Source: Syntrophobacteraceae bacterium (GTDB lineage: Bacteria; Desulfobacterota; Syntrophobacteria; Syntrophobacterales; Syntrophobacteraceae). Taken from it: a DNA stretch of 53,622 bases. This document shows, piece after piece, positions 1-53,622 of the stretch. The notes beneath the pieces were generated by a model. The model made no database searches. It worked only from the letters and a program-made list of their open reading frames with translations, and had not been told where the DNA came from. Where the stretch lies: contig JARLHO010000025.1 of assembly GCA_031292215.1 (NCBI GenBank), positions 1 to 53,622 of the forward strand, written 5' to 3'. The translations under genes and the position numbers were made by a program. The first letter of the stretch is position 1. Every line of letters begins with the position of its first letter.

Positions 1-117
1 AAAGGCGACAGACCAGGCAGCCGAGGAGCGCAGCCCCCACAGCGCGGAGCGGAGCGGCTGCCGGACATACTCGGAGCGTTTTTAAACAAGCTACACTAAA
101 TTCACCGCAAGGGTGTC

Positions 118-978
118 TCAAAGTCGTTGACACATTCCGCAAGCCGTTGGCGGTGCGAATAAGATGTGCGAGGCGGGTCTGCCTTTTTTGTTCACCCAAC
201 TTCGATAGAACCGGTAATCGGCGCTGACCAGGATACCGAACCATGCGCCGATGAGTTTCTCGAAAGCCTCCCTGGACCTGTTCGTGTGGATCATGAAAAA
301 TGCAACGACGGGGTTGGCCATCACCCACAACCAATTGAGTTTGCCACCCTTGAACCAGGGCGTTCCGTCGATATGGTTTACCTCCGAGGTCCGAGCCTTG
401 TCCGCGAAAGTGTCATAATTTGGTTCAATGGCTTGGGATCCCCGGTCGATCACCTTTTGAATCGCGCCCGGACTGATAGGGATGCGAAGCACCGAGATGC
501 AAGATTTTCGCACCATGTCCCGGCTGTTTCCGGCAATCCCGGCCAGTTCAACTATAAAGGCCGACAGCCTAGGGCCGAAGCCGGTTTCAAATTCACAGGG
601 AACATGCCCTTTGTTGATCTTGCCGCATTGACGACACTTGCCGCGATAGAGGATAAAGTGGACTATCTTCATCACGATTTCGGGCAACTCGATATTTTGG
701 TGCGTATAGTATGGCTTGAGATCGGCTAATTGGTCGCATCCACAGGAGCAGGGCCCAGGAAAGATATTTTGGGTTTCGGTTGGGTTGAGCATTTGAAACC
801 GATGGCCCTTGTGTCCTTTTCGCGTCTTTGGTTTGCTTTTTTTCTCGGCTTTGCTGGAACTTCCTTTTTTGTACAGGCTGTACGAAGAAGGCGGACGGCT
901 TGAATTGGACGAATCCTGGTTGAGTCTGGCCTCAAGCTCCCCGATACGTTTTAGCAGCTGCAAAACGTGCGTCCGCAC
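118..978 (-). pseudogene. IS66-family transposase, 5' fragment with frameshift
   Basis: The reading frame encodes about 286 residues resembling the N-terminal two thirds of an IS66 (TnpC) transposase. There is a coiled-coil start, a Ser/Pro/Lys-rich linker, a CxCGC...CRQCG zinc-binding segment, then the catalytic core with HIDGTPW and a GILVSADY block that would carry the first two acidic residues. The frame is lost at a run of A residues near 190. In a shifted frame the next stretch reads like the family consensus (KRQTRLAHLIRTANGL). The rest of the core, including the catalytic Glu, is missing. The start is a GTG at 978 after an in-frame stop. This is a dead remnant. No partner orfs (tnpA/tnpB) or terminal inverted repeats were recognised. 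Confidence 0.85.
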
Positions 979-1084
979 CGAGACGGGGGGCGTTTCTCAT
1001 TCCTCGTTATATCTCCGGGCTGTGCACCCTGTGATCACTTACGTCAAATCGTGTCCAGTATCAAAGCAAACAAGGAGCAACAAT

Positions 1085-1867
1085 ATGAAGAGATTAAAGC
1101 AAGTTGGAAAACGGATGCTGCCATCCGGAATAATTGATATTCTCTATCGAATTAAGTACAGGAATGAGGCCCTAACAAGCGCAAATGTCTACATAGACGC
1201 GTTGCGAGGTAAGTCTGGAGTTGAGATTGGTGGACCGAGCGCCACAATATTCAATTTCATCCTTCCCATTTATGAAGCCATATCTCATTTGGACGGTGTG
1301 AATTTTTCAACCTCTACAATGTGGGAGGGCAAGATTTCAGAGGACTCAAAATATAATTACTGCCGGAAAAAGTGCGGGAGGCAATATATTACTGAAACGA
1401 CCGATCTCAGCATTTTTGATACAAACCGGTATGACTTCGTTGTATCCTCGAACTGCCTGGAGCACGTGGCTAATCCACTGAAGGCGCTCGTCGAATGGGT
1501 AAGAGTGGTCAAGCCCGGCGGGTATATTTTGCTTGTTTTACCAAACAAGACGAGTAATTTCGATAACAAACGATCCATTACTTCGTTCAGTCATATCCTG
1601 AAAGATTTCGAGAATGAAATCACCGAATACGACCTGACGCACATGGATGAAATTCTGAGGTTGCATGACCTGTCGGAGGACCCACCCGCCAGGAATCTTA
1701 ATAACTTCAAAGTTAGATGCCTGGACAATTTCCAAAACAGAGGAATGCACCATCACGTATTTGATATGCAGCTAATAGAAAGAATGTTCGATTACCTCAA
1801 TATTCTACTTGAACAGAGTGATACTACGAACAGGGACTTTTACGCGTTGGGAAATATCGTAAAATAA
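1085..1867 (+). CDS. SAM-dependent class I methyltransferase (Methyltransf_11-like)
   Basis: A 260-residue soluble protein. It has a GVEIGGPSATIF segment in the position of the SAM-binding motif I and a FVVSSNCLEHVANPLKAL...VKPGGYILLVLPNK block. The block is the typical motif IV to post-motif region of small-molecule or sugar methyltransferases. The start at 1085 is chosen because AAGGAG lies just upstream; the frame stays open to 809 without homology. Motif I is atypical (GGP rather than GxGxG), as in other polysaccharide-locus methyltransferases. The gene is more AT-rich than its neighbours and lies between two IS66 relics, next to a polysaccharide priming transferase. Acquisition by transfer and a role in glycan or lipid-linked sugar methylation are inferences; the substrate is unknown. 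Confidence 0.75.
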   Translation: MKRLKQVGKRMLPSGIIDILYRIKYRNEALTSANVYIDALRGKSGVEIGGPSATIFNFILPIYEAISHLDGVNFSTSTMWEGKISEDSKYNYCRKKCGRQYITETTDLSIFDTNRYDFVVSSNCLEHVANPLKALVEWVRVVKPGGYILLVLPNKTSNFDNKRSITSFSHILKDFENEITEYDLTHMDEILRLHDLSEDPPARNLNNFKVRCLDNFQNRGMHHHVFDMQLIERMFDYLNILLEQSDTTNRDFYALGNIVK

Positions 1868-1899
1868 CGCAGTTATGCTCAGGGGAATGGGTGCGCTCA

Positions 1900-2167
1900 C
1901 TATGGTATCGTGTTATGGCATAGTTCAGCGCCAGGCCGAGCAATCCCTTGGGCGGTGTTTGACTCAGTCGCTTATCCTTGCAGGCCTTAAATTCCCCAAG
2001 AACCGGGATCGCCTTTTCCTTGCGCAAGGCGACAATCTTCCTCGGGGAGAAAGCCCCCTTTGCAGGGCGATTTTCTCGATCCTGTAGAGCTGTCCGATAT
2101 AATCCAGGGCGACTTCGGCGCTGCCCGGCTTATTCTTCGCCGCTTTGCCGCGAGCAAACTGAGGCAA
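1900..2167 (-). pseudogene. IS66-family transposase, C-terminal relic
   Basis: Two overlapping frames on the minus strand together give the C-terminal part of an IS66 transposase. The first reads LPQFARGKAAKNKPGSAEVA then ALDYIGQLYRIEK. After a frameshift near 2030 the second reads KEKAIPVLGEFKA then LSQTPPKGLLGLALNYAI, the usual end of this transposase family. No start or terminal repeat is intact. It cannot be the other half of the fragment at 118-978 split by a simple insertion, because the C-terminal part lies upstream of the N-terminal part on the minus strand. It is therefore from a separate or rearranged element. Inactive. Confidence 0.75.
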
Positions 2168-2240
2168 TTTTGCTTTCAGTCGTAGAATTTGCCTCAGTTG
2201 TGAACCTGAAGAACCGAGGTTTCCGGATGGACACCAGCTA
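2154..2240. repeat. Dispersed ~80-bp repeat, copy 1, with internal palindrome
   Basis: This stretch matches 4094-4174 over about 80 bp, at roughly three quarters or better identity by eye. It ends in the block TTTCCGGATGGACACCAG. It contains a palindrome: AACTGAGGCAA at 2157-2167 and TTGCCTCAGTT at 2189-2199. The left part is read through in the frame of the IS66 relic. The outer 15 bp recur near 53369-53382. It is probably a transposon end or boundary sequence. Confidence 0.6.
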
Positions 2241-2371
2241 TTTTCCTGAAACCGGCCAGATCAAGCCTCTGCTGTCTCCTGCCCCATAGGTAAATTCTAA
2301 GAATGTGCTCTGTTCAGCAAAACGAGATGAGATGCGGCCACTTCAATTGAGACCGGTGTGGAGGTTTTCCC

Positions 2372-3811
2372 ATGCACAATCTACGTCGAAATTTCCTTAA
2401 CCAAGTCAGAACGCTTCTAGACCTATCAGTGATGGCAGCCTGTTTTGCCCTGGTCGCTATTGAAAGCTGCCGGCTAAGCGGCGCCATGTCTTCTTGCAGC
2501 ATCCTCTCCGCGAGGATAAGCGTCAGAGATTTTCTTGCATACGCGGTCTACCTGCTTTTATGGCGAGCCATTTTCTTCCTGTTTGGTCTTAATGTGTCGG
2601 AGCGTATTTCGAGTTTCCGCCGGGAAGCGGTGGATGTGGTCAAGGCCACTTTTGCCGGGAGTCTGGCTCTGTTTGCGCTTGACCTGGTGTTTAGAACCTC
2701 CTCTATAACCATCGAATTTATCGCACTGTTCTGGATAGCGACGGCCCTCGGAACTATAACGACCCGGCTGTTGCTCAGGAACCTTCAACAGGCGATGAGG
2801 AGGCGCGGCTTAAATCTGCGACATGTGTTGATAGTTGGCACAAACAGTAAAGCAATTAAATTTTCGAAAAAAATCGAATCAAAATCCGAAGCGGGCTACA
2901 AAATTGTAGGCTTCGTCGAAAACGGCTGCTACGGAAATGGCGAATTCAAAAAATCCGGCTACAAGGTTGTGACCGATTTCGAAAGCTTCCCTGATTTCAT
3001 CAGCTCTAATGTGGTCGAAGAGGTTATGGTCTGCCTGCCGTTAAAATCACACTACGATCAATGCTACCGAATCGCCAAATCGTGCGAAGAGCAGGGCATT
3101 GTCGTGCGATTCATGTCCGAACTCTTTGATCTCCCTTTGGCCGTGCCGAATCTCGAAGCCCTGGACGGAGTGCCGGTCCTAACCCTTCGAACCGGCGCGA
3201 TGCAGGGCTGGCCGCTTCTGATGAAACGCGGCATTGACATTGTTCTCTCTGCCGTGATGCTTCTGTCTTGCTGGCCTCTGTTCGTCCCCATAGCCATTCT
3301 GATAAAGCTGACTTCGTCAGGGCCCGTTTTTTTCACGCAGATGCGGCCAGGTCTCCATAAAAGGCCGTTCAAGATTTACAAGTTCCGTACAATGGTCAAG
3401 GACGCCGACAACAGGATCGGCCAGGTCGCCCACATGAATGAGGAAAACGGTCCTGCCTTTAAGATAAAAAATGACCCGCGGATAACCAGTTTCGGTAGAT
3501 TTCTTCGCAGAACGAGTCTCGACGAGTTGCCTCAACTGATAAACGTCTTAAAGGGCGAAATGAGTCTGGTAGGTCCGAGACCGTTATTTTACTGGGAATT
3601 CGACAGAATCGAGGATGCATGGGTGCGGAGGAGGAACAGCGTCAGGCCAGGCGTAACCGGTCTTTGGCAGGTCAGTGGCCGTAGCGATGTCTCTTTCGAC
3701 GGGCGAGTTCGAATGGATCTGGAATATGTAGACACTTGGAGTCTGGCAAAGGATTTTCGGATTCTGGCCAAGACCGCATTGGTAGTGCTAACCGGCAAGG
3801 GGGCCGTCTAA
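2372..3811 (+). CDS. Exopolysaccharide biosynthesis polyprenyl glycosylphosphotransferase (WcaJ/PssY type)
   Basis: This 479-residue membrane enzyme transfers a hexose-1-phosphate from a nucleotide sugar to undecaprenyl phosphate, starting repeat-unit assembly at the inner membrane. Four hydrophobic segments occupy the first 140 residues. A Rossmann-like CoA-binding-type domain follows (VLIVGTNSKAIKFSKKI). Another membrane segment sits near residue 290 (GIDIVLSAVMLLSCWPLFV). The catalytic domain has the family hallmarks KIYKFRTM, FLRRTSLDELPQLINVLKG and MSLVGPRP. Length is normal for the two-domain class. A GGAGG lies 8 bases before the ATG. The sugar cannot be told from sequence. The neighbouring rmlB/rmlA and Wzi-like genes support a capsule or exopolysaccharide role. 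Confidence 0.93.
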   Translation: MHNLRRNFLNQVRTLLDLSVMAACFALVAIESCRLSGAMSSCSILSARISVRDFLAYAVYLLLWRAIFFLFGLNVSERISSFRREAVDVVKATFAGSLALFALDLVFRTSSITIEFIALFWIATALGTITTRLLLRNLQQAMRRRGLNLRHVLIVGTNSKAIKFSKKIESKSEAGYKIVGFVENGCYGNGEFKKSGYKVVTDFESFPDFISSNVVEEVMVCLPLKSHYDQCYRIAKSCEEQGIVVRFMSELFDLPLAVPNLEALDGVPVLTLRTGAMQGWPLLMKRGIDIVLSAVMLLSCWPLFVPIAILIKLTSSGPVFFTQMRPGLHKRPFKIYKFRTMVKDADNRIGQVAHMNEENGPAFKIKNDPRITSFGRFLRRTSLDELPQLINVLKGEMSLVGPRPLFYWEFDRIEDAWVRRRNSVRPGVTGLWQVSGRSDVSFDGRVRMDLEYVDTWSLAKDFRILAKTALVVLTGKGAV

Positions 3812-3839
3812 GTGGAGCAGGCAGCAGGCATAGCCAAGT

Positions 3840-4049
3840 TTATCCCGGCTCCCCTCGTCGATTCCCGATAGTGAAGTTTCTGCCTAAAGAGCCGTTAGCA
3901 GTTGGGCTCCTCTTCGCTCCTTTCATAAGTCTTTTTGCCGAAAAAATGGTAAGTTCGGCTTTGATTATTTGACTGAGGTATTTCCCAACCTTTTCCCGTT
4001 CATCGAGCCGGATCATCTCCAAAATCTTTTCCGGCAGCGTTGGAATCAC
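3840..4049 (-). pseudogene. IS256/Mutator-type transposase, N-terminal relic
   Basis: The frame reads LEMIRLDEREKVGKYLSQII then KAELT. In the next frame it continues HFFGKKTYERSEEEPN, then returns to the first frame with NGSLGRNFT. Together these match the start of the Mutator-like (IS256) transposase domain, which usually reads KAELTHFLGRxxYER...NHRNGSY.RNFT. Two compensating frameshifts and the absence of the catalytic DDE core show it is dead. The dispersed repeat at 4094-4174 abuts its 5' side. Confidence 0.7.
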
Positions 4050-4093
4050 TTTGAAAAAGGATATGGCCTCGGGGAACGGTTACGATTTTTTGC

Positions 4094-4174
4094 CAAACTA
4101 AGGCAATTTATCCTTCAGGTGTAAAATTTACCTCAAACGTGAACCTGAAAACCGGGGTTTCCGGATGGACACTA
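4094..4174. repeat. Dispersed ~80-bp repeat, copy 2
   Basis: Direct-orientation, diverged copy of 2154-2236. It shares the AGGCAATTT...ACCTCA core, GTGAACCTGAA, and the terminal block GGTTTCCGGATGGACAC. The palindrome of copy 1 is degraded here. It sits beside a different transposase relic (IS256 type), so the repeat is not specific to one insertion-sequence family, or the two relics were joined secondarily. Confidence 0.6.
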
Positions 4175-4199
4175 ACTTAATCTGTCGCTTTTAAGTAAA

Positions 4200-7127
4200 T
4201 TACTGCCCCTCCACAAAGCAATTCCCCGAAAACGCCGAACTCATCCCGTAAGGCAGTGTAACCGTTGATCCAGATACTGCAAAGCCATTCACTGGACATG
4301 AACCATATGCCGCGATGGTACCCGTAAAACCTGTGGGGAGTGTGATAGTTTGCGGAGTTGAACTTGTATTCTCATATCCATTGAAGTTTAGCGCAAGTTT
4401 TTTATCCGATATCCCCTGATTTGGCTCGGTCCACGTGCAAGACCCGGCGGATGTCCCAGTTACCGTTGCGGGAAAAACATTCCAGGGGTTTGAAATGTAA
4501 GTTCCAGCCGCAGGGAGTGGATTGGCCATTCCGGGCACTGTTATCACGTTATTTCCTACCCAAGAGGGTATTGAACATCCCGATAAATAAAAGCCATACA
4601 AAGGATTTGATCCAGCTTGCCCCATCGGGTTTTCCAGTATGTTTCCTGTTACGACAATCGCTGACGAATAGGTAAATGATGCGCTAGTCCAAGTCACGGC
4701 TGAGCTAACCTCGATATTAGGACCGCTCGGCGCTGTTGTTGGGCTGGCAATAAGTTGTGTTACATAGACCGTAGTGCCTCCAACAGTTATTCCGGTTCCC
4801 GCTGCCAGGTTGGCATAATCTGCGGCGCTGCTTAGTGTTACGGCTTGTGAGCTACCACCTGTGGAGGCAGTCCCTGCGCTGGTAAAATAGGTGGGAAGTC
4901 CCCCTGTGTTATTATAAGTTATGGCAGGACGTGGACCTACGCCATTCACCTCACCCATATTCCAGTTGTCAACTCGATTGTCTTTGATAGTAATTCTTCC
5001 GGTGCTTACCGAAACATTAATTCCATCTAGCACTGTATTGCTTATAAGGTTGTCCGAAATAGTGAGATTGTTAACAAACTGTGCCAGTATGCCAGACCCA
5101 TTTGTAATGTTGCTTATTACATTTCCAACAATGTCGATATTGCTTATGAATTCAGTTGGGACTCCATTGCCTAAAAAAGTACCAATTCCCTCTAAACACA
5201 TCGAAACCCTATTTTTTGAAATTGTAATATCGTGTATTGTATAACCTGGAGTTGCCGAAAATACAACTACAGCTATACCATAGGTCGGCTCGTGTATAGA
5301 TGATGTCCCATAAATAATGTTATCGTGTATATTGACATCGCACACATCATTTTGACCGCCGAAACCTGTTCCACTAGGATTACCAATGTCTCCAATATCA
5401 ACCACTATCGCATAATCAACATCATGCACTATGTTGTTTGCAACTACAACATGCTGCGCTCCTTGACCTACCTTGATGCCGTTGCCCCAATGTTGTCTAG
5501 TATTATTTTCGAAGACTACATTATTTGTAACAACAATATTAGTGATAGGAGAGCCAGATATATCACTAAAAAGCACTATTCCATCATCGCCTAGGTTCCA
5601 GACTTTATTGTCATGTATCGTGATGTTAGAACATCCTGGTAGAAGATGTATTCCATCAGTACTATATGAGTCGGATGAATCGTGAATCTTGCAGTCATGA
5701 ATGCTACCGTAGGAACAATTAACTGTCAAGAAATTCCAGCCATTTGCACCGCTAATGTCCAAATTGTGAATATCAAAATTTTGAAATCCTTCGAAGCCAA
5801 GTGTTTGGCCACCGTTTGTAACTCCTGTGTTGTATCTATGAATGGAAAAATCGTGGACATTTGCTTGAGAGTTAGACGCTAAAAAATATACTCCAGGTTC
5901 CGTATCGTCATAATCACAGAATATCTCGCACTTAGATTCTCCGTCGCCAAAGAGTCGCAGAACCTGAGAACTTGATATATATATGTGATAAAAACCGTGG
6001 GCAAGTCTCATTATCCCCTGTGGAAGATGCAACGGTACGCCGCTTATTATGGATGATTCAAGCGCCGTGGCGAGCGGGGCGCAATTATCGGTTCCATTAC
6101 CATGCGTCCCATCCGAGTCGGGGATTACCCCGAACCAAGTTGCGTTTAAGTCTTTAGTGCTGTTTAGTGCAAAGGTGGCAGGAAGATGTGAAAAGCACTG
6201 ATAGTTTCCAGCATGGAAAGGACCATTGATGGTAATTGATACTGTTGTGTATGTAAAAGAACAGCCAGCCGACCAATTAACGGCGCCTGATACTGTAACG
6301 GTATAGTTTCCGTTTTTTGCGAGAACTACCACGGATTGACCATTAGCCGTTAATATACTACCAACCTGAATATTATTGTAATCGGTGAGATGGCTACTAT
6401 CTCCGATAGTTACCAACGGAGACATGGGAGCATAAGTAAACGAAGCCCCCGACCAGCTCTGCGCCGTATTTACAGTTACTCCATCAGGATACGGATCACC
6501 AAACGTGTTATTTCCCAGCATGGCCGTTACGGTAACCGTTGTGCCACCGGATGTTATAGTCGCTCCAGGAGCATACAGGTTGCAAAAATCAGTATTATTG
6601 CTCAGAATTAACCTAGTTCCGGATGCTGTAACTGTGCCTTGTCCAACCACTCCGCTAGGGGTGCTTGCAACCGCTCCGCTTACACATGCTGTCACAGGAG
6701 CGGAAATTACAGCCCCGTTGAGCGGCCTAAGGTCGCATGTCGTGGTAAGGTTTGCTGTTAGCGTAACCGGGGCTGTCAGGTAGACCGTCCCGGCAAAGTT
6801 CGCATCGGCGGTAAGTTGGGCGAGATTGTTGGCCGTAGTGGAATTTAATCCTATAGCGACCGGTCCGGGGACATTTATCCCCGCCGCCACATTGAAATTG
6901 CCGTTCGGATCAAACCAGAACTCATTCCATGGGCTCGCAGGGGCGGTTCCGGGCTGCATCCATTGTGTGGCGGCATATCCAGCTCGGTCCGCATAGAAGG
7001 AAAAACTGCGAAAGTTTCCCATGTTTTTGGAAGGTTCCTGGCCACCCCAAAAACAATAAGCCCCACCGGCGAAAAGGGCCGCGGCCAGAGTTGCAATGCT
7101 CAGTATTGCGATTTGTTTCCCTTTCAT
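4200..7127 (-). CDS. Secreted right-handed parallel beta-helix repeat protein
   Basis: The 975-residue product starts with a signal peptide (MKGKQIAIL... to about residue 22, with a hydrophobic ATLAAALFAGG core). Residues about 340-740 are Asn/Asp/Ile-rich coils such as NITIHDNKVWNL, HVVVANNIVHDV and LTISDNLISN. These are typical of PbH1 beta-helix folds found in pectate-lyase-like enzymes, NosD-type proteins and phage tailspikes. Three similar 55-70 residue modules lie at about 164-232, 237-293 and 760-821. Each has a pattern like DYxNLxxGxxITxGGTTVxV and ends W(S/T)xxxSFTY. AGGAG precedes the ATG. Catalytic residues could not be assigned. Placement among polysaccharide genes suggests binding or cleavage of the exported glycan (inference). 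The gene is AT-richer than its flanks. Confidence 0.85.
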   Translation of the reverse strand: MKGKQIAILSIATLAAALFAGGAYCFWGGQEPSKNMGNFRSFSFYADRAGYAATQWMQPGTAPASPWNEFWFDPNGNFNVAAGINVPGPVAIGLNSTTANNLAQLTADANFAGTVYLTAPVTLTANLTTTCDLRPLNGAVISAPVTACVSGAVASTPSGVVGQGTVTASGTRLILSNNTDFCNLYAPGATITSGGTTVTVTAMLGNNTFGDPYPDGVTVNTAQSWSGASFTYAPMSPLVTIGDSSHLTDYNNIQVGSILTANGQSVVVLAKNGNYTVTVSGAVNWSAGCSFTYTTVSITINGPFHAGNYQCFSHLPATFALNSTKDLNATWFGVIPDSDGTHGNGTDNCAPLATALESSIISGVPLHLPQGIMRLAHGFYHIYISSSQVLRLFGDGESKCEIFCDYDDTEPGVYFLASNSQANVHDFSIHRYNTGVTNGGQTLGFEGFQNFDIHNLDISGANGWNFLTVNCSYGSIHDCKIHDSSDSYSTDGIHLLPGCSNITIHDNKVWNLGDDGIVLFSDISGSPITNIVVTNNVVFENNTRQHWGNGIKVGQGAQHVVVANNIVHDVDYAIVVDIGDIGNPSGTGFGGQNDVCDVNIHDNIIYGTSSIHEPTYGIAVVVFSATPGYTIHDITISKNRVSMCLEGIGTFLGNGVPTEFISNIDIVGNVISNITNGSGILAQFVNNLTISDNLISNTVLDGINVSVSTGRITIKDNRVDNWNMGEVNGVGPRPAITYNNTGGLPTYFTSAGTASTGGSSQAVTLSSAADYANLAAGTGITVGGTTVYVTQLIASPTTAPSGPNIEVSSAVTWTSASFTYSSAIVVTGNILENPMGQAGSNPLYGFYLSGCSIPSWVGNNVITVPGMANPLPAAGTYISNPWNVFPATVTGTSAGSCTWTEPNQGISDKKLALNFNGYENTSSTPQTITLPTGFTGTIAAYGSCPVNGFAVSGSTVTLPYGMSSAFSGNCFVEGQ

Positions 7128-7624
7128 ATCCGGTCTCCTGAAGGTAAGTTATGGAAATAGAGAGGGAGAACTTGTCCGCGGCAAATGCGATAGTTCAGCC
7201 TCAATTGGTTTCACTGGGGTGGGTATAATGGAAAGCAAGGGGTTTTGCAAATGGCAACCAGATGCGGCAACCAGATGCGGCAACCAGATGCGGAAAAAAG
7301 AGGCCGCAAAAGACAGCTTGCCTCTTCTAAATCTCCCTCACGAAACCCCGAGCCAAGCCCGTAGCAAAGTGTGCGTGGTCCAGATAATAAAGATGGTTGC
7401 GGAGCTAACCGAGGACAAAGACTTGTTCTGAAGGTCGCGCATGAACCAATTGGCCCGAATAGGTTCATTTTAGCTTGGACGGGAGCGGACTTTCATGGTA
7501 ATCAAGCGACCTTCAGGCAACCGTAGCGCATATATTGTTCGGCTCAGCTCAGGTGTTAGTCCGGTTGAGAGGCGACTCTTGCCGCAACTCTGTTTCGAAT
7601 GAAGTCACAAGGATGGTAGTAAGT
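7128..7624. other. Intergenic region between divergent beta-helix gene and rmlB
   Basis: About 500 bp separate the beta-helix gene (minus) from rmlB (plus), so promoters for both should lie here. I see no convincing coding sequence. The one structured feature is the short tandem repeat at 7254-7293. No strong sigma-70 pair could be assigned. Confidence 0.5.
7254..7293. repeat. Tandem repeat, 13-bp unit, three copies
   Basis: The unit GCAACCAGATGCG occurs three times head to tail without mismatch in the region upstream of rmlB. No function is apparent; copy number could vary by slippage. Confidence 0.85.
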
Positions 7625-8764
7625 ATGAAAACGATCCTGGTAACAGGGGGCGCCGGCTTCATCGGAAGTAATTTCGTGCTTGGTGAAAAGTCGAGGGAAA
7701 CACGCGTTGTAAATCTCGACCTTCTCACTTACGCCGGCAATCTTCTGAACCTGCAAGAACGTGACGGCGACCCCGATCATGTGTTCGCCAAAGGTGACAT
7801 AGGCGACCGACCGTTTGTGCGAAAGCTGCTTGACGACAACCGGCCCGATGCCGTCATAAACTTCGCCGCGGAATCCCACGTCGACAGGTCCATCGACAGT
7901 CCGGAAAGTTTCATACAGACGAATATAGTCGGGACCTATCACCTCCTGGAGGAGACGCTCGCGTTCTGGAAAAATCTTCCCGCCGATCGCAAGGACCGGT
8001 TTCGGTTCCTCCATGTCTCGACAGACGAGGTCTATGGCTCCCTTGGCCCGGCAGGTCCGGCATTCACGGAGAATACCCCTTACGCTCCAAACAGCCCCTA
8101 TGCGGCCAGTAAGGCCGCAAGCGATCACCTCGTTCGCGCCTATCACCATACCTTCGGGCTCCCGGCGATTATAACCAATTGTTCGAACAATTACGGGCCG
8201 AGGCAGTTTCCCGAAAAACTCACGCCGCTCATGATTCTTAATGCGATCGAGGGAAAGCCGCTGCCGGTCTACGGCGACGGCCTGAACATTCGCGACTGGC
8301 TCTATGTCGAAGACCACTGCGAGGCTTTGCGCATGGTGCTGGAGAAGGGTAAGCCTGGCGAGACATATAACATCGGGGGATGTTGCGAAAAGACCAACAT
8401 CGAGATCGTAAACACGCTGTGCTCGCTTCTCGATGAGATGGCGCCCGAGTCGCCCTACTCGCCGCATTCGAGCCTTGTCACCTTCGTAAATGACCGCCTC
8501 GGGCATGATCGGCGCTATGCTGTCGACTGCTCCAGGATTGGCCGGGAGCTGGGCTGGCGAGCCAAAGAGACCTTCGAGTCGGGCCTGAGGAAAACGATCC
8601 GATGGTACCTTGACAATACGCAATGGGTCCAATCCGTAAGATCCGGGGCCTACAGAGACTGGATAGCCAGGCAGTACGGGGTGGCGGATGCGAATGCACT
8701 CCAAACGGCCCCGGATTGCTCCGCCAACAAACTCCAGTCTGCTTCCAGATCGCAAGGACTGTAA
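7625..8764 (+). CDS. rmlB: dTDP-glucose 4,6-dehydratase
   Basis: This 379-residue enzyme converts dTDP-glucose to dTDP-4-keto-6-deoxyglucose, the second step of the dTDP-rhamnose and related deoxysugar routes. It is an extended SDR. The NAD-binding GGAGFIGS is at residues 8-15, followed by the [13 protein letters not shown] segment, the STDEVYG block carrying the catalytic Thr-Asp-Glu, and [11 protein letters not shown] with the Tyr-Lys pair. The start at 7625 follows AAGGA at a usable distance; ATG at 7613 is possible but lacks spacing. The C-terminus is about 30-40 residues longer than usual and of low complexity. It is followed after 3 bp by rmlA, with which it surely forms an operon. Confidence 0.96.
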
Positions 8765-8767
8765 AAG

Positions 8768-9649
8768 ATGGTAAAGAACCAGGGACTCAAGGGAATCATT
8801 CTGGCCGGCGGATCTGGAACGCGCCTATACCCCAGAACCAAGGTGGTGAGCAAACAGCTTCTCCCGGTGTACGACAAACCAATGATCTACTATCCGCTTT
8901 CGGCTCTTATGCTTGCAGGGATCCGGGACATTCTTATAATCTCAACCCCGTCCGACCTGCCAAGGTTCGAAGCGCTTCTGGCGGACGGGTCCCAGTGGGG
9001 ACTGCGTTTTTCCTATGTCCGACAGGATTCTCCAGCCGGTCTTGCCCAGGCTTTTGTCTTGGGCAGGGATTTCATCGGCGGGGACAGGGTTTGTCTAATC
9101 CTTGGAGACAATATCTTTTACGGACACGGCTTTCAGAGTATCGTCCAGCACGCTGCGGCATTCGACTCGGGAGGAGTGGTGTTCGGCTATTATGTTCGGG
9201 ACCCGCAACGCTACGGGGTGGTCGAATTCGATGAAGCCGGCAATGTTGTGGGAATCGAAGAAAAACCCGCTTACCCAAAGTCCAGCTACGCTGTCCCGGG
9301 GCTCTATTTTTTCGACAATAGGGTCGCGGAGATAGCCTCGGCCCTCAAGCCTTCGGCTCGCGGGGAACTCGAAATTGCCGATGTCATGACTTCCTACCTC
9401 AAAATGGGTGAGCTTAAGGTGCAACTTCTGGGCAGGGGGTTGGCATGGCTTGATACCGGCACCCATGAGTCCCTGCTCGAGGCATCCACTTTCGTGGAAA
9501 CCATCGAAAAACGTCAGAGTCTGAAAATAGCGTGTGTGGAGGAAATCGCTTACCGCATGGGCTATATCGATCGGACTCGCTTGAGAGCGCTGGCAGAGCC
9601 TTTAATGAAAAACGGTTACGGGCAGTACCTTGTGGAGCTGCTGGACTAG
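8768..9649 (+). CDS. rmlA: Glucose-1-phosphate thymidylyltransferase
   Basis: The 293-residue nucleotidyltransferase makes dTDP-glucose from dTTP and glucose-1-phosphate and so feeds RmlB next door. The N-terminal signature is [11 protein letters not shown] with the downstream [17 protein letters not shown] block. Further family segments are [38 protein letters not shown] and [14 protein letters not shown]. Length is standard for the tetrameric RmlA class. The start is 3 bp past the rmlB stop, with AAGGA inside the rmlB end as likely ribosome site. The next genes of the rhamnose route (rmlC, rmlD) do not follow. Confidence 0.97.
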
Positions 9650-9810
9650 CGTACCGTCCCATCGAGAGGCTGCAGGCTCCCTGCCTACTCTTATGAGAGT
9701 CAAAAATCCTGCTTCATCTGCATTATGAGCAGGAGTGTCCTGCCTGTTGCCACCCTCTCCGCCACGTCGAACTTCGCTTTCTATCTCAGTCAAACGATAG
9801 AGAATTTCGA

Positions 9811-11544
9811 TCAAAAACTGTATTTGAGTTGCAGCATGAGCAGGTTGTCTTGCTGGGTATCTCCTGCCACCAGGTCGAAGTTTTGGATGTTTCCCCATGC
9901 ACCACGGATCATGGCGGTAAGCGACGAATTTATATCGTAGGTGACGTCTGCGCCCATCGTCAGTTCCCACGATATGCACCGGCCCATGTTGGCCCCTCTT
10001 TCCGTATAAGACCCATCCAAGCCAACCTTGAGGTCGTTCCTCACATAACGGGTCACCCGCAAATAACCCTGCCTGGCATCCGGCCCGATGGGGTCTCCCA
10101 AAATGAAACCGTTGTAGGTCATGCCCGATGTATATGTGCCATGAGTGTACCACATGTCGTAATTTACCGACCCGGGCCACCACTCGTTGACATTGTCCGT
10201 ATACTCGAGTCTGAGGTCGGTCCTTCCGTCCGCTGTGATCTTTGGGACATACAAGCCCAGAATATAGCCCGTGCTCTGCCAGAAAAGCTCCCGAAAACGC
10301 GGTTTAAACCCGGTATCCTCGCCTCCCCACTCTCCGTAGAGTTGGGCGTTCCAAAGGCACGGCATTGTGTAGCGGAAATCGAAGGCGGCCTCGAAGTTCT
10401 CCGGGTTGTTGGCGCCGCCGCCAAGGTTTGCTCCGGAAATGCATTTGAGCCAGTTATAAAAGGTCCCCGGCGAGCCGCTGCCTTCTCCTCCGAATTGGAA
10501 CGTGCGCGACATGCCTATTTCCAGGTTGCGAGTCGGCTTGAAATCCACTCTCGCTCCGCCATACTGAGTATGCGGATAATCGCGGTCGCCTTCGAGGCGC
10601 GCCCAGTATAAAGCGTATTTAAATGGACCCAGGTAGCTGAAATACCAAGGTAAGATAATCGAAACAGGATTGGAGATTTTTATCATGTCGAGCGGTGGAG
10701 CATTGTCCGTAAGGATAAGAGACCCCGCATACCCCTGGCCAAACCACATTGAATCCCGGCCCACTTCGATTTCGAAGGAATCGCTGGGAGAAAACTTCAA
10801 ATAGCCGACAGGAAGATCGACGTCGCTCGTGCCGTAGCTTCCGACCGTGGCGGGCGTCCCTCCGGATGCCGTGCCGCCGGAGCCGTTTTGGCGCACGAGA
10901 AAAAGAGGTTCCACGTAGCCGGAAAAAAGGCCCCAGAGTTCGAAACTCGATGCGAACTGAAACGATAAATTGCTTCCCTGCCCGTAAACGATCCCCTGGT
11001 TGTTCGGTAGCAAGGGCGTACCCTGCCACCCGACTATCCCGCTGCCAGGGTTGGTTGGGTATTGCAAGACCTTATTGGTGTTGAGAAAAACCTCAGGCCG
11101 GCCCTGGGAATAGACGTAGGTTGCCTTGGCTTCATCGATTGGTTTAATGATCAATGTCGCCGTGCCCTCGCTCTTGCCGTGCCCGTAATAGGCGAGTTCC
11201 TCTTTATATTCCCGTTTGAATTTGGCCAGGAAATACTCAATGAGCGACGGAAGCTCGAGCTTTTCTTTCTTTTCGGTGTCGAGCGCCTCGCCGACAAGCC
11301 TTCCCACCTCCAACCGCGTGTAAGGCCGCATACCGTGCACATCCGAACGGATCAGGCCGAATCCCGCCAGCTTGTCCAGCCCCTCGTAGGCCCAGTTATC
11401 CAGGGGGACGTTGTTTGACGGATAAGCAAAGGCCGCATGATCCCCCGCGCTCACGCCCAGCAGCAACGCAAGCATCGCAATCACGAAGATGCGGAAATTT
11501 GCGCCTTTGGAACAGGTAGGTTTATTCTTGCCGTGGAATATCAT
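9811..11544 (-). CDS. Wzi-like capsule assembly outer-membrane protein
   Basis: The product has 577 residues. It begins with a basic N-terminus and a hydrophobic segment (FRIFVIAMLALLLGVSAGDH) ending near AFAYP, a probable signal peptide. The mature start, NVPLDNWAYEGLDKLAGFGL followed by RPYTRLEVGRLVGEA, is typical of the capsule assembly Wzi family. The remainder has alternating amphipathic strands with many aromatics and ends in QLKYSF, as expected of an outer-membrane beta-barrel closing with Phe. Wzi proteins anchor exported capsule to the cell surface. The gene is convergent with rmlA and probably serves the same locus. No strong Shine-Dalgarno is seen, so the start is less certain than the frame. 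Confidence 0.85.
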   Translation of the reverse strand: MIFHGKNKPTCSKGANFRIFVIAMLALLLGVSAGDHAAFAYPSNNVPLDNWAYEGLDKLAGFGLIRSDVHGMRPYTRLEVGRLVGEALDTEKKEKLELPSLIEYFLAKFKREYKEELAYYGHGKSEGTATLIIKPIDEAKATYVYSQGRPEVFLNTNKVLQYPTNPGSGIVGWQGTPLLPNNQGIVYGQGSNLSFQFASSFELWGLFSGYVEPLFLVRQNGSGGTASGGTPATVGSYGTSDVDLPVGYLKFSPSDSFEIEVGRDSMWFGQGYAGSLILTDNAPPLDMIKISNPVSIILPWYFSYLGPFKYALYWARLEGDRDYPHTQYGGARVDFKPTRNLEIGMSRTFQFGGEGSGSPGTFYNWLKCISGANLGGGANNPENFEAAFDFRYTMPCLWNAQLYGEWGGEDTGFKPRFRELFWQSTGYILGLYVPKITADGRTDLRLEYTDNVNEWWPGSVNYDMWYTHGTYTSGMTYNGFILGDPIGPDARQGYLRVTRYVRNDLKVGLDGSYTERGANMGRCISWELTMGADVTYDINSSLTAMIRGAWGNIQNFDLVAGDTQQDNLLMLQLKYSF

Positions 11545-12190
11545 TCTGCATACTCGATTTGATTATGGGTCCAGGAAGTTGACCCAACTTATATATTGAA
11601 ACCAGGGAAAGATTCAAATAAATTCGGTTGGGATTACGATTGCGTAGTTAAAGGCGATGGCCGGGAAAGGGTTGCCTTTACTTGTCATGATTGTACGGAA
11701 CCGTCAATAAGAGCCGCTCCTCTGGCGTAATCGTGGCTGCGGAGAAATTGAGCTGGCTTCGGACCCGGTCGAGGGGCGCCCGGAAGGGGAGGGGGGCAAA
11801 GATTTGCGAAGCGGGCGAAGGGTGCGCCGTGCGCCTTGCCTGACGAGGGTTTCGCCCATGGGCGTGCGCGAGGAGCGACAAAATTGAAGCGGCGGCGACC
11901 CTGTAGCCGGAAACGCGAATCTTTATGACGCCGTATCTTGCCTTGGGGCTGGTGAACTGGAGCCTTCCCCTGCGTCTTTTGGCCAATTGCGGATTTCCAA
12001 ATTCGGAAACTGACATTGGAGACGGAAAGTTGTATATTTTTGCCCGCCGACTATCTTTGTTTTTGAAAACTCCAGGTAATTTGTTACCATTATAAGGAGC
12101 GGGAAAAGCCAGGATCATTTTGGCTTTGGTTGTTTAAACCGGCAGCCGGGTCGGTTTTTAATGTCCCCATGCCAGCGGAGGGGTTGCTAA
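11545..12190. other. Intergenic region with one doubtful minus-strand ORF
   Basis: This 646-bp stretch lies upstream of the Wzi-like gene. A minus-strand frame at 11678-12118 could encode 146 residues rich in Arg, Ala, Ser and Pro. It has no recognisable domain and no good ribosome site, so I do not call it a gene. Promoters for the Wzi-like gene and the small gene at 12191 should lie here, but none can be assigned confidently. Confidence 0.4.
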
Positions 12191-12409
12191 ATGTCTCTTT
12201 ACATCAAAACCGACGATTATCGCCAACACGGGATAAGCAAATACTCCGATCCCGCCCTCATAAGGGCCGTGGTGCAAAAGGAGCTCAATATAGAGAGGGT
12301 CTTTGTCTCTTTTGTCAACAAGCACGAGTATATAAGGGTGGATTTCCTGCGCCCCAGGCCGCACCGAAGGCCAAACAGGCGGCCAGGCCGTCAGGCCTCT
12401 TCGAGTTAA
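12191..12409 (+). CDS. Small basic-tailed protein of unknown function
   Basis: The 72-residue ORF has a good ribosome site (GCGGAGG about 10 bases before the ATG) and ends directly before a strong terminator, so it is probably a real single-gene unit. The first 50 residues look like a compact globular domain (MSLYIKTDDYRQHG...IRAVVQKELNIERVFVSF). The tail is an Arg/Pro-rich basic stretch (RPHRRPNRRPGRQ) that could bind nucleic acid or be disordered. I do not recognise the family. It is flanked by the polysaccharide locus and the DUF4412-like gene, which give no functional hint. Confidence 0.6.
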   Translation: MSLYIKTDDYRQHGISKYSDPALIRAVVQKELNIERVFVSFVNKHEYIRVDFLRPRPHRRPNRRPGRQASSS

Positions 12410-12411
12410 AA

Positions 12412-12438
12412 CAGGGCGCCTTCGGGCGCCCTGCTTTT
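12412..12438 (+). terminator. Rho-independent terminator after the 72-residue gene
   Basis: CAGGGCGCC and GGCGCCCTG form a perfect 9-bp stem around a TTCG tetraloop and are followed by CTTTTGC. The hairpin starts 2 bp after the stop codon at 12407-12409. The U tract is short, but stem strength and the UUCG loop make termination likely. Confidence 0.88.
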
Positions 12439-12560
12439 GCATCTGCGATGGGATCCGATCGGGTTTTCGCGTTGCGGGAGGCGGGCCGGCCGGCCAGGGA
12501 GCAATTCTAGGAAGACACCCTGGGGGGGGAACCCCCATAGAGGCGGAGCCCCCGGGGCTC

Positions 12561-13268
12561 TTAGAGCATTTTTTTCATCGTATAGTTTCGTGGTATGGTA
12601 AAGAGCGCCGGGTCCAGGGGGCTTCGCACGATTTTGGTCAAAGTAGTCGTGACCGTGCCGCCCATCACGTGGTTAACGGTTCGCACCGGAAAGCCGTCGA
12701 GCTTTCGCACAAGCCCCGCGATATCGACCTGCCTGAATAACGGGTTGTATTCGGCGACCTCTTCGGCCTCCCGACCAATGGCTTTTAGCTCCCTGTAGCC
12801 CTCCACATCTTTTGAAACCCAGTATTCTCCATTCACGATCGCGATGCGCACGTGATACTCGCGGCACCTGTACCCCGCGATCGTCTCGTATCTGTCCACG
12901 GGGTGAACCTGGGTGCCCATGACACCCCCCAGCATCTGCGCCAGCTCCTTTTGGTTTTCGCCCTCCATGCCCGGTATTTGCGGGAGCTTTTTGAGGTTTA
13001 TTTCCGTACAGCTCCTTTTCCCGGCATTGAGCAAGAAGAGCTTCATGCTCTTGTAGCGAACTATCGTGACGTTGCCCGCGCCCAATTCCACCCGTGAGGC
13101 GTAGGGCGTGAAATAATATCTTTGAATCGAGTTCCCGTTGGACTGGCCGGAGATGTTGACTGATACGCTGCGAGTTTCCCAGTAAAGATCAGCTCGTGCC
13201 TGGCCGGCGAAAAACGTGGCGACAAGCGCGAGTAGCAACGGGTAGAAGAGCCGTTTTTTTCCCCTCAT
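12561..13268 (-). CDS. Exported DUF4412-like protein
   Basis: This 235-residue protein has a cleavable signal peptide (MRGKKRLFYPLLLALVATFF, then GQARA). The mature part carries Ser/Asn-rich strands, VDRYETIAGYRCREYHVRI, and a WVSKDVEGY segment, the pattern of DUF4412 and LolA-like beta-sheet periplasmic proteins. One Cys pair is possible (Cys in KRSCTEI and GYRCREY). A GAGGAAAAGA sequence sits right before the ATG. Function is unknown; lipid or metal-complex binding has been suggested for similar folds only by analogy. It is divergently transcribed from the metallophosphoesterase gene. Confidence 0.75.
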   Translation of the reverse strand: MRGKKRLFYPLLLALVATFFAGQARADLYWETRSVSVNISGQSNGNSIQRYYFTPYASRVELGAGNVTIVRYKSMKLFLLNAGKRSCTEINLKKLPQIPGMEGENQKELAQMLGGVMGTQVHPVDRYETIAGYRCREYHVRIAIVNGEYWVSKDVEGYRELKAIGREAEEVAEYNPLFRQVDIAGLVRKLDGFPVRTVNHVMGGTVTTTLTKIVRSPLDPALFTIPRNYTMKKML

Positions 13269-13537
13269 TCTTTTCCTCTCTTACCTTGTAATTTCGAGCG
13301 CGTCCGCACTTGCCCCCCAGTATCGACTATCAATCCTTGGGAATCAAGCTTCCATTGCCCGCGAGGATTTATCTGCTTTTGATAATTTTCTTTGGACCGC
13401 ATTGTTGGAACCGCTCGCAGGAATGTGCTATGAGATAAAGTCGATTCGGAGCCTTGCCCTTGGGTACAACGAAAATGATAATTGCGCAACTCACCCAAGG
13501 AAAACTCAGCCCCCGCAAACAAATGAGGAGTTTTGAG

Positions 13538-14827
13538 ATGAGTTCCAGCGGTAGCCGAAACAAGCGCCTCTTTATAAGCGATATCCACCTGGGTGATGCA
13601 AGGAGTTGGACCGGAGGGGGAGTCCATCCTTACCCTTATGTATGGACGAAGCGAAACGTGGAAACCTTGAAGAATTTCCTGGAGGATACGGCTAAACGAG
13701 AAGATGTCCAAGAGGTTGTGATCCTTGGAGATTTATTCGATCAGTGGATAATTCCCGCCGACTGTAAGCCGATAATCAGCCTCGAAGACATAGCAGAAAA
13801 TAACTCCGGCATAATGGAAAAAATAATTTCGCTTGTCAAAAACGGCATCGATGTCGCCTACGCGCCCGGAAATCATGATATGCCCTATTCGCTAAGCGAT
13901 TTACAGGCCAAAAAGGAGGTGATCGGTAGAGTATTGCCGGGTGTAAAATATGTGTGCGACGAATCCACAGCGCCGCCTGAGGCGCTTATCCGGCGAGGTT
14001 TTCTGGCCGCCGAACACGGCAACAGGTATTGTATTTGCAACGCTTCCGACTGGTCGGAAAATCCCGAGATGCCTTATCTGCACAAATCTTTCCTGCCGCT
14101 TGGCTACTTTATTTCTCGGCTCGTGGCCTACAAGCAGGCCACAACGGATAAGCCGCAGAACTATTTTCGAATTCTTTCGGCAATTATCGATGAGAGCCTG
14201 CGCAAAAGCGCCGGGGATTTGATTCCGGAAGTCGACCCGGCAAAGGCCCTGGCAGGTGTGCCCACAAGGGACGCCTTTTCGCGGGAACTGCTCACCGGGG
14301 TGGCCTCCGATGCCGTCTTCGACTGGCGCCGCCCGATTAATATCGAGGGGCTGGAGGGGTATCCGTTGGGTGTATCTCTTGACTCCCTTGCAGACGACTA
14401 TTCCGGCCTTTGGGAAAACTGGGAAAACCACCCACCCGTTCGCTACGTCGCAAATAATGACATAAACACCTGCATTGCAGCCTGGAACGATTGCGGAAGT
14501 TTGTCGGAAGCGGTAAAAGGCGAGTACCTCTCATCCCATCGAAGAGATACGAACATCGTGATTTTTGGTCATACGCACCATGCCGAGATGAAAAAATACT
14601 GCGTAATCGGCGCCGTGCCTTTGGACCACATCCCGCTCCCTTCGGGGGGGCCCTACGATTTCATTTATGTCAATTCCGGCGCATGGGTGGATTCGGCGCC
14701 CTATTGTTCCTACGTAGAGACAGAAGACGACCCGGATTCCAACCGCTGTTTTGTCCGTTTGATCTCCTATGCTCCCGGCGATGAACAGGTAAGAGACCAG
14801 GGCTATGTTCGCTTGAACCCGCAATAA
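13538..14827 (+). CDS. Metallophosphoesterase (calcineurin-like)
   Basis: A 429-residue cytosolic protein with all the metal-binding blocks of the calcineurin-like superfamily: FISDIHLGD near residue 10, VILGDLFDQW, APGNHDMPYS, and FGHTHHAEM near residue 345. The first blocks resemble UDP-2,3-diacylglucosamine hydrolases (LpxH type), but the protein is nearly twice LpxH length, with a long insert of unknown role between GNHD and GHTH. GAGGAG lies 7 bases before the ATG at 13538, so the upstream in-frame ATG at 13454 is unlikely. Substrate is unknown. A run of 12 G follows the stop. Confidence 0.85.
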   Translation: MSSSGSRNKRLFISDIHLGDARSWTGGGVHPYPYVWTKRNVETLKNFLEDTAKREDVQEVVILGDLFDQWIIPADCKPIISLEDIAENNSGIMEKIISLVKNGIDVAYAPGNHDMPYSLSDLQAKKEVIGRVLPGVKYVCDESTAPPEALIRRGFLAAEHGNRYCICNASDWSENPEMPYLHKSFLPLGYFISRLVAYKQATTDKPQNYFRILSAIIDESLRKSAGDLIPEVDPAKALAGVPTRDAFSRELLTGVASDAVFDWRRPINIEGLEGYPLGVSLDSLADDYSGLWENWENHPPVRYVANNDINTCIAAWNDCGSLSEAVKGEYLSSHRRDTNIVIFGHTHHAEMKKYCVIGAVPLDHIPLPSGGPYDFIYVNSGAWVDSAPYCSYVETEDDPDSNRCFVRLISYAPGDEQVRDQGYVRLNPQ

Positions 14828-14837
14828 GACACAGTAC

Positions 14838-14849
14838 GGGGGGGGGGGG
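14838..14849. repeat. Homopolymeric G12 tract
   Basis: Twelve consecutive G residues lie 10 bp after the metallophosphoesterase stop and 6 bp before the MITE-like repeat. Such tracts are prone to length variation, but this one is outside any coding frame or evident promoter. Confidence 0.9.
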
Positions 14850-14855
14850 AAGGAG

Positions 14856-15063
14856 CAATGCTGTTGCTTTAGGGCGATCGACACCTCGAAGTCCCATTTT
14901 TTCCTTCGTGCTCTTAGTGGTCTTCGTGGTTGAATCTTTGTCCCGGGGTCCGTTCAGACTTGCGGGCCGGTAGTCAACCACGAAGAACACGAGGAACACG
15001 AAGGAAGAGCAAAAAGTTCTGGTTCTGCGGTCATGCAGGATTTTTCTTAAAGCAGCAGCATTG
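14856..15063 (+). mobile_element. MITE-like element, copy A
   Basis: A 208-bp non-coding element bounded by imperfect terminal inverted repeats CAATGCTGTTGCTTTA and TAAAGCAGCAGCATTG. Inside, two further complementary arms (CCTTCGTGCTCTTAGTGG... and ...CACGAGGAACACGAAGG) would fold the element into a long hairpin. The same element occurs at 23422-23633 in the opposite orientation with only a few differences. No ORF is present. It would need a transposase supplied in trans. Confidence 0.85.
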
Positions 15064-15143
15064 GGGGTAAGGAGGCGCTCACAATGCAGGTCGGGTTGAG
15101 TGAAGCGAACCCCGGGCGATGTAATGGAGAAGGCAATCCGGCA

Positions 15144-16292
15144 TCAGGCCATGCCCCGCCTCATGAATTCCCTGAAGATAATAAGTTTTTGAACGTCTTG
15201 AGTCCCTTCGCCAAGAGACGACGCCCAGGCGTCCATCGGATATTTGTGCACGGGGTGCTCGAAGATAACCGAGGCGGCCCCGAACACGTCCGCCGCCCAC
15301 TGGCCCGTGGCCCTTGCCGTTTCCACCGAAAGATACTTGGCAATAGAGGCGCTTAGCCGGAAATCGGCCCCCAATTCCTTTTCCCAGCATGTTTTCCAGA
15401 GGAGCAGCCGTGTCGCCTCGATTTTGCTGTAAAAATCGGCGATTTCGAATGCCTTGGCCTGAAATTCTATGACTTTTTTTCCGAATGCCCGCCTCTTTTT
15501 TGCGTGTTCGACCCCGGCAAGAAACGCCCCTTCGGCCGTGCCAAGGGTCAGCGCGGCGATGGTGATCCGGCTGTTGGTAAATATTTCGAGCACCTGCTGA
15601 AGCCCCCGCCCGCGCTCGCCAATGAGGTCGGCCTCAGGCACGAATACCTCCTCAAACTTTATGCGCGTGAGATCCGAGGGGATCCAGACTTCCTTGTGGA
15701 GCTTCGTGCGGGTGATTCCTTTTGCGGTAAGGTCCACCAAAAACATGGAAATCCGGCTGTTGCGCTCCGCTGCCGGATCCGAAACGGCTGTTACCAGCGC
15801 GAGATCGCTTATCGCGCCGTTTGTGACGTAGGATTTGACTCCGTTGATTATCCAGCCTCCGTCGACTTTTGTCGCCGTAGCGGCCACGGCCGCGACATCG
15901 CTGCCCGCGCCCGGTTCGGTATTACCAAGGCAGACAAGCGTTTCACCTCGGGAGGCCAACGGAAGGTAGCGATCGCGTTGTTCCTGGTTTCCAAATAGAA
16001 CGATTCCCTGCGCGCCAAGCGACACATGCGCCAGGACGGCTACGCCTGTCCCCGGCGATATTGTCCCGAGGTGTTCGAGCATGAGGGCGGTTTGTAGCGG
16101 GTTCTGTTCACGGATCTGGCCGCCCTCGGCTGTAAGCCCCAGCCAGCCGCGAGTTCCGAGTTCGAGGAAAAAGTCCCGAGGGATCTGCTTTTCTGCGTAC
16201 CACCCGGCAAGGTTTGGGAGGAGCCGCTTAGAGATAAACTCCCTGTAGAGCCCGAGTTCCTTTTCGATTTCGGTCGGTATCCGCAAATCCAT
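15144..16292 (-). CDS. Acyl-CoA dehydrogenase
   Basis: The 382-residue flavoenzyme has the ACAD fold in order: helical N-domain, the FAD-binding middle domain (CLGNTEPGAGSDVAAV, then GWIINGVKSYVTNGAISDL), and the C-terminal helical domain with RRAFGKKVIEFQAKAFEIAD and SLGEGTQDVQKLII. The Glu of GEGT is where short/medium-chain ACADs place the catalytic base. Substrate chain length cannot be read. AAGGAG stands 6 bases before the ATG at 16292, so the upstream in-frame ATG is rejected. The gene follows the PAS kinase by 29 bp on the same strand, suggesting co-transcription. Partner electron-transfer flavoprotein genes are not nearby. Confidence 0.95.
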   Translation of the reverse strand: MDLRIPTEIEKELGLYREFISKRLLPNLAGWYAEKQIPRDFFLELGTRGWLGLTAEGGQIREQNPLQTALMLEHLGTISPGTGVAVLAHVSLGAQGIVLFGNQEQRDRYLPLASRGETLVCLGNTEPGAGSDVAAVAATATKVDGGWIINGVKSYVTNGAISDLALVTAVSDPAAERNSRISMFLVDLTAKGITRTKLHKEVWIPSDLTRIKFEEVFVPEADLIGERGRGLQQVLEIFTNSRITIAALTLGTAEGAFLAGVEHAKKRRAFGKKVIEFQAKAFEIADFYSKIEATRLLLWKTCWEKELGADFRLSASIAKYLSVETARATGQWAADVFGAASVIFEHPVHKYPMDAWASSLGEGTQDVQKLIIFREFMRRGMA

Positions 16293-16321
16293 TGCAAACT
16301 CCTTGCTAAAAGTTGTCCGGA

Positions 16322-18127
16322 TCAACCGCTTTGACGTTCCGTAGCCGGTTTTTCATGGTCGCCTTCATGGCATTTTACGAGCGATACGGTGAATTTGACC
16401 TTTGACCCGTGCCGGGCAAAGGAAAGCGTTCCCCCCATTTCCTTTAGGAGTTTAAAGGTCGAGGAAATCCCCGTTCCCTTGAGGCTCTCTTCGAAGGGCA
16501 AAAGCATAAGCTCGGGGTCGAGCAGTCGGTTTCCAGCAACCGGGCTTGTCATGTCGACGTACACATTGCGATCGCCATGGTAGGTCTTTAGGGTCATCTC
16601 CTTTTCCTGGTCCATTATTCCCATACTGTTTCGAATCATGGCCACGAAAACCTGGGTGAGGATCGCCGGGTCGACGTGGGCCGTTGGCAGGTCGTCTTGA
16701 AGTTCCATATGGAGCGTAACCTTTTTCTTTTCAAGCTGCGGGGCGAGCAGCGCCACCGATTCGCTTAGAATCGTGTTTACGTGGCACTCGCTCGGTTTCA
16801 TGTCGACCGGGCGAAGATAGTCGCTTAGCCGGTTTAGAATCGTTTCGAGTCGCTCGGTTTCGCGCAAAATAATCTCTGCCTCGCTCGAGTCGGGATGCTT
16901 TTTTTGGAGCCGCCGCGCAAAGCCCCCTATGGAAACGAGGGGGTTTCGGAACTCGTGAGCCACTTCGGCCGCAGTGGCGCCAAGGGTCTTTAGCTTTTCT
17001 CTTTGCACGAGCGCAGCCTGGGCTTCCCGGAGTTCGCGGGTTCGCTCCTGCACCATCTCCTCCAGGTGCTCACGGTATTCCCGAAGCTCCTTTTCGACTC
17101 TTTTGCGCTCCGTTATGTCCCGTACGATCCCCACATGGCCTCCGGTTTTACCGCCCGCACCCTCGATGACCGAAAAAGTCCCCTCCACGGGAAATACTTC
17201 CCCGCTTTTTTTCATCAATTCCCATTCGACCCTCACCGGCCCGCGCTCCATCTGGTGGCGCAGTTCGCCGAAATCCCGGAAACTCTCCTCCGAGGGGTGC
17301 AACATACCTATCGTCTGGCCGATGACTTCCTCTCGCGAGTAGCCGAAAAGGTCCAGAAAGGCACGATTGACCGAAACGATATAGCGGTCCTCGTCTACCA
17401 TGAAAATAGCGTCGGATATGCTTTCCGCAAGTGCCATGTAGAGTTGCTCGGACCTTCTCAGGGCCTCCTCGATGCGCTTGCGACCGGAGATGTCGACAAG
17501 GAAGCCCTCTATTGCCTCCAGTTCGCCCTTCGGGGAGTAAATGCCAAGACCCTGCTCCCATACCCATTTGGTATGACCGTCAGCGGCGCGGATTCTGTAC
17601 ATGAGCTTGAAAGGCAGTTTTGCGGCCAGAGCGTTGACGATCTCAGCCCTTATGGCTTCTCGGTCTTCTTCGAAAACCATGTCTGAGAGTGTTTGCATTT
17701 TGCTCAGCTCGCAAGCCGGCAATCCGGTAAGCTCGACCGCCCCCGGACTGATGAAATCAAAAGAATGGTCGGGATCGGGACTATAGCGGTAAGCCATCCC
17801 GGGAAAGTTCCGGAAAAATGCGGTCGATATCGCTTCCCCCTCGGTGGGCGGTTTCCAGGCCAGGTCTATCCTGATGGCGACCAAATGGATTATCACCGCG
17901 GATGCGCAGACAAAAAGAAGGCCGCAGACGATCAGCGCTGCCGTAAGCCTTACGGTGTGCGAGCCGCCAAGGATAAAATTTGCGCTAAGGCCGGAAAAAA
18001 CGATCCACAGCCCGCCTGCGGCCGCGTAAATTAGCGCCGCCCTGCCCCCTGCGGGAAGGGGAGGGTCTTTCTTCGTGTCTGAGTTCAGTTTCAATGGCAG
18101 CTTCGACCTTTCGCTAACCCCTGACAA
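16322..18127 (-). CDS. Membrane PAS sensor histidine kinase with degenerate ATP site
   Basis: 601 residues. Two membrane helices lie at about 30-52 and 58-82, with almost no periplasmic loop. PAS domains lie at about 104-220 and 230-345, then a coiled coil and the HisKA dimer domain with EVAHEFRNPLVSIGGFARRL, phospho-acceptor His391. The catalytic domain keeps the N-box Asn (IRNSM, residue 500) and a G2-like GTGIS at 551-555. The usual DxGxG G1 box is absent; the matching stretch reads VDMTSPVAGNR. ATP binding may be weak. The likely start is TTG at 18127, with AGGA upstream. No response regulator is adjacent. The acyl-CoA dehydrogenase follows after 29 bp. Confidence 0.88.
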   Translation of the reverse strand: MSGVSERSKLPLKLNSDTKKDPPLPAGGRAALIYAAAGGLWIVFSGLSANFILGGSHTVRLTAALIVCGLLFVCASAVIIHLVAIRIDLAWKPPTEGEAISTAFFRNFPGMAYRYSPDPDHSFDFISPGAVELTGLPACELSKMQTLSDMVFEEDREAIRAEIVNALAAKLPFKLMYRIRAADGHTKWVWEQGLGIYSPKGELEAIEGFLVDISGRKRIEEALRRSEQLYMALAESISDAIFMVDEDRYIVSVNRAFLDLFGYSREEVIGQTIGMLHPSEESFRDFGELRHQMERGPVRVEWELMKKSGEVFPVEGTFSVIEGAGGKTGGHVGIVRDITERKRVEKELREYREHLEEMVQERTRELREAQAALVQREKLKTLGATAAEVAHEFRNPLVSIGGFARRLQKKHPDSSEAEIILRETERLETILNRLSDYLRPVDMKPSECHVNTILSESVALLAPQLEKKKVTLHMELQDDLPTAHVDPAILTQVFVAMIRNSMGIMDQEKEMTLKTYHGDRNVYVDMTSPVAGNRLLDPELMLLPFEESLKGTGISSTFKLLKEMGGTLSFARHGSKVKFTVSLVKCHEGDHEKPATERQSG

Positions 18128-18360
18128 GTAACCCGATCCTGTTTAGATGTGTTGTAAGCTTTGCTGAAAAATTTTGCAAGATTATCGAAACCACCCTCGA
18201 TATTTGCCGTTGCTTGGATTACAAGGTGTGCGGCTGAACAGAAATAGCAGGTACTCTTCTCTGCTAACTCTTCACTGCTCACCGCTTTACGCCGATCGCC
18301 CGATGGAGTATATTTGCGAAAATTCGATCAATTCGGCGATACCCAAAGAGGTGAACGGGC

Positions 18361-19512
18361 ATGAAGAAGGCTGAACGCACCAGACACAAGCTAGATGAAA
18401 TCGTAGATAGCGTTCGCGGCCAATCCGATCTCGAACGAAGGTTGCAAAGCCGGCCAAACACCCTGGTCGAAGACCATCCTTATATCGTAGGCTATTCGTT
18501 TTTGGCCGTCCTTGTAGCGATACTGATTTTCTGCCATTTGACGGTCCTCGTGATATCTTTTCTCTTTCTCTATTTTATTTCCGATTTAATGACCGGGGAT
18601 ATCCACCGCTTCGTCCCTTTCCTGCCTAGATCCGTGCTCTTTTCGTTTCTGTATACCGTGGTCGTTCTGGCCATTATACTGCTCTCCTATAAAGTGGTCC
18701 CGATGATGCTAAAAAACCTGCCTGAACTCTCTAATCAACTCCGGGTCCAGGTGGTAAAAGATCTGAGAAGCGCGACCGTAAAATGGGACCTTCCGGCCTA
18801 CGTGAACGTCGATGAATTAAAGGGCTCGATTGTAAAGGGCAGCGCCGATATTTTGCATTTCCTCGCGACAAGTCTTACCCCTCTTTACAAGGGCTTCATT
18901 CAGTTTCTCTTCGCCCTGGCAATAAACCTTTTTTTCTATTTCGAATCGGACAAGGTCGAGCAGGCCTTTACGCGAAACCCGAACAGCCTGATGACTTTTT
19001 TGTTCCAGTTCGGCCAGGTGAGATTAAGAATCTTCCATGTTTATTTTAGAACCGTCATGGGAGGCCAGGTGATCATCGCCCTCATAAACACTCTGATCTC
19101 GCTCATTGTGATCTTCGGGCTCCATCTGAGTCACCCGTTTCTTATGGTTTTCGTGGTCTTTTTCTGCGGGCTGTTTCCAGTCGTTGGAAACCTGATGTCA
19201 AACTCCGTTTTGACCATCAATTCCTTCGTGGCCTGCGGAATATGGGGAACTGTGGTCTGCCTGATCATGTTGATCGCCGTCCACAAGCTGGAATACTTTC
19301 TAAATTCCCGAATAATCGGGGGGATAGTGCATCTGCCGATGGCCGTCTCGTTGGGCGCGCTCATCTTTTGCGAAGTCCTGCTGGGAATTCCCGGTCTTAT
19401 TTTGGCCATGCCGCTTGTGCTCTTCATTCGACATGAGCTCGAAAACGTCCGGGCGCTTTCTCCACTGTTGGTCGAAACCGCGGCCCCGGCCAGGCGAAGC
19501 GGTGAACTGTAA
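18361..19512 (+). CDS. AI-2E family transporter (permease)
   Basis: The 383-residue integral membrane protein has a charged cytoplasmic N-terminus of about 45 residues followed by about eight hydrophobic segments. They begin with YSFLAVLVAILIFCHLTVLV and end with AVSLGALIFCEVLLGIPGLI. Between them is a long soluble region around residues 110-175. This is the layout of the AI-2E/UPF0118 family, which includes the autoinducer-2 exporter TqsA and sodium/proton antiporters, so the substrate is open. GAGGTG precedes the ATG. It is divergent from the PAS kinase and convergent with the iron-sulfur protein gene. Confidence 0.9.
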   Translation: MKKAERTRHKLDEIVDSVRGQSDLERRLQSRPNTLVEDHPYIVGYSFLAVLVAILIFCHLTVLVISFLFLYFISDLMTGDIHRFVPFLPRSVLFSFLYTVVVLAIILLSYKVVPMMLKNLPELSNQLRVQVVKDLRSATVKWDLPAYVNVDELKGSIVKGSADILHFLATSLTPLYKGFIQFLFALAINLFFYFESDKVEQAFTRNPNSLMTFLFQFGQVRLRIFHVYFRTVMGGQVIIALINTLISLIVIFGLHLSHPFLMVFVVFFCGLFPVVGNLMSNSVLTINSFVACGIWGTVVCLIMLIAVHKLEYFLNSRIIGGIVHLPMAVSLGALIFCEVLLGIPGLILAMPLVLFIRHELENVRALSPLLVETAAPARRSGEL

Positions 19513-19531
19513 ATAGCGATCGGCCCACTCT

Positions 19532-20335
19532 TTACTCTTTTCTCATTTTCACCCGGTCGATTCCTATCCGGTTAAGAATTGCGCCCAGCCTCTCCCCCCC
19601 CGTATTGTGAGCAAAATAGATGTCGAGGCATCTTCGGACTATCTCCCGCGCATCCTCTTCGGAGTAAATCCCTTCCAACTCTATTCCCAGTTGAGGGTGG
19701 CGGCCAAGTTTTCCGCCCGCCAAAATGCGCCAGCCTCTTTGCGCCTCCTCGATCGCACCCGCAGGGCACGAATCGATACATTTGCCGCACTGTACACACC
19801 TTCCGGCATCGATTGCGGGAGCAGGGGAGCCCGGTACGGCAAGGATTGCGCCTTCGTTGCATGCGGAAAAACAAAGGGAGCATCCGGTGCAGCGCGCATC
19901 GACCACCCGGGGCCGCACGGCCCCGATGATGCCGATATCTGCAATCTGAGGATGCGAACACGCATTGGGGCAGTCGGAAAAACAAATCCGAAATTCGTGA
20001 TGAATCTTTAGCTCGCCGTTTGTCTTCTCCTTTAGAAAACCTGCGATATCGCGGCCGATAAGGAGTTTTTCCAAGCCCCTCGCAAGCTCCTCGCTGCCGT
20101 TTGCCCGATTCTTGCACCCGCTTTCGCCAAAACAGCTCTCTATCTGGAAACCCTTGGACTGGACCGCCTTTCCGGAGAGAAACCCCTGTTTGCAATCGCT
20201 CACATGCCTTAGCAAAACTTTGCCCGAGCCTTGCCTCGCAGCTTCTTTTTCCACCTCCAGCCGCACTCTTCGCCTGACAAAAAACGGCGCCTTCAAAACG
20301 GCTTCCTCCGCTTCCCTGGTCCAGATCATTTGCAC
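19532..20335 (-). CDS. PCP_red / sulfite-nitrite-reductase-like / 2x[4Fe-4S] ferredoxin protein
   Basis: The 267-residue soluble redox protein has three parts. Residues 1-50 (WTREAEEAVLKAPFFVRRRV) match the PCP_red domain. Residues about 55-140 carry the siroheme/[4Fe-4S] reductase pattern: Cys68-x5-Cys74 and Cys122-x3-Cys126 (CFSDCPNACSHPQ). Residues 149-190 hold two complete CxxCxxCxxxC ferredoxin motifs (Cys149/152/155/159 and Cys180/183/186/190). The C-terminus resembles the end of NIR_SIR domains. It is far shorter than DsrA/DsrB or full assimilatory reductases. Similar small reductase-like proteins occur in anaerobic sulfate reducers and methanogens. Whether it reduces sulfite or nitrite or only relays electrons is unknown. 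Confidence 0.85.
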   Translation of the reverse strand: MQMIWTREAEEAVLKAPFFVRRRVRLEVEKEAARQGSGKVLLRHVSDCKQGFLSGKAVQSKGFQIESCFGESGCKNRANGSEELARGLEKLLIGRDIAGFLKEKTNGELKIHHEFRICFSDCPNACSHPQIADIGIIGAVRPRVVDARCTGCSLCFSACNEGAILAVPGSPAPAIDAGRCVQCGKCIDSCPAGAIEEAQRGWRILAGGKLGRHPQLGIELEGIYSEEDAREIVRRCLDIYFAHNTGGERLGAILNRIGIDRVKMRKE

Positions 20336-20553
20336 GCCTCTTCATTTCGAAAAATTAAAACAAATTCCCTCTTCCCGGAAATATTACACTTCCCCTGTCG
20401 TTTCGGCCATTGACTTGGGTCAAAATCGTGAAAAGATTGGTGCTCAGTTACAATGGCGCCGCCTGTTTTTCTATACGGCTTTCCCCGTCCTTGTATCCTA
20501 TCTATTTGATTCGTTACCTGTTTTGAATTTATTTTTCGAAAGGGGCGATTCCA

Positions 20554-21747
20554 ATGAAAGAAGCGCTAGGAGAGCTTGCCGAGGCCCTTAACCGCGCCGA
20601 TCCGTCCGCGGCCTTTGCCTTTAAACTGTGGGACGGACAGACCCTGGGACAAAGTGTGTCCCCCGCGATAAGCGTTGTCTTAAAGTCCAGGGAGGTTCCA
20701 GGCAAGATTTTCGGCCAGGGGTTTAGAGGTTTTGGGGAAGCCTACGTGGCAGGAGATCTCGAGGTCGAAGGCGACCTGCAGCAACTCCTGAGGCTGGGAT
20801 TTAGCGCCGGGTTCGATGAAAAATGTTCGCTTCTGGAAAAAATTCGCCTCCTTCCTTTCTATTTGAAAACTACCGCAACGCTTGGGCGCTCCCGCCAAAA
20901 CGTCGCTTGTCACTACGATCTTACGCCCCAATTCTATTCGCTTTTTCTCGATGAGTCGCTTACCTACTCGTGCGGATATTTTACAAGCGAGCAGGATTCC
21001 CTGGGCCGGGCGCAGCTCCAAAAACACGATTTGATCGCTCGAAAACTCATGCTGTCCCCCGAGGATACCCTCGTAGACATCGGGTGCGGCTGGGGCGCCA
21101 TGCTGCTGCGCGCGGCCCTCCAATACGGCGCGGCAGGACTTGGCATCACCCTTTCCGACAATCAATACGACCACGTGCGCCAAAAAATTAAAGAACTGCG
21201 CCTTGGCGATCGCATCGAGGTAAAGCTGCTTGACTACAGGCAGCTTACCGGAAAGTTCGATAAATTTGTCTCCATCGGGATGTTTGAACATGTCGGGAAA
21301 CGGTTTATTCCAGCATTTATGAGACAGGCCGCCAGGCTTTTGAAAAAAGGCGGGACCGGTTTGCTCCACACCATCACTAAGGAAGTCGAGTCGCCGACCG
21401 ACCCCTGGACCCTGCGCTATATTTTCCCCGGCGGCTATATTCCAAGCCTTGCCGAAACGCTCCGTGAAATGGGGCGGGCCGGTCTTTGCGTGCTCGACGT
21501 CGAAGGGCTGCGCCTCCACTACGGCCGCACCCTTGATTGCTGGATAGCCAACTTCGAAAAAAACCTCTCCGGAATACGGGACATGTTCGACGAAAGGTTT
21601 ATCCGCATGTGGCGGCTCTATCTCAACTGCTCGGCGGCGGGATTTAAATACGGGACCGTCCGAATCTACCAGATTCTTTTTTCCAATGGACTAAATAACG
21701 ATTTGCCCGCTACACGCGAATTTTTGTATGCTCCAAAGGGGCAGTGA
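20554..21747 (+). CDS. cfa: Cyclopropane-fatty-acyl-phospholipid synthase
   Basis: 397 residues. It uses SAM to methylenate double bonds of phospholipid acyl chains in the inner membrane. The N-terminal lipid-binding region includes FGEAYVAGDLEVEGDL. The catalytic part has HYDLTPQFYSLFLDESLTYS, then the SAM motif VDIGCGWGAMLLRAA, the SIGMFEHVG segment, and FPGGYIPSL with a late RLHYGRTLDCW block, all characteristic of CFA synthases. Length is typical. AAAGGGG precedes the ATG. It is divergent from the iron-sulfur protein gene, with about 220 bp between them. The antitoxin-toxin pair follows on the same strand. Confidence 0.96.
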   Translation: MKEALGELAEALNRADPSAAFAFKLWDGQTLGQSVSPAISVVLKSREVPGKIFGQGFRGFGEAYVAGDLEVEGDLQQLLRLGFSAGFDEKCSLLEKIRLLPFYLKTTATLGRSRQNVACHYDLTPQFYSLFLDESLTYSCGYFTSEQDSLGRAQLQKHDLIARKLMLSPEDTLVDIGCGWGAMLLRAALQYGAAGLGITLSDNQYDHVRQKIKELRLGDRIEVKLLDYRQLTGKFDKFVSIGMFEHVGKRFIPAFMRQAARLLKKGGTGLLHTITKEVESPTDPWTLRYIFPGGYIPSLAETLREMGRAGLCVLDVEGLRLHYGRTLDCWIANFEKNLSGIRDMFDERFIRMWRLYLNCSAAGFKYGTVRIYQILFSNGLNNDLPATREFLYAPKGQ

Positions 21748-21818
21748 AAGGTCCCTTGACTTCTCCACGCGAGGACCGCAAAACGGGGTCCAATTCATGG
21801 CATGGAGTGATACAAATA

Positions 21819-22052
21819 ATGGTTCAGGCGAAGTTTAGCATCCAGGAAACTCAGGCCCGCTTTCTGGAAAACTTCCAGGAATACGGGTTTAAAGACAAGA
21901 GCGCCATGCTGCGCGCGGCAATCGAAAATTATAGGAAAAATCTGTTCCTTGAAGGTCTCCAACGATCCGCCGATCTTTATTGCGAGATTTATGAAAAAGA
22001 CGTGGAACTAAAGGAGCTGACCGAATCGGCTCTGGCCGGATGGCCGGAATAA
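21819..22052 (+). CDS. Antitoxin of PemK/MazF-type module
   Basis: A 77-residue protein, MVQAKFSIQETQARFLENF onward, with a ribbon-helix-helix-like start and a helical, acidic C-terminal half (YCEIYEKDVELKELTESAL) suited to wrapping a toxin. GGAG lies upstream of the ATG at 21819; the longer in-frame start at 21744 has no support. Its TAA stop overlaps the ATG of the toxin gene, the usual arrangement in these operons. The DNA-binding and antitoxin roles are inferred from partner and layout. Confidence 0.78.
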   Translation: MVQAKFSIQETQARFLENFQEYGFKDKSAMLRAAIENYRKNLFLEGLQRSADLYCEIYEKDVELKELTESALAGWPE

Positions 22053-22402
22053 TGCGGCTTTTAAGGGGAATGGTCGCCGATGTAAATCTGGAACCGACGC
22101 TCGGCTCGGAAACCCGGAAGATAAGGCCATGCGTTATTGTGACCAACAACGTATATAATGGGAGGGTCCCCGTCATTCAGGTCGTTTCTCTAACGCAATG
22201 GAGCGTCAGGAAGGCTGAGACCAAAACAAACGTGGAGATAGAACCGTCCGAAGGAAACGGCCTCGCAAAAGCCTCAGTTGCCGATTGCCTTCAGACACGC
22301 CCCATCGATCGCCGTCATCGTCTGATAAGGGTGCGGGGAAAATTGTCCCCCGAGAAGTTGTACGAAATAGACATGGCCCTGAGAGTTGTTTTTGATCTTT
22401 AG
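22040..22402 (+). CDS. PemK/MazF-family endoribonuclease toxin
   Basis: The frame gives 120 residues from ATG 22040, or 116 from ATG 22052 (MRLLRGMVADVNLEP). The second start overlaps the antitoxin stop as TAATG and may be the true one. Family features are the N-terminal RGMVADVNLEPTLGSE strand, KIRPCVIVTNNVYN, VVSLTQ, and the C-terminal DCLQTRPIDRRHR with the basic-acidic residues of the catalytic cleft. MazF/PemK toxins cut mRNA at short motifs. No disruption is visible, so the module appears intact. Confidence 0.9.
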   Translation: MAGIMRLLRGMVADVNLEPTLGSETRKIRPCVIVTNNVYNGRVPVIQVVSLTQWSVRKAETKTNVEIEPSEGNGLAKASVADCLQTRPIDRRHRLIRVRGKLSPEKLYEIDMALRVVFDL

Positions 22403-22467
22403 CAAAGGTACGCGGATAACCGACCCGGGCCTTATTAGGTTGCGCTTTCAGACAAGCCCTGAATCTG

Positions 22468-22605
22468 TTAAGCCTGCAAAGCCTTGCGCATCGTTTTTGC
22501 AAACGGCTTTCTCAATACACCCACCTCGGTGATTATCCCCGAAATATATTTGTAAGGCGTGACGTAGAACGCCGGATTTAGGGCGCTTGCGCCCCGGGGC
22601 GCTAT
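22468..22605 (-). pseudogene. Duplicate 3' end of mtnA
   Basis: This 138-bp stretch matches the last 45 codons plus stop of the complete mtnA at 25805-26854, in the same orientation. I count about 7 mismatches, so roughly 95% identity. Read in the mtnA frame it is uninterrupted ([11 protein letters not shown]...[11 protein letters not shown], stop) but lacks everything upstream. Changes include Asp to Tyr in the NPAFDVTP segment. The copy lies 3.3 kb downstream of the real gene end and marks the left border of the accessory segment. Confidence 0.9.
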
Positions 22606-22634
22606 TTTTTTCGATCCCCGCGCATTTTCGTTAC

Positions 22635-23123
22635 TCACACAAAGTCGATCTCGATGTGCTCAGGAAATTCCCCGAAGATCTCGCTTCTTTTCAGCTCCCC
22701 CCGGGGATTGAAAAAGCGCATATTGCCATCTTCGTCGCAAAGCCAAAATTCCTTGGCGCCTACTTCGAAATAGAGATGTCTTTTTTCTTCCAGCTCGGCG
22801 GTGGAGTTAGATGGAGACTCTATTTCGACAACGACTTCCGGGGACTCGGGGAGTTTAATCTTGCGGATTCCGTGCTTTTTTAGAAATGCTACGCTTCGCC
22901 AAGCGGCATCGGCAACCCTGACGCCTTTAGATGTCTGAACAGGGCATTCGGTGGAAGTCTCTCCCTCATTGGCTAAATTGCTGAGTGTTCTGGCGATACG
23001 GAATTGATATAAGCCATGCAGGTCCGAGGCCGGAGCCATCATAATCTTTCCCCATTCGTTTGTTTCGATCTTGAAGGGCAAGTCTTTAAGGCTCGGGTCC
23101 TTGACAACTTCTTCCCATTCCAT
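22635..23123 (-). CDS. Uma2 family (DUF820) putative endonuclease, paralogue 1
   Basis: 162 residues with the PD-(D/E)XK-like Uma2 layout: N-terminal [20 protein letters not shown], then [10 protein letters not shown] with the metal-binding Asp, the [12 protein letters not shown] strand with Glu, and the [19 protein letters not shown] helix with Lys. GGAGACACCG precedes ATG 23123, fixing the start over the longer frame. It is closely related to the gene at 36717-37202, sharing the same N-terminal and C-terminal motifs ([16 protein letters not shown]). The family's role in cells is unsettled despite its nuclease-like fold. It lies inside the segment bounded by mtnA 3' ends. Confidence 0.85.
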
Positions 23124-23421
23124 CGGTGTCTCCTTCCCGAAAACGGCTGGTGACAAATTGATCGAGACCCTCGCCGCGCTTCCGTCACCAATCAATCCTG
23201 CAGAAACGATTCCAAATGATCCCCGGCAGTGTCATTGTCGGGGCCCCGACATACGCGCGACCAGCCGCAAAATCATTGTTCCGCCTCGAAGGAACGGGAC
23301 CCGGCAGGGGGAGGCGACACAGCCCCGTTCCACCAACACTATATATCTTTTTCGCCCTGGCCGGTAGAGCTCTTTGGACTTTTCGGCGGCGTTTCACCCA
23401 GTGCCCCGGGGGGGGCCACCT

Positions 23422-23633
23422 CAATGCTGTTGCTTTAAGAAAAATCATTGACCGCAGAACCAGAGCTCCATACTTTTTGCTCTCCCTTCGTGTTCCTCGT
23501 GTTCTTCGTGGTTGACTACCGGCCCGCAAGTCTGAACGGACCTCGGGACAAAGATTCAACCACGAAGACCACTAAGAGCACGAAGGAAAAAATGGGACTT
23601 CGAGGTGTCGATCGCCCTAAAGCAACAGCATTG
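23422..23633 (-). mobile_element. MITE-like element, copy B
   Basis: A 212-bp inverted copy of the element at 14856-15063, with the same ends (CAATGCTGTTGCTTTA / TAAAGCAACAGCATTG). It differs by a few substitutions and a small indel region near one end. Outside the core, CAGTGCCC and GGGCACTG form an additional inverted pair at about 23400 and 23650, which may be the true outer end or a chance match. No ORF. Confidence 0.85.
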
Positions 23634-23956
23634 GGGGTCCACCTGGGCACTGGGCATATTGGTTTTTGGTTTGCATAAAATGACACAAGTCGGACCCAAC
23701 TGCCCGACCCAATCCTGGTTTCGGGCGGTCTCAAGCGATACGGGATGATTTCGACACCACAGAAAAACCCCGATGATCCGGCGACACGATCTCCCGAATG
23801 CTCGCCGAAGCGTCGATTTTTGGCCCTCGACGTTTCGTCCAGTTATCGAGAGCCCTGCCAACTCGCAAACCGGCGCTGGGCCTTGGAGTTGTTTGCTCTT
23901 TGTGGATGAATGACGTGTTTTTGTCCAGTTATCTATTGGCGCAACATCGGAAGAAT
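23634..23956. other. Intergenic stretch between MITE copy B and acyltransferase end
   Basis: About 320 bp with no supported gene. Short frames exist on both strands but lack ribosome sites or domain signatures. The sequence GTCCAGTTAT(C) occurs twice (near 23837 and 23928). Its meaning is unclear. Confidence 0.4.
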
Positions 23957-25207
23957 TCAGGGACTGCGGTCGTCATGTGGCGCATGCTTTACTGTGCCGA
24001 ATCCTCGATCCCAGACTGATTTGCCTGATGCTATTTGGTAGTTGAGCCATTCCTGAACCCACGCCGTCGCATTGGGAACGGCCCTCATCGCAGGAGCCTC
24101 TATGTAGCGAAAGGTTAGAGAGCAAAATGGTATTAAGAACACAGTGCAACAGAGAATGGTCAACCAGTGTTCAAGAGGGGAAAAGGTTGCAGCCCTCTGG
24201 AAACCGACAATAAACTTGAATGTTACGAATAAAATTATACCTTGTAGAAGATAGATGCTATACGATAGTTCACCTAGCATTCTCGATAAAGGACTACTAC
24301 GAATACCAAAAAGAGTATTCCCACACGCAAAGATGCAAAAAGCTACGGCCAACCCCAAAAGTACCCATCTATTATACGCAGTAGGAAAAAGAGCAACGAC
24401 TGGCACTATAGCACTTAATGCAACGAGTGAACCAATTTTACCGCTAAGGTGAGTGCGGATGGCTGACCATCTTACAATGAAGGCAGATATAATTCCTGCT
24501 GCGAATGGGATAACTAAAATTCGATTAGGAAAACGCCAAAAAGACATCTCTATCATAAGTGAAGAAACAGTAAGTATTATACATTCAAAAGGTGGCATCA
24601 ATAGGATTAATATACTTAAAATAGGAAGTCCAAGGTAAAATGCTATTTCATATGGAAGTGTCCAAAAAACACCAGCAACAATTATCCCTGTGTTGTGTAT
24701 GCCATTTATATTCGGTGAACCTGAAATAGCAAATGATGACCATTTTACAAATTCTTTTATAATACTAAATAAGCTTTCATGTATTTGAAAATGTGATAGT
24801 ATAGTAACTATTCCAAACATAATACATATACAAAATAGATAAAGCGGAACCAATCGAAGGAAGCGAGATATGTACAATTGTAACCAATTTATTGGTTTTG
24901 ATCTAGCATTTATCAATTTTGATGAAAATAGGAAGCCAGTAATCATAAAGAAAAACACGACACCACTCTGTCCAAAATGAGTGTATAAATTAGAAGGTGG
25001 AACGCGCCATAGTCCACTTCTGAGAAAAAAATACCATATAGCCGAATGGTGGAGAAATACAAAAAACGCTGCATATCCACGCAATCCGTCAATAGAAACA
25101 TATCGACCAGATTCGGCTGGTATGCCGATATGTCTTACAAGAAGAAATGCACAAATCAGGGCTGTAGAAACTGCTGCGATTGCCCACAATGGGCTGACTG
25201 GGCTCAT
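23957..25207 (-). CDS. Acyltransferase 3 family membrane protein (OafA/YrhL-like)
   Basis: This 416-residue protein has about ten hydrophobic segments. The N-terminal hallmark YVSIDGLRGYAAFFVFLHHS contains the conserved Arg and catalytic-type His of acyltransferase 3 proteins, and GVVFFFMITGFLFSSKL is the second conserved block. Such enzymes O-acetylate or otherwise acylate surface polysaccharides. No C-terminal SGNH domain is present. The gene is strikingly AT-rich and uses A/T-ending codons unlike gatB or sucCD nearby. This, with its place between two mtnA 3' ends, suggests recent acquisition. Its substrate may be the polysaccharide encoded at the start of the window (inference). Confidence 0.88.
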   Translation of the reverse strand: MSPVSPLWAIAAVSTALICAFLLVRHIGIPAESGRYVSIDGLRGYAAFFVFLHHSAIWYFFLRSGLWRVPPSNLYTHFGQSGVVFFFMITGFLFSSKLINARSKPINWLQLYISRFLRLVPLYLFCICIMFGIVTILSHFQIHESLFSIIKEFVKWSSFAISGSPNINGIHNTGIIVAGVFWTLPYEIAFYLGLPILSILILLMPPFECIILTVSSLMIEMSFWRFPNRILVIPFAAGIISAFIVRWSAIRTHLSGKIGSLVALSAIVPVVALFPTAYNRWVLLGLAVAFCIFACGNTLFGIRSSPLSRMLGELSYSIYLLQGIILFVTFKFIVGFQRAATFSPLEHWLTILCCTVFLIPFCSLTFRYIEAPAMRAVPNATAWVQEWLNYQIASGKSVWDRGFGTVKHAPHDDRSP

Positions 25208-25804
25208 TTTCTTTAACTCCTGAAATCAAGGAAAAGCACAGAATACCATTTCATTTTTGCATTTCAGCTAAAGAAGTGGACACTTTACAACAGAGTGTCT
25301 CATGTTGCCAGTTGATTTCACTAGCATTTTTGCTCTCTGGCAATTATACCGCGAAAGCGATTACCAGTGTAGTCGAGTCCTGCAATATACCTTTTTGAAG
25401 GGGATATGCAAAAAGGCCATGCTGCTTGTCAGCGACCGATGCCTTTGCTTTTACCACGCTCCAGTGCGCCGCTCTCTTTTGCGCTCCCGCTCCTCCAGCT
25501 CACGCTGCGCCTGACGCCGTTCGGGTTCCTTTTCGCGGGCCTGGTCCAACTCTTTCGCAAGCTACGGGGTCGCCTTTGCGTAAAAGCCGCTCAGCGTGCC
25601 GCTCTGCCTTCGTACAGGCATCAAATCGGTTGCGGAAGCAGATTACGCGGTCTGCCGTAAATACCCGTTTCCGCCTTCCCGGGTCTATTTCCTTCGTGCT
25701 CGCCTTGCCGATCGCCATGAATCTCAAGATCGATTTTCGCCCTGACTTCGGTCCGCCCCGCCTTGGCCTTAATGGTCGATTCACCACTCACCACTGACCG
25801 AGTC
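25208..25804. other. Non-coding or decayed region between acyltransferase and mtnA
   Basis: About 600 bp with no intact gene. On the minus strand between roughly 25450 and 25790, charged Glu/Arg/Lys-rich peptide appears in successive frames (for example a short EPERRQAQRELEERERKRER stretch). This suggests a frameshifted remnant of a coiled-coil protein. I do not recognise the parent gene. The stretch ends one base pair before the mtnA stop. Confidence 0.35.
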
Positions 25805-26854
25805 TTAAGCCTGCAAAGCCTTTCGTATCGTTTTTGCAAACGGCTTTCTCAATACGCCCACCTCGGTGATTATCCCCGAAATATATTTGTACGGCGTGAC
25901 GTCGAACGCGGGATTTAGGGCGTTTGCGCCCCGGGGCGCTATCCTTTTTCCATTAAGGCTTGTGACCTCGCCGGGATCTCTTTGCTCGATCGGGATTCCC
26001 GAGCCGTCCGGGAGCCCCTGGTCGATGGTCGAACGGGGCGCGGCGATGTAGAAAGGAATTCCGTGGGTCCACGCGAGCACCGCGACCATGTAGGTGCCGA
26101 TCTTATTAGCCGTATCTCCGTTGGCGGCGATTCGGTCCGCTCCGACTACGACGAGGTCGATCATGCCGCGGCTCATAAGGCTTCCGACCGCATTGTCGGT
26201 AATTAATGTAGCCGGTATTCCCGCCCGCATCAGCTCGAAGACCGTGAGCCGCGCCCCCTGGAGAAAGGGTCTTGTCTCGCAGGAATAAACCGAGAGGGTA
26301 GGGTCCTCTTCGAATGCCGCCCTGATTACTCCGATCGCCGTTCCATAATCGGCGGTCGCAAGGGCGCCCGCGTTGCAATAGGTGAGAATTCTCGCTCCCT
26401 TGGCCACAACCTCCCGGCCCCACTTGCCCATCCGCAAATTGACGGCCACGTCTTCCTCTAAAATACCGTTGGCCCTATCGACGATCAGCTTCTGCAGCTC
26501 GGAGATCGGCGCCTTGGGATTTTCAACGACGATCGAGTACAGGATTTCGACCGCCCAGCCAAGATTTGCTCCCGTCGGGCGTGCGTTTTTCACCTTATTG
26601 CATAGTTTCAGGAATTTTTGCCTGAATTCTTTGGGATCATCGGTTCGAATCGAGCGGGCGCCAAGGGCAAGCGCAAGCGCTCCGGCCACTCCCACGGCCG
26701 GGGCGCCTCGAATGGCCATGGTCTTAATCGCGTTTATCACCTGCTCCGGCGTGGAGCAGTACAGGAATTTTTCACGGTGAGGCAGCACTCTCTGGTCGAG
26801 TATCGCCACTGCGTCACCAGCCCATTTGATCGGCGGCAGCCATTGGTCGGGCAT
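25805..26854 (-). CDS. mtnA: S-methyl-5-thioribose-1-phosphate isomerase
   Basis: The 349-residue enzyme isomerises methylthioribose-1-phosphate to methylthioribulose-1-phosphate in methionine salvage. The eIF2B-like fold is clear: MAIRGAPAVGVAGALALAL, RPTGANLGWAVE, ILTYCNAGALATADYG with catalytic Cys160, and VVVGADRIAANGDTANKIGTY with catalytic Asp240. The protein ends [20 protein letters not shown] then [15 protein letters not shown]. The start lies 21 bp after the gatB stop, so gatB-mtnA form an operon. No other salvage genes are in the window. A second copy of the 3' end lies at 22468-22605. Confidence 0.97.
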   Translation of the reverse strand: MPDQWLPPIKWAGDAVAILDQRVLPHREKFLYCSTPEQVINAIKTMAIRGAPAVGVAGALALALGARSIRTDDPKEFRQKFLKLCNKVKNARPTGANLGWAVEILYSIVVENPKAPISELQKLIVDRANGILEEDVAVNLRMGKWGREVVAKGARILTYCNAGALATADYGTAIGVIRAAFEEDPTLSVYSCETRPFLQGARLTVFELMRAGIPATLITDNAVGSLMSRGMIDLVVVGADRIAANGDTANKIGTYMVAVLAWTHGIPFYIAAPRSTIDQGLPDGSGIPIEQRDPGEVTSLNGKRIAPRGANALNPAFDVTPYKYISGIITEVGVLRKPFAKTIRKALQA

Positions 26855-26875
26855 CGAGGTCTCTCCTGAAAGTAT

Positions 26876-28306
26876 TTAGCCCTTGAGTTTTTCTCTTAGA
26901 ATATCGTTTGCGATCTGCGGGTTCGCCTTCCCCTTGGTCTTTTTCATGACCTGGCCGACGAAAAAGCCGAACAGCTTGTCTTTTCCGCCCCGAAACAGCG
27001 ATACCTCCTTAGGGTTTTCCGAGAGCACCTGGTCGATTGCGGACTCGATTTCACTGTGATCGCTTACCTGAAGGAGCCCCTTTTCCTCTACGATGCTTTT
27101 CGCCGATCTACCGCCGGCAAACATCTCGTCGAAAACCGTTTTCGCTATCTTGCCGCTTATCACCCCGGAGTCAAGGAGTAGCAAAAGCTCTGCCAGATCT
27201 TGGGGCGATACCGGGCACTCTTCGATCTCCCGCTCGCTTCGGTTTAGCTCCCGCATAACCTCGGACATTATCCAGTTGCTTAGCAGCTTCGGACGGTCCA
27301 GTCGTTTTGCCGCGCCTTCGAAATAATCGGCAAGCGACCTCGATGTGGTCAGCACCAAGGCATCATAGAGCGGCAGGCCGTATTGGCGGACAAATCTTTC
27401 CCGCTTGGCTTCGGGAAGTTCGGGCAGGCACGAGCGAACTTCTTGGACCCACTGCTCCCCAACTTCTACGGGCACTAGGTCTGGGTCCGGAAAGTAGCGA
27501 TAGTCGTTTGCTTCCTCTTTTCCGCGCATGCTGACGGTGACATTTCGTCCCGCGTCCCAGAGCCTGGTTTCCTGGACTATCCTCTCGCCCCGCTCGAGCA
27601 TCACCTTTTGTCTTCGTATTTCGAACTCCAGACCCTTTTGAACGTTTTTAAACGAATTCATGTTCTTTAATTCGACCTTGACGCCAAGGGCGATCGTTCC
27701 CGCAGGCCGAAGGGAGATGTTGGCATCGCACCTCATGCTCCCTTCCTCCATGTTGCCGTCGCAGATATCGAGGTAGCGAAGTACGTCTCGAACCGCCCGA
27801 AGGTAGGACGCCGCTTCCTCGGGGGTGGCAATGTCCGGCTCGCTCACGATCTCTATTAGCGGCACCCCCGTCCTGTTTAAATCGACGTAGCTAAGGGGCT
27901 GGTATTCGTCGTGGACCAGTTTGCCGGCATCTTCTTCCATGTGTATGCGGTGTATCCTCACCCGCTTAGGCGCGCCTTCCCCTTCGATTTCCATCCATCC
28001 GTTCACCGCCAGCGGAAGCTCGTATTGCGATATCTGGTACCCCTTGGGAAGGTCGGGATAGAAATAGTTTTTTCGAGCAAAGCGCGAAACCGCAGCGATC
28101 GTGCAGTGCGTGGCAAGAGCCATCCTTATGGTGTAGTCCACCACTTTGCGGTTTAGCACCGGTAAAACCCCCGGCATGCCAATGCAAATCGGGCAGGTGT
28201 GCGTGTTGGGGCTCCCCCCGAATTTGGTCGAACAACCGCAGAAAATCTTGCTTTCCGTCTTTAGCTGAGCGTGAATTTCCAGTCCTATTACCGGTTCATA
28301 TTCCAT
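26876..28306 (-). CDS. gatB: Asp-tRNA(Asn)/Glu-tRNA(Gln) amidotransferase subunit B
   Basis: 476 residues. With GatA and GatC it converts mischarged Glu-tRNA(Gln) or Asp-tRNA(Asn) to the amidated forms. It starts [17 protein letters not shown], followed by the zinc ligands in FCGCSTKFG and CPICIGMPG, then the cradle domain with EEDAGKLVH and [14 protein letters not shown]. The YqeY-like helical tail ends the protein ([27 protein letters not shown]). Full length. gatA and gatC are not adjacent. AAAGGA lies 12 bases upstream of the ATG, a little far. Confidence 0.98.
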
Positions 28307-28620
28307 GAGCCGCGCGATTCCTTTCGAGGATTTGCCGATTGTAGGATTCCTGGCGCCTGCCGAGCAGATCGGTCCGCCCTGTTTATAAGCCTGGACCTAG
28401 GTTATTGGCAAGAAACAATTCTTTAAAGGGGTTGATAAACGGTTTGACATTGTGAGAACTTTCATTTAGGAATATCCCCGTTGGTCGTTCAAATGTCAGG
28501 CTTAGGGCCGTTGGCTGCAAGGCCGCAAGAGCTGGAGAATTTAGGTCTCTTTTTTAAGCTTAAACCCCTGGCAAGGCCGATTGCCGTTGATGAGGTCATT
28601 ATGCTTTTGCGAGGAGAAAA
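28307..28620. other. Divergent gatB-sucC intergenic region
   Basis: A 314-bp non-coding region carrying the promoters of both divergent units. The best sigma-70-like candidate is listed separately. Near 28545-28576 a stretch with AGGTCTCTTTTTTAAGCTTAAACCC is present, without an obvious hairpin. No gene is seen. Confidence 0.5.
28444..28472 (+). promoter_or_regulatory. Candidate sigma-70 promoter for sucCD
   Basis: A perfect -35 hexamer TTGACA (28444-28449) is followed after 17 bp by TAGGAA, a weak -10 match (three of six). It lies about 150 bp before the sucC start. The TTGACA is convincing in context, the -10 less so. Confidence 0.4.
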
Positions 28621-29787
28621 ATGAAAATACACGAATTTCAGGCTAAAGAACTGTTCCGCAAAGCCGGGGTCCCCGTGCCGCGCGGAGGCGCCGCGGTGAG
28701 CGTCGAGGAAGCGGAGCGGGTAGCTGCGGAGCTTGGGACTTTTCCGGTTGTGGTAAAGGCCCAGATACACGCCGGGGGAAGAGGCAAGGGCGGAGGCGTA
28801 AAACTTGCCGCAAACGCGGGGGAAGTGAAACAACTGGCCTCCTCCATCCTGGGGATGACCCTGGTGACTCACCAGACGGGTCCGGAAGGCCGGCTGGTAA
28901 AAAAACTGCTCGTCGAAGAGGGCCTTCCCATCGAAAAAGAGCTCTACCTAAGCGTTCTCCCCGACAGGGGCGCGGCCAAGATAGTCTTTATGGCCAGCCA
29001 GGCCGGCGGGATGGACATCGAAGAGGTAGCGGCCAAAACGCCCGAAAAGCTCATCAAGGTCTTCATCGACCCGCTGATCGGCATGAAGGGATACCACGCA
29101 AACGAGCTGGCCTTCGGGCTGAACCTGGAAGGCGACCAGGTAAAACGGTTTACCGCCATGGCCTTAAAACTCTACAGGCTCTGCGTGGATTTGGACTGCT
29201 CGCTCGTTGAGATTAATCCCCTCATCCTCACCAAGGACGGAAGGGTGATAGCTCTGGACGCCAAGATCAATTTCGACGACAACGCTCTCTATCGTCACAA
29301 AGACATCCTGGAATACAGGGACTTTGACGAAGAAGACCCCTTCGAGGTGGAAGCGTCCAAGTACGAACTAAACTACATCCGGATGCCCGGAGGAAATATT
29401 GGCAACATGGTAAACGGCGCAGGTCTTGCCATGGCCACGATGGACGTCATTTCGCAGGCGGGTGGCGCGCCCGCAAATTTCCTCGATGTCGGCGGGGGCG
29501 CAAGCGCTGAACAGGTGGAAAACGGATTTCGCATCATCCTCTCGGACCCCTCCGTTAAAGGAGTGCTCATAAACATTTTCGGCGGCATCCTGCGGTGTGA
29601 CAGGCTGGCCAACGGTGTGGTCGAAGCGGCTAAAAAAGTCGGGATCAAGGTGCCTGTGGTCATTCGGATGGAAGGGACCAATGTGGAAGAGGGTCGCAAA
29701 ATCCTCGATGAGTCCGGTCTCAATCTGATAACGGCAAAGGATGTGTCAGACGCCGCCCAAAAGATTGCAGCGATTGTGAAGGCATAG
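28621..29787 (+). CDS. sucC: Succinate-CoA ligase (ADP-forming) subunit beta
   Basis: The 388-residue beta subunit has an ATP-grasp domain ([20 protein letters not shown], then [20 protein letters not shown]). It also has a CoA-ligase domain with [28 protein letters not shown] and [10 protein letters not shown]. Length is standard. It interconverts succinyl-CoA and succinate with substrate-level phosphorylation. GAGGAG precedes the ATG closely. It is 9 bp upstream of sucD. Since neither 2-oxoglutarate dehydrogenase nor other citric acid cycle genes are adjacent, the direction in vivo (oxidative, reductive or propionate route) cannot be told here. Confidence 0.98.
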
Positions 29788-29796
29788 GAGAAAAGC

Positions 29797-30675
29797 ATGA
29801 GCGTTTGGGTGGATCGAAACACCAAACTTTTGGTTCAGGGCATCACCGGCCGCGAAGGCCGGTTTCATACGGTAAACTGCAAGAACTACGGGACCAATGT
29901 CGTGGCCGGGGTGACCCCTGGCAAGGGCGGACAGGACGTCGAAGGAATCCCGGTTTTTAACACCGTCGCCGGGGCAGTTAAGGAAACGGGCGCCAATGCC
30001 GCGATGGTGTTTGTGCCGCCTCCTTTTTGCGCCGACGCCATACTGGAGTCGATCGACGCCGGGTTGGCGTTGATTGTGGCAATTACCGAAGGTATTCCGG
30101 TAATGGATATGCTGAAGGTCAAAAACTATTTGAAAAATAGCCAAAGCCGGCTGATCGGCCCCAACTGCCCGGGGATTATAACTCCGGGCCAGTGCAAGAT
30201 CGGCATTCAGCCCGGCCATATCCACTCGCCGGGCCACGTCGGCATCGTGTCCCGGTCCGGCACCTTGACCTACGAGGCCGTTCACCAGATCCAGCAGTTC
30301 GGGATGGGGCAGAGCACAGTGATCGGCATCGGAGGAGATCCGGTGAACGGCACGAGCTTTATCGACTGCCTGTCTGCATTCCAGGCTGATCCGGAGACTC
30401 GGGCGATCATAATGGTTGGCGAAATCGGGGGATCGGCCGAAGAGGAAGCCGCCGATTTCGTAAAAAATCATGTCACGAAGCCGGTTATCGGTTTCATTGC
30501 GGGTCTTACCGCCCCTCCCGGACGGCGCATGGGGCATGCGGGAGCGATCATCTCCGGTTCGAGCGGCACGGCTTCGGGAAAAATCGACGCTATGCGCCAG
30601 GCTGGCATAACGGTTGTGGAAAACCTGGGGGAAATGGGCGCCATCGCAAAAAAGGCTTTCGCCTCGGTGCTTTAA
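29797..30675 (+). CDS. sucD: Succinate-CoA ligase (ADP-forming) subunit alpha
   Basis: 292-residue alpha subunit with the CoA-binding Rossmann domain ([16 protein letters not shown]), the [14 protein letters not shown] block and the active site [13 protein letters not shown], whose His is phosphorylated during catalysis. AGGAG precedes the ATG, 9 bp after sucC. Full length with a typical FASVL end. A strong hairpin follows 36 bp after the stop. Confidence 0.98.
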
Positions 30676-30710
30676 ACTGCTCTTGGAACGCGCTCTCCCT
30701 ATATCCTTTG

Positions 30711-30758
30711 TCCATCCCCGTCCATCCCTGTTTTATAAAACGGATGGACGGGGATGGA
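30711..30758. terminator. Long palindromic hairpin, probable bidirectional terminator
   Basis: TCCATCCCCGTCCATCC (30711-30727) pairs perfectly with GGATGGACGGGGATGGA (30742-30758). The loop contains a second palindrome, GTTTTATAAAAC. It lies between the convergent sucD and the lipoprotein gene, where a shared terminator is expected. The downstream T-run is poor on the plus strand; TTAGAATCC... follows on the minus side. It also resembles a dispersed palindromic repeat with internal duplication of CCATCCC. Confidence 0.7.
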
Positions 30759-30782
30759 TTCTAAAAAATCCCCCTTGGCGCT

Positions 30783-31421
30783 CTATCTTCTCGGCAGAGC
30801 TCCGACCATTCGTGCGACCTGATAATCCAGCACGCGCGGGACGTCATAGGGTGGAACGTGCGCCATATCCATGAAAACGGTCCTGTGCGAAGACCTTCCG
30901 GTTCGAAAACTGTGGGTGTGGACATCTATCCTTACGACCGGCGTGGCCGCAGGCGCCGCTGCCCCCAGGAAGCCGCCTCCGGCCGCTCCCGCGATCGCCC
31001 CCGTTACCGGGGCGTGCGCCATGGCGCCGATGAGCGCGCCGGCAGCCGCGCCCAGGGCCGCTCCGCCTAACATCTGCTGCCCCCTGAGGTCTGGATTGTC
31101 GCGAGCTTCCTGGAACAGCGCGATATTAACCTCGAAGTCGGCCCTGCGCGACCCTCCCACCCGCTCATATCCATTTTCATAAAGAGCGCGGTTGGCCCTG
31201 TGAAAACGTACTTCGAACGGTGTGTTGTTTTCCACGCTCATTACGTAGAAACGGTCCATCGGACCCACGTCCAGGAAACCGCGCGAAGGTCCAGGCGCCA
31301 CCTCGGGCGGGCCCGGCGCAACGGCCGGGGGACCGTAGTAGGGACCTTCGGCGCACCCTCCCAAAAGGGCCACAGCAAATCCGATTACCAGAATTTTCGA
31401 TGACCATTTCCAGCTTTTCAT
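30783..31421 (-). CDS. Glycine-zipper lipoprotein
   Basis: 212 residues with a lipoprotein signal ending LLGGC (lipidated Cys23), then a Pro/Gly-rich linker (GPPAVAPGPPEVAPG). A compact domain follows (DRFYVMSVENNTPFEVRFH, then ADFEVNIALFQ). The middle holds a glycine zipper of small residues at about 118-150 (GAALGAAAGALIGAMAHAPV), which would insert in or associate with membrane. The C-terminal domain has conserved-looking FRTGRSSHRTVFMDM. Probably an outer-membrane envelope protein of unknown function. It shares the hairpin at 30711-30758 with sucD. Upstream, 31422-31694 contains no recognisable gene. Confidence 0.75.
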   Translation of the reverse strand: MKSWKWSSKILVIGFAVALLGGCAEGPYYGPPAVAPGPPEVAPGPSRGFLDVGPMDRFYVMSVENNTPFEVRFHRANRALYENGYERVGGSRRADFEVNIALFQEARDNPDLRGQQMLGGAALGAAAGALIGAMAHAPVTGAIAGAAGGGFLGAAAPAATPVVRIDVHTHSFRTGRSSHRTVFMDMAHVPPYDVPRVLDYQVARMVGALPRR

Positions 31422-31694
31422 GCAATTACTCCTCTTCGAAATTTAGCAAAGCTCCTCGAAATGTTTAATCCGCGGCAGCAATAACAGGTCGAAACGATCT
31501 TTTCAATGATCATTAATCCCGTGCGGACCGTTCCGGAGCAACCGGCTGCTCTTTCCGCCCCTCTACGGTTGCTATGACGCTCGAACCCCTCCTGAAGTCT
31601 ACACAATTTTCGGGCTCAGGGATAAGTCATGGGGAAGCGCCGGGCCGGGAGCAAAAAGCGGTATCCTTACCAGATGTCCAAAGAGACCCCGATT

Positions 31695-33119
31695 TCAACT
31701 GCGTCCGTATTTATCCTCAAACCGGCTGATGTCGTCTTCTCCCAGGTAGCTGCCCGACTGCACCTCGATTAGCTCAAGTGGAATTTTTCCGGGGTTTTCC
31801 AACCGGTGCCGGGTACCCCATGGAATGTAGGTGCTTTGATCTTCGTTTAGAAAAAACTCCTCCTCCCCCTTGACTATGCGGGCTGTCCCCCGCACCACGA
31901 CCCAGTGCTCCGCCCTGTGGTAATGCATCTGGAGGGAAAGGGCCGCGCCGGGATTTACCGTTATGCGCTTTACCTTGAAACGCTCCCCGGTGTCTATGGA
32001 CTCAAAGGACCCCCAGGGGCGATAAATCTTGGAATGTGAAAAGACCTCTTCTCTTTTCTGCTTTTTGAGTTTGTCCACTATGATTTTTACGTCCTGTGAG
32101 CGCTCGATCGAAGAAACGAGCACCGCGTCCTTGGTCTCTACCACGATCAGGTTTTGTATGCCAAGGGCTGCAACGAGCCTGCTGTCCGAATGAATATGGC
32201 AGTTGTGGACATCTTCGAGCAGTACGTCTCCTGTGGAGCTGTTTAGACATTCGTCTTTTTCGCACACATCGTGTAGCGAGTTCCAACTGCCCACATCACT
32301 CCAGCCGACGGCGAGCGGAATCACCGCCGCGTGCGCGGTTTTTTCCATTACCGCATAATCTACCGAAATATTGGGGCACGCTTCAAAAGCGCACTTTTCC
32401 AGCCGTACGAAATCGAGGTCCCGGGTAGCTTTTTGGTAGGATTGGCGGCAGGAGTTAAGGATTTCAGGCGCCAACCTGCCCAGTTCCTCGAGAAAGGCAG
32501 AAGCGCGGAATAAGAACATGCCGGAGTTCCAAAGATACTCTTTGGATGCCAGGTAGGAGCATGCCTTTTCATAGTCGGGCTTTTCAAAAAACCGGCTCAC
32601 CTCGTAGGCCTCGCTCTCCTTGCTCCCTGAAATCTTTTCGCCTTTTCGGATATATCCATAGCCGGTCTCCGGCCTGTCCGGAACGATCCCGAAAGTAATG
32701 ATCCGTCCAGCCGATGTGAGTTCGCTTACCTTTTGGATAGCCGAGGCAAACAGCCGATCGTCCCGGATGAGATGGTCCGCGGGCAGGACTAAAATATCGG
32801 GGTCCTCTCCGTCTTTCATGGCTGCGAGCGTTCCCGCGGTGATCGCCGGGCAGGTGTTTCGCCCCAACGATTCGAGGAGGATATCCCCGTAGGGAATGCC
32901 GATCTGCTGCATTTGCGCGGCCGCCATGAACCGATAGGATTCGTTGCAAACAACCACGGGAGGTGCTGTGCCTGCAATCCCGCTAACGCGCATAAGGGTT
33001 TTTTGAAACAATGAGTGAGCTTCTCCAAGTAAAGGCATCAACTGCTTGGGAAGATGTTCCCTCGAAAGAGGCCACAGTCTGGACCCCACCCCGCCTGAGA
33101 GGATGACCGGTACTATCAT
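31695..33119 (-). CDS. manC: Mannose-1-phosphate guanylyltransferase / mannose-6-phosphate isomerase
   Basis: 474 residues, bifunctional type II. The N-terminal nucleotidyltransferase begins PVILSGGVGSRLWPLSREHL with PKQLMPL. It contains FEKPDYEKA, WNSGMFLFRASAFLEEL and SVDYAVMEKT. The C-terminal cupin (residues about 350-474: YRPWGSFESIDTGERFKVKR, then MHYHRAEHWVVVRGTA) is the phosphomannose isomerase domain with its metal-binding histidines. It supplies GDP-mannose for surface glycans or GDP-fucose. It is 20 kb from the polysaccharide cluster and alone, divergent from the PFK gene. Confidence 0.96.
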   Translation of the reverse strand: MIVPVILSGGVGSRLWPLSREHLPKQLMPLLGEAHSLFQKTLMRVSGIAGTAPPVVVCNESYRFMAAAQMQQIGIPYGDILLESLGRNTCPAITAGTLAAMKDGEDPDILVLPADHLIRDDRLFASAIQKVSELTSAGRIITFGIVPDRPETGYGYIRKGEKISGSKESEAYEVSRFFEKPDYEKACSYLASKEYLWNSGMFLFRASAFLEELGRLAPEILNSCRQSYQKATRDLDFVRLEKCAFEACPNISVDYAVMEKTAHAAVIPLAVGWSDVGSWNSLHDVCEKDECLNSSTGDVLLEDVHNCHIHSDSRLVAALGIQNLIVVETKDAVLVSSIERSQDVKIIVDKLKKQKREEVFSHSKIYRPWGSFESIDTGERFKVKRITVNPGAALSLQMHYHRAEHWVVVRGTARIVKGEEEFFLNEDQSTYIPWGTRHRLENPGKIPLELIEVQSGSYLGEDDISRFEDKYGRS

Positions 33120-33389
33120 TTCTTTAAACCTTTATGAGGGTACAAAGTTAAATTTTGCGGACATGCCGCCATCGAAGTCGAAACCAAACTTTTTAAGCCT
33201 CTTTTTTTACCCTACAAACGCCGTTATGTGGAGCAATAATTTTTGCAACCTCCAATAATACTTGTCTTTGAGAGGCATGCAAAATCGTGTATCCTCGGTG
33301 CGGTTGCCGCCTGTTTGCGAATCCACAGCTCTCCCGGTGCTTCGTGGACGGGCGGCTGCGGGGCTACTTTTTCGAAAAAGAAGGCATCG

Positions 33390-35663
33390 ATGATAAAGAC
33401 TTTGGCGGTAATGACAAGTGGCGGAGATTCTCCGGGCATGAACGCCGCAGTGCGGGCCGTGGTGAGGCGCGCACTCTCCCGGGGGCTTCGGGTATACGGA
33501 ATATACTGCGGCTATGATGGGCTTTTGCGGGGCGGCGATCTCATAAAGGCTCTCAACTGGCAGGATGTTGGAAACGTTCTCCAGCGGGGGGGGACTTTCC
33601 TTGGCACGGCCAGAAGCGAGCAGTTCAGGACTCTCGATGGCAGGCGGCGCGCCGTCGAAAACCTGCTCGACCTCGGCGTTGAAGCCCTGGTGGTGATCGG
33701 GGGCGATGGTTCTCTTACCGGAGCCCTTCTTCTTTCCAACGAATGGCCCGAACACGTCGAAAAAATCGCCTCCGTTCGCCCCGATCTTCGACCGATGGTC
33801 GAACATGTTCCCATGCTTCAGGTAATGGGGCTCCCGGGCTCAATAGACAATGACCTCATCGGGACCGATATGGCCATCGGCGTCGATACCGCTCTAAATC
33901 ACATCGTGCGCGCCATAGACGACCTGTCGTCGACGGCTGCCTCCCACCAGCGTACGTTCGTAATCGAGACGATGGGCAGAAACTGCGGCTATCTGGCTCT
34001 TGCCGCAACCCTTGCCACCGGGGCCTCCTGGGTGCTCATTCCCGAATGTTCCCTCGAGTTGCACTGGCATCAGCGGATGGTCGAAAGCCTCGATAAGGCC
34101 CGTAAAACCGGAAGGCGCCACCAGATGGTGGTCATCGCCGAAGGCGCCAGACACCCCGACGGGCTGCGGATGGAAGCGGGCGAGGTGCGAAAGATACTGG
34201 CGGAAAAGCTGGGGCTCGAAGTACGCCTCACCGTTTTGGGACATGTCCAGCGAGGAGGCGCTCCGAGCGCTTTTGACCGGATTCTGGCAGCGCGCCTGGG
34301 GGTGGCCGCAGTCGACCTCCTGGTCGACGAGCCCGGTGTGGTCCATAGGCATATGGTCGGCGTCAAAAAGAACAGGGTGATTTCCACACCTCTTAATGAA
34401 GTGATAGAAAAGAGTAGGGAAATCCAGCATCTAATCGACTCCGGAGATTTCAAAAAATCCCTGGAGCTTCGTGGAGGCGCCTTCCGAACCATGCTCGATC
34501 TGGTCGAGGCCCTGACCGCTGCCTGTCCGTCGCAGGAATCGCACGGGCAGGGCAGGGTGGTGATTATGACCGGAGGCGCCGATTCGCCGGGCATGAACGC
34601 TGCCCTTAGCATCGCCGCAAGGCGCCTTCTGGACCGGGGAGTGTCCGTGCTTGGCTCAAGAGATGAATTCCATGGCCTGACACATGGCGATTTCGTCGAT
34701 CTCCAATGGAATGATCTCGCGGGATGGATGGGCCGCCCGAGTTCCGATATAGGAACTGCCCGTTCCAGTCAGGTCAGGGAAGATTTTGGAAGGATTGCCG
34801 AAAATATCGCCAAATTCAACATCAAGGGCATCATCGCCATCGGGGGTCTGGATACCTACCGCCACTTAGAGCGCTTTATTGATATGAGGACGGATTTCCC
34901 GGAGTTAAATATCCCCGTGGTTCTCGTGCCTGCAAGCATTGATAACAATCTTCCGGGCAGCGATCTGTGCGTGGGCTCCGATACGGCCCTAAATAACATC
35001 GTCCAGGCCGTCGATAAGATCCGCGATACCGCCGGCGCGACCAGGCGGGCGTTCATAGTCGAAACGATGGGGAAAGAATGCGGATTTCTTGCCGCAATGA
35101 GCGCTTTGGCGGCCGGAGCCGATAAGGCCTACCTGCCCGAAACCGGTATAAGCCTTGCCGAATTGAGCCGGGACGTCTCGGATCTCAAAAGCAGCTTCGA
35201 GTCCGGAAACCGAATGGTCATATACATGCGAAATGAGGTGGCCTCCGGTCACTACACAACGGATTTTCTCCGCAGGCTGCTCGAAGAGGAAAGCAAAGAC
35301 GAATTTGAGGTGCGTAGCGTCGTGCTCGGCCATGTCCAGCGCGGCGGGGCGCCTACGGCTTTTGATAGAATTCTGGCCGGAAGGATAAGCGCTGCCGCCG
35401 CCGGGGCGCTCCTGGATCTTATGGAGAGCGGAGCAAACGATGTGCTCGCCTTCGGCCTACAAGAGGGCGCAGTGGCATCGTGTCCGCTCGTGGATGCCCT
35501 CGATCAAATAGATGACCCTCATGGCAGGCCAAAGGTCCAGTGGTTTATGGACCTTTTCCCCGTCGTCCAATCTCTATCCAAGATCCGATCGCGCAGCCCG
35601 GGCGAGGGGGAGAGCATTGGCCATGAACCCGCAGTCCTGCGGCCCTTACCTGCCGGGCGCTAA
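33390..35663 (+). CDS. Tandem-fused 6-phosphofructokinase
   Basis: 757 residues made of two homologous PFK domains joined head to tail, about twice the usual bacterial length. Domain 1 (1-390) has TSGGDSPGMNAAVR, IGGDGS (104-108; Gly107 as in ATP-dependent enzymes), LPGSIDNDLIGTD with catalytic Asp153 and Asp155, ETMGRNCGY, and GHVQRGGAPSAFDR. Domain 2 (391-757) has the same order, but GGDGS is GGLDT (485-489) and SIDND is SIDNN (516-520). It keeps ETMGKECG and GHVQRGG. The C-half is therefore probably catalytically dead and may be regulatory, as in eukaryotic PFK-1. Start at ATG 33390 after AAGAAGG; the longer frame to 33243 has no homology. Confidence 0.95.
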   Translation: MIKTLAVMTSGGDSPGMNAAVRAVVRRALSRGLRVYGIYCGYDGLLRGGDLIKALNWQDVGNVLQRGGTFLGTARSEQFRTLDGRRRAVENLLDLGVEALVVIGGDGSLTGALLLSNEWPEHVEKIASVRPDLRPMVEHVPMLQVMGLPGSIDNDLIGTDMAIGVDTALNHIVRAIDDLSSTAASHQRTFVIETMGRNCGYLALAATLATGASWVLIPECSLELHWHQRMVESLDKARKTGRRHQMVVIAEGARHPDGLRMEAGEVRKILAEKLGLEVRLTVLGHVQRGGAPSAFDRILAARLGVAAVDLLVDEPGVVHRHMVGVKKNRVISTPLNEVIEKSREIQHLIDSGDFKKSLELRGGAFRTMLDLVEALTAACPSQESHGQGRVVIMTGGADSPGMNAALSIAARRLLDRGVSVLGSRDEFHGLTHGDFVDLQWNDLAGWMGRPSSDIGTARSSQVREDFGRIAENIAKFNIKGIIAIGGLDTYRHLERFIDMRTDFPELNIPVVLVPASIDNNLPGSDLCVGSDTALNNIVQAVDKIRDTAGATRRAFIVETMGKECGFLAAMSALAAGADKAYLPETGISLAELSRDVSDLKSSFESGNRMVIYMRNEVASGHYTTDFLRRLLEEESKDEFEVRSVVLGHVQRGGAPTAFDRILAGRISAAAAGALLDLMESGANDVLAFGLQEGAVASCPLVDALDQIDDPHGRPKVQWFMDLFPVVQSLSKIRSRSPGEGESIGHEPAVLRPLPAGR

Positions 35664-36716
35664 AGCCCATAGACTTTTTTGTGATTGCCCATCTCGCCGG
35701 CCGCAGCCGGGCAAGAGGCCGGAAGGTGGGCGGGGGGGGCGCGCGGCTTTGGAACGCCGCCGAGGCGGCGCGGTTACTAGCTCGTCCCGATACAGAGTGG
35801 CTTGAGCCTTGAAAATGGCGTGGCAGTTAAGATTACGGGTCGCAATCGGGCGCAGAATCAAGGTAAGCGTTCACCACAGTCTCTCATGTTGCTTCGGAAC
35901 ATCCAAAGCAATAAAAAGATGTTCCGGGGGCAGGTTCTTTTCCAGAGCAGCGCTGCTTAGCCGCGACAAAACCAAAGTAAACCACAGAGACACGGAGGCA
36001 CGCCCACTTACCCCTTAGCGGAGACTCCCAAGAAAGGGGCTTGGCCTGATCGCCCCCCTTTTTTGCAAGGGGTTGGGGGGATTTACTCTCCAGCAGCTTG
36101 CAATGACGCGCATGGACCGGCTGGGTTCGCTCGCCCCCCTTATTTGCAACTTTGCAAAAGGAGATAGGTGGGCGCATGTGTGGGTAATTGTAAGCTCGCA
36201 GGGGGGGACATTAAAGCTTTGGCCCGCTTTTAAAAGATCGGCTCTCTTTTTAGTATCGGCGCTTTTGCGGAGCGGGCAAATCTGCCTGTATCGCTGATAC
36301 GGCCCGAAACCGGGAGCGGAGGAGGCGCCATTGTCTGTGTCGAGACGTGATGGTAACTAAAAGGACGCGGAGTTCGAGGACGCATTCGTTTACGCAAGGG
36401 GGATACGGGCCGATAGGGCCCGTCAACCGCCAGGTGGACCCCGGTCCTTTGGCCAAACGGCCAAACGCCGGCGCAAAATACGTGGTCACAGCATATAGGA
36501 GATTGTATATTGATTTTAATAGGCGCACCAGGGCCGCTTCCCCGAGACCCGGTCCAGGTAGCGCAGGGGGACCCCGGCCAGTCGGGTCGCCGGGAGGGTT
36601 ATTTGGAACCCTCGCTGCAAGGGGGAGCGTCTTAAAAACACTCGCGACAGGTTGGCCGGGATCGTTGCGAGGATCTCGATGTTTTTGTCACCAGGCGCTT
36701 TGGAAAGGAGACGCAA
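35664..36716. other. Gene-poor region with dispersed repeats
   Basis: About 1.05 kb between the PFK gene and the Uma2 gene. Short ORFs on both strands lack domains and good ribosome sites. Notable elements are a GC hairpin near 35754-35772 (CGCCGCC / GGCGGCG), a fragment of a widespread type of repeat (AAACCACAGAGACACGGAGGC, about 35978-35998), and the repeat block at 36043-36170. I see no intact gene. Confidence 0.5.
36043..36170. repeat. CCCCCCTTTTTTGCAA repeat block, copy 1
   Basis: Contains GATCGCCCCCCTTTTTTGCA, GGGGTTGGGGGGATTTAC, TTGCAATGACGCGC and a second CGCCCCCCTTATTTGCAA. The same modules occur at 51509-51602. The C6-T6/A-G6 elements can pair to form a hairpin (CCCCCTTTT.. with GGGG). 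This is a dispersed non-coding repeat. Confidence 0.75.
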
Positions 36717-37202
36717 ATGGAATGGCGTGAAGTGGTCGAACATCCAAGCTTGCAAGACCTGCCTTTCAAGATAGAAACGAATGCGGAAGGCTACATTATG
36801 ATGGTCGCAGCCAAGAACAGGCATCGATTATACCAGGCTCGCATACATGTATGGTTTGAACACCATGGAGAAGAAAACAAAGCGATGGAGGAATGCAACA
36901 TCCAAACATCCGATGGCGCCAAGATTGCCGATGTCGCATGGAGAAGCCTCGAATTTATTAAAAGGAATAAGGATAGTGATCCATATCAGGAATCTCCCGA
37001 AATCGTTGTCGAAGTGATATCGCCATCTTACAGAGAAAAGGCGATGAAAAGCAAAATGTCATTGTATTTTGAGAAGGAAGCCAAAGAAGTTTGGTTCTGC
37101 GACGATGATGGCAATATGGGTTTCTTCAATCCTCAAGGGGAATTGGAAAGAAACGAGCTTTTTAAGGAATTCCCCGGACACATCGACATCGAAGTCGGGT
37201 GA
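36717..37202 (+). CDS. Uma2 family (DUF820) putative endonuclease, paralogue 2
   Basis: 161 residues, start supported by AAAGGAGACGCAA before the ATG. Motifs parallel the gene at 22635-23123: [84 protein letters not shown]. The PD-(D/E)XK-like catalytic Asp, Glu and Lys positions are retained. It stands alone on the plus strand, convergent with the 1659-residue kinase. Function is not established for this family. Confidence 0.85.
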   Translation: MEWREVVEHPSLQDLPFKIETNAEGYIMMVAAKNRHRLYQARIHVWFEHHGEENKAMEECNIQTSDGAKIADVAWRSLEFIKRNKDSDPYQESPEIVVEVISPSYREKAMKSKMSLYFEKEAKEVWFCDDDGNMGFFNPQGELERNELFKEFPGHIDIEVG

Positions 37203-37432
37203 GCCGGGCAAATTTTCTTCGGGGTGCGTCGATTGTTTGTTTTGCGCCGGGATCGCGGTGAGGAGTTGCTACGATAAGGGGCGGTCCTATGAGAGAGATA
37301 AGGGTCGTCCCCATGGAAGAACTGAAAAGATGAGATGGCCGGCGCGGTGCGAGAGCGGAATGGCCGAAGGCGTGAGTTGGAAAAGGCAGCAGCCTTTTTG
37401 CGCGAAAGCGGCGAGACTTATCTCCGGGAAGT

Positions 37433-40400
37433 CTATCGCAAGCGCTTATCCGGCCAGCGAACCCGAACGGTCGTGCCTTCACCGGGACAAGAGCTGATGG
37501 TGAATTCGCCCGCGCTCAGTTCGGCCCTCTCTCTCATGCCCAGTAACCCCAGGCTTTTGGCGCTTGCCGATTCCAAAATGAAATCGAGCTCCATCCCGAC
37601 TCCCTCATCGCTTATTTCCAGCTCTATCGCCCCGTTACTCCCTGCAAGACGCACGTCTGCCCACTCCGTTTGGCTGTGTTTGCAGCAGTTGTTCAAGGCT
37701 TCCTGGACAATTCTAAATATTGCGATTTTTAGCTCTTCGCGGATTGCTTCCTCGCTGATTTTAGCTTCCAGCTCTATGTGTATCCCGGGATAAATCGCCA
37801 TGAGCTGCCGGCGATACCACTCCAGGGTGGCCAATATCCCGTGATCGGATAAAATCGTGGGTTTTAGCCCCATGTAGATTGTTCGCGTCTCACCGATGGA
37901 GCGCTGCAAGATGGGAACGAATTCATCCAATAGCCTTACGGCCTCATCGCTCTGCCCTGCTCGCAGCTTATCGGAGATGTGCTCGATGCGAAACTTGAGG
38001 GCGGCAAGCGTTTGTCCGATACTGTCGTGTAGATCGGCGGCCAGTCTTTGCCTGTCCGTTTCCTGGGCTTGAATGAGCAAAGACGGCGTAAGGCGCAGCT
38101 TCTCATTGGCCGCTTCCAGGGCCGCTGTCCGTTCATAAACCCGAGATTCCAGCTCCTCTTTTGATCTGCGAAGCTCTTCTTCCATTCGATGTCGATCCGT
38201 TACGTCCAGCGCGAGCGAAAGGATCGACCTCAGGTTGCCCGAATCATCCGGAAGAGACGAGTTATACCATTCGCAGTAAGCGACCGATCCGTTCTTGCGG
38301 TAGTTGTGGTTTGAGGAAAAGCGCTGCGGGTTGGCGCCGCTCGTTAGCTCACCCATGACCTCGGCGACTTGAGACTGGTCTTGCTCATAAATCCAGTGGA
38401 AATCTTCGACTCGTTTACCGATAACCTCCTCGGCGCTCCAGCCGAACATGCGTTCGGCCGCACCCGACCAGCGGTTGATCCGCAAATCGGCATCGAACTC
38501 GATAACCGCCAGAGGTGAATGATCCACATGGTAGCTCAGGCGCTGGGTGAGCTCGCGCAGCTCCTCCTCCATCTTCTTTCGCTCGGTTATATCCACTGTT
38601 ACGGCAACCCCTCCGGAAATGTTGCCTTCCTCGTCGAAAATCGGCGCCGCGGAAGCCTCCGCCATCCAGCGTCGCCCGCCGGGAAGCAATACCTCAACCT
38701 CTGTTGGCGCAATCAACCGTCTCTCTTCGACTGCTAATTTAAGGGGGAGCTCACTAAATCTTACTTCACGGCCATCCTTAAAAAATCGAACTCGCGATTC
38801 CTGCGTGCACCGTTCCAGTAACGAGGGAAACAGGTTATCGGGTCCGATTTCGAATTGAGCGCGCACCGTCCGGTTTCCGGTAATATCTATGCAAGCTACA
38901 TCGTTTGAAAAGCTTACGCCCACCGGCAGTCCATCCATGAGCGCCTTGAGGCGCTGGTTTGCTTTGAAAAGCTTTTCCTCCGCCTCTTTGCGCTCCGTGA
39001 TATCGATTGCGACACATCCCAGCCCACGCATGCCTCCGGGCAGTGGAACGGGAAAGTAGGACGCCTGCCGGTAAACGGTCCCTCCGCTTCCCGCCGGCAC
39101 AGGGCTTTTAATTTCAACGCTTTGCTCCGGGGTCCCCGTTTCGATCACGCGCCTCAGCATTGCCCCGTAATCCCTGATGACGTCCGGCGCAAGCTCTGAG
39201 GACGCCCTGCCCGCCATCGCCTCGTTTTCGATCCCGAAATGGGCCGATAAAGTTTTGCCGGCTTTTATGTACCGCAGTTCTTCGTCTTTTATATAGATGA
39301 CACCCGGGAAGGCGTTAAAGAATGCATCCAGTGTCTCCTTGCTGACGCGCAACTCGTCTTCGGCCTGTTTGATCTCGGTGATGTCGGTTCCGACTGCGAT
39401 CGCTCCGATGATCTTCCCGCCCGAGTCTTTTACCGGCGTCGCCCGGACGTGCCATGAGCTGCAGTCGGCCGGCCAGTGTGGTTGGTTTGCTGGTGTCAGA
39501 GCCGCTTCCCGGGGTTTGCCGGTTTCAATTGCCGCGACGACCGGGCAGTTGATGCACTGCCTGTCCACTCCCCAACTGGAGTAACACTTGCGGCCTTTTA
39601 TCTCCGATAGCTTCGAACCTGTCATTTTGAGGAAGCTGCGATTGCACCTTATAAGATTCATTTGGGTGTCGTAAAAAGCGATTGCCTCGCTTATGTTATC
39701 GAGAATCAGGCTTTTTTCTTCCTCCGCTTCCCGCAATGCCTCCTCGTAGCGCTTGCGCTCGGTGATATCCTTGGCCGTTCCAAACCACTCGATCACCTCA
39801 CCGTGGTGGTCCAGCAGAGGAACAGCGCGTGAAAACGTCCACCAGACGGCCCCGTCCTCCCGCAGGACGCGGTGTTCCGACTCAAAGGGGCTCTTGGCGC
39901 CAATCGCCTCTTTTATGGCATCGAGTAGCTTTGGCCGGTCATCGGGGTGGATGAACTTTTCGAGCCAGGGGGTAAAAGGGGTCTCAATGTCCAGGCTTAT
40001 CTCTTGCGATTTCAATTGGCGCAGCTTGCTCCAGTCCGGGCTCATTCGGTAAATAACATCCGAGCTGGCGGTAACGAAAGCGCGGAAGCGCTCCTCGCTC
40101 AATCGCAGCTCCTCTTCGGACTTCTTGCGAAGTCGCGCCAGATTGAGGTGGGAAGCCACGCGGGCAAGGAGTTCACCGGCGCTGAAGGGCTTAATGAGGT
40201 AGTCGTCGGCCTCTTCGCGCAAACCCTCGATAAGAGACTCTTCCCCGGCGCGAGCGGATAGAAGGATGACGGGAATGGTTCTAAGGGTTGGATCCGAGCG
40301 CAGGGTGCGCAGAAGTCCGAGGCCGTCCAGGCGAGGCATCATGATGTCGCTCAGGATGAGATCCGGCCGAGTCTGCCTTGCGGCTTCCAGGGCCGCCTGA

Positions 40401-42412
40401 CCGTCTGAAACCGTCCGCACGTCGTAGCGGCTGCCAAGCATATGCGCCAGGTATTGACGCATGTCGGCGTTATCGTCGGCCACAAGAAGCCGCGGCATGC
40501 TTTCGTCCGCTGCTCCCGAACTCCATTTGGCGGGCGGGAGGTCATCTTTTGGAAACGCTCCGCCGGCCTCTGTCGGGCTAGCCTCCGGGAGCCGGCGCAT
40601 GGCCTCTTCGACAAACGGCGCGGCCTCCGCGGAAGTCAACGCCCGCGTTTTGGCCCCGCCGACCTGCTCCTCGGGTAGATGGGCATGTCCGAGCGGTACG
40701 GACACAATAAAGGAGGTTCCTTCGCCCAGCCGGCTTTCCACCGCAACCGAGCCGCCATGCAGCCTGGCCAGTTCCTGCACCAGCGCCAGCCCGATGCCGC
40801 TGCCCTCGTGGGTGCGGCTGCGCCTATTCGCCAGGCGGTGAAATCGCTCGAACAACCTGTCCAAATCCTTTGCAGCGATCCCCACCCCCGTATCGCAAAC
40901 GCGCAGTTGCGCCCTCCCGTCCACTGTTTTGAGCGTTACGCCGATCTCCCCTTCGAATGTGAACTTGAATGCGTTTGCAACCAGGTTTAAAACGATTTTT
41001 TCCCACATCTCCCGGTCCACGTAGACCGGTTCGGAAACCGTGGCACAATCCACCGTTAGCCGCAATCCCACCCGTTCGATCGCTGAGCGGAAAAGGCTTG
41101 CAAGCTCTGCGGTGAAACCTCCCAGCTCGGTTGGCTCAAACAGCGCCTGCACTCTGCCCGCCTCGATGCGCGAGAAATCGAGCAGCGTATTTACCAGGCG
41201 CAGCAGCCTCTTGCCGTTTCTGTGTGTTACCTCGAGCTGCTCCTTTGCGGCGGGAGATAGCTCCCAATTGTCTTTCGAAAGCAACTCCTCGATGGGTCCC
41301 AGCATGAGCGACAGGGGCGTACGGAATTCGTGGCTGATGTTTGAAAAAAAAGTGGTCTTTGCCCGGTCGACCTCCGAGAGCGTCTCGGCGCGCTTTTTTT
41401 CCTCCTCGTATTGCCGGGCGTTCGCGATGCTCGTGGCGATCTGGGAGGCCACCTGTTTTAAAAACTCGCGATACGGCTCGTCTAGTTTTATCCTCGGGCT
41501 TATGCCCGCCACCAGGAAGCCCTCCAGGTAGCGACCCTTGTTGGAATGGATCGGCAAAATAGCGGCGGTGTGCGCCCCTCCGGCCACCTGGACCCCCGGA
41601 CGCTCCAAGAGATCCGTTACCGTTTGCATCGCCTCGCTTCGCATCGCCTCGCGAAGCGGCCAGACCGAATCCCCCGCGTCCTCGACCGCAAGAGTTATGA
41701 TCTCGGGGCCGGTCCCTACTGCGGCCGCTCCGGCCAGCCGGGCAGTCCTTCGATCCGCGCCTATCAGATACAGCAGTGAAAAAGGGATGTCCAAGGGGTG
41801 TGCCCCCAGGGTCTTGGCGGCTGCAGCGCACGCCTCAAAGGCGGTCTTTGCTCCGGCGGATCGCCCCCCCAGCTCGCGCAGAACTTTCTCGCGGCGGTCG
41901 CCAAAAATTTTTTCGCTGATCTCGTGGACGGTCGCCAGCACACCGCCTATCCCCCCGGCCGCTGTCTCGTCGGGCACCGGGCTGTAGGCGATGGTAAAAT
42001 GGGCCTCCTCGACATAGCCGTGGCGATTTAGTTCAAGACATAGATCTTCGTTCCAGGTCGCGGGCCCCCCGGAAAACGGCGTGTCGATCAACGGCTGAAG
42101 AACGCTCCAGTTCTCCTTCCAACACTCACTCACCGGTTGACCCAGGGCCCACGGGTGTTTTTCGCCGAGCACCGGGCGATAGGCATCGTTATATATCGAT
42201 ATATACTGAGGCCCCCACCACAGCAGCATCGGAAAGCGGTTCGCCAAAAGAAAACGCGTCATTCTTTGCAGAGCGGGCGACCAGGTATCGGTGTTCCCAA
42301 CCACCGTCTTCGACCAGTCGAACGCGCGAATCCGTTCGGCCATTTCGCCGCCGCCGGCAAGGAAATCGAGATTTTTTTTCTTTATCGGCGCGCCTGCTTG
42401 CTCCTCGAACAT
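37433..42412 (-). CDS. Giant hybrid sensor kinase with two kinase modules
   Basis: 1659 residues, no membrane helices seen. Order: PAS-like region (about 40-175), GAF-like (190-335), HisKA with SNISHEFRTPLSLMLGP (His361), HATPase with Asn480 and CDTGVG (507), receiver domain (640-760) with LILSDIMMPRLDG (Asp689) and LIKPF (Lys741), about five PAS domains (770-1410), coiled coil, and a second kinase of HisKA_3 type with LAADLHDSIGQTLA (His1462) plus its own HATPase (EALNNCCKHS, SDEGVGM at 1601). The second module usually phosphorylates NarL-type regulators; none is nearby. It lies 83 bp after the membrane hybrid kinase and is probably co-transcribed. Confidence 0.93.
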   Translation of the reverse strand: MFEEQAGAPIKKKNLDFLAGGGEMAERIRAFDWSKTVVGNTDTWSPALQRMTRFLLANRFPMLLWWGPQYISIYNDAYRPVLGEKHPWALGQPVSECWKENWSVLQPLIDTPFSGGPATWNEDLCLELNRHGYVEEAHFTIAYSPVPDETAAGGIGGVLATVHEISEKIFGDRREKVLRELGGRSAGAKTAFEACAAAAKTLGAHPLDIPFSLLYLIGADRRTARLAGAAAVGTGPEIITLAVEDAGDSVWPLREAMRSEAMQTVTDLLERPGVQVAGGAHTAAILPIHSNKGRYLEGFLVAGISPRIKLDEPYREFLKQVASQIATSIANARQYEEEKKRAETLSEVDRAKTTFFSNISHEFRTPLSLMLGPIEELLSKDNWELSPAAKEQLEVTHRNGKRLLRLVNTLLDFSRIEAGRVQALFEPTELGGFTAELASLFRSAIERVGLRLTVDCATVSEPVYVDREMWEKIVLNLVANAFKFTFEGEIGVTLKTVDGRAQLRVCDTGVGIAAKDLDRLFERFHRLANRRSRTHEGSGIGLALVQELARLHGGSVAVESRLGEGTSFIVSVPLGHAHLPEEQVGGAKTRALTSAEAAPFVEEAMRRLPEASPTEAGGAFPKDDLPPAKWSSGAADESMPRLLVADDNADMRQYLAHMLGSRYDVRTVSDGQAALEAARQTRPDLILSDIMMPRLDGLGLLRTLRSDPTLRTIPVILLSARAGEESLIEGLREEADDYLIKPFSAGELLARVASHLNLARLRKKSEEELRLSEERFRAFVTASSDVIYRMSPDWSKLRQLKSQEISLDIETPFTPWLEKFIHPDDRPKLLDAIKEAIGAKSPFESEHRVLREDGAVWWTFSRAVPLLDHHGEVIEWFGTAKDITERKRYEEALREAEEEKSLILDNISEAIAFYDTQMNLIRCNRSFLKMTGSKLSEIKGRKCYSSWGVDRQCINCPVVAAIETGKPREAALTPANQPHWPADCSSWHVRATPVKDSGGKIIGAIAVGTDITEIKQAEDELRVSKETLDAFFNAFPGVIYIKDEELRYIKAGKTLSAHFGIENEAMAGRASSELAPDVIRDYGAMLRRVIETGTPEQSVEIKSPVPAGSGGTVYRQASYFPVPLPGGMRGLGCVAIDITERKEAEEKLFKANQRLKALMDGLPVGVSFSNDVACIDITGNRTVRAQFEIGPDNLFPSLLERCTQESRVRFFKDGREVRFSELPLKLAVEERRLIAPTEVEVLLPGGRRWMAEASAAPIFDEEGNISGGVAVTVDITERKKMEEELRELTQRLSYHVDHSPLAVIEFDADLRINRWSGAAERMFGWSAEEVIGKRVEDFHWIYEQDQSQVAEVMGELTSGANPQRFSSNHNYRKNGSVAYCEWYNSSLPDDSGNLRSILSLALDVTDRHRMEEELRRSKEELESRVYERTAALEAANEKLRLTPSLLIQAQETDRQRLAADLHDSIGQTLAALKFRIEHISDKLRAGQSDEAVRLLDEFVPILQRSIGETRTIYMGLKPTILSDHGILATLEWYRRQLMAIYPGIHIELEAKISEEAIREELKIAIFRIVQEALNNCCKHSQTEWADVRLAGSNGAIELEISDEGVGMELDFILESASAKSLGLLGMRERAELSAGEFTISSCPGEGTTVRVRWPDKRLR

Positions 42413-42495
42413 ACCTTACCCCTGGTTGAAGATGGGACAAAAAAGGTAGGGTTTTGCTGTAGCAGCCGCAGCGGCGGCGTGGAGTCTTTTCTGTG

Positions 42496-44724
42496 TCACT
42501 CGCCGGGTTGATCGAGCACCTGCCTTACCTTCCATGCGAAATCATCTTTTCTGAATGGCTTCTGAATGAAGTTTACCGTCTCATCGAGAATGCCGCGATT
42601 GCTCATCACATTGGCGGTGTAGCCCGACATATAGAGAGATTTGAGACCGGGCCTGATTAGGCCAAGCTTTTCCACCAGTTCGCGGCCGTTCATCCCGGGC
42701 ATGATTACGTCGGTAATCAAAAGATCGATATCTCCCGGATAAATATTGGCCAGATTTATCGCGAGCGCTGGAGCCTGAGAGGCGAGCACCGTGTAGCCCA
42801 GCGCCTCGAGCATGCTTTTGCCGATATCCAGGATCGACTCGTTGTCTTCTACCAGCAGGATCGTTTCGGCGCCTGTCAGAGAATCGCCCGTCGCCATGCT
42901 CTCGGTGGCCGCCACCGTTCCGTTCTCGCTCTCCGGCAGGTAGACGGTAAATGTCGCTCCTTTCCCGGGTTGGCTTACGACATCGATAAAACCGTCGTTT
43001 TGTTTGACAATGCCGTAGACGGTGGAAAGCCCGAGGCCGGTGCCCTTGCCCAATTCCTTGGTGGTAAAAAACGGCTCGAATATCTGTCCGCAAACTTCCC
43101 TGCTAATACCTGCTCCGGTGTCTTTTACGGACAAAAGGACATAGCTTCCAGGTGTCAATTCCGGCTTCTGCGCCCTGGCGGCATCATCGACGGCAAGATT
43201 ATCGGTCATAACGGTTATGCTGCCTGCACCGCAGATGGCGTCGCGGGCGTTTACCACCAGGTTGACCAATATCTGATCGATCTGGGAGTGGTCGATTCTG
43301 ACTTTTCCAAGATCTGTTCCCGGCTTCCAGGACAGTTCGATATCCTCGCCTATCATCCGCCGAAGCATCGAGAGCATTCCCGGGATCGTCTCATTTAAAT
43401 CCGTAATTTTAGGAGTGGTGGGCTGTTTGCTGGCAAAGGTCAGCAGTTGCCGTGTCAGGGCGGAGGAACGTTGGCCGGTCCGGATGATTTCTTCCAGGTT
43501 TTGCCTCGCCAGGTAATCGGATGCGGAGCAATGAAGCGCCATCTCCGCCCGTCCGATGATAACGCTTAGCATATTGTTGAAATCGTGAGCCACACCGCCT
43601 GCCAGCCGTCCTATCGACTCCATCTTTTGAGCGAGAAACAGCTCCTTTTGGAGCTTTTTCTTTTCCTCCTCTGTTTTTTTCCATGCGGTGATGTCGCGGA
43701 TTATGCTAAGGACCATGTCTTCCTGGTTCAGGCGTAGAATACGAGCGGACACAAGCCCCGTTAAAAGCCTGCCGTCCTTTGCGCGAAACTCCGCTTCCAC
43801 GTTTTCTACGAACCCTTTGCCGGCGACGCGCGCTTTAATGCGATCCCTTTCCTTGGGGTTGTGCCATATTTTGAGCTGAAGAGGGGTTTTCCCGATGATT
43901 TCCTCGCGCGTATAACCGGTAATTTTTGTGAAACCCTCGTTTATATCGATGACCATTCCATCCGAAAGACGATTGAGATTGATCGAATCGGGGCTTGTTC
44001 GAAAGGCGAGCCTGAACTTTTCCTCGCTTTCTTCCACCGTTTTTTGCGCAAGCTTGCGCTCTGCAATTTCCAGGCAGATCGAATCGTTTGCCCTTCGCAC
44101 CTCTTCCAGCAGCTCTAGGTTTTCAAACCGTAAGAGGATGACCGAGGTGACGAACCGGTTGTGTTTTTGTCCATAGATAATGATGGCAAGCAGGAAAAGC
44201 ACGCCCAACATGGCTATGGTGTGTCCGAGTTCTCCCCCCTCCATCCAGCATTGGACGACGTAGGCCATCACAACCGGTGCGGATAACGCCGCGGGACCCA
44301 ATTTCAGGGGAGAATGGGATACCGGGGTCGTCGCGACAACGCAGGCGATTACGAGCAGAAAGAGAAAAATCAGGCCGGGGTGATTTAGGGGTGGTAAAAT
44401 TAGTAAAGCCGAGGCCCCCCAGACACTCCCGGCGATAAAGTTAAAAATAAGATAATGATTTCGCCAGTGCTTCCCGTTAAATGCATTATCGCGCACCTTG
44501 CGAAATTGAAGGTATAGGGCCGTCCTTGCGAGAGTTGTCGCCAGAAACATGGAAATCCATACCGGAATTTTCCAGGTGGCGATAGTCCCAAATGCTGTCC
44601 AGGCAAGCGCAAAAGCCGCTATCAGCGTGGAAATGAGCGTCGTTGGGAGCTGTTGCATCGCAAGACGAACCTGCTCCCTTAAAATCCTGTCCTTGTAATT
44701 TTCATCCATTTTCGACAACTTCAT
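42496..44724 (-). CDS. Membrane hybrid sensor histidine kinase (PAS-HisKA-HATPase-REC)
   Basis: About 742 residues from ATG 44724; the frame is open to a TTG at 44772, and ATGs at 44730 and 44709 are alternatives since no clear ribosome site decides. Roughly six membrane segments (about 25-185) form a sensor region, followed by a coiled coil and a PAS domain (about 235-345). HisKA has GGVAHDFNNMLSVIIGRAEM (His380), then HATPase (NLVVNARDAI, DTGAGI, GKGTGLGLSTV) and a C-terminal receiver with LLITDVIMPGMNG (Asp672). It belongs to the VAHDFNN subclass of hybrid kinases. It precedes the giant kinase and follows the carboxypeptidase gene. Confidence 0.92.
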   Translation of the reverse strand: MKLSKMDENYKDRILREQVRLAMQQLPTTLISTLIAAFALAWTAFGTIATWKIPVWISMFLATTLARTALYLQFRKVRDNAFNGKHWRNHYLIFNFIAGSVWGASALLILPPLNHPGLIFLFLLVIACVVATTPVSHSPLKLGPAALSAPVVMAYVVQCWMEGGELGHTIAMLGVLFLLAIIIYGQKHNRFVTSVILLRFENLELLEEVRRANDSICLEIAERKLAQKTVEESEEKFRLAFRTSPDSINLNRLSDGMVIDINEGFTKITGYTREEIIGKTPLQLKIWHNPKERDRIKARVAGKGFVENVEAEFRAKDGRLLTGLVSARILRLNQEDMVLSIIRDITAWKKTEEEKKKLQKELFLAQKMESIGRLAGGVAHDFNNMLSVIIGRAEMALHCSASDYLARQNLEEIIRTGQRSSALTRQLLTFASKQPTTPKITDLNETIPGMLSMLRRMIGEDIELSWKPGTDLGKVRIDHSQIDQILVNLVVNARDAICGAGSITVMTDNLAVDDAARAQKPELTPGSYVLLSVKDTGAGISREVCGQIFEPFFTTKELGKGTGLGLSTVYGIVKQNDGFIDVVSQPGKGATFTVYLPESENGTVAATESMATGDSLTGAETILLVEDNESILDIGKSMLEALGYTVLASQAPALAINLANIYPGDIDLLITDVIMPGMNGRELVEKLGLIRPGLKSLYMSGYTANVMSNRGILDETVNFIQKPFRKDDFAWKVRQVLDQPGE

Positions 44725-44827
44725 TCCCATCCGCGGATGGACCACATAAAGGCGGCTTGCCGGTTTACACAAAACGCTCGATCCCGTAAGGGTTTGTATG
44801 GGATCGTCCCGGTCTTGTCAATTTGTA

Positions 44828-46339
44828 TCACCGCAAACCGTACGCCTTACCGTACTTTCCCTCCAGGTAACCGATCAGGTAATCGGCCTGTAATTGCTCC
44901 CCGGTAGCGGTCCTTACCAGATCGCGGGGAAGAAGGCGGCTTCCCTGCGAGTGAATGTTTTTGCGAAGCCACCCGAGAAGGGGCCAGAAATCGCCGGCCG
45001 CAAACATTTTTTGCAGATCTCCCAGCTCCTTTTGCGCCTTCGCAAAGAATTGGGCCGCGTACATATTTCCCAGTCCGTAGCTGGGAAAGTAGCCAAAGGC
45101 GCCCGACGACCAGTGAATATCCTGCATAACGCCCTCGGAATAGTTTTTCGGGCGCAGGTGGAAATAGCGATCCATTTCCGAATCCCACGCCTCCGGAAGC
45201 TCTCTTGCCCGCAGCTCGCCTCCGATGAGCATCCTTTCCAGTTTGAACCGCATGATGATGTGCAGGTTGTAGGTGACTTCGTCTGCCTCGGTGCGGATCG
45301 GGCTCGGGCACACCTCGTTTACGGCCAGCAGGAATTGGTCCTGCCCTGTTTTGCCAAGCCAGGGGAAATGTCTGCAGGCCGCAGGGTAAAAGCGCCTCCA
45401 GAACCCGACCGATTTTCCAACCATGTTTTCCCACAGGCGCGACTGGGATTCGTGGATGGCCATGGAAACCGAGCTGCCGCGCGGCGTCCCCCAGTGTTCC
45501 ACCGGAAGCCCGCGAGCGTACAGGGCGTGTCCCGCCTCGTGAATCGAGCTAAAAAGGCCCATGACAAAAGAGTCGTGAGAAAACCTCGTAGTGATCCGCA
45601 CATCCCCCGGTCCAATGGCTGAGGTAAAGGGATGGGCTGAAAAGTCCATCCTGCCCGCTTGGAAATCGTAGCCCAGGCCGCCGATAACCTCTCTTATGAA
45701 TGCCTCCTGCGCCGCAGGGGGGCAAGCGCCCCGCAAGGCCGCCGGATCGGGCTTTCGAGGGGAGGCCTCTATTTTTTCGAGCAATGTAAATAGCGCGCCT
45801 TCGAGCTTTGTAAAAAGCGGTTCGATTTTTCCGGCGGTTTCCCCCTGTTCGAAATCGTCGATGAGGGCGTCGTAGAGTTCTTTCCCCCCGGCGCTAAGGG
45901 CTTGGGCCTCCTCTTGCTTGAGAGCTACGATCTCCTCCAGGTGTGGCAGAAACCCTTTCCAGTCGTTTTCCTCTTTAGTCTTGCCCCAGGCGAGTTCGCC
46001 CTGCGACGCGGCCCTGGCAAGGGCTACGGCCAGTCTTTCGGATATCTTTGTGGCGCGGTCGTGGATTCTTTTCCACTCGCGAAGATTTACCGCTTCGTCG
46101 GTAATGTCTTCGCCGCGGGTTTTGCGGGTATGGGCCTCCGCCAAAATCTCAGCCAACTGAGGATCGGTGGCCCGTCGGTGGAGAAGGGAAGCCATTTCCC
46201 CGATCTGCTCCGATCTGTGCGCGCGGCCGCCTTCGGGCAGGTATGTCCGCTGGTCCCAGTGAAGAAGCCCCAGCATGGATTCGTAATAGGCCGTGGTCTT
46301 CGAGTAGTCCAACAGCCATTGATAATTGGCCTGTTTCAT
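44828..46339 (-). CDS. Carboxypeptidase M32
   Basis: 503 residues of a cytosolic zinc metallocarboxypeptidase. The HEXXH motif SSIHEAGHALY gives His267, Glu268 and His271. Downstream HESQSRLWENMVG supplies the third ligand region typical of M32. The N-terminus YQWLLDYSKTTAYYESMLGL and WDQRTYLPEGG are family signatures. Full length. No obvious partner. It lies upstream of the two kinases on the same strand. Confidence 0.96.
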   Translation of the reverse strand: MKQANYQWLLDYSKTTAYYESMLGLLHWDQRTYLPEGGRAHRSEQIGEMASLLHRRATDPQLAEILAEAHTRKTRGEDITDEAVNLREWKRIHDRATKISERLAVALARAASQGELAWGKTKEENDWKGFLPHLEEIVALKQEEAQALSAGGKELYDALIDDFEQGETAGKIEPLFTKLEGALFTLLEKIEASPRKPDPAALRGACPPAAQEAFIREVIGGLGYDFQAGRMDFSAHPFTSAIGPGDVRITTRFSHDSFVMGLFSSIHEAGHALYARGLPVEHWGTPRGSSVSMAIHESQSRLWENMVGKSVGFWRRFYPAACRHFPWLGKTGQDQFLLAVNEVCPSPIRTEADEVTYNLHIIMRFKLERMLIGGELRARELPEAWDSEMDRYFHLRPKNYSEGVMQDIHWSSGAFGYFPSYGLGNMYAAQFFAKAQKELGDLQKMFAAGDFWPLLGWLRKNIHSQGSRLLPRDLVRTATGEQLQADYLIGYLEGKYGKAYGLR

Positions 46340-46387
46340 GCGCGTTCCCCCTTTGTAGTTGCCCGCGGCGATTTTGCAAGCGGGCAG

Positions 46388-46447
46388 GTCGGCTGCGGCG
46401 GCTCGCCGTCGGCTGCGGCGGCCCGTCGACGGCTGGGGCGGCCCGCC
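46388..46447. repeat. Tandem repeat, 20-bp unit, three copies
   Basis: The unit GTCGGCTGCGGCGGCTCGCC occurs three times with a few mismatches (GTCGGCTGCGGCGGCCCGTC, GACGGCTGGGGCGGCCCGCC). It sits between the divergent carboxypeptidase gene and nuoE, about 110 bp before nuoE. No function is apparent. Confidence 0.85.
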
Positions 46448-46555
46448 GATTGACTTTTACCTACCATGACTTAGCTTGCTCGTGATATAAAATAATACAA
46501 GCCCGTTAGATCCGAAATAATTGCAAATAAACTCAAAATTCAAGCAAGAGCTTTT

Positions 46556-47047
46556 ATGCTGCCTGACGAATTGAAAGTTAAGCTCCGGGAGGTCATAGCC
46601 GCGGCCGAGTCGCCCCGCGAGAAGGCTATCGATGTTATGTTTGAAATCCAGGAACTCCAGGGCTGGATGAGCGACCAGGCAATGGTGGAAGCCGCCGAGC
46701 TTCTCGGCATGACCCCCCTTGAGCTCGAAGAGCTTGCAACCTTCTACGACTATATATACCGCAGCCCCGTTGGCAAGTACGTGATCAAGGTCTGTGACAG
46801 CACGGTATGCTGGCTCGAAGGCCGGCGGCGCGTAGTCGACTACATCGCCTCCCGTCTGGCCATCCCCATGGGAGGAACCAGCGCGGACGGACTCTTTACT
46901 CTTCTGCCGGTCTGCTGCATAGGCTACTGCGACCGTGCTCCCGCGATGGTGATCAATAAGCGTGTTTTCGGAAACCTTACTCCCGAAAAAATCGACAGGA
47001 TCCTCAGTCAACTGGCTAAAAACGCCGACTTCAGCGGATCGGAATAA
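46556..47047 (+). CDS. nuoE: NADH-quinone oxidoreductase subunit E (24 kDa, [2Fe-2S])
   Basis: 163-residue thioredoxin-like ferredoxin. The cluster ligands are seen as CDSTVC (Cys-x4-Cys) and CIGYC (Cys-x3-Cys) with RVFGNLTPEKID at the end. The N-terminal three-helix region includes MFEIQELQGWMSDQAM and LELEELATFYDYIY, which is standard. It begins the nuoEFG operon, 3 bp before nuoF. The ribosome site is weak (CAAGAGC). Confidence 0.96.
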   Translation: MLPDELKVKLREVIAAAESPREKAIDVMFEIQELQGWMSDQAMVEAAELLGMTPLELEELATFYDYIYRSPVGKYVIKVCDSTVCWLEGRRRVVDYIASRLAIPMGGTSADGLFTLLPVCCIGYCDRAPAMVINKRVFGNLTPEKIDRILSQLAKNADFSGSE

Positions 47048-47050
47048 ACC

Positions 47051-48340
47051 ATGCCGGATTATCCCCGCGTATTGTTTAAAAACAGGAAGCCCGACCGTGT
47101 GGCGACCCTGGATGAGTACCGCGAAAGCGGGGGCTACCAGGCTCTCGAAAAATTTATCGGCGGCGCAATTTCTCCCAAAGAAGTCATACGGCTGGTGAGC
47201 GAAGCGGGACTTTTGGGCCGTGGCGGCGCGGGATTTCCTTCGGGAATGAAATGGGGCGCCGTGGCCGATTCCAGCCCTTTCCCGCGCTATCTTGTGGCAA
47301 ACGCCGACGAAATGGAGCCGGGGACCTTCAAAGACCGCGTGCTGCTCCACGCCGACCCCCACTGCGTAATCGAAGGAATGATTCTTGCCGCTTATTCTTT
47401 TTCCGCCACCAAGGCCTTTTTTTTCGTGCGCCCGTCCTATGAAAGCAGCGCCCGCATTCTGGAGCGCGAACTCGAAAACGCCAGGAAGGCGGGTTTTCTG
47501 GGCGATAGGATCCTGGGGACCGATTTTTCCTTCGATATCGTCGTCCATCGAAGCGGGGGCAGGTACATCTGCGGGGAGGCCTCAGCTCTTCTAAACGCCA
47601 TAATGGGTAAGAGGCCCAACCCGGTAAAGCCCCCGCCATACCCCACCGAAAAGGGTCTGTGGGGAAAACCGACCGTCGTAAATAACGTCGAAACGCTTGC
47701 CAATGTCCCCCATATTCTGCGAAACGGCCCCGAATGGTTTAAGTCCCTGAGCGCCGTTTCCCACGGGACCGGGACAAAAATTTACGGCATAAGCGGCAAA
47801 GTACGTCGCCCGGGGGCGGTGGAGTTGCCCATGGGGACAAAGCTAAGCGAGATAATCGATGTGCACTGCGAAGGGATGGCGCCCGGTTCCACATTTAAAG
47901 CTTGCCTTCCGGGAGGGGCTTCGACCCGGTTCATGACCGCAGAGCGCTACGATATACCGATGGATTTCGAAAGTCTTAAAAAGATCGGCAATCGTCTCGG
48001 GACAGCCGCGATTATGGTTTTCGATCACAAGACCTGCCTTGTCGGAGCTACCCTTAACCTGATGGAGTTTTTCGCCAGGGAGTCTTGCGGGTGGTGCACG
48101 CCGTGCCGGGAAGGGCTCATCTACATGCGGGATCTCTTGTGGCGGATCGAAAACGGGGAAGGGAAAGAAGAATACATACCCAATTTGAGGATGCTTTGCA
48201 AAGAGGTCTGGAATTCCTATTGCGCTCTTGCCCCCGGGGCCGCCGAGCCTGTAATCAGCCTCCTGGATTTTTTCGAAGACGAAGTCCGACAACACATTAG
48301 CGAGAAGGGATGTCCTTTCCATGCCACGGCTGATCATTGA
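47051..48340 (+). CDS. nuoF: NADH-quinone oxidoreductase subunit F (51 kDa, FMN/NADH)
   Basis: 429 residues with NADH-binding GLLGRGGAGFPSGMKWG, the FMN-binding YICGEASALLNAIMGKRPNP and KPTVVNNVETLANVP blocks, and the N3 cluster ligands in ESCGWCTPCREG with a later Cys. It oxidises NADH and passes electrons through FMN. It lies 3 bp after nuoE and overlaps nuoG by 20 bp. The C-terminus is short, with no extra ferredoxin domain as in HydB-type homologues. Confidence 0.97.
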   Translation: MPDYPRVLFKNRKPDRVATLDEYRESGGYQALEKFIGGAISPKEVIRLVSEAGLLGRGGAGFPSGMKWGAVADSSPFPRYLVANADEMEPGTFKDRVLLHADPHCVIEGMILAAYSFSATKAFFFVRPSYESSARILERELENARKAGFLGDRILGTDFSFDIVVHRSGGRYICGEASALLNAIMGKRPNPVKPPPYPTEKGLWGKPTVVNNVETLANVPHILRNGPEWFKSLSAVSHGTGTKIYGISGKVRRPGAVELPMGTKLSEIIDVHCEGMAPGSTFKACLPGGASTRFMTAERYDIPMDFESLKKIGNRLGTAAIMVFDHKTCLVGATLNLMEFFARESCGWCTPCREGLIYMRDLLWRIENGEGKEEYIPNLRMLCKEVWNSYCALAPGAAEPVISLLDFFEDEVRQHISEKGCPFHATADH

Positions 48341-50804
48341 CGAACGCGAAATAGAGGTGCCGGAGGGAACCAAAGTCATCGATGCGGCCCAAAGGCTTGG
48401 CATCGTCATCCCGCGCTTTTGCTACCACGAGGCGCTGGGCTCGGTTGGCGCCTGCCGGATGTGCGCGGTAAAATTCCTCCAGGGGCCCTTTAAGGGCGTT
48501 CAGATGAGCTGTATGGTCGATGCCCGGGACGGGATGGTGGTCTCGACCACCGATGAAGAAGCCGTTCAGTTTCGACAAAGAGTAATAGAGCTTCTGATGA
48601 TGAACCATCCCCTGGATTGCCCGGTATGCGATGAGGGTGGCCAATGCCTCTTGCAGGACGAAACGGTGTCGGGCGGCCACGCCAGGCGCCGGTTCCCGGG
48701 CCCCAAGAGGACCTACCGGGACCAGTACCTGGGACCCTACATCAAGCATGAAATGAATCGTTGCATACACTGCTATAGATGTTCGCGGTTCTACCAGGAA
48801 TTTTGCGGCTATCGCGACCTTGGCCCTCTGCAGATCGGGAGCCGGATGTATTTTGGCAGGTTTTCCGATGGCCCTCTGGAAAGCCCGTTTTCGGGAAATC
48901 TCGTCGATATTTGCCCGACCGGCGTCTACACGGACAAAACGGCCCGGTTCAAACTGCGAAGATGGGATCTCCAAAGGGCGCCCTCGGTGTGCAACCAGTG
49001 CTCGCTTGGGTGCGCTACGGTTGCAAACGGTCATTACCGCGGCGTTATGCGCATCGAGGCAAGATTTAACCGTGACGTTAACGGCTATTTTCTATGCGAT
49101 GCCGGAAGATTCGGCTTTTCCTACGCTAATGGCGGACAAGGCCGAAGAGAGCGTCCCCTTTTGCCAAGGATCGCGGGAGTTTCCGCCTCCGCCCCCTCAG
49201 CGCTTGCTTCCGCGCGGGAAGCCCTCGAAAATATTTCGCAAAAATACGGCCCACGGGCTATCGCCGCCGCGGGTTCGAACCGTAGTAGCCTTGAGTCGCA
49301 GGCCATGCTCGCTCTTATATGCAAAACGCGCGACTGGCGCGGGCCGGTCTTTTTTTTCGACCCTTCGGAGCGCGGCAAGACCGTGGCGGCGGTCCAGGAG
49401 CTTTCCTCCGATATCGCTGTCTCGATGCGGGAAATCGAAAAGGCCGATCTTGTAATCGTTGCGGGCGCCGATCCGCTAAACGAAGCCCCGATGTGCGCTC
49501 TGGCGATTCGACAGGCCGCAAGGAAAAACGCCCCGATAGTTACCATTGACTCGCGCCCGCTATTTTTGCCCTGCGAGTTTACACACTTTCCCGTAGCCCC
49601 CGAAAAGATCGAACACTATCTGGCCATGCTCGTCTGGAAGGCTGTGGAAAAGGTCGCGGAGAACCCGGGAAAAGACGCCGAAATGTTTTGCCGCCAACTT
49701 GGGGCCTTATCCCTGGAAAGCGCCCCCCCCGAGGCGATGGCCGCGTTCTCCGAGCTTCTCCTGGCGAGCAAAAGACCGGTTATAATCTGCGGGACCGATG
49801 TGACCCGGGAATCGACTCCCTCGTTTGCAGCCGGTTGCGCGCGCCTGCTAAAGTGTGCGCAAAAAGAGGCCGGACTTTTTTTCCTTTTGCCGGGGGCCGG
49901 CTCCTTTGGCTCGGCGCTCCTTTCCGGAACGCAAAGCCAAACCTTTGGCGACCTGGTGGAAGATATCGAAAAAGGGGTCGTGCGTGCGCTGGTCGTTTCC
50001 GAATGCGACCCCTTCCATTACTACCCGGACCATGCAAGGCTCGAAAGGGCTGTCTCCAAACTCGAACAACTTATCGCAATCGACTATTTCCCGTCCGAGA
50101 CAGTCGAACGCGCTTCCATTTTTTATCCCGCCTCAACGGTTTTTGAAACCGGCTCGACGTACATAAACCAGGAGGGACGGCTCCGGTTTGCTCAACCGGT
50201 CCACTGCGGCGGAGCGCCTATCTCTCCGGGCGAACATCCTCCGCGTGTCTACTCGGGTCTTGTTCCCGGTGGCGACCACCTGCCTGCCTGGAAGGCCCTC
50301 TGCCAGATCGCCTCCATGCCCCGGGAAGACGGTGTCCCGGCCCCCGAGAAGTTTATCCCTTCTGTTCTTCCGGCTTTTAGCGGGCTTGGCGCGGGTCCTA
50401 TCTATCCGGTCGATGGGCCGAGACTGCTTTCGCCCGGGCCGGGCTTTACGTCCCAATGGTCGCAAAGGGGCGAGGAGGCAGGGGAGGGCGCCCCGGATTT
50501 CGAGCTGCTGCTGGTCGAATGGATGTTTGGGACAAGCGAGTTTGCGGCCTGGTCCGATTCGCTTGACGCAGCGGTTTGCGAGCCGCACATGTCGATAAAT
50601 ACTAAAGACGCGGCTCGCGCCGGCCTTTCGGACGGCGACAGGGTGTCTGTCGAACTGGACGGCGGGGCCTTCGAAATCGCGGTTTCCGTCTCCGAGCGAA
50701 CGGCCGAAAAAGTATTGGTCGTTCCTCGCCATCAATTGCTCGACTGGCAAAAGATAAAAGGGTTCCCGGTTAGGATCCTGGCCGGAAAAATCCGAAAAAT
50801 ATGA
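48321..50804 (+). CDS. nuoG: NADH-quinone oxidoreductase subunit G (75 kDa)
   Basis: 827 residues. The N-terminal [2Fe-2S] domain has CYHEALGSVGACRMC; the His-Cys cluster region has HPLDCPVCDEGGQC; the next [4Fe-4S] site has CIHCYRCSRFYQEFC. CNQCSLGC followed by YFLCDAGRF is the extra N7-type cluster found in only some bacterial NuoG. A long molybdopterin-oxidoreductase-like domain without clear cofactor residues and a C-terminal molydop-binding-like beta barrel (about 740-827) complete it. The start overlaps nuoF. No membrane subunits follow, so the EFG unit may join a complex I encoded elsewhere or work with another oxidoreductase. Confidence 0.96.
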   Translation: MPRLIIDEREIEVPEGTKVIDAAQRLGIVIPRFCYHEALGSVGACRMCAVKFLQGPFKGVQMSCMVDARDGMVVSTTDEEAVQFRQRVIELLMMNHPLDCPVCDEGGQCLLQDETVSGGHARRRFPGPKRTYRDQYLGPYIKHEMNRCIHCYRCSRFYQEFCGYRDLGPLQIGSRMYFGRFSDGPLESPFSGNLVDICPTGVYTDKTARFKLRRWDLQRAPSVCNQCSLGCATVANGHYRGVMRIEARFNRDVNGYFLCDAGRFGFSYANGGQGRRERPLLPRIAGVSASAPSALASAREALENISQKYGPRAIAAAGSNRSSLESQAMLALICKTRDWRGPVFFFDPSERGKTVAAVQELSSDIAVSMREIEKADLVIVAGADPLNEAPMCALAIRQAARKNAPIVTIDSRPLFLPCEFTHFPVAPEKIEHYLAMLVWKAVEKVAENPGKDAEMFCRQLGALSLESAPPEAMAAFSELLLASKRPVIICGTDVTRESTPSFAAGCARLLKCAQKEAGLFFLLPGAGSFGSALLSGTQSQTFGDLVEDIEKGVVRALVVSECDPFHYYPDHARLERAVSKLEQLIAIDYFPSETVERASIFYPASTVFETGSTYINQEGRLRFAQPVHCGGAPISPGEHPPRVYSGLVPGGDHLPAWKALCQIASMPREDGVPAPEKFIPSVLPAFSGLGAGPIYPVDGPRLLSPGPGFTSQWSQRGEEAGEGAPDFELLLVEWMFGTSEFAAWSDSLDAAVCEPHMSINTKDAARAGLSDGDRVSVELDGGAFEIAVSVSERTAEKVLVVPRHQLLDWQKIKGFPVRILAGKIRKI

Positions 50805-50865
50805 CCGCCGCTGTTTTATATTTCAAATATCGGGTTGGTGTTGCATTGCACTTTACGGGGAGCAG

Positions 50866-51450
50866 ATGCCGGTGGCCGATCTAGCGGGAAAAAAAGCAAC
50901 CTACGAGGATCTTTTCGATATCCCGGAAAACATGACAGGGGAGATCATAAACGGCAAGTTGATCGTTACTCCCAGACCCTCACCCAAACATATGGTCTCG
51001 ACATCCGCGCTGGGAGCTAAAATTGTGCCGCGCTATCAATTCGGCGAAGGCGGCGGCCCCGGAGGGTGGCTTATTGTCTTCGAGGTCGAAGTCAGGCTGG
51101 GTGAAAACACGATCGTTCCAGACCTTGCCGGATGGAGAAAAGAAAGATTTCCCAAAAAACTCGAAACTAACTGGATCGAAGTCGCACCCGACTGGATATG
51201 CGAGGTGCTTTCCCCGCGAACGGCCCTGCGCGACCGAACCGAGAAGATGAAAATTTATGCCGAACATCGGGTGGGATACGTTTGGCTGATCGATCCACTC
51301 AATATGACCCTGGAGGTGTTTGAACTCAAGTCTTCCGCCCTGGTTCCGGCGGGAGTATTTGGCGCCAAAGCAAAAGCGCGCATCGAGCCGTTTACGGAAA
51401 TAATAATCGATCTTGCCGATCTGTGGCTCGAAGATTTTCCGGAGTCGTAG
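50866..51450 (+). CDS. Uma2 family (DUF820) putative endonuclease, paralogue 3
   Basis: 194 residues with the common Uma2 layout: TYEDLFDIPENMTGEIINGK, RPSPKHM, NTIVPDLAGWRKER with the metal Asp, PDWICEVLSPRT with Glu, and DRTEKMKIYAEHRVGYVWLID with Lys. It belongs to a different branch from the other two paralogues, with the longer N-terminus and the LxxGxI region. A GGGGAG lies very close to the ATG. It lies 61 bp after nuoG on the same strand and could be read from that operon, although a functional link is unlikely. Confidence 0.87.
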   Translation: MPVADLAGKKATYEDLFDIPENMTGEIINGKLIVTPRPSPKHMVSTSALGAKIVPRYQFGEGGGPGGWLIVFEVEVRLGENTIVPDLAGWRKERFPKKLETNWIEVAPDWICEVLSPRTALRDRTEKMKIYAEHRVGYVWLIDPLNMTLEVFELKSSALVPAGVFGAKAKARIEPFTEIIIDLADLWLEDFPES

Positions 51451-51849
51451 CGCGCGGCCAAACCCGTCGTCAAGTCGCTCATTTGCCTTCTTTTGCAATG
51501 ACTTGGCTTGGCTAGATCCCCCCTTTTTTGCAATGACGCACCTGGAAGGGCCAGGCTCAATCGCCCCCCTTTTTTGCAAAGGGGGGTTGGGGGGATTTAC
51601 ACCGCCCCACCGCCCCAACAAATTTATCATAAACCCAACTTGGTATTAAGCCTTTCCTCCCTGCAGTCACCGGGCGTCTGCCCTCTTTTAAGAACCCGCC
51701 GCGCTTCTCCCACCACTTCCCGAAAAAAGGAACTGGTCCGCGAGGCGAAAGTAGTGATAAGATCGGCTCTATGAGTGGGTTGTGGTGAAAACGATCGGTC
51801 TAGCCGGGAGGGTGCTTTTTTCTCCCTGTTTATATTTAAGGAGCAGTTA
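51451..51849. other. Intergenic region with repeat block
   Basis: About 400 bp between the Uma2 gene and the kinase-like gene. The first half holds the repeat block listed separately. The rest contains no gene; the promoter of the next gene is presumably near 51780. Confidence 0.5.
51509..51602. repeat. CCCCCCTTTTTTGCAA repeat block, copy 2
   Basis: Contains GATCCCCCCTTTTTTGCAAT, GACGCACCTGGAAGGGCC, then CGCCCCCCTTTTTTGCAAAG and GGGGGGTTGGGGGGATTTAC. The arms CCCCCCTTTTTTGCAAAGGGGGG form a hairpin at 51564-51586. Modules match 36043-36170, though in a different order. Confidence 0.75.
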
Positions 51850-52656
51850 ATGGCCATTATCACGATTTCCAGAGGTTCTTATGGCAAAGGCAAAGAGGTG
51901 GCCGTCCAGGTGGCCGAAAAGCTAGGCTACAGGTGTATCGCGCGGGAGGTGGTTCTCGATGCCTCCAAAGAATTCGATATCCCCGAGATCAGGCTTATCA
52001 GGGCGATCCATGACGCCCCTTCCATTTTAGAAAGGTTTAGGGGGGGGAAGGAAAAGTACGTTGCCTTTTTTAGATCCGCTCTCCTCAAGCAGTTGCGATC
52101 GGACAATGTGGTCTATCACGGCCTGGCGGGCCATTTCTTCTTAAACGGCGTAAAGCACGCCTTGAAGGTCAGGATCATTGCCGACATGGAGGATCGGGTA
52201 AGGGCGGAGATGCAAAGCAAAAGGATCTCGCGAGAAGATGCGGCGCGCGTTTTGGCAAACGACGACGAACAGCGCAGAAAATGGAGCCTGCACCTGTATG
52301 GAATCGATACGGCCGACCCCAGTCTCTACGATATGGTTATCCACATCGGAGGCATCACGGTGGATAACGCTGTTAGCTTGATATGCCAGGTTGCCGAGTT
52401 CGACAGGTTCCAGACCAAACCGGAGTCACGAAAATTCATAGAAGAGCTCTCGCTTAAAGCCGATGTAAGGGCAGCCCTAATCGACGTAAAGCCTGAGGCA
52501 GACATTAGTGTGGAGGGGACAACGGTGATAGTCGGGGCCAAAATTCCTTCCCTCCTTTCCGGTGAGCAACAGGAGTTGGTTGATGGAATAAAAAGAATCG
52601 TCGAATCGGTTCCAGGCGTTACCCGGGTCGCTGTAAAACCGCACCGCGTCTCGTAA
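51850..52656 (+). CDS. Cytidylate-kinase-like protein with C-terminal BON domain
   Basis: 268 residues. It starts MAIITISRGSYGKGKEVAVQ, a P-loop variant typical of the cytidylate kinase-like family (AAK33-type), continuing with YHGLAGHFFLNGVKHALKVR and the lid-like RVRAEMQSKRISREDAARVL. Residues about 200-268 (DVRAALIDVKPEADISVEGT, then IVESVPGVTRVAVKP) form a BON domain, usually linked to membranes or phospholipid. AAGGAG precedes ATG 51850, so the longer frame from 51775 is dropped. It is too divergent to claim CMP kinase activity; the substrate is unknown. Confidence 0.87.
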   Translation: MAIITISRGSYGKGKEVAVQVAEKLGYRCIAREVVLDASKEFDIPEIRLIRAIHDAPSILERFRGGKEKYVAFFRSALLKQLRSDNVVYHGLAGHFFLNGVKHALKVRIIADMEDRVRAEMQSKRISREDAARVLANDDEQRRKWSLHLYGIDTADPSLYDMVIHIGGITVDNAVSLICQVAEFDRFQTKPESRKFIEELSLKADVRAALIDVKPEADISVEGTTVIVGAKIPSLLSGEQQELVDGIKRIVESVPGVTRVAVKPHRVS

Positions 52657-52753
52657 GGGATACGCCAACCCGAAGTCTGCGGGGATGCACGGCTTTGCGT
52701 GGGAGTAATCGGATTGCCGCATTGTGAGTTTGACCAGGCTATGATAGCTGCGC

Positions 52754-53136
52754 TCATATCAGCACTCGGACGCCATAGGAGGCAAAACGTGGATCGGCGG
52801 TGACGACGGGCAACTCCCGTGCCAAGGCCGTTGCAATCAGGAATCGCTCGCACGGGTCTTTGTGTACAGGAGGCAATAGGGCGGCTTTGATACTGATCTC
52901 AAGGTCGGGGTCGATGATATCGATTTGATGATGGACCAGTATGCTGCCGAGCCAATCCCGGGGTGGAATCGGCAATTGCAGCTTTCCGGTCCGGTGCTTC
53001 AGCGCGATTTCGCGGAAATATACCCGAAGGGAGCCTCATCGATCCTGTGAAGCGTCGCTGCGGAGATTTTGGTCTGATCGTGGGCCAGCCACAGCAGTGC
53101 ACAAGTGTCGAGCACGATCCTTCGACCTCTCCCCAT
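52754..53136 (-). pseudogene. PIN-domain (VapC-like) toxin, frameshifted
   Basis: The N-terminal part from ATG 53136 reads MGRGRRIVLDTCALLWLAHD, with the first PIN-domain Asp. It ends prematurely after GYISAKSR. The C-terminal part continues in another frame: EIALKHRTGKLQLPIPPRDW, DPCERFLIATALA and VVTADPRFASYGV, with the later catalytic acids. Family alignment expects about 4 extra residues (a VWE-like stretch) at the junction near 53020, so a small deletion has occurred. The ribonuclease is presumably inactive. Confidence 0.85.
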
Positions 53137-53375
53137 TCCTCCTCGCAGAGATCTTCCACCGGGTCGTAGCCGATCCCGATATTGCTTAACACCGCGCGAT
53201 AGCGCAGTCGGTTGCGATGCCTGTAAGGAATCAATTCGGCCACCGGTTTCCCGCTTCGGCAGATCACGAACGTCTCGCCCTTCTCCTCTAGCTCCGACAG
53301 TACGGCTGACAGCTTCGTCTTTGCTTCGTGAATGTTTAGTATATGATCCTCCCTGCATTCTAGTCTGGTGTCCAT
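53105..53375 (-). pseudogene. Phd/YefM-family antitoxin, altered at both ends
   Basis: The frame encodes NIHEAKTKLSAVLSELEEKG then ETFVICRSGKPVAELIPY, a clear Phd/YefM antitoxin. The AGGGAGGA ribosome site near 53350 is followed at the right distance by ATA where ATG would be expected (ATA CTA AAC ATT CAC). An upstream ATG at 53375 lies in the dispersed TTTCCGGATGGACACCAG repeat. At the 3' end the expected stop reads GGA, so the frame runs on into the toxin region to 52899 (194 residues from the longest start). It is probably non-functional or altered. Confidence 0.75.
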
Positions 53376-53382
53376 CCGGAAA
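53369..53382. repeat. Third copy of the TGTCCATCCGGAAA block
   Basis: TGTCCATCCGGAAA here is identical to the outer edge of the repeats at 2154-2240 and 4094-4174 (opposite strand). CTGGTG on the left side is also shared with copy 1. It provides the upstream ATG of the antitoxin frame. Only this edge, not the ~80-bp core, is present. Confidence 0.6.
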
Positions 53383-53622
53383 TAAGTTGGTGGCCTCCAT
53401 CCGCAGGACTGGGGGCTCCGGATGATCCCTAGTCCGGTTAGTTTAGCTAGGTGGGTTAAAGCTGTCAAGTCTCCGGCCCTCAACTGGATATTCGATATAC
53501 TGTTTCCTCAAAAAATGATGAAGCCCGGATGTGCCCTCTAAGAGCTGAAGAAGGGGTCCTGAAGCTTTCAATGTCGAAGGCTGGGAACACGGGGTTGTGG
53601 GTCGGATGGGCAGGGGGCGTGG
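53383..53622. other. Right end of window, no gene seen
   Basis: The last 240 bp have no supported coding sequence, RNA gene or terminator. A gene may begin beyond the window edge. Confidence 0.4.

What the first reader, a model, noticed from the sequence alone, without database searches (positions are those of the whole stretch)
33390..35663. Bacterial tandem PFK with a decayed second active site, parallel to eukaryotic PFK-1
Two complete PFK domains are fused in one frame. The first keeps GGDGS, PGSIDND and GHVQRGG. The second keeps the fold motifs but has GGLDT and SIDNN where ATP- and base-catalysis residues should be. In animals and fungi the same division gave a catalytic N-half and a regulatory C-half. 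That bacteria reached it independently, and that the C-half binds an effector, are inferences.
Basis: partly seen in the sequence, partly recalled or inferred. Interest (0 to 1): 0.6.

Follow-up and report, generated by a model that had tools for sequence, protein, structure and literature searches.

The report
Animal/yeast-type double phosphofructokinase in bacteria
A group of sulfate-reducer-like bacteria carries the same two-part glycolytic enzyme (PFK-1) that animals and fungi use, one half catalytic and the other probably a sugar-phosphate sensor; the two share one ancient gene fusion rather than two separate inventions, so this textbook "eukaryotic" design exists in bacteria and may have begun there.

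Summary
Window 33390-35663 (+) encodes a 757-aa protein with two fused PFK domains. The N-half keeps every catalytic residue. The C-half has lost its ATP/Mg site. The motif reading needs correcting: the C-half KEEPS the catalytic-base Asp (D518, E. coli D127) and the whole fructose-6-phosphate pocket. It loses the G11, D103, R82 and D129 equivalents. It is not decaying: dN/dS is about 0.1, as in the N-half.

"Reached independently" is not supported. N-halves group with animal/fungal N-halves, and C-halves with their C-halves. Independent duplication is rejected (AU p about 1e-7). Half-specific residues and an identical 37-residue C-half segment are shared. Recent transfer from eukaryotes is also unlikely: 17 bacterial tandems from three families of one order, plus one outlier, form their own clade.

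The protein passes the NCBIfam "eukaryotic" PFK-1 model over its full length and models like human PFK-1 (TM 0.92-0.94).

Best reading: an ATP-dependent PFK-1 whose C-half is a fructose-phosphate (F' site) sensor in a pre-F2,6BP form. Effector binding is inferred, not shown. Direction of transfer is open. A more divergent double PFK in another class hints at a bacterial origin.

The parts
33390..35663 (+). Tandem ATP-dependent 6-phosphofructokinase (eukaryotic-type PFK-1), 757 aa
   Evidence: TIGR02478 791 bits over 1-741/744, cut-off 708; AlphaFold pTM 0.88, pLDDT 86; human/yeast PFK-1 TM 0.88-0.94
33378..33384 (+). AAGAAGG, Shine-Dalgarno-like, 5 nt before the ATG
   Evidence: sequence
33390..34538 (+). 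N-half (residues 1-383), catalytic; PF00365 match at 33402-34322
   Evidence: all 17 bacterial N-halves keep G11, R72, F76, R82, D103, G104, S105, D127, D129, R162, M169, R171, E222, R243, H249, R252 (E. coli numbering)
33699..33713 (+). GGDGS (residues 104-108), ATP/Mg loop; G at the 104 position is the ATP-type signature
33834..33854 (+). PGSIDND (residues 149-155); D153 = catalytic base D127, D155 = D129
34539..35660 (+). C-half (residues 384-757), non-catalytic, predicted sensor; PF00365 match at 34554-35405; residues 734-757 unconserved and disordered
34842..34856 (+). GGLDT (residues 485-489): D103 position is Leu487, ATP/Mg loop lost
   Evidence: L 9, W 7, V 1 of 17 bacterial C-halves; F in eukaryotes
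34932..34955 (+). ASIDNNLP (residues 515-522): base Asp D518 kept, D129 position is Asn520
   Evidence: Asn in 17/17 bacterial and 6/6 eukaryotic C-halves
31695..33119 (-). Neighbour: mannose-1-phosphate guanylyltransferase/mannose-6-phosphate isomerase (manC-like), divergent; no functional link to PFK claimed
   Evidence: orthologous position confirmed in L004 as TIGR01479

Best explanation
This is a bacterial eukaryotic-type PFK-1. The N-half phosphorylates fructose 6-phosphate with ATP. The C-half has lost the ATP/Mg site but keeps an intact fructose-phosphate pocket, the counterpart of the eukaryotic F' effector site. It most likely binds fructose 6-phosphate or fructose 1,6-bisphosphate and tunes the N-half through the shared PFK-1 architecture. 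Because the Asp that eukaryotes changed to Ser is still present, it probably does not respond to fructose 2,6-bisphosphate. The fusion and the N/C division of labour are homologous to those of animals and fungi (one event), followed by transfer between domains. Shown: architecture, residue pattern, selection, shared ancestry of the halves under the model and taxa used. Inferred: ATP as donor, no C-half activity, the C-half ligand, and the direction of transfer.
For: Full-length TIGR02478 match above cut-off. AlphaFold model matches human liver/platelet/muscle and yeast PFK-1 over about 740 residues at TM 0.88-0.94; single bacterial PFKs cover only half. Trees: bacN+eukN 98/92, bacC+eukC 97/89, repeated with added taxa (98/90, 98/89). 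AU rejects bacN+bacC (p 1.8e-7) and eukN+eukC (p 6.6e-7). Shared half-specific residues: 9 for N, 7 for C, against 1 (bacN=bacC) and 0 (eukN=eukC). The GG..SIDN segment is exactly 37 aa in 17/17 bacterial and 6/6 eukaryotic C-halves, 44-53 aa in bacterial N-halves and 53 in eukaryotic ones, 30-31 aa in 18/18 single PFKs; Trp at R54 in all 46 halves of the two tandem groups and no single. C-half F6P residues match the catalytic consensus 93%, ATP/Mg residues 17%, whole half 34%; dN/dS about 0.07-0.14 in both halves. Yeast Pfk1 P728L, reported to make PFK active without AMP or F2,6BP (PMC12084563), falls in this C-half SxNNxP motif if chain 3o8o_A is offset by 200 (my inference).
Against: No enzyme data for any bacterial member. 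The C-half keeps the catalytic base, so residual activity is not excluded by sequence alone. Eukaryotes sampled: only two animal and four yeast sequences taken from PDB alignments. Other bacterial phyla could not be searched. C-half branches are long, so some attraction between them is possible, although the N-halves tell the same story.
Confidence: 0.77

Rival explanations
1. Independent duplication-fusion in bacteria that converged on the eukaryotic plan.
For: Bacterial and eukaryotic proteins are only about 41% identical; duplication of PFK is easy to imagine twice.
Against: AU p 1.8e-7; N- and C-specific shared residues and identical segment lengths; almost no bacN=bacC-only residues.
Confidence: 0.04
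2. Recent transfer from an animal or fungus into these bacteria, or eukaryotic contamination.
For: The family model is named eukaryotic and the closest solved structures are animal and yeast.
Against: Bacterial halves form their own clade outside animals+fungi (100/99 N, 99/92 C); present in 30 of 55 class genomes and many genera; lies among bacterial genes in the window; a manC-type gene upstream in a second genome of the genus.
Confidence: 0.03
3. One shared fusion that arose in an early eukaryote and passed to these bacteria long ago.
For: Tandem PFK is described as general in animals and fungi (PMC12203962), while in bacteria I found it in one order plus one outlier and a divergent group.
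Against: A divergent double PFK (L042, L043, L095) in another class falls outside the bacteria+eukaryote pair; all three of its C-halves have Trp54 and Asn129 and group with all other C-halves (99/96 for L042 and L043). If it shares the fusion, bacteria surround eukaryotes on the tree.
Confidence: 0.35
4. The C-half still phosphorylates some sugar phosphate, perhaps with another donor (PPi or ADP).
For: Base Asp, R162, R243, H249, R252, R72 and E222 are kept.
Against: D103 and D129, which bind Mg-phosphate, are replaced in all 17 bacterial C-halves; G11, F76, R82 and G108 are also lost. D103 is also the Mg-phosphate residue of PPi enzymes (general PFK knowledge).
Confidence: 0.06

Closest known systems
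Eukaryotic ATP-dependent PFK-1 (TIGR02478/IPR009161; human PFKM/L/P, yeast Pfk1/Pfk2)
   Same: Tandem fusion, catalytic N-half, ATP-less C-half, shared half-specific residues and segment lengths, fold over full length
   Different: Bacterial; C-half keeps D127 (Ser in eukaryotes) and R252 (Gln), D103 is L/W/V not F; no yeast-type N-terminal extension
Bacterial single-domain ATP-PFK (PfkA; E. coli, Geobacillus/Anoxybacillus)
   Same: N-half catalytic residues; about 45-49% identity to the N-half
   Different: One domain; no second regulatory half; segment 30-31 aa; no Trp54
Divergent double PFK of another class in the phylum (L042, L043, L095)
   Same: Two fused PFK domains, catalytic N-half, Trp54 (C-half 3/3, N-half 2/3), Asn129 in C-half
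   Different: Below the TIGR02478 cut-off (411-450 bits); C-half also lost the sugar pocket; L042 and L095 carry a Cys-rich, zinc-ribbon-like tail
Long PPi-dependent PFK (PRK07085-type), the only other PFK found in this genome (contig C143)
   Same: PFK superfamily
   Different: Single PFK domain, about 28% identity, not tandem

Membership tests
Eukaryotic-type PFK-1 (TIGR02478) | Full-length score above the curated cut-off | tested here: met
   791 bits vs 708; yeast Pfk1 1103
Eukaryotic-type PFK-1 (TIGR02478) | Both halves orthologous to the eukaryotic halves (same fusion) | tested here: met
   limited eukaryote sampling
Eukaryotic-type PFK-1 (TIGR02478) | N-half catalytic residues intact, ATP-type (G104, G124) | tested here: met
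   17/17
Eukaryotic-type PFK-1 (TIGR02478) | C-half ATP pocket lost | tested here: met
Eukaryotic-type PFK-1, F2,6BP-responsive branch (animals, fungi) | C-half F' site with Ser at D127 and Gln at R252 | tested here: not met
   Asp 17/17 and Arg 17/17 in bacteria. A ligand-specificity trait of the eukaryotic branch, not required by the family model
Eukaryotic-type PFK-1 (TIGR02478) | ATP-dependent PFK activity with allosteric control by the C-half | not testable with these tools
   needs purified protein
Eukaryotic-type PFK-1, F2,6BP-responsive branch (animals, fungi) | F2,6BP made in the cell (PFK-2 domain, PF01591) | tested here: not met
   No PF01591 match in the window's genome; only weak partial hits (27-35 bits) in 7 of 39 genomes of the order

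The most novel reading that the evidence does not exclude
The duplication-fusion that made animal and fungal PFK-1 happened in bacteria and was later acquired by eukaryotes; the C-half was already a fructose-phosphate sensor, and eukaryotes retuned it to F2,6BP by changing one Asp to Ser and one Arg to Gln.
Probability: 0.4. Interest if true: 0.75.

Novelty: new variant of a known kind. Interest (0 to 1): 0.58.

Why it matters
A 2025 review presents the tandem fusion as the mark of eukaryotic PFKs and describes bacterial ATP-PFK structures as single-domain (PMC12203962). A bacterial sister with an intact sugar pocket but no ATP site gives an outgroup for how PFK-1 allostery arose, and makes the origin of F2,6BP control testable with a few residue swaps in a bacterial protein. 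I found no open paper describing these bacterial enzymes, but a family model already collects them, so they are not invisible in databases.

Tried and rejected
Viral contigs: no relative. Plasmids: the 15 best hits listed are all single PFKs. Gene neighbourhood: a manC-type gene sits upstream in the window and in L004, but neighbours differ in other families; no functional operon inferred. PF01591 hits in relatives are weak and partial and were not counted as F2,6BP synthases. My first residue table was off by one and was redone. Literature searches for bacterial tandem PFK found nothing.

Full report
WHAT IS THERE. The frame 33390-35663 (+) encodes 757 residues with two PFK domains. It matches the NCBIfam equivalog TIGR02478, eukaryotic 6-phosphofructokinase-1, over 1-741 of 744 positions at 791 bits, cut-off 708. 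Yeast Pfk1 scores 1103. AlphaFold gives pTM 0.88, and the best structural matches are human PFKL/PFKP/PFKM and yeast PFK at TM 0.88-0.94 over about 740 columns, while single bacterial PFKs cover half. The contig is bacterial; named close relatives are Syntrophobacteraceae, Desulfobacteraceae and other deltaproteobacterial MAGs.

DISTRIBUTION. 30 of 55 genomes of the class carry a full tandem above the cut-off, and three more carry fragments. All belong to three families of one order (39 genomes); six genomes of the order and all 16 from three other families of the class lack it. In 395 genomes across the phylum, the only further full match is G056, on a 3.6-kb contig of a 66%-complete genome. 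Three genomes of another class carry a divergent double PFK at 411-450 bits. Fourteen control genomes have none above the cut-off. Other phyla could not be searched.

RESIDUES. In E. coli numbering, all 17 bacterial N-halves keep the catalytic set and the ATP-type glycines at 104 and 124. In the C-halves the ATP/Mg site is gone: G11->A (16/17), F76 and R77 scattered, R82->F/L/Y/V, D103->L/W/V, G108 mostly K/N/H, D129->N (17/17). The sugar-phosphate pocket is kept: D127, R162, M169, E222, H249, R252 in 17/17, R243 in 16/17 (Lys in one), plus R72 in 17/17. Agreement with the N-half consensus is 93% for the F6P site, 17% for the ATP/Mg site, and 34% for the half as a whole. dN/dS is 0.08-0.14 (N) and 0.07-0.14 (C), so the C-half is a maintained part, not a decaying copy. 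The old bacterial effector site is split between halves: N keeps R21/R25 but not R154/E187; C keeps R25, R154, E187/D and mostly K213 but not R21.

ONE FUSION, NOT TWO. The tree of halves with 18 single PFKs puts bacterial N with eukaryotic N (98/92) and bacterial C with eukaryotic C (97/89). A second alignment with added taxa repeats this at 98/90 and 98/89. Forcing bacN+bacC or eukN+eukC is rejected, AU p 1.8e-7 and 6.6e-7. Independent of the tree, nine residues are shared by bacN and eukN only and seven by bacC and eukC only, versus one and zero for within-domain sharing. The segment from the GG loop to SIDN is 37 residues in every bacterial and eukaryotic C-half, 30-31 in every single PFK, and 44-53 in N-halves; position 54 is Trp in all 46 halves of these two groups and in no single PFK.

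DIRECTION. Bacterial tandems form a clade outside animals and fungi (100/99 N, 99/92 C), which speaks against a recent gift from the sampled lineages. Which way the older transfer went is not settled. The divergent double PFK (L042, L043, L095) shares Trp54 (C-half 3/3, N-half 2/3) and Asn129, and its C-halves join all C-halves (99/96). A common N clade that includes it is not rejected (AU p 0.11), while a separate duplication for it is marginally rejected (p 0.037). If it shares the fusion, eukaryotes lie inside bacterial diversity, which favours a bacterial origin. Its branches are long, so I give this moderate weight.

MECHANISM. In eukaryotic PFK-1 the C-terminal ATP pocket is lost and the F6P pocket became the F' effector site; human PFKP shows fructose 1,6-bisphosphate there (PMC12203962). 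The bacterial C-half has the same state, but with D127 and R252 unchanged; eukaryotes have Ser and Gln. From memory, yeast mutants with Asp at this Ser lose F2,6BP activation (Heinisch 1996; title seen, residues not verified here). The genome has no F2,6BP-synthase domain that PF01591 detects. I therefore predict an F' site for F6P or FBP, insensitive to F2,6BP. This step is inference.

LIMITS. Only six eukaryotic sequences were used, taken from PDB alignments. There are no biochemical data. The open-paper library does not hold many PFK papers, so prior description of bacterial tandem PFKs cannot be ruled out.

Noticed in passing
L042 (G124), L043 (G374), L095 (G434): A divergent double PFK in another class of the phylum: catalytic N-half, C-half that lost both ATP and sugar sites; in L042 and L095 a C-terminal tail with CxxC pairs resembling a zinc ribbon. 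Possibly a pseudo-PFK regulator domain of a new kind.
   Followed up: partly
L094 7619-9460 (-) (genome contig C143): The only other PFK found in the genome is a long PPi-dependent type (PRK07085, 697 bits), so the tandem enzyme is the only ATP-type PFK-A found here.
   Followed up: yes
window 118-978 (-): Translation resembles an IS66-family transposase, possibly truncated; read by eye only.
   Followed up: no
window 37433-42412 (-) and 42496-44772 (-): Two large adjacent sensor kinases with several PAS-like regions, read from the translation only.
   Followed up: no
window 35664-37800: About 2 kb downstream of the PFK gene holds only short overlapping frames; possible decayed or non-coding stretch.
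   Followed up: no
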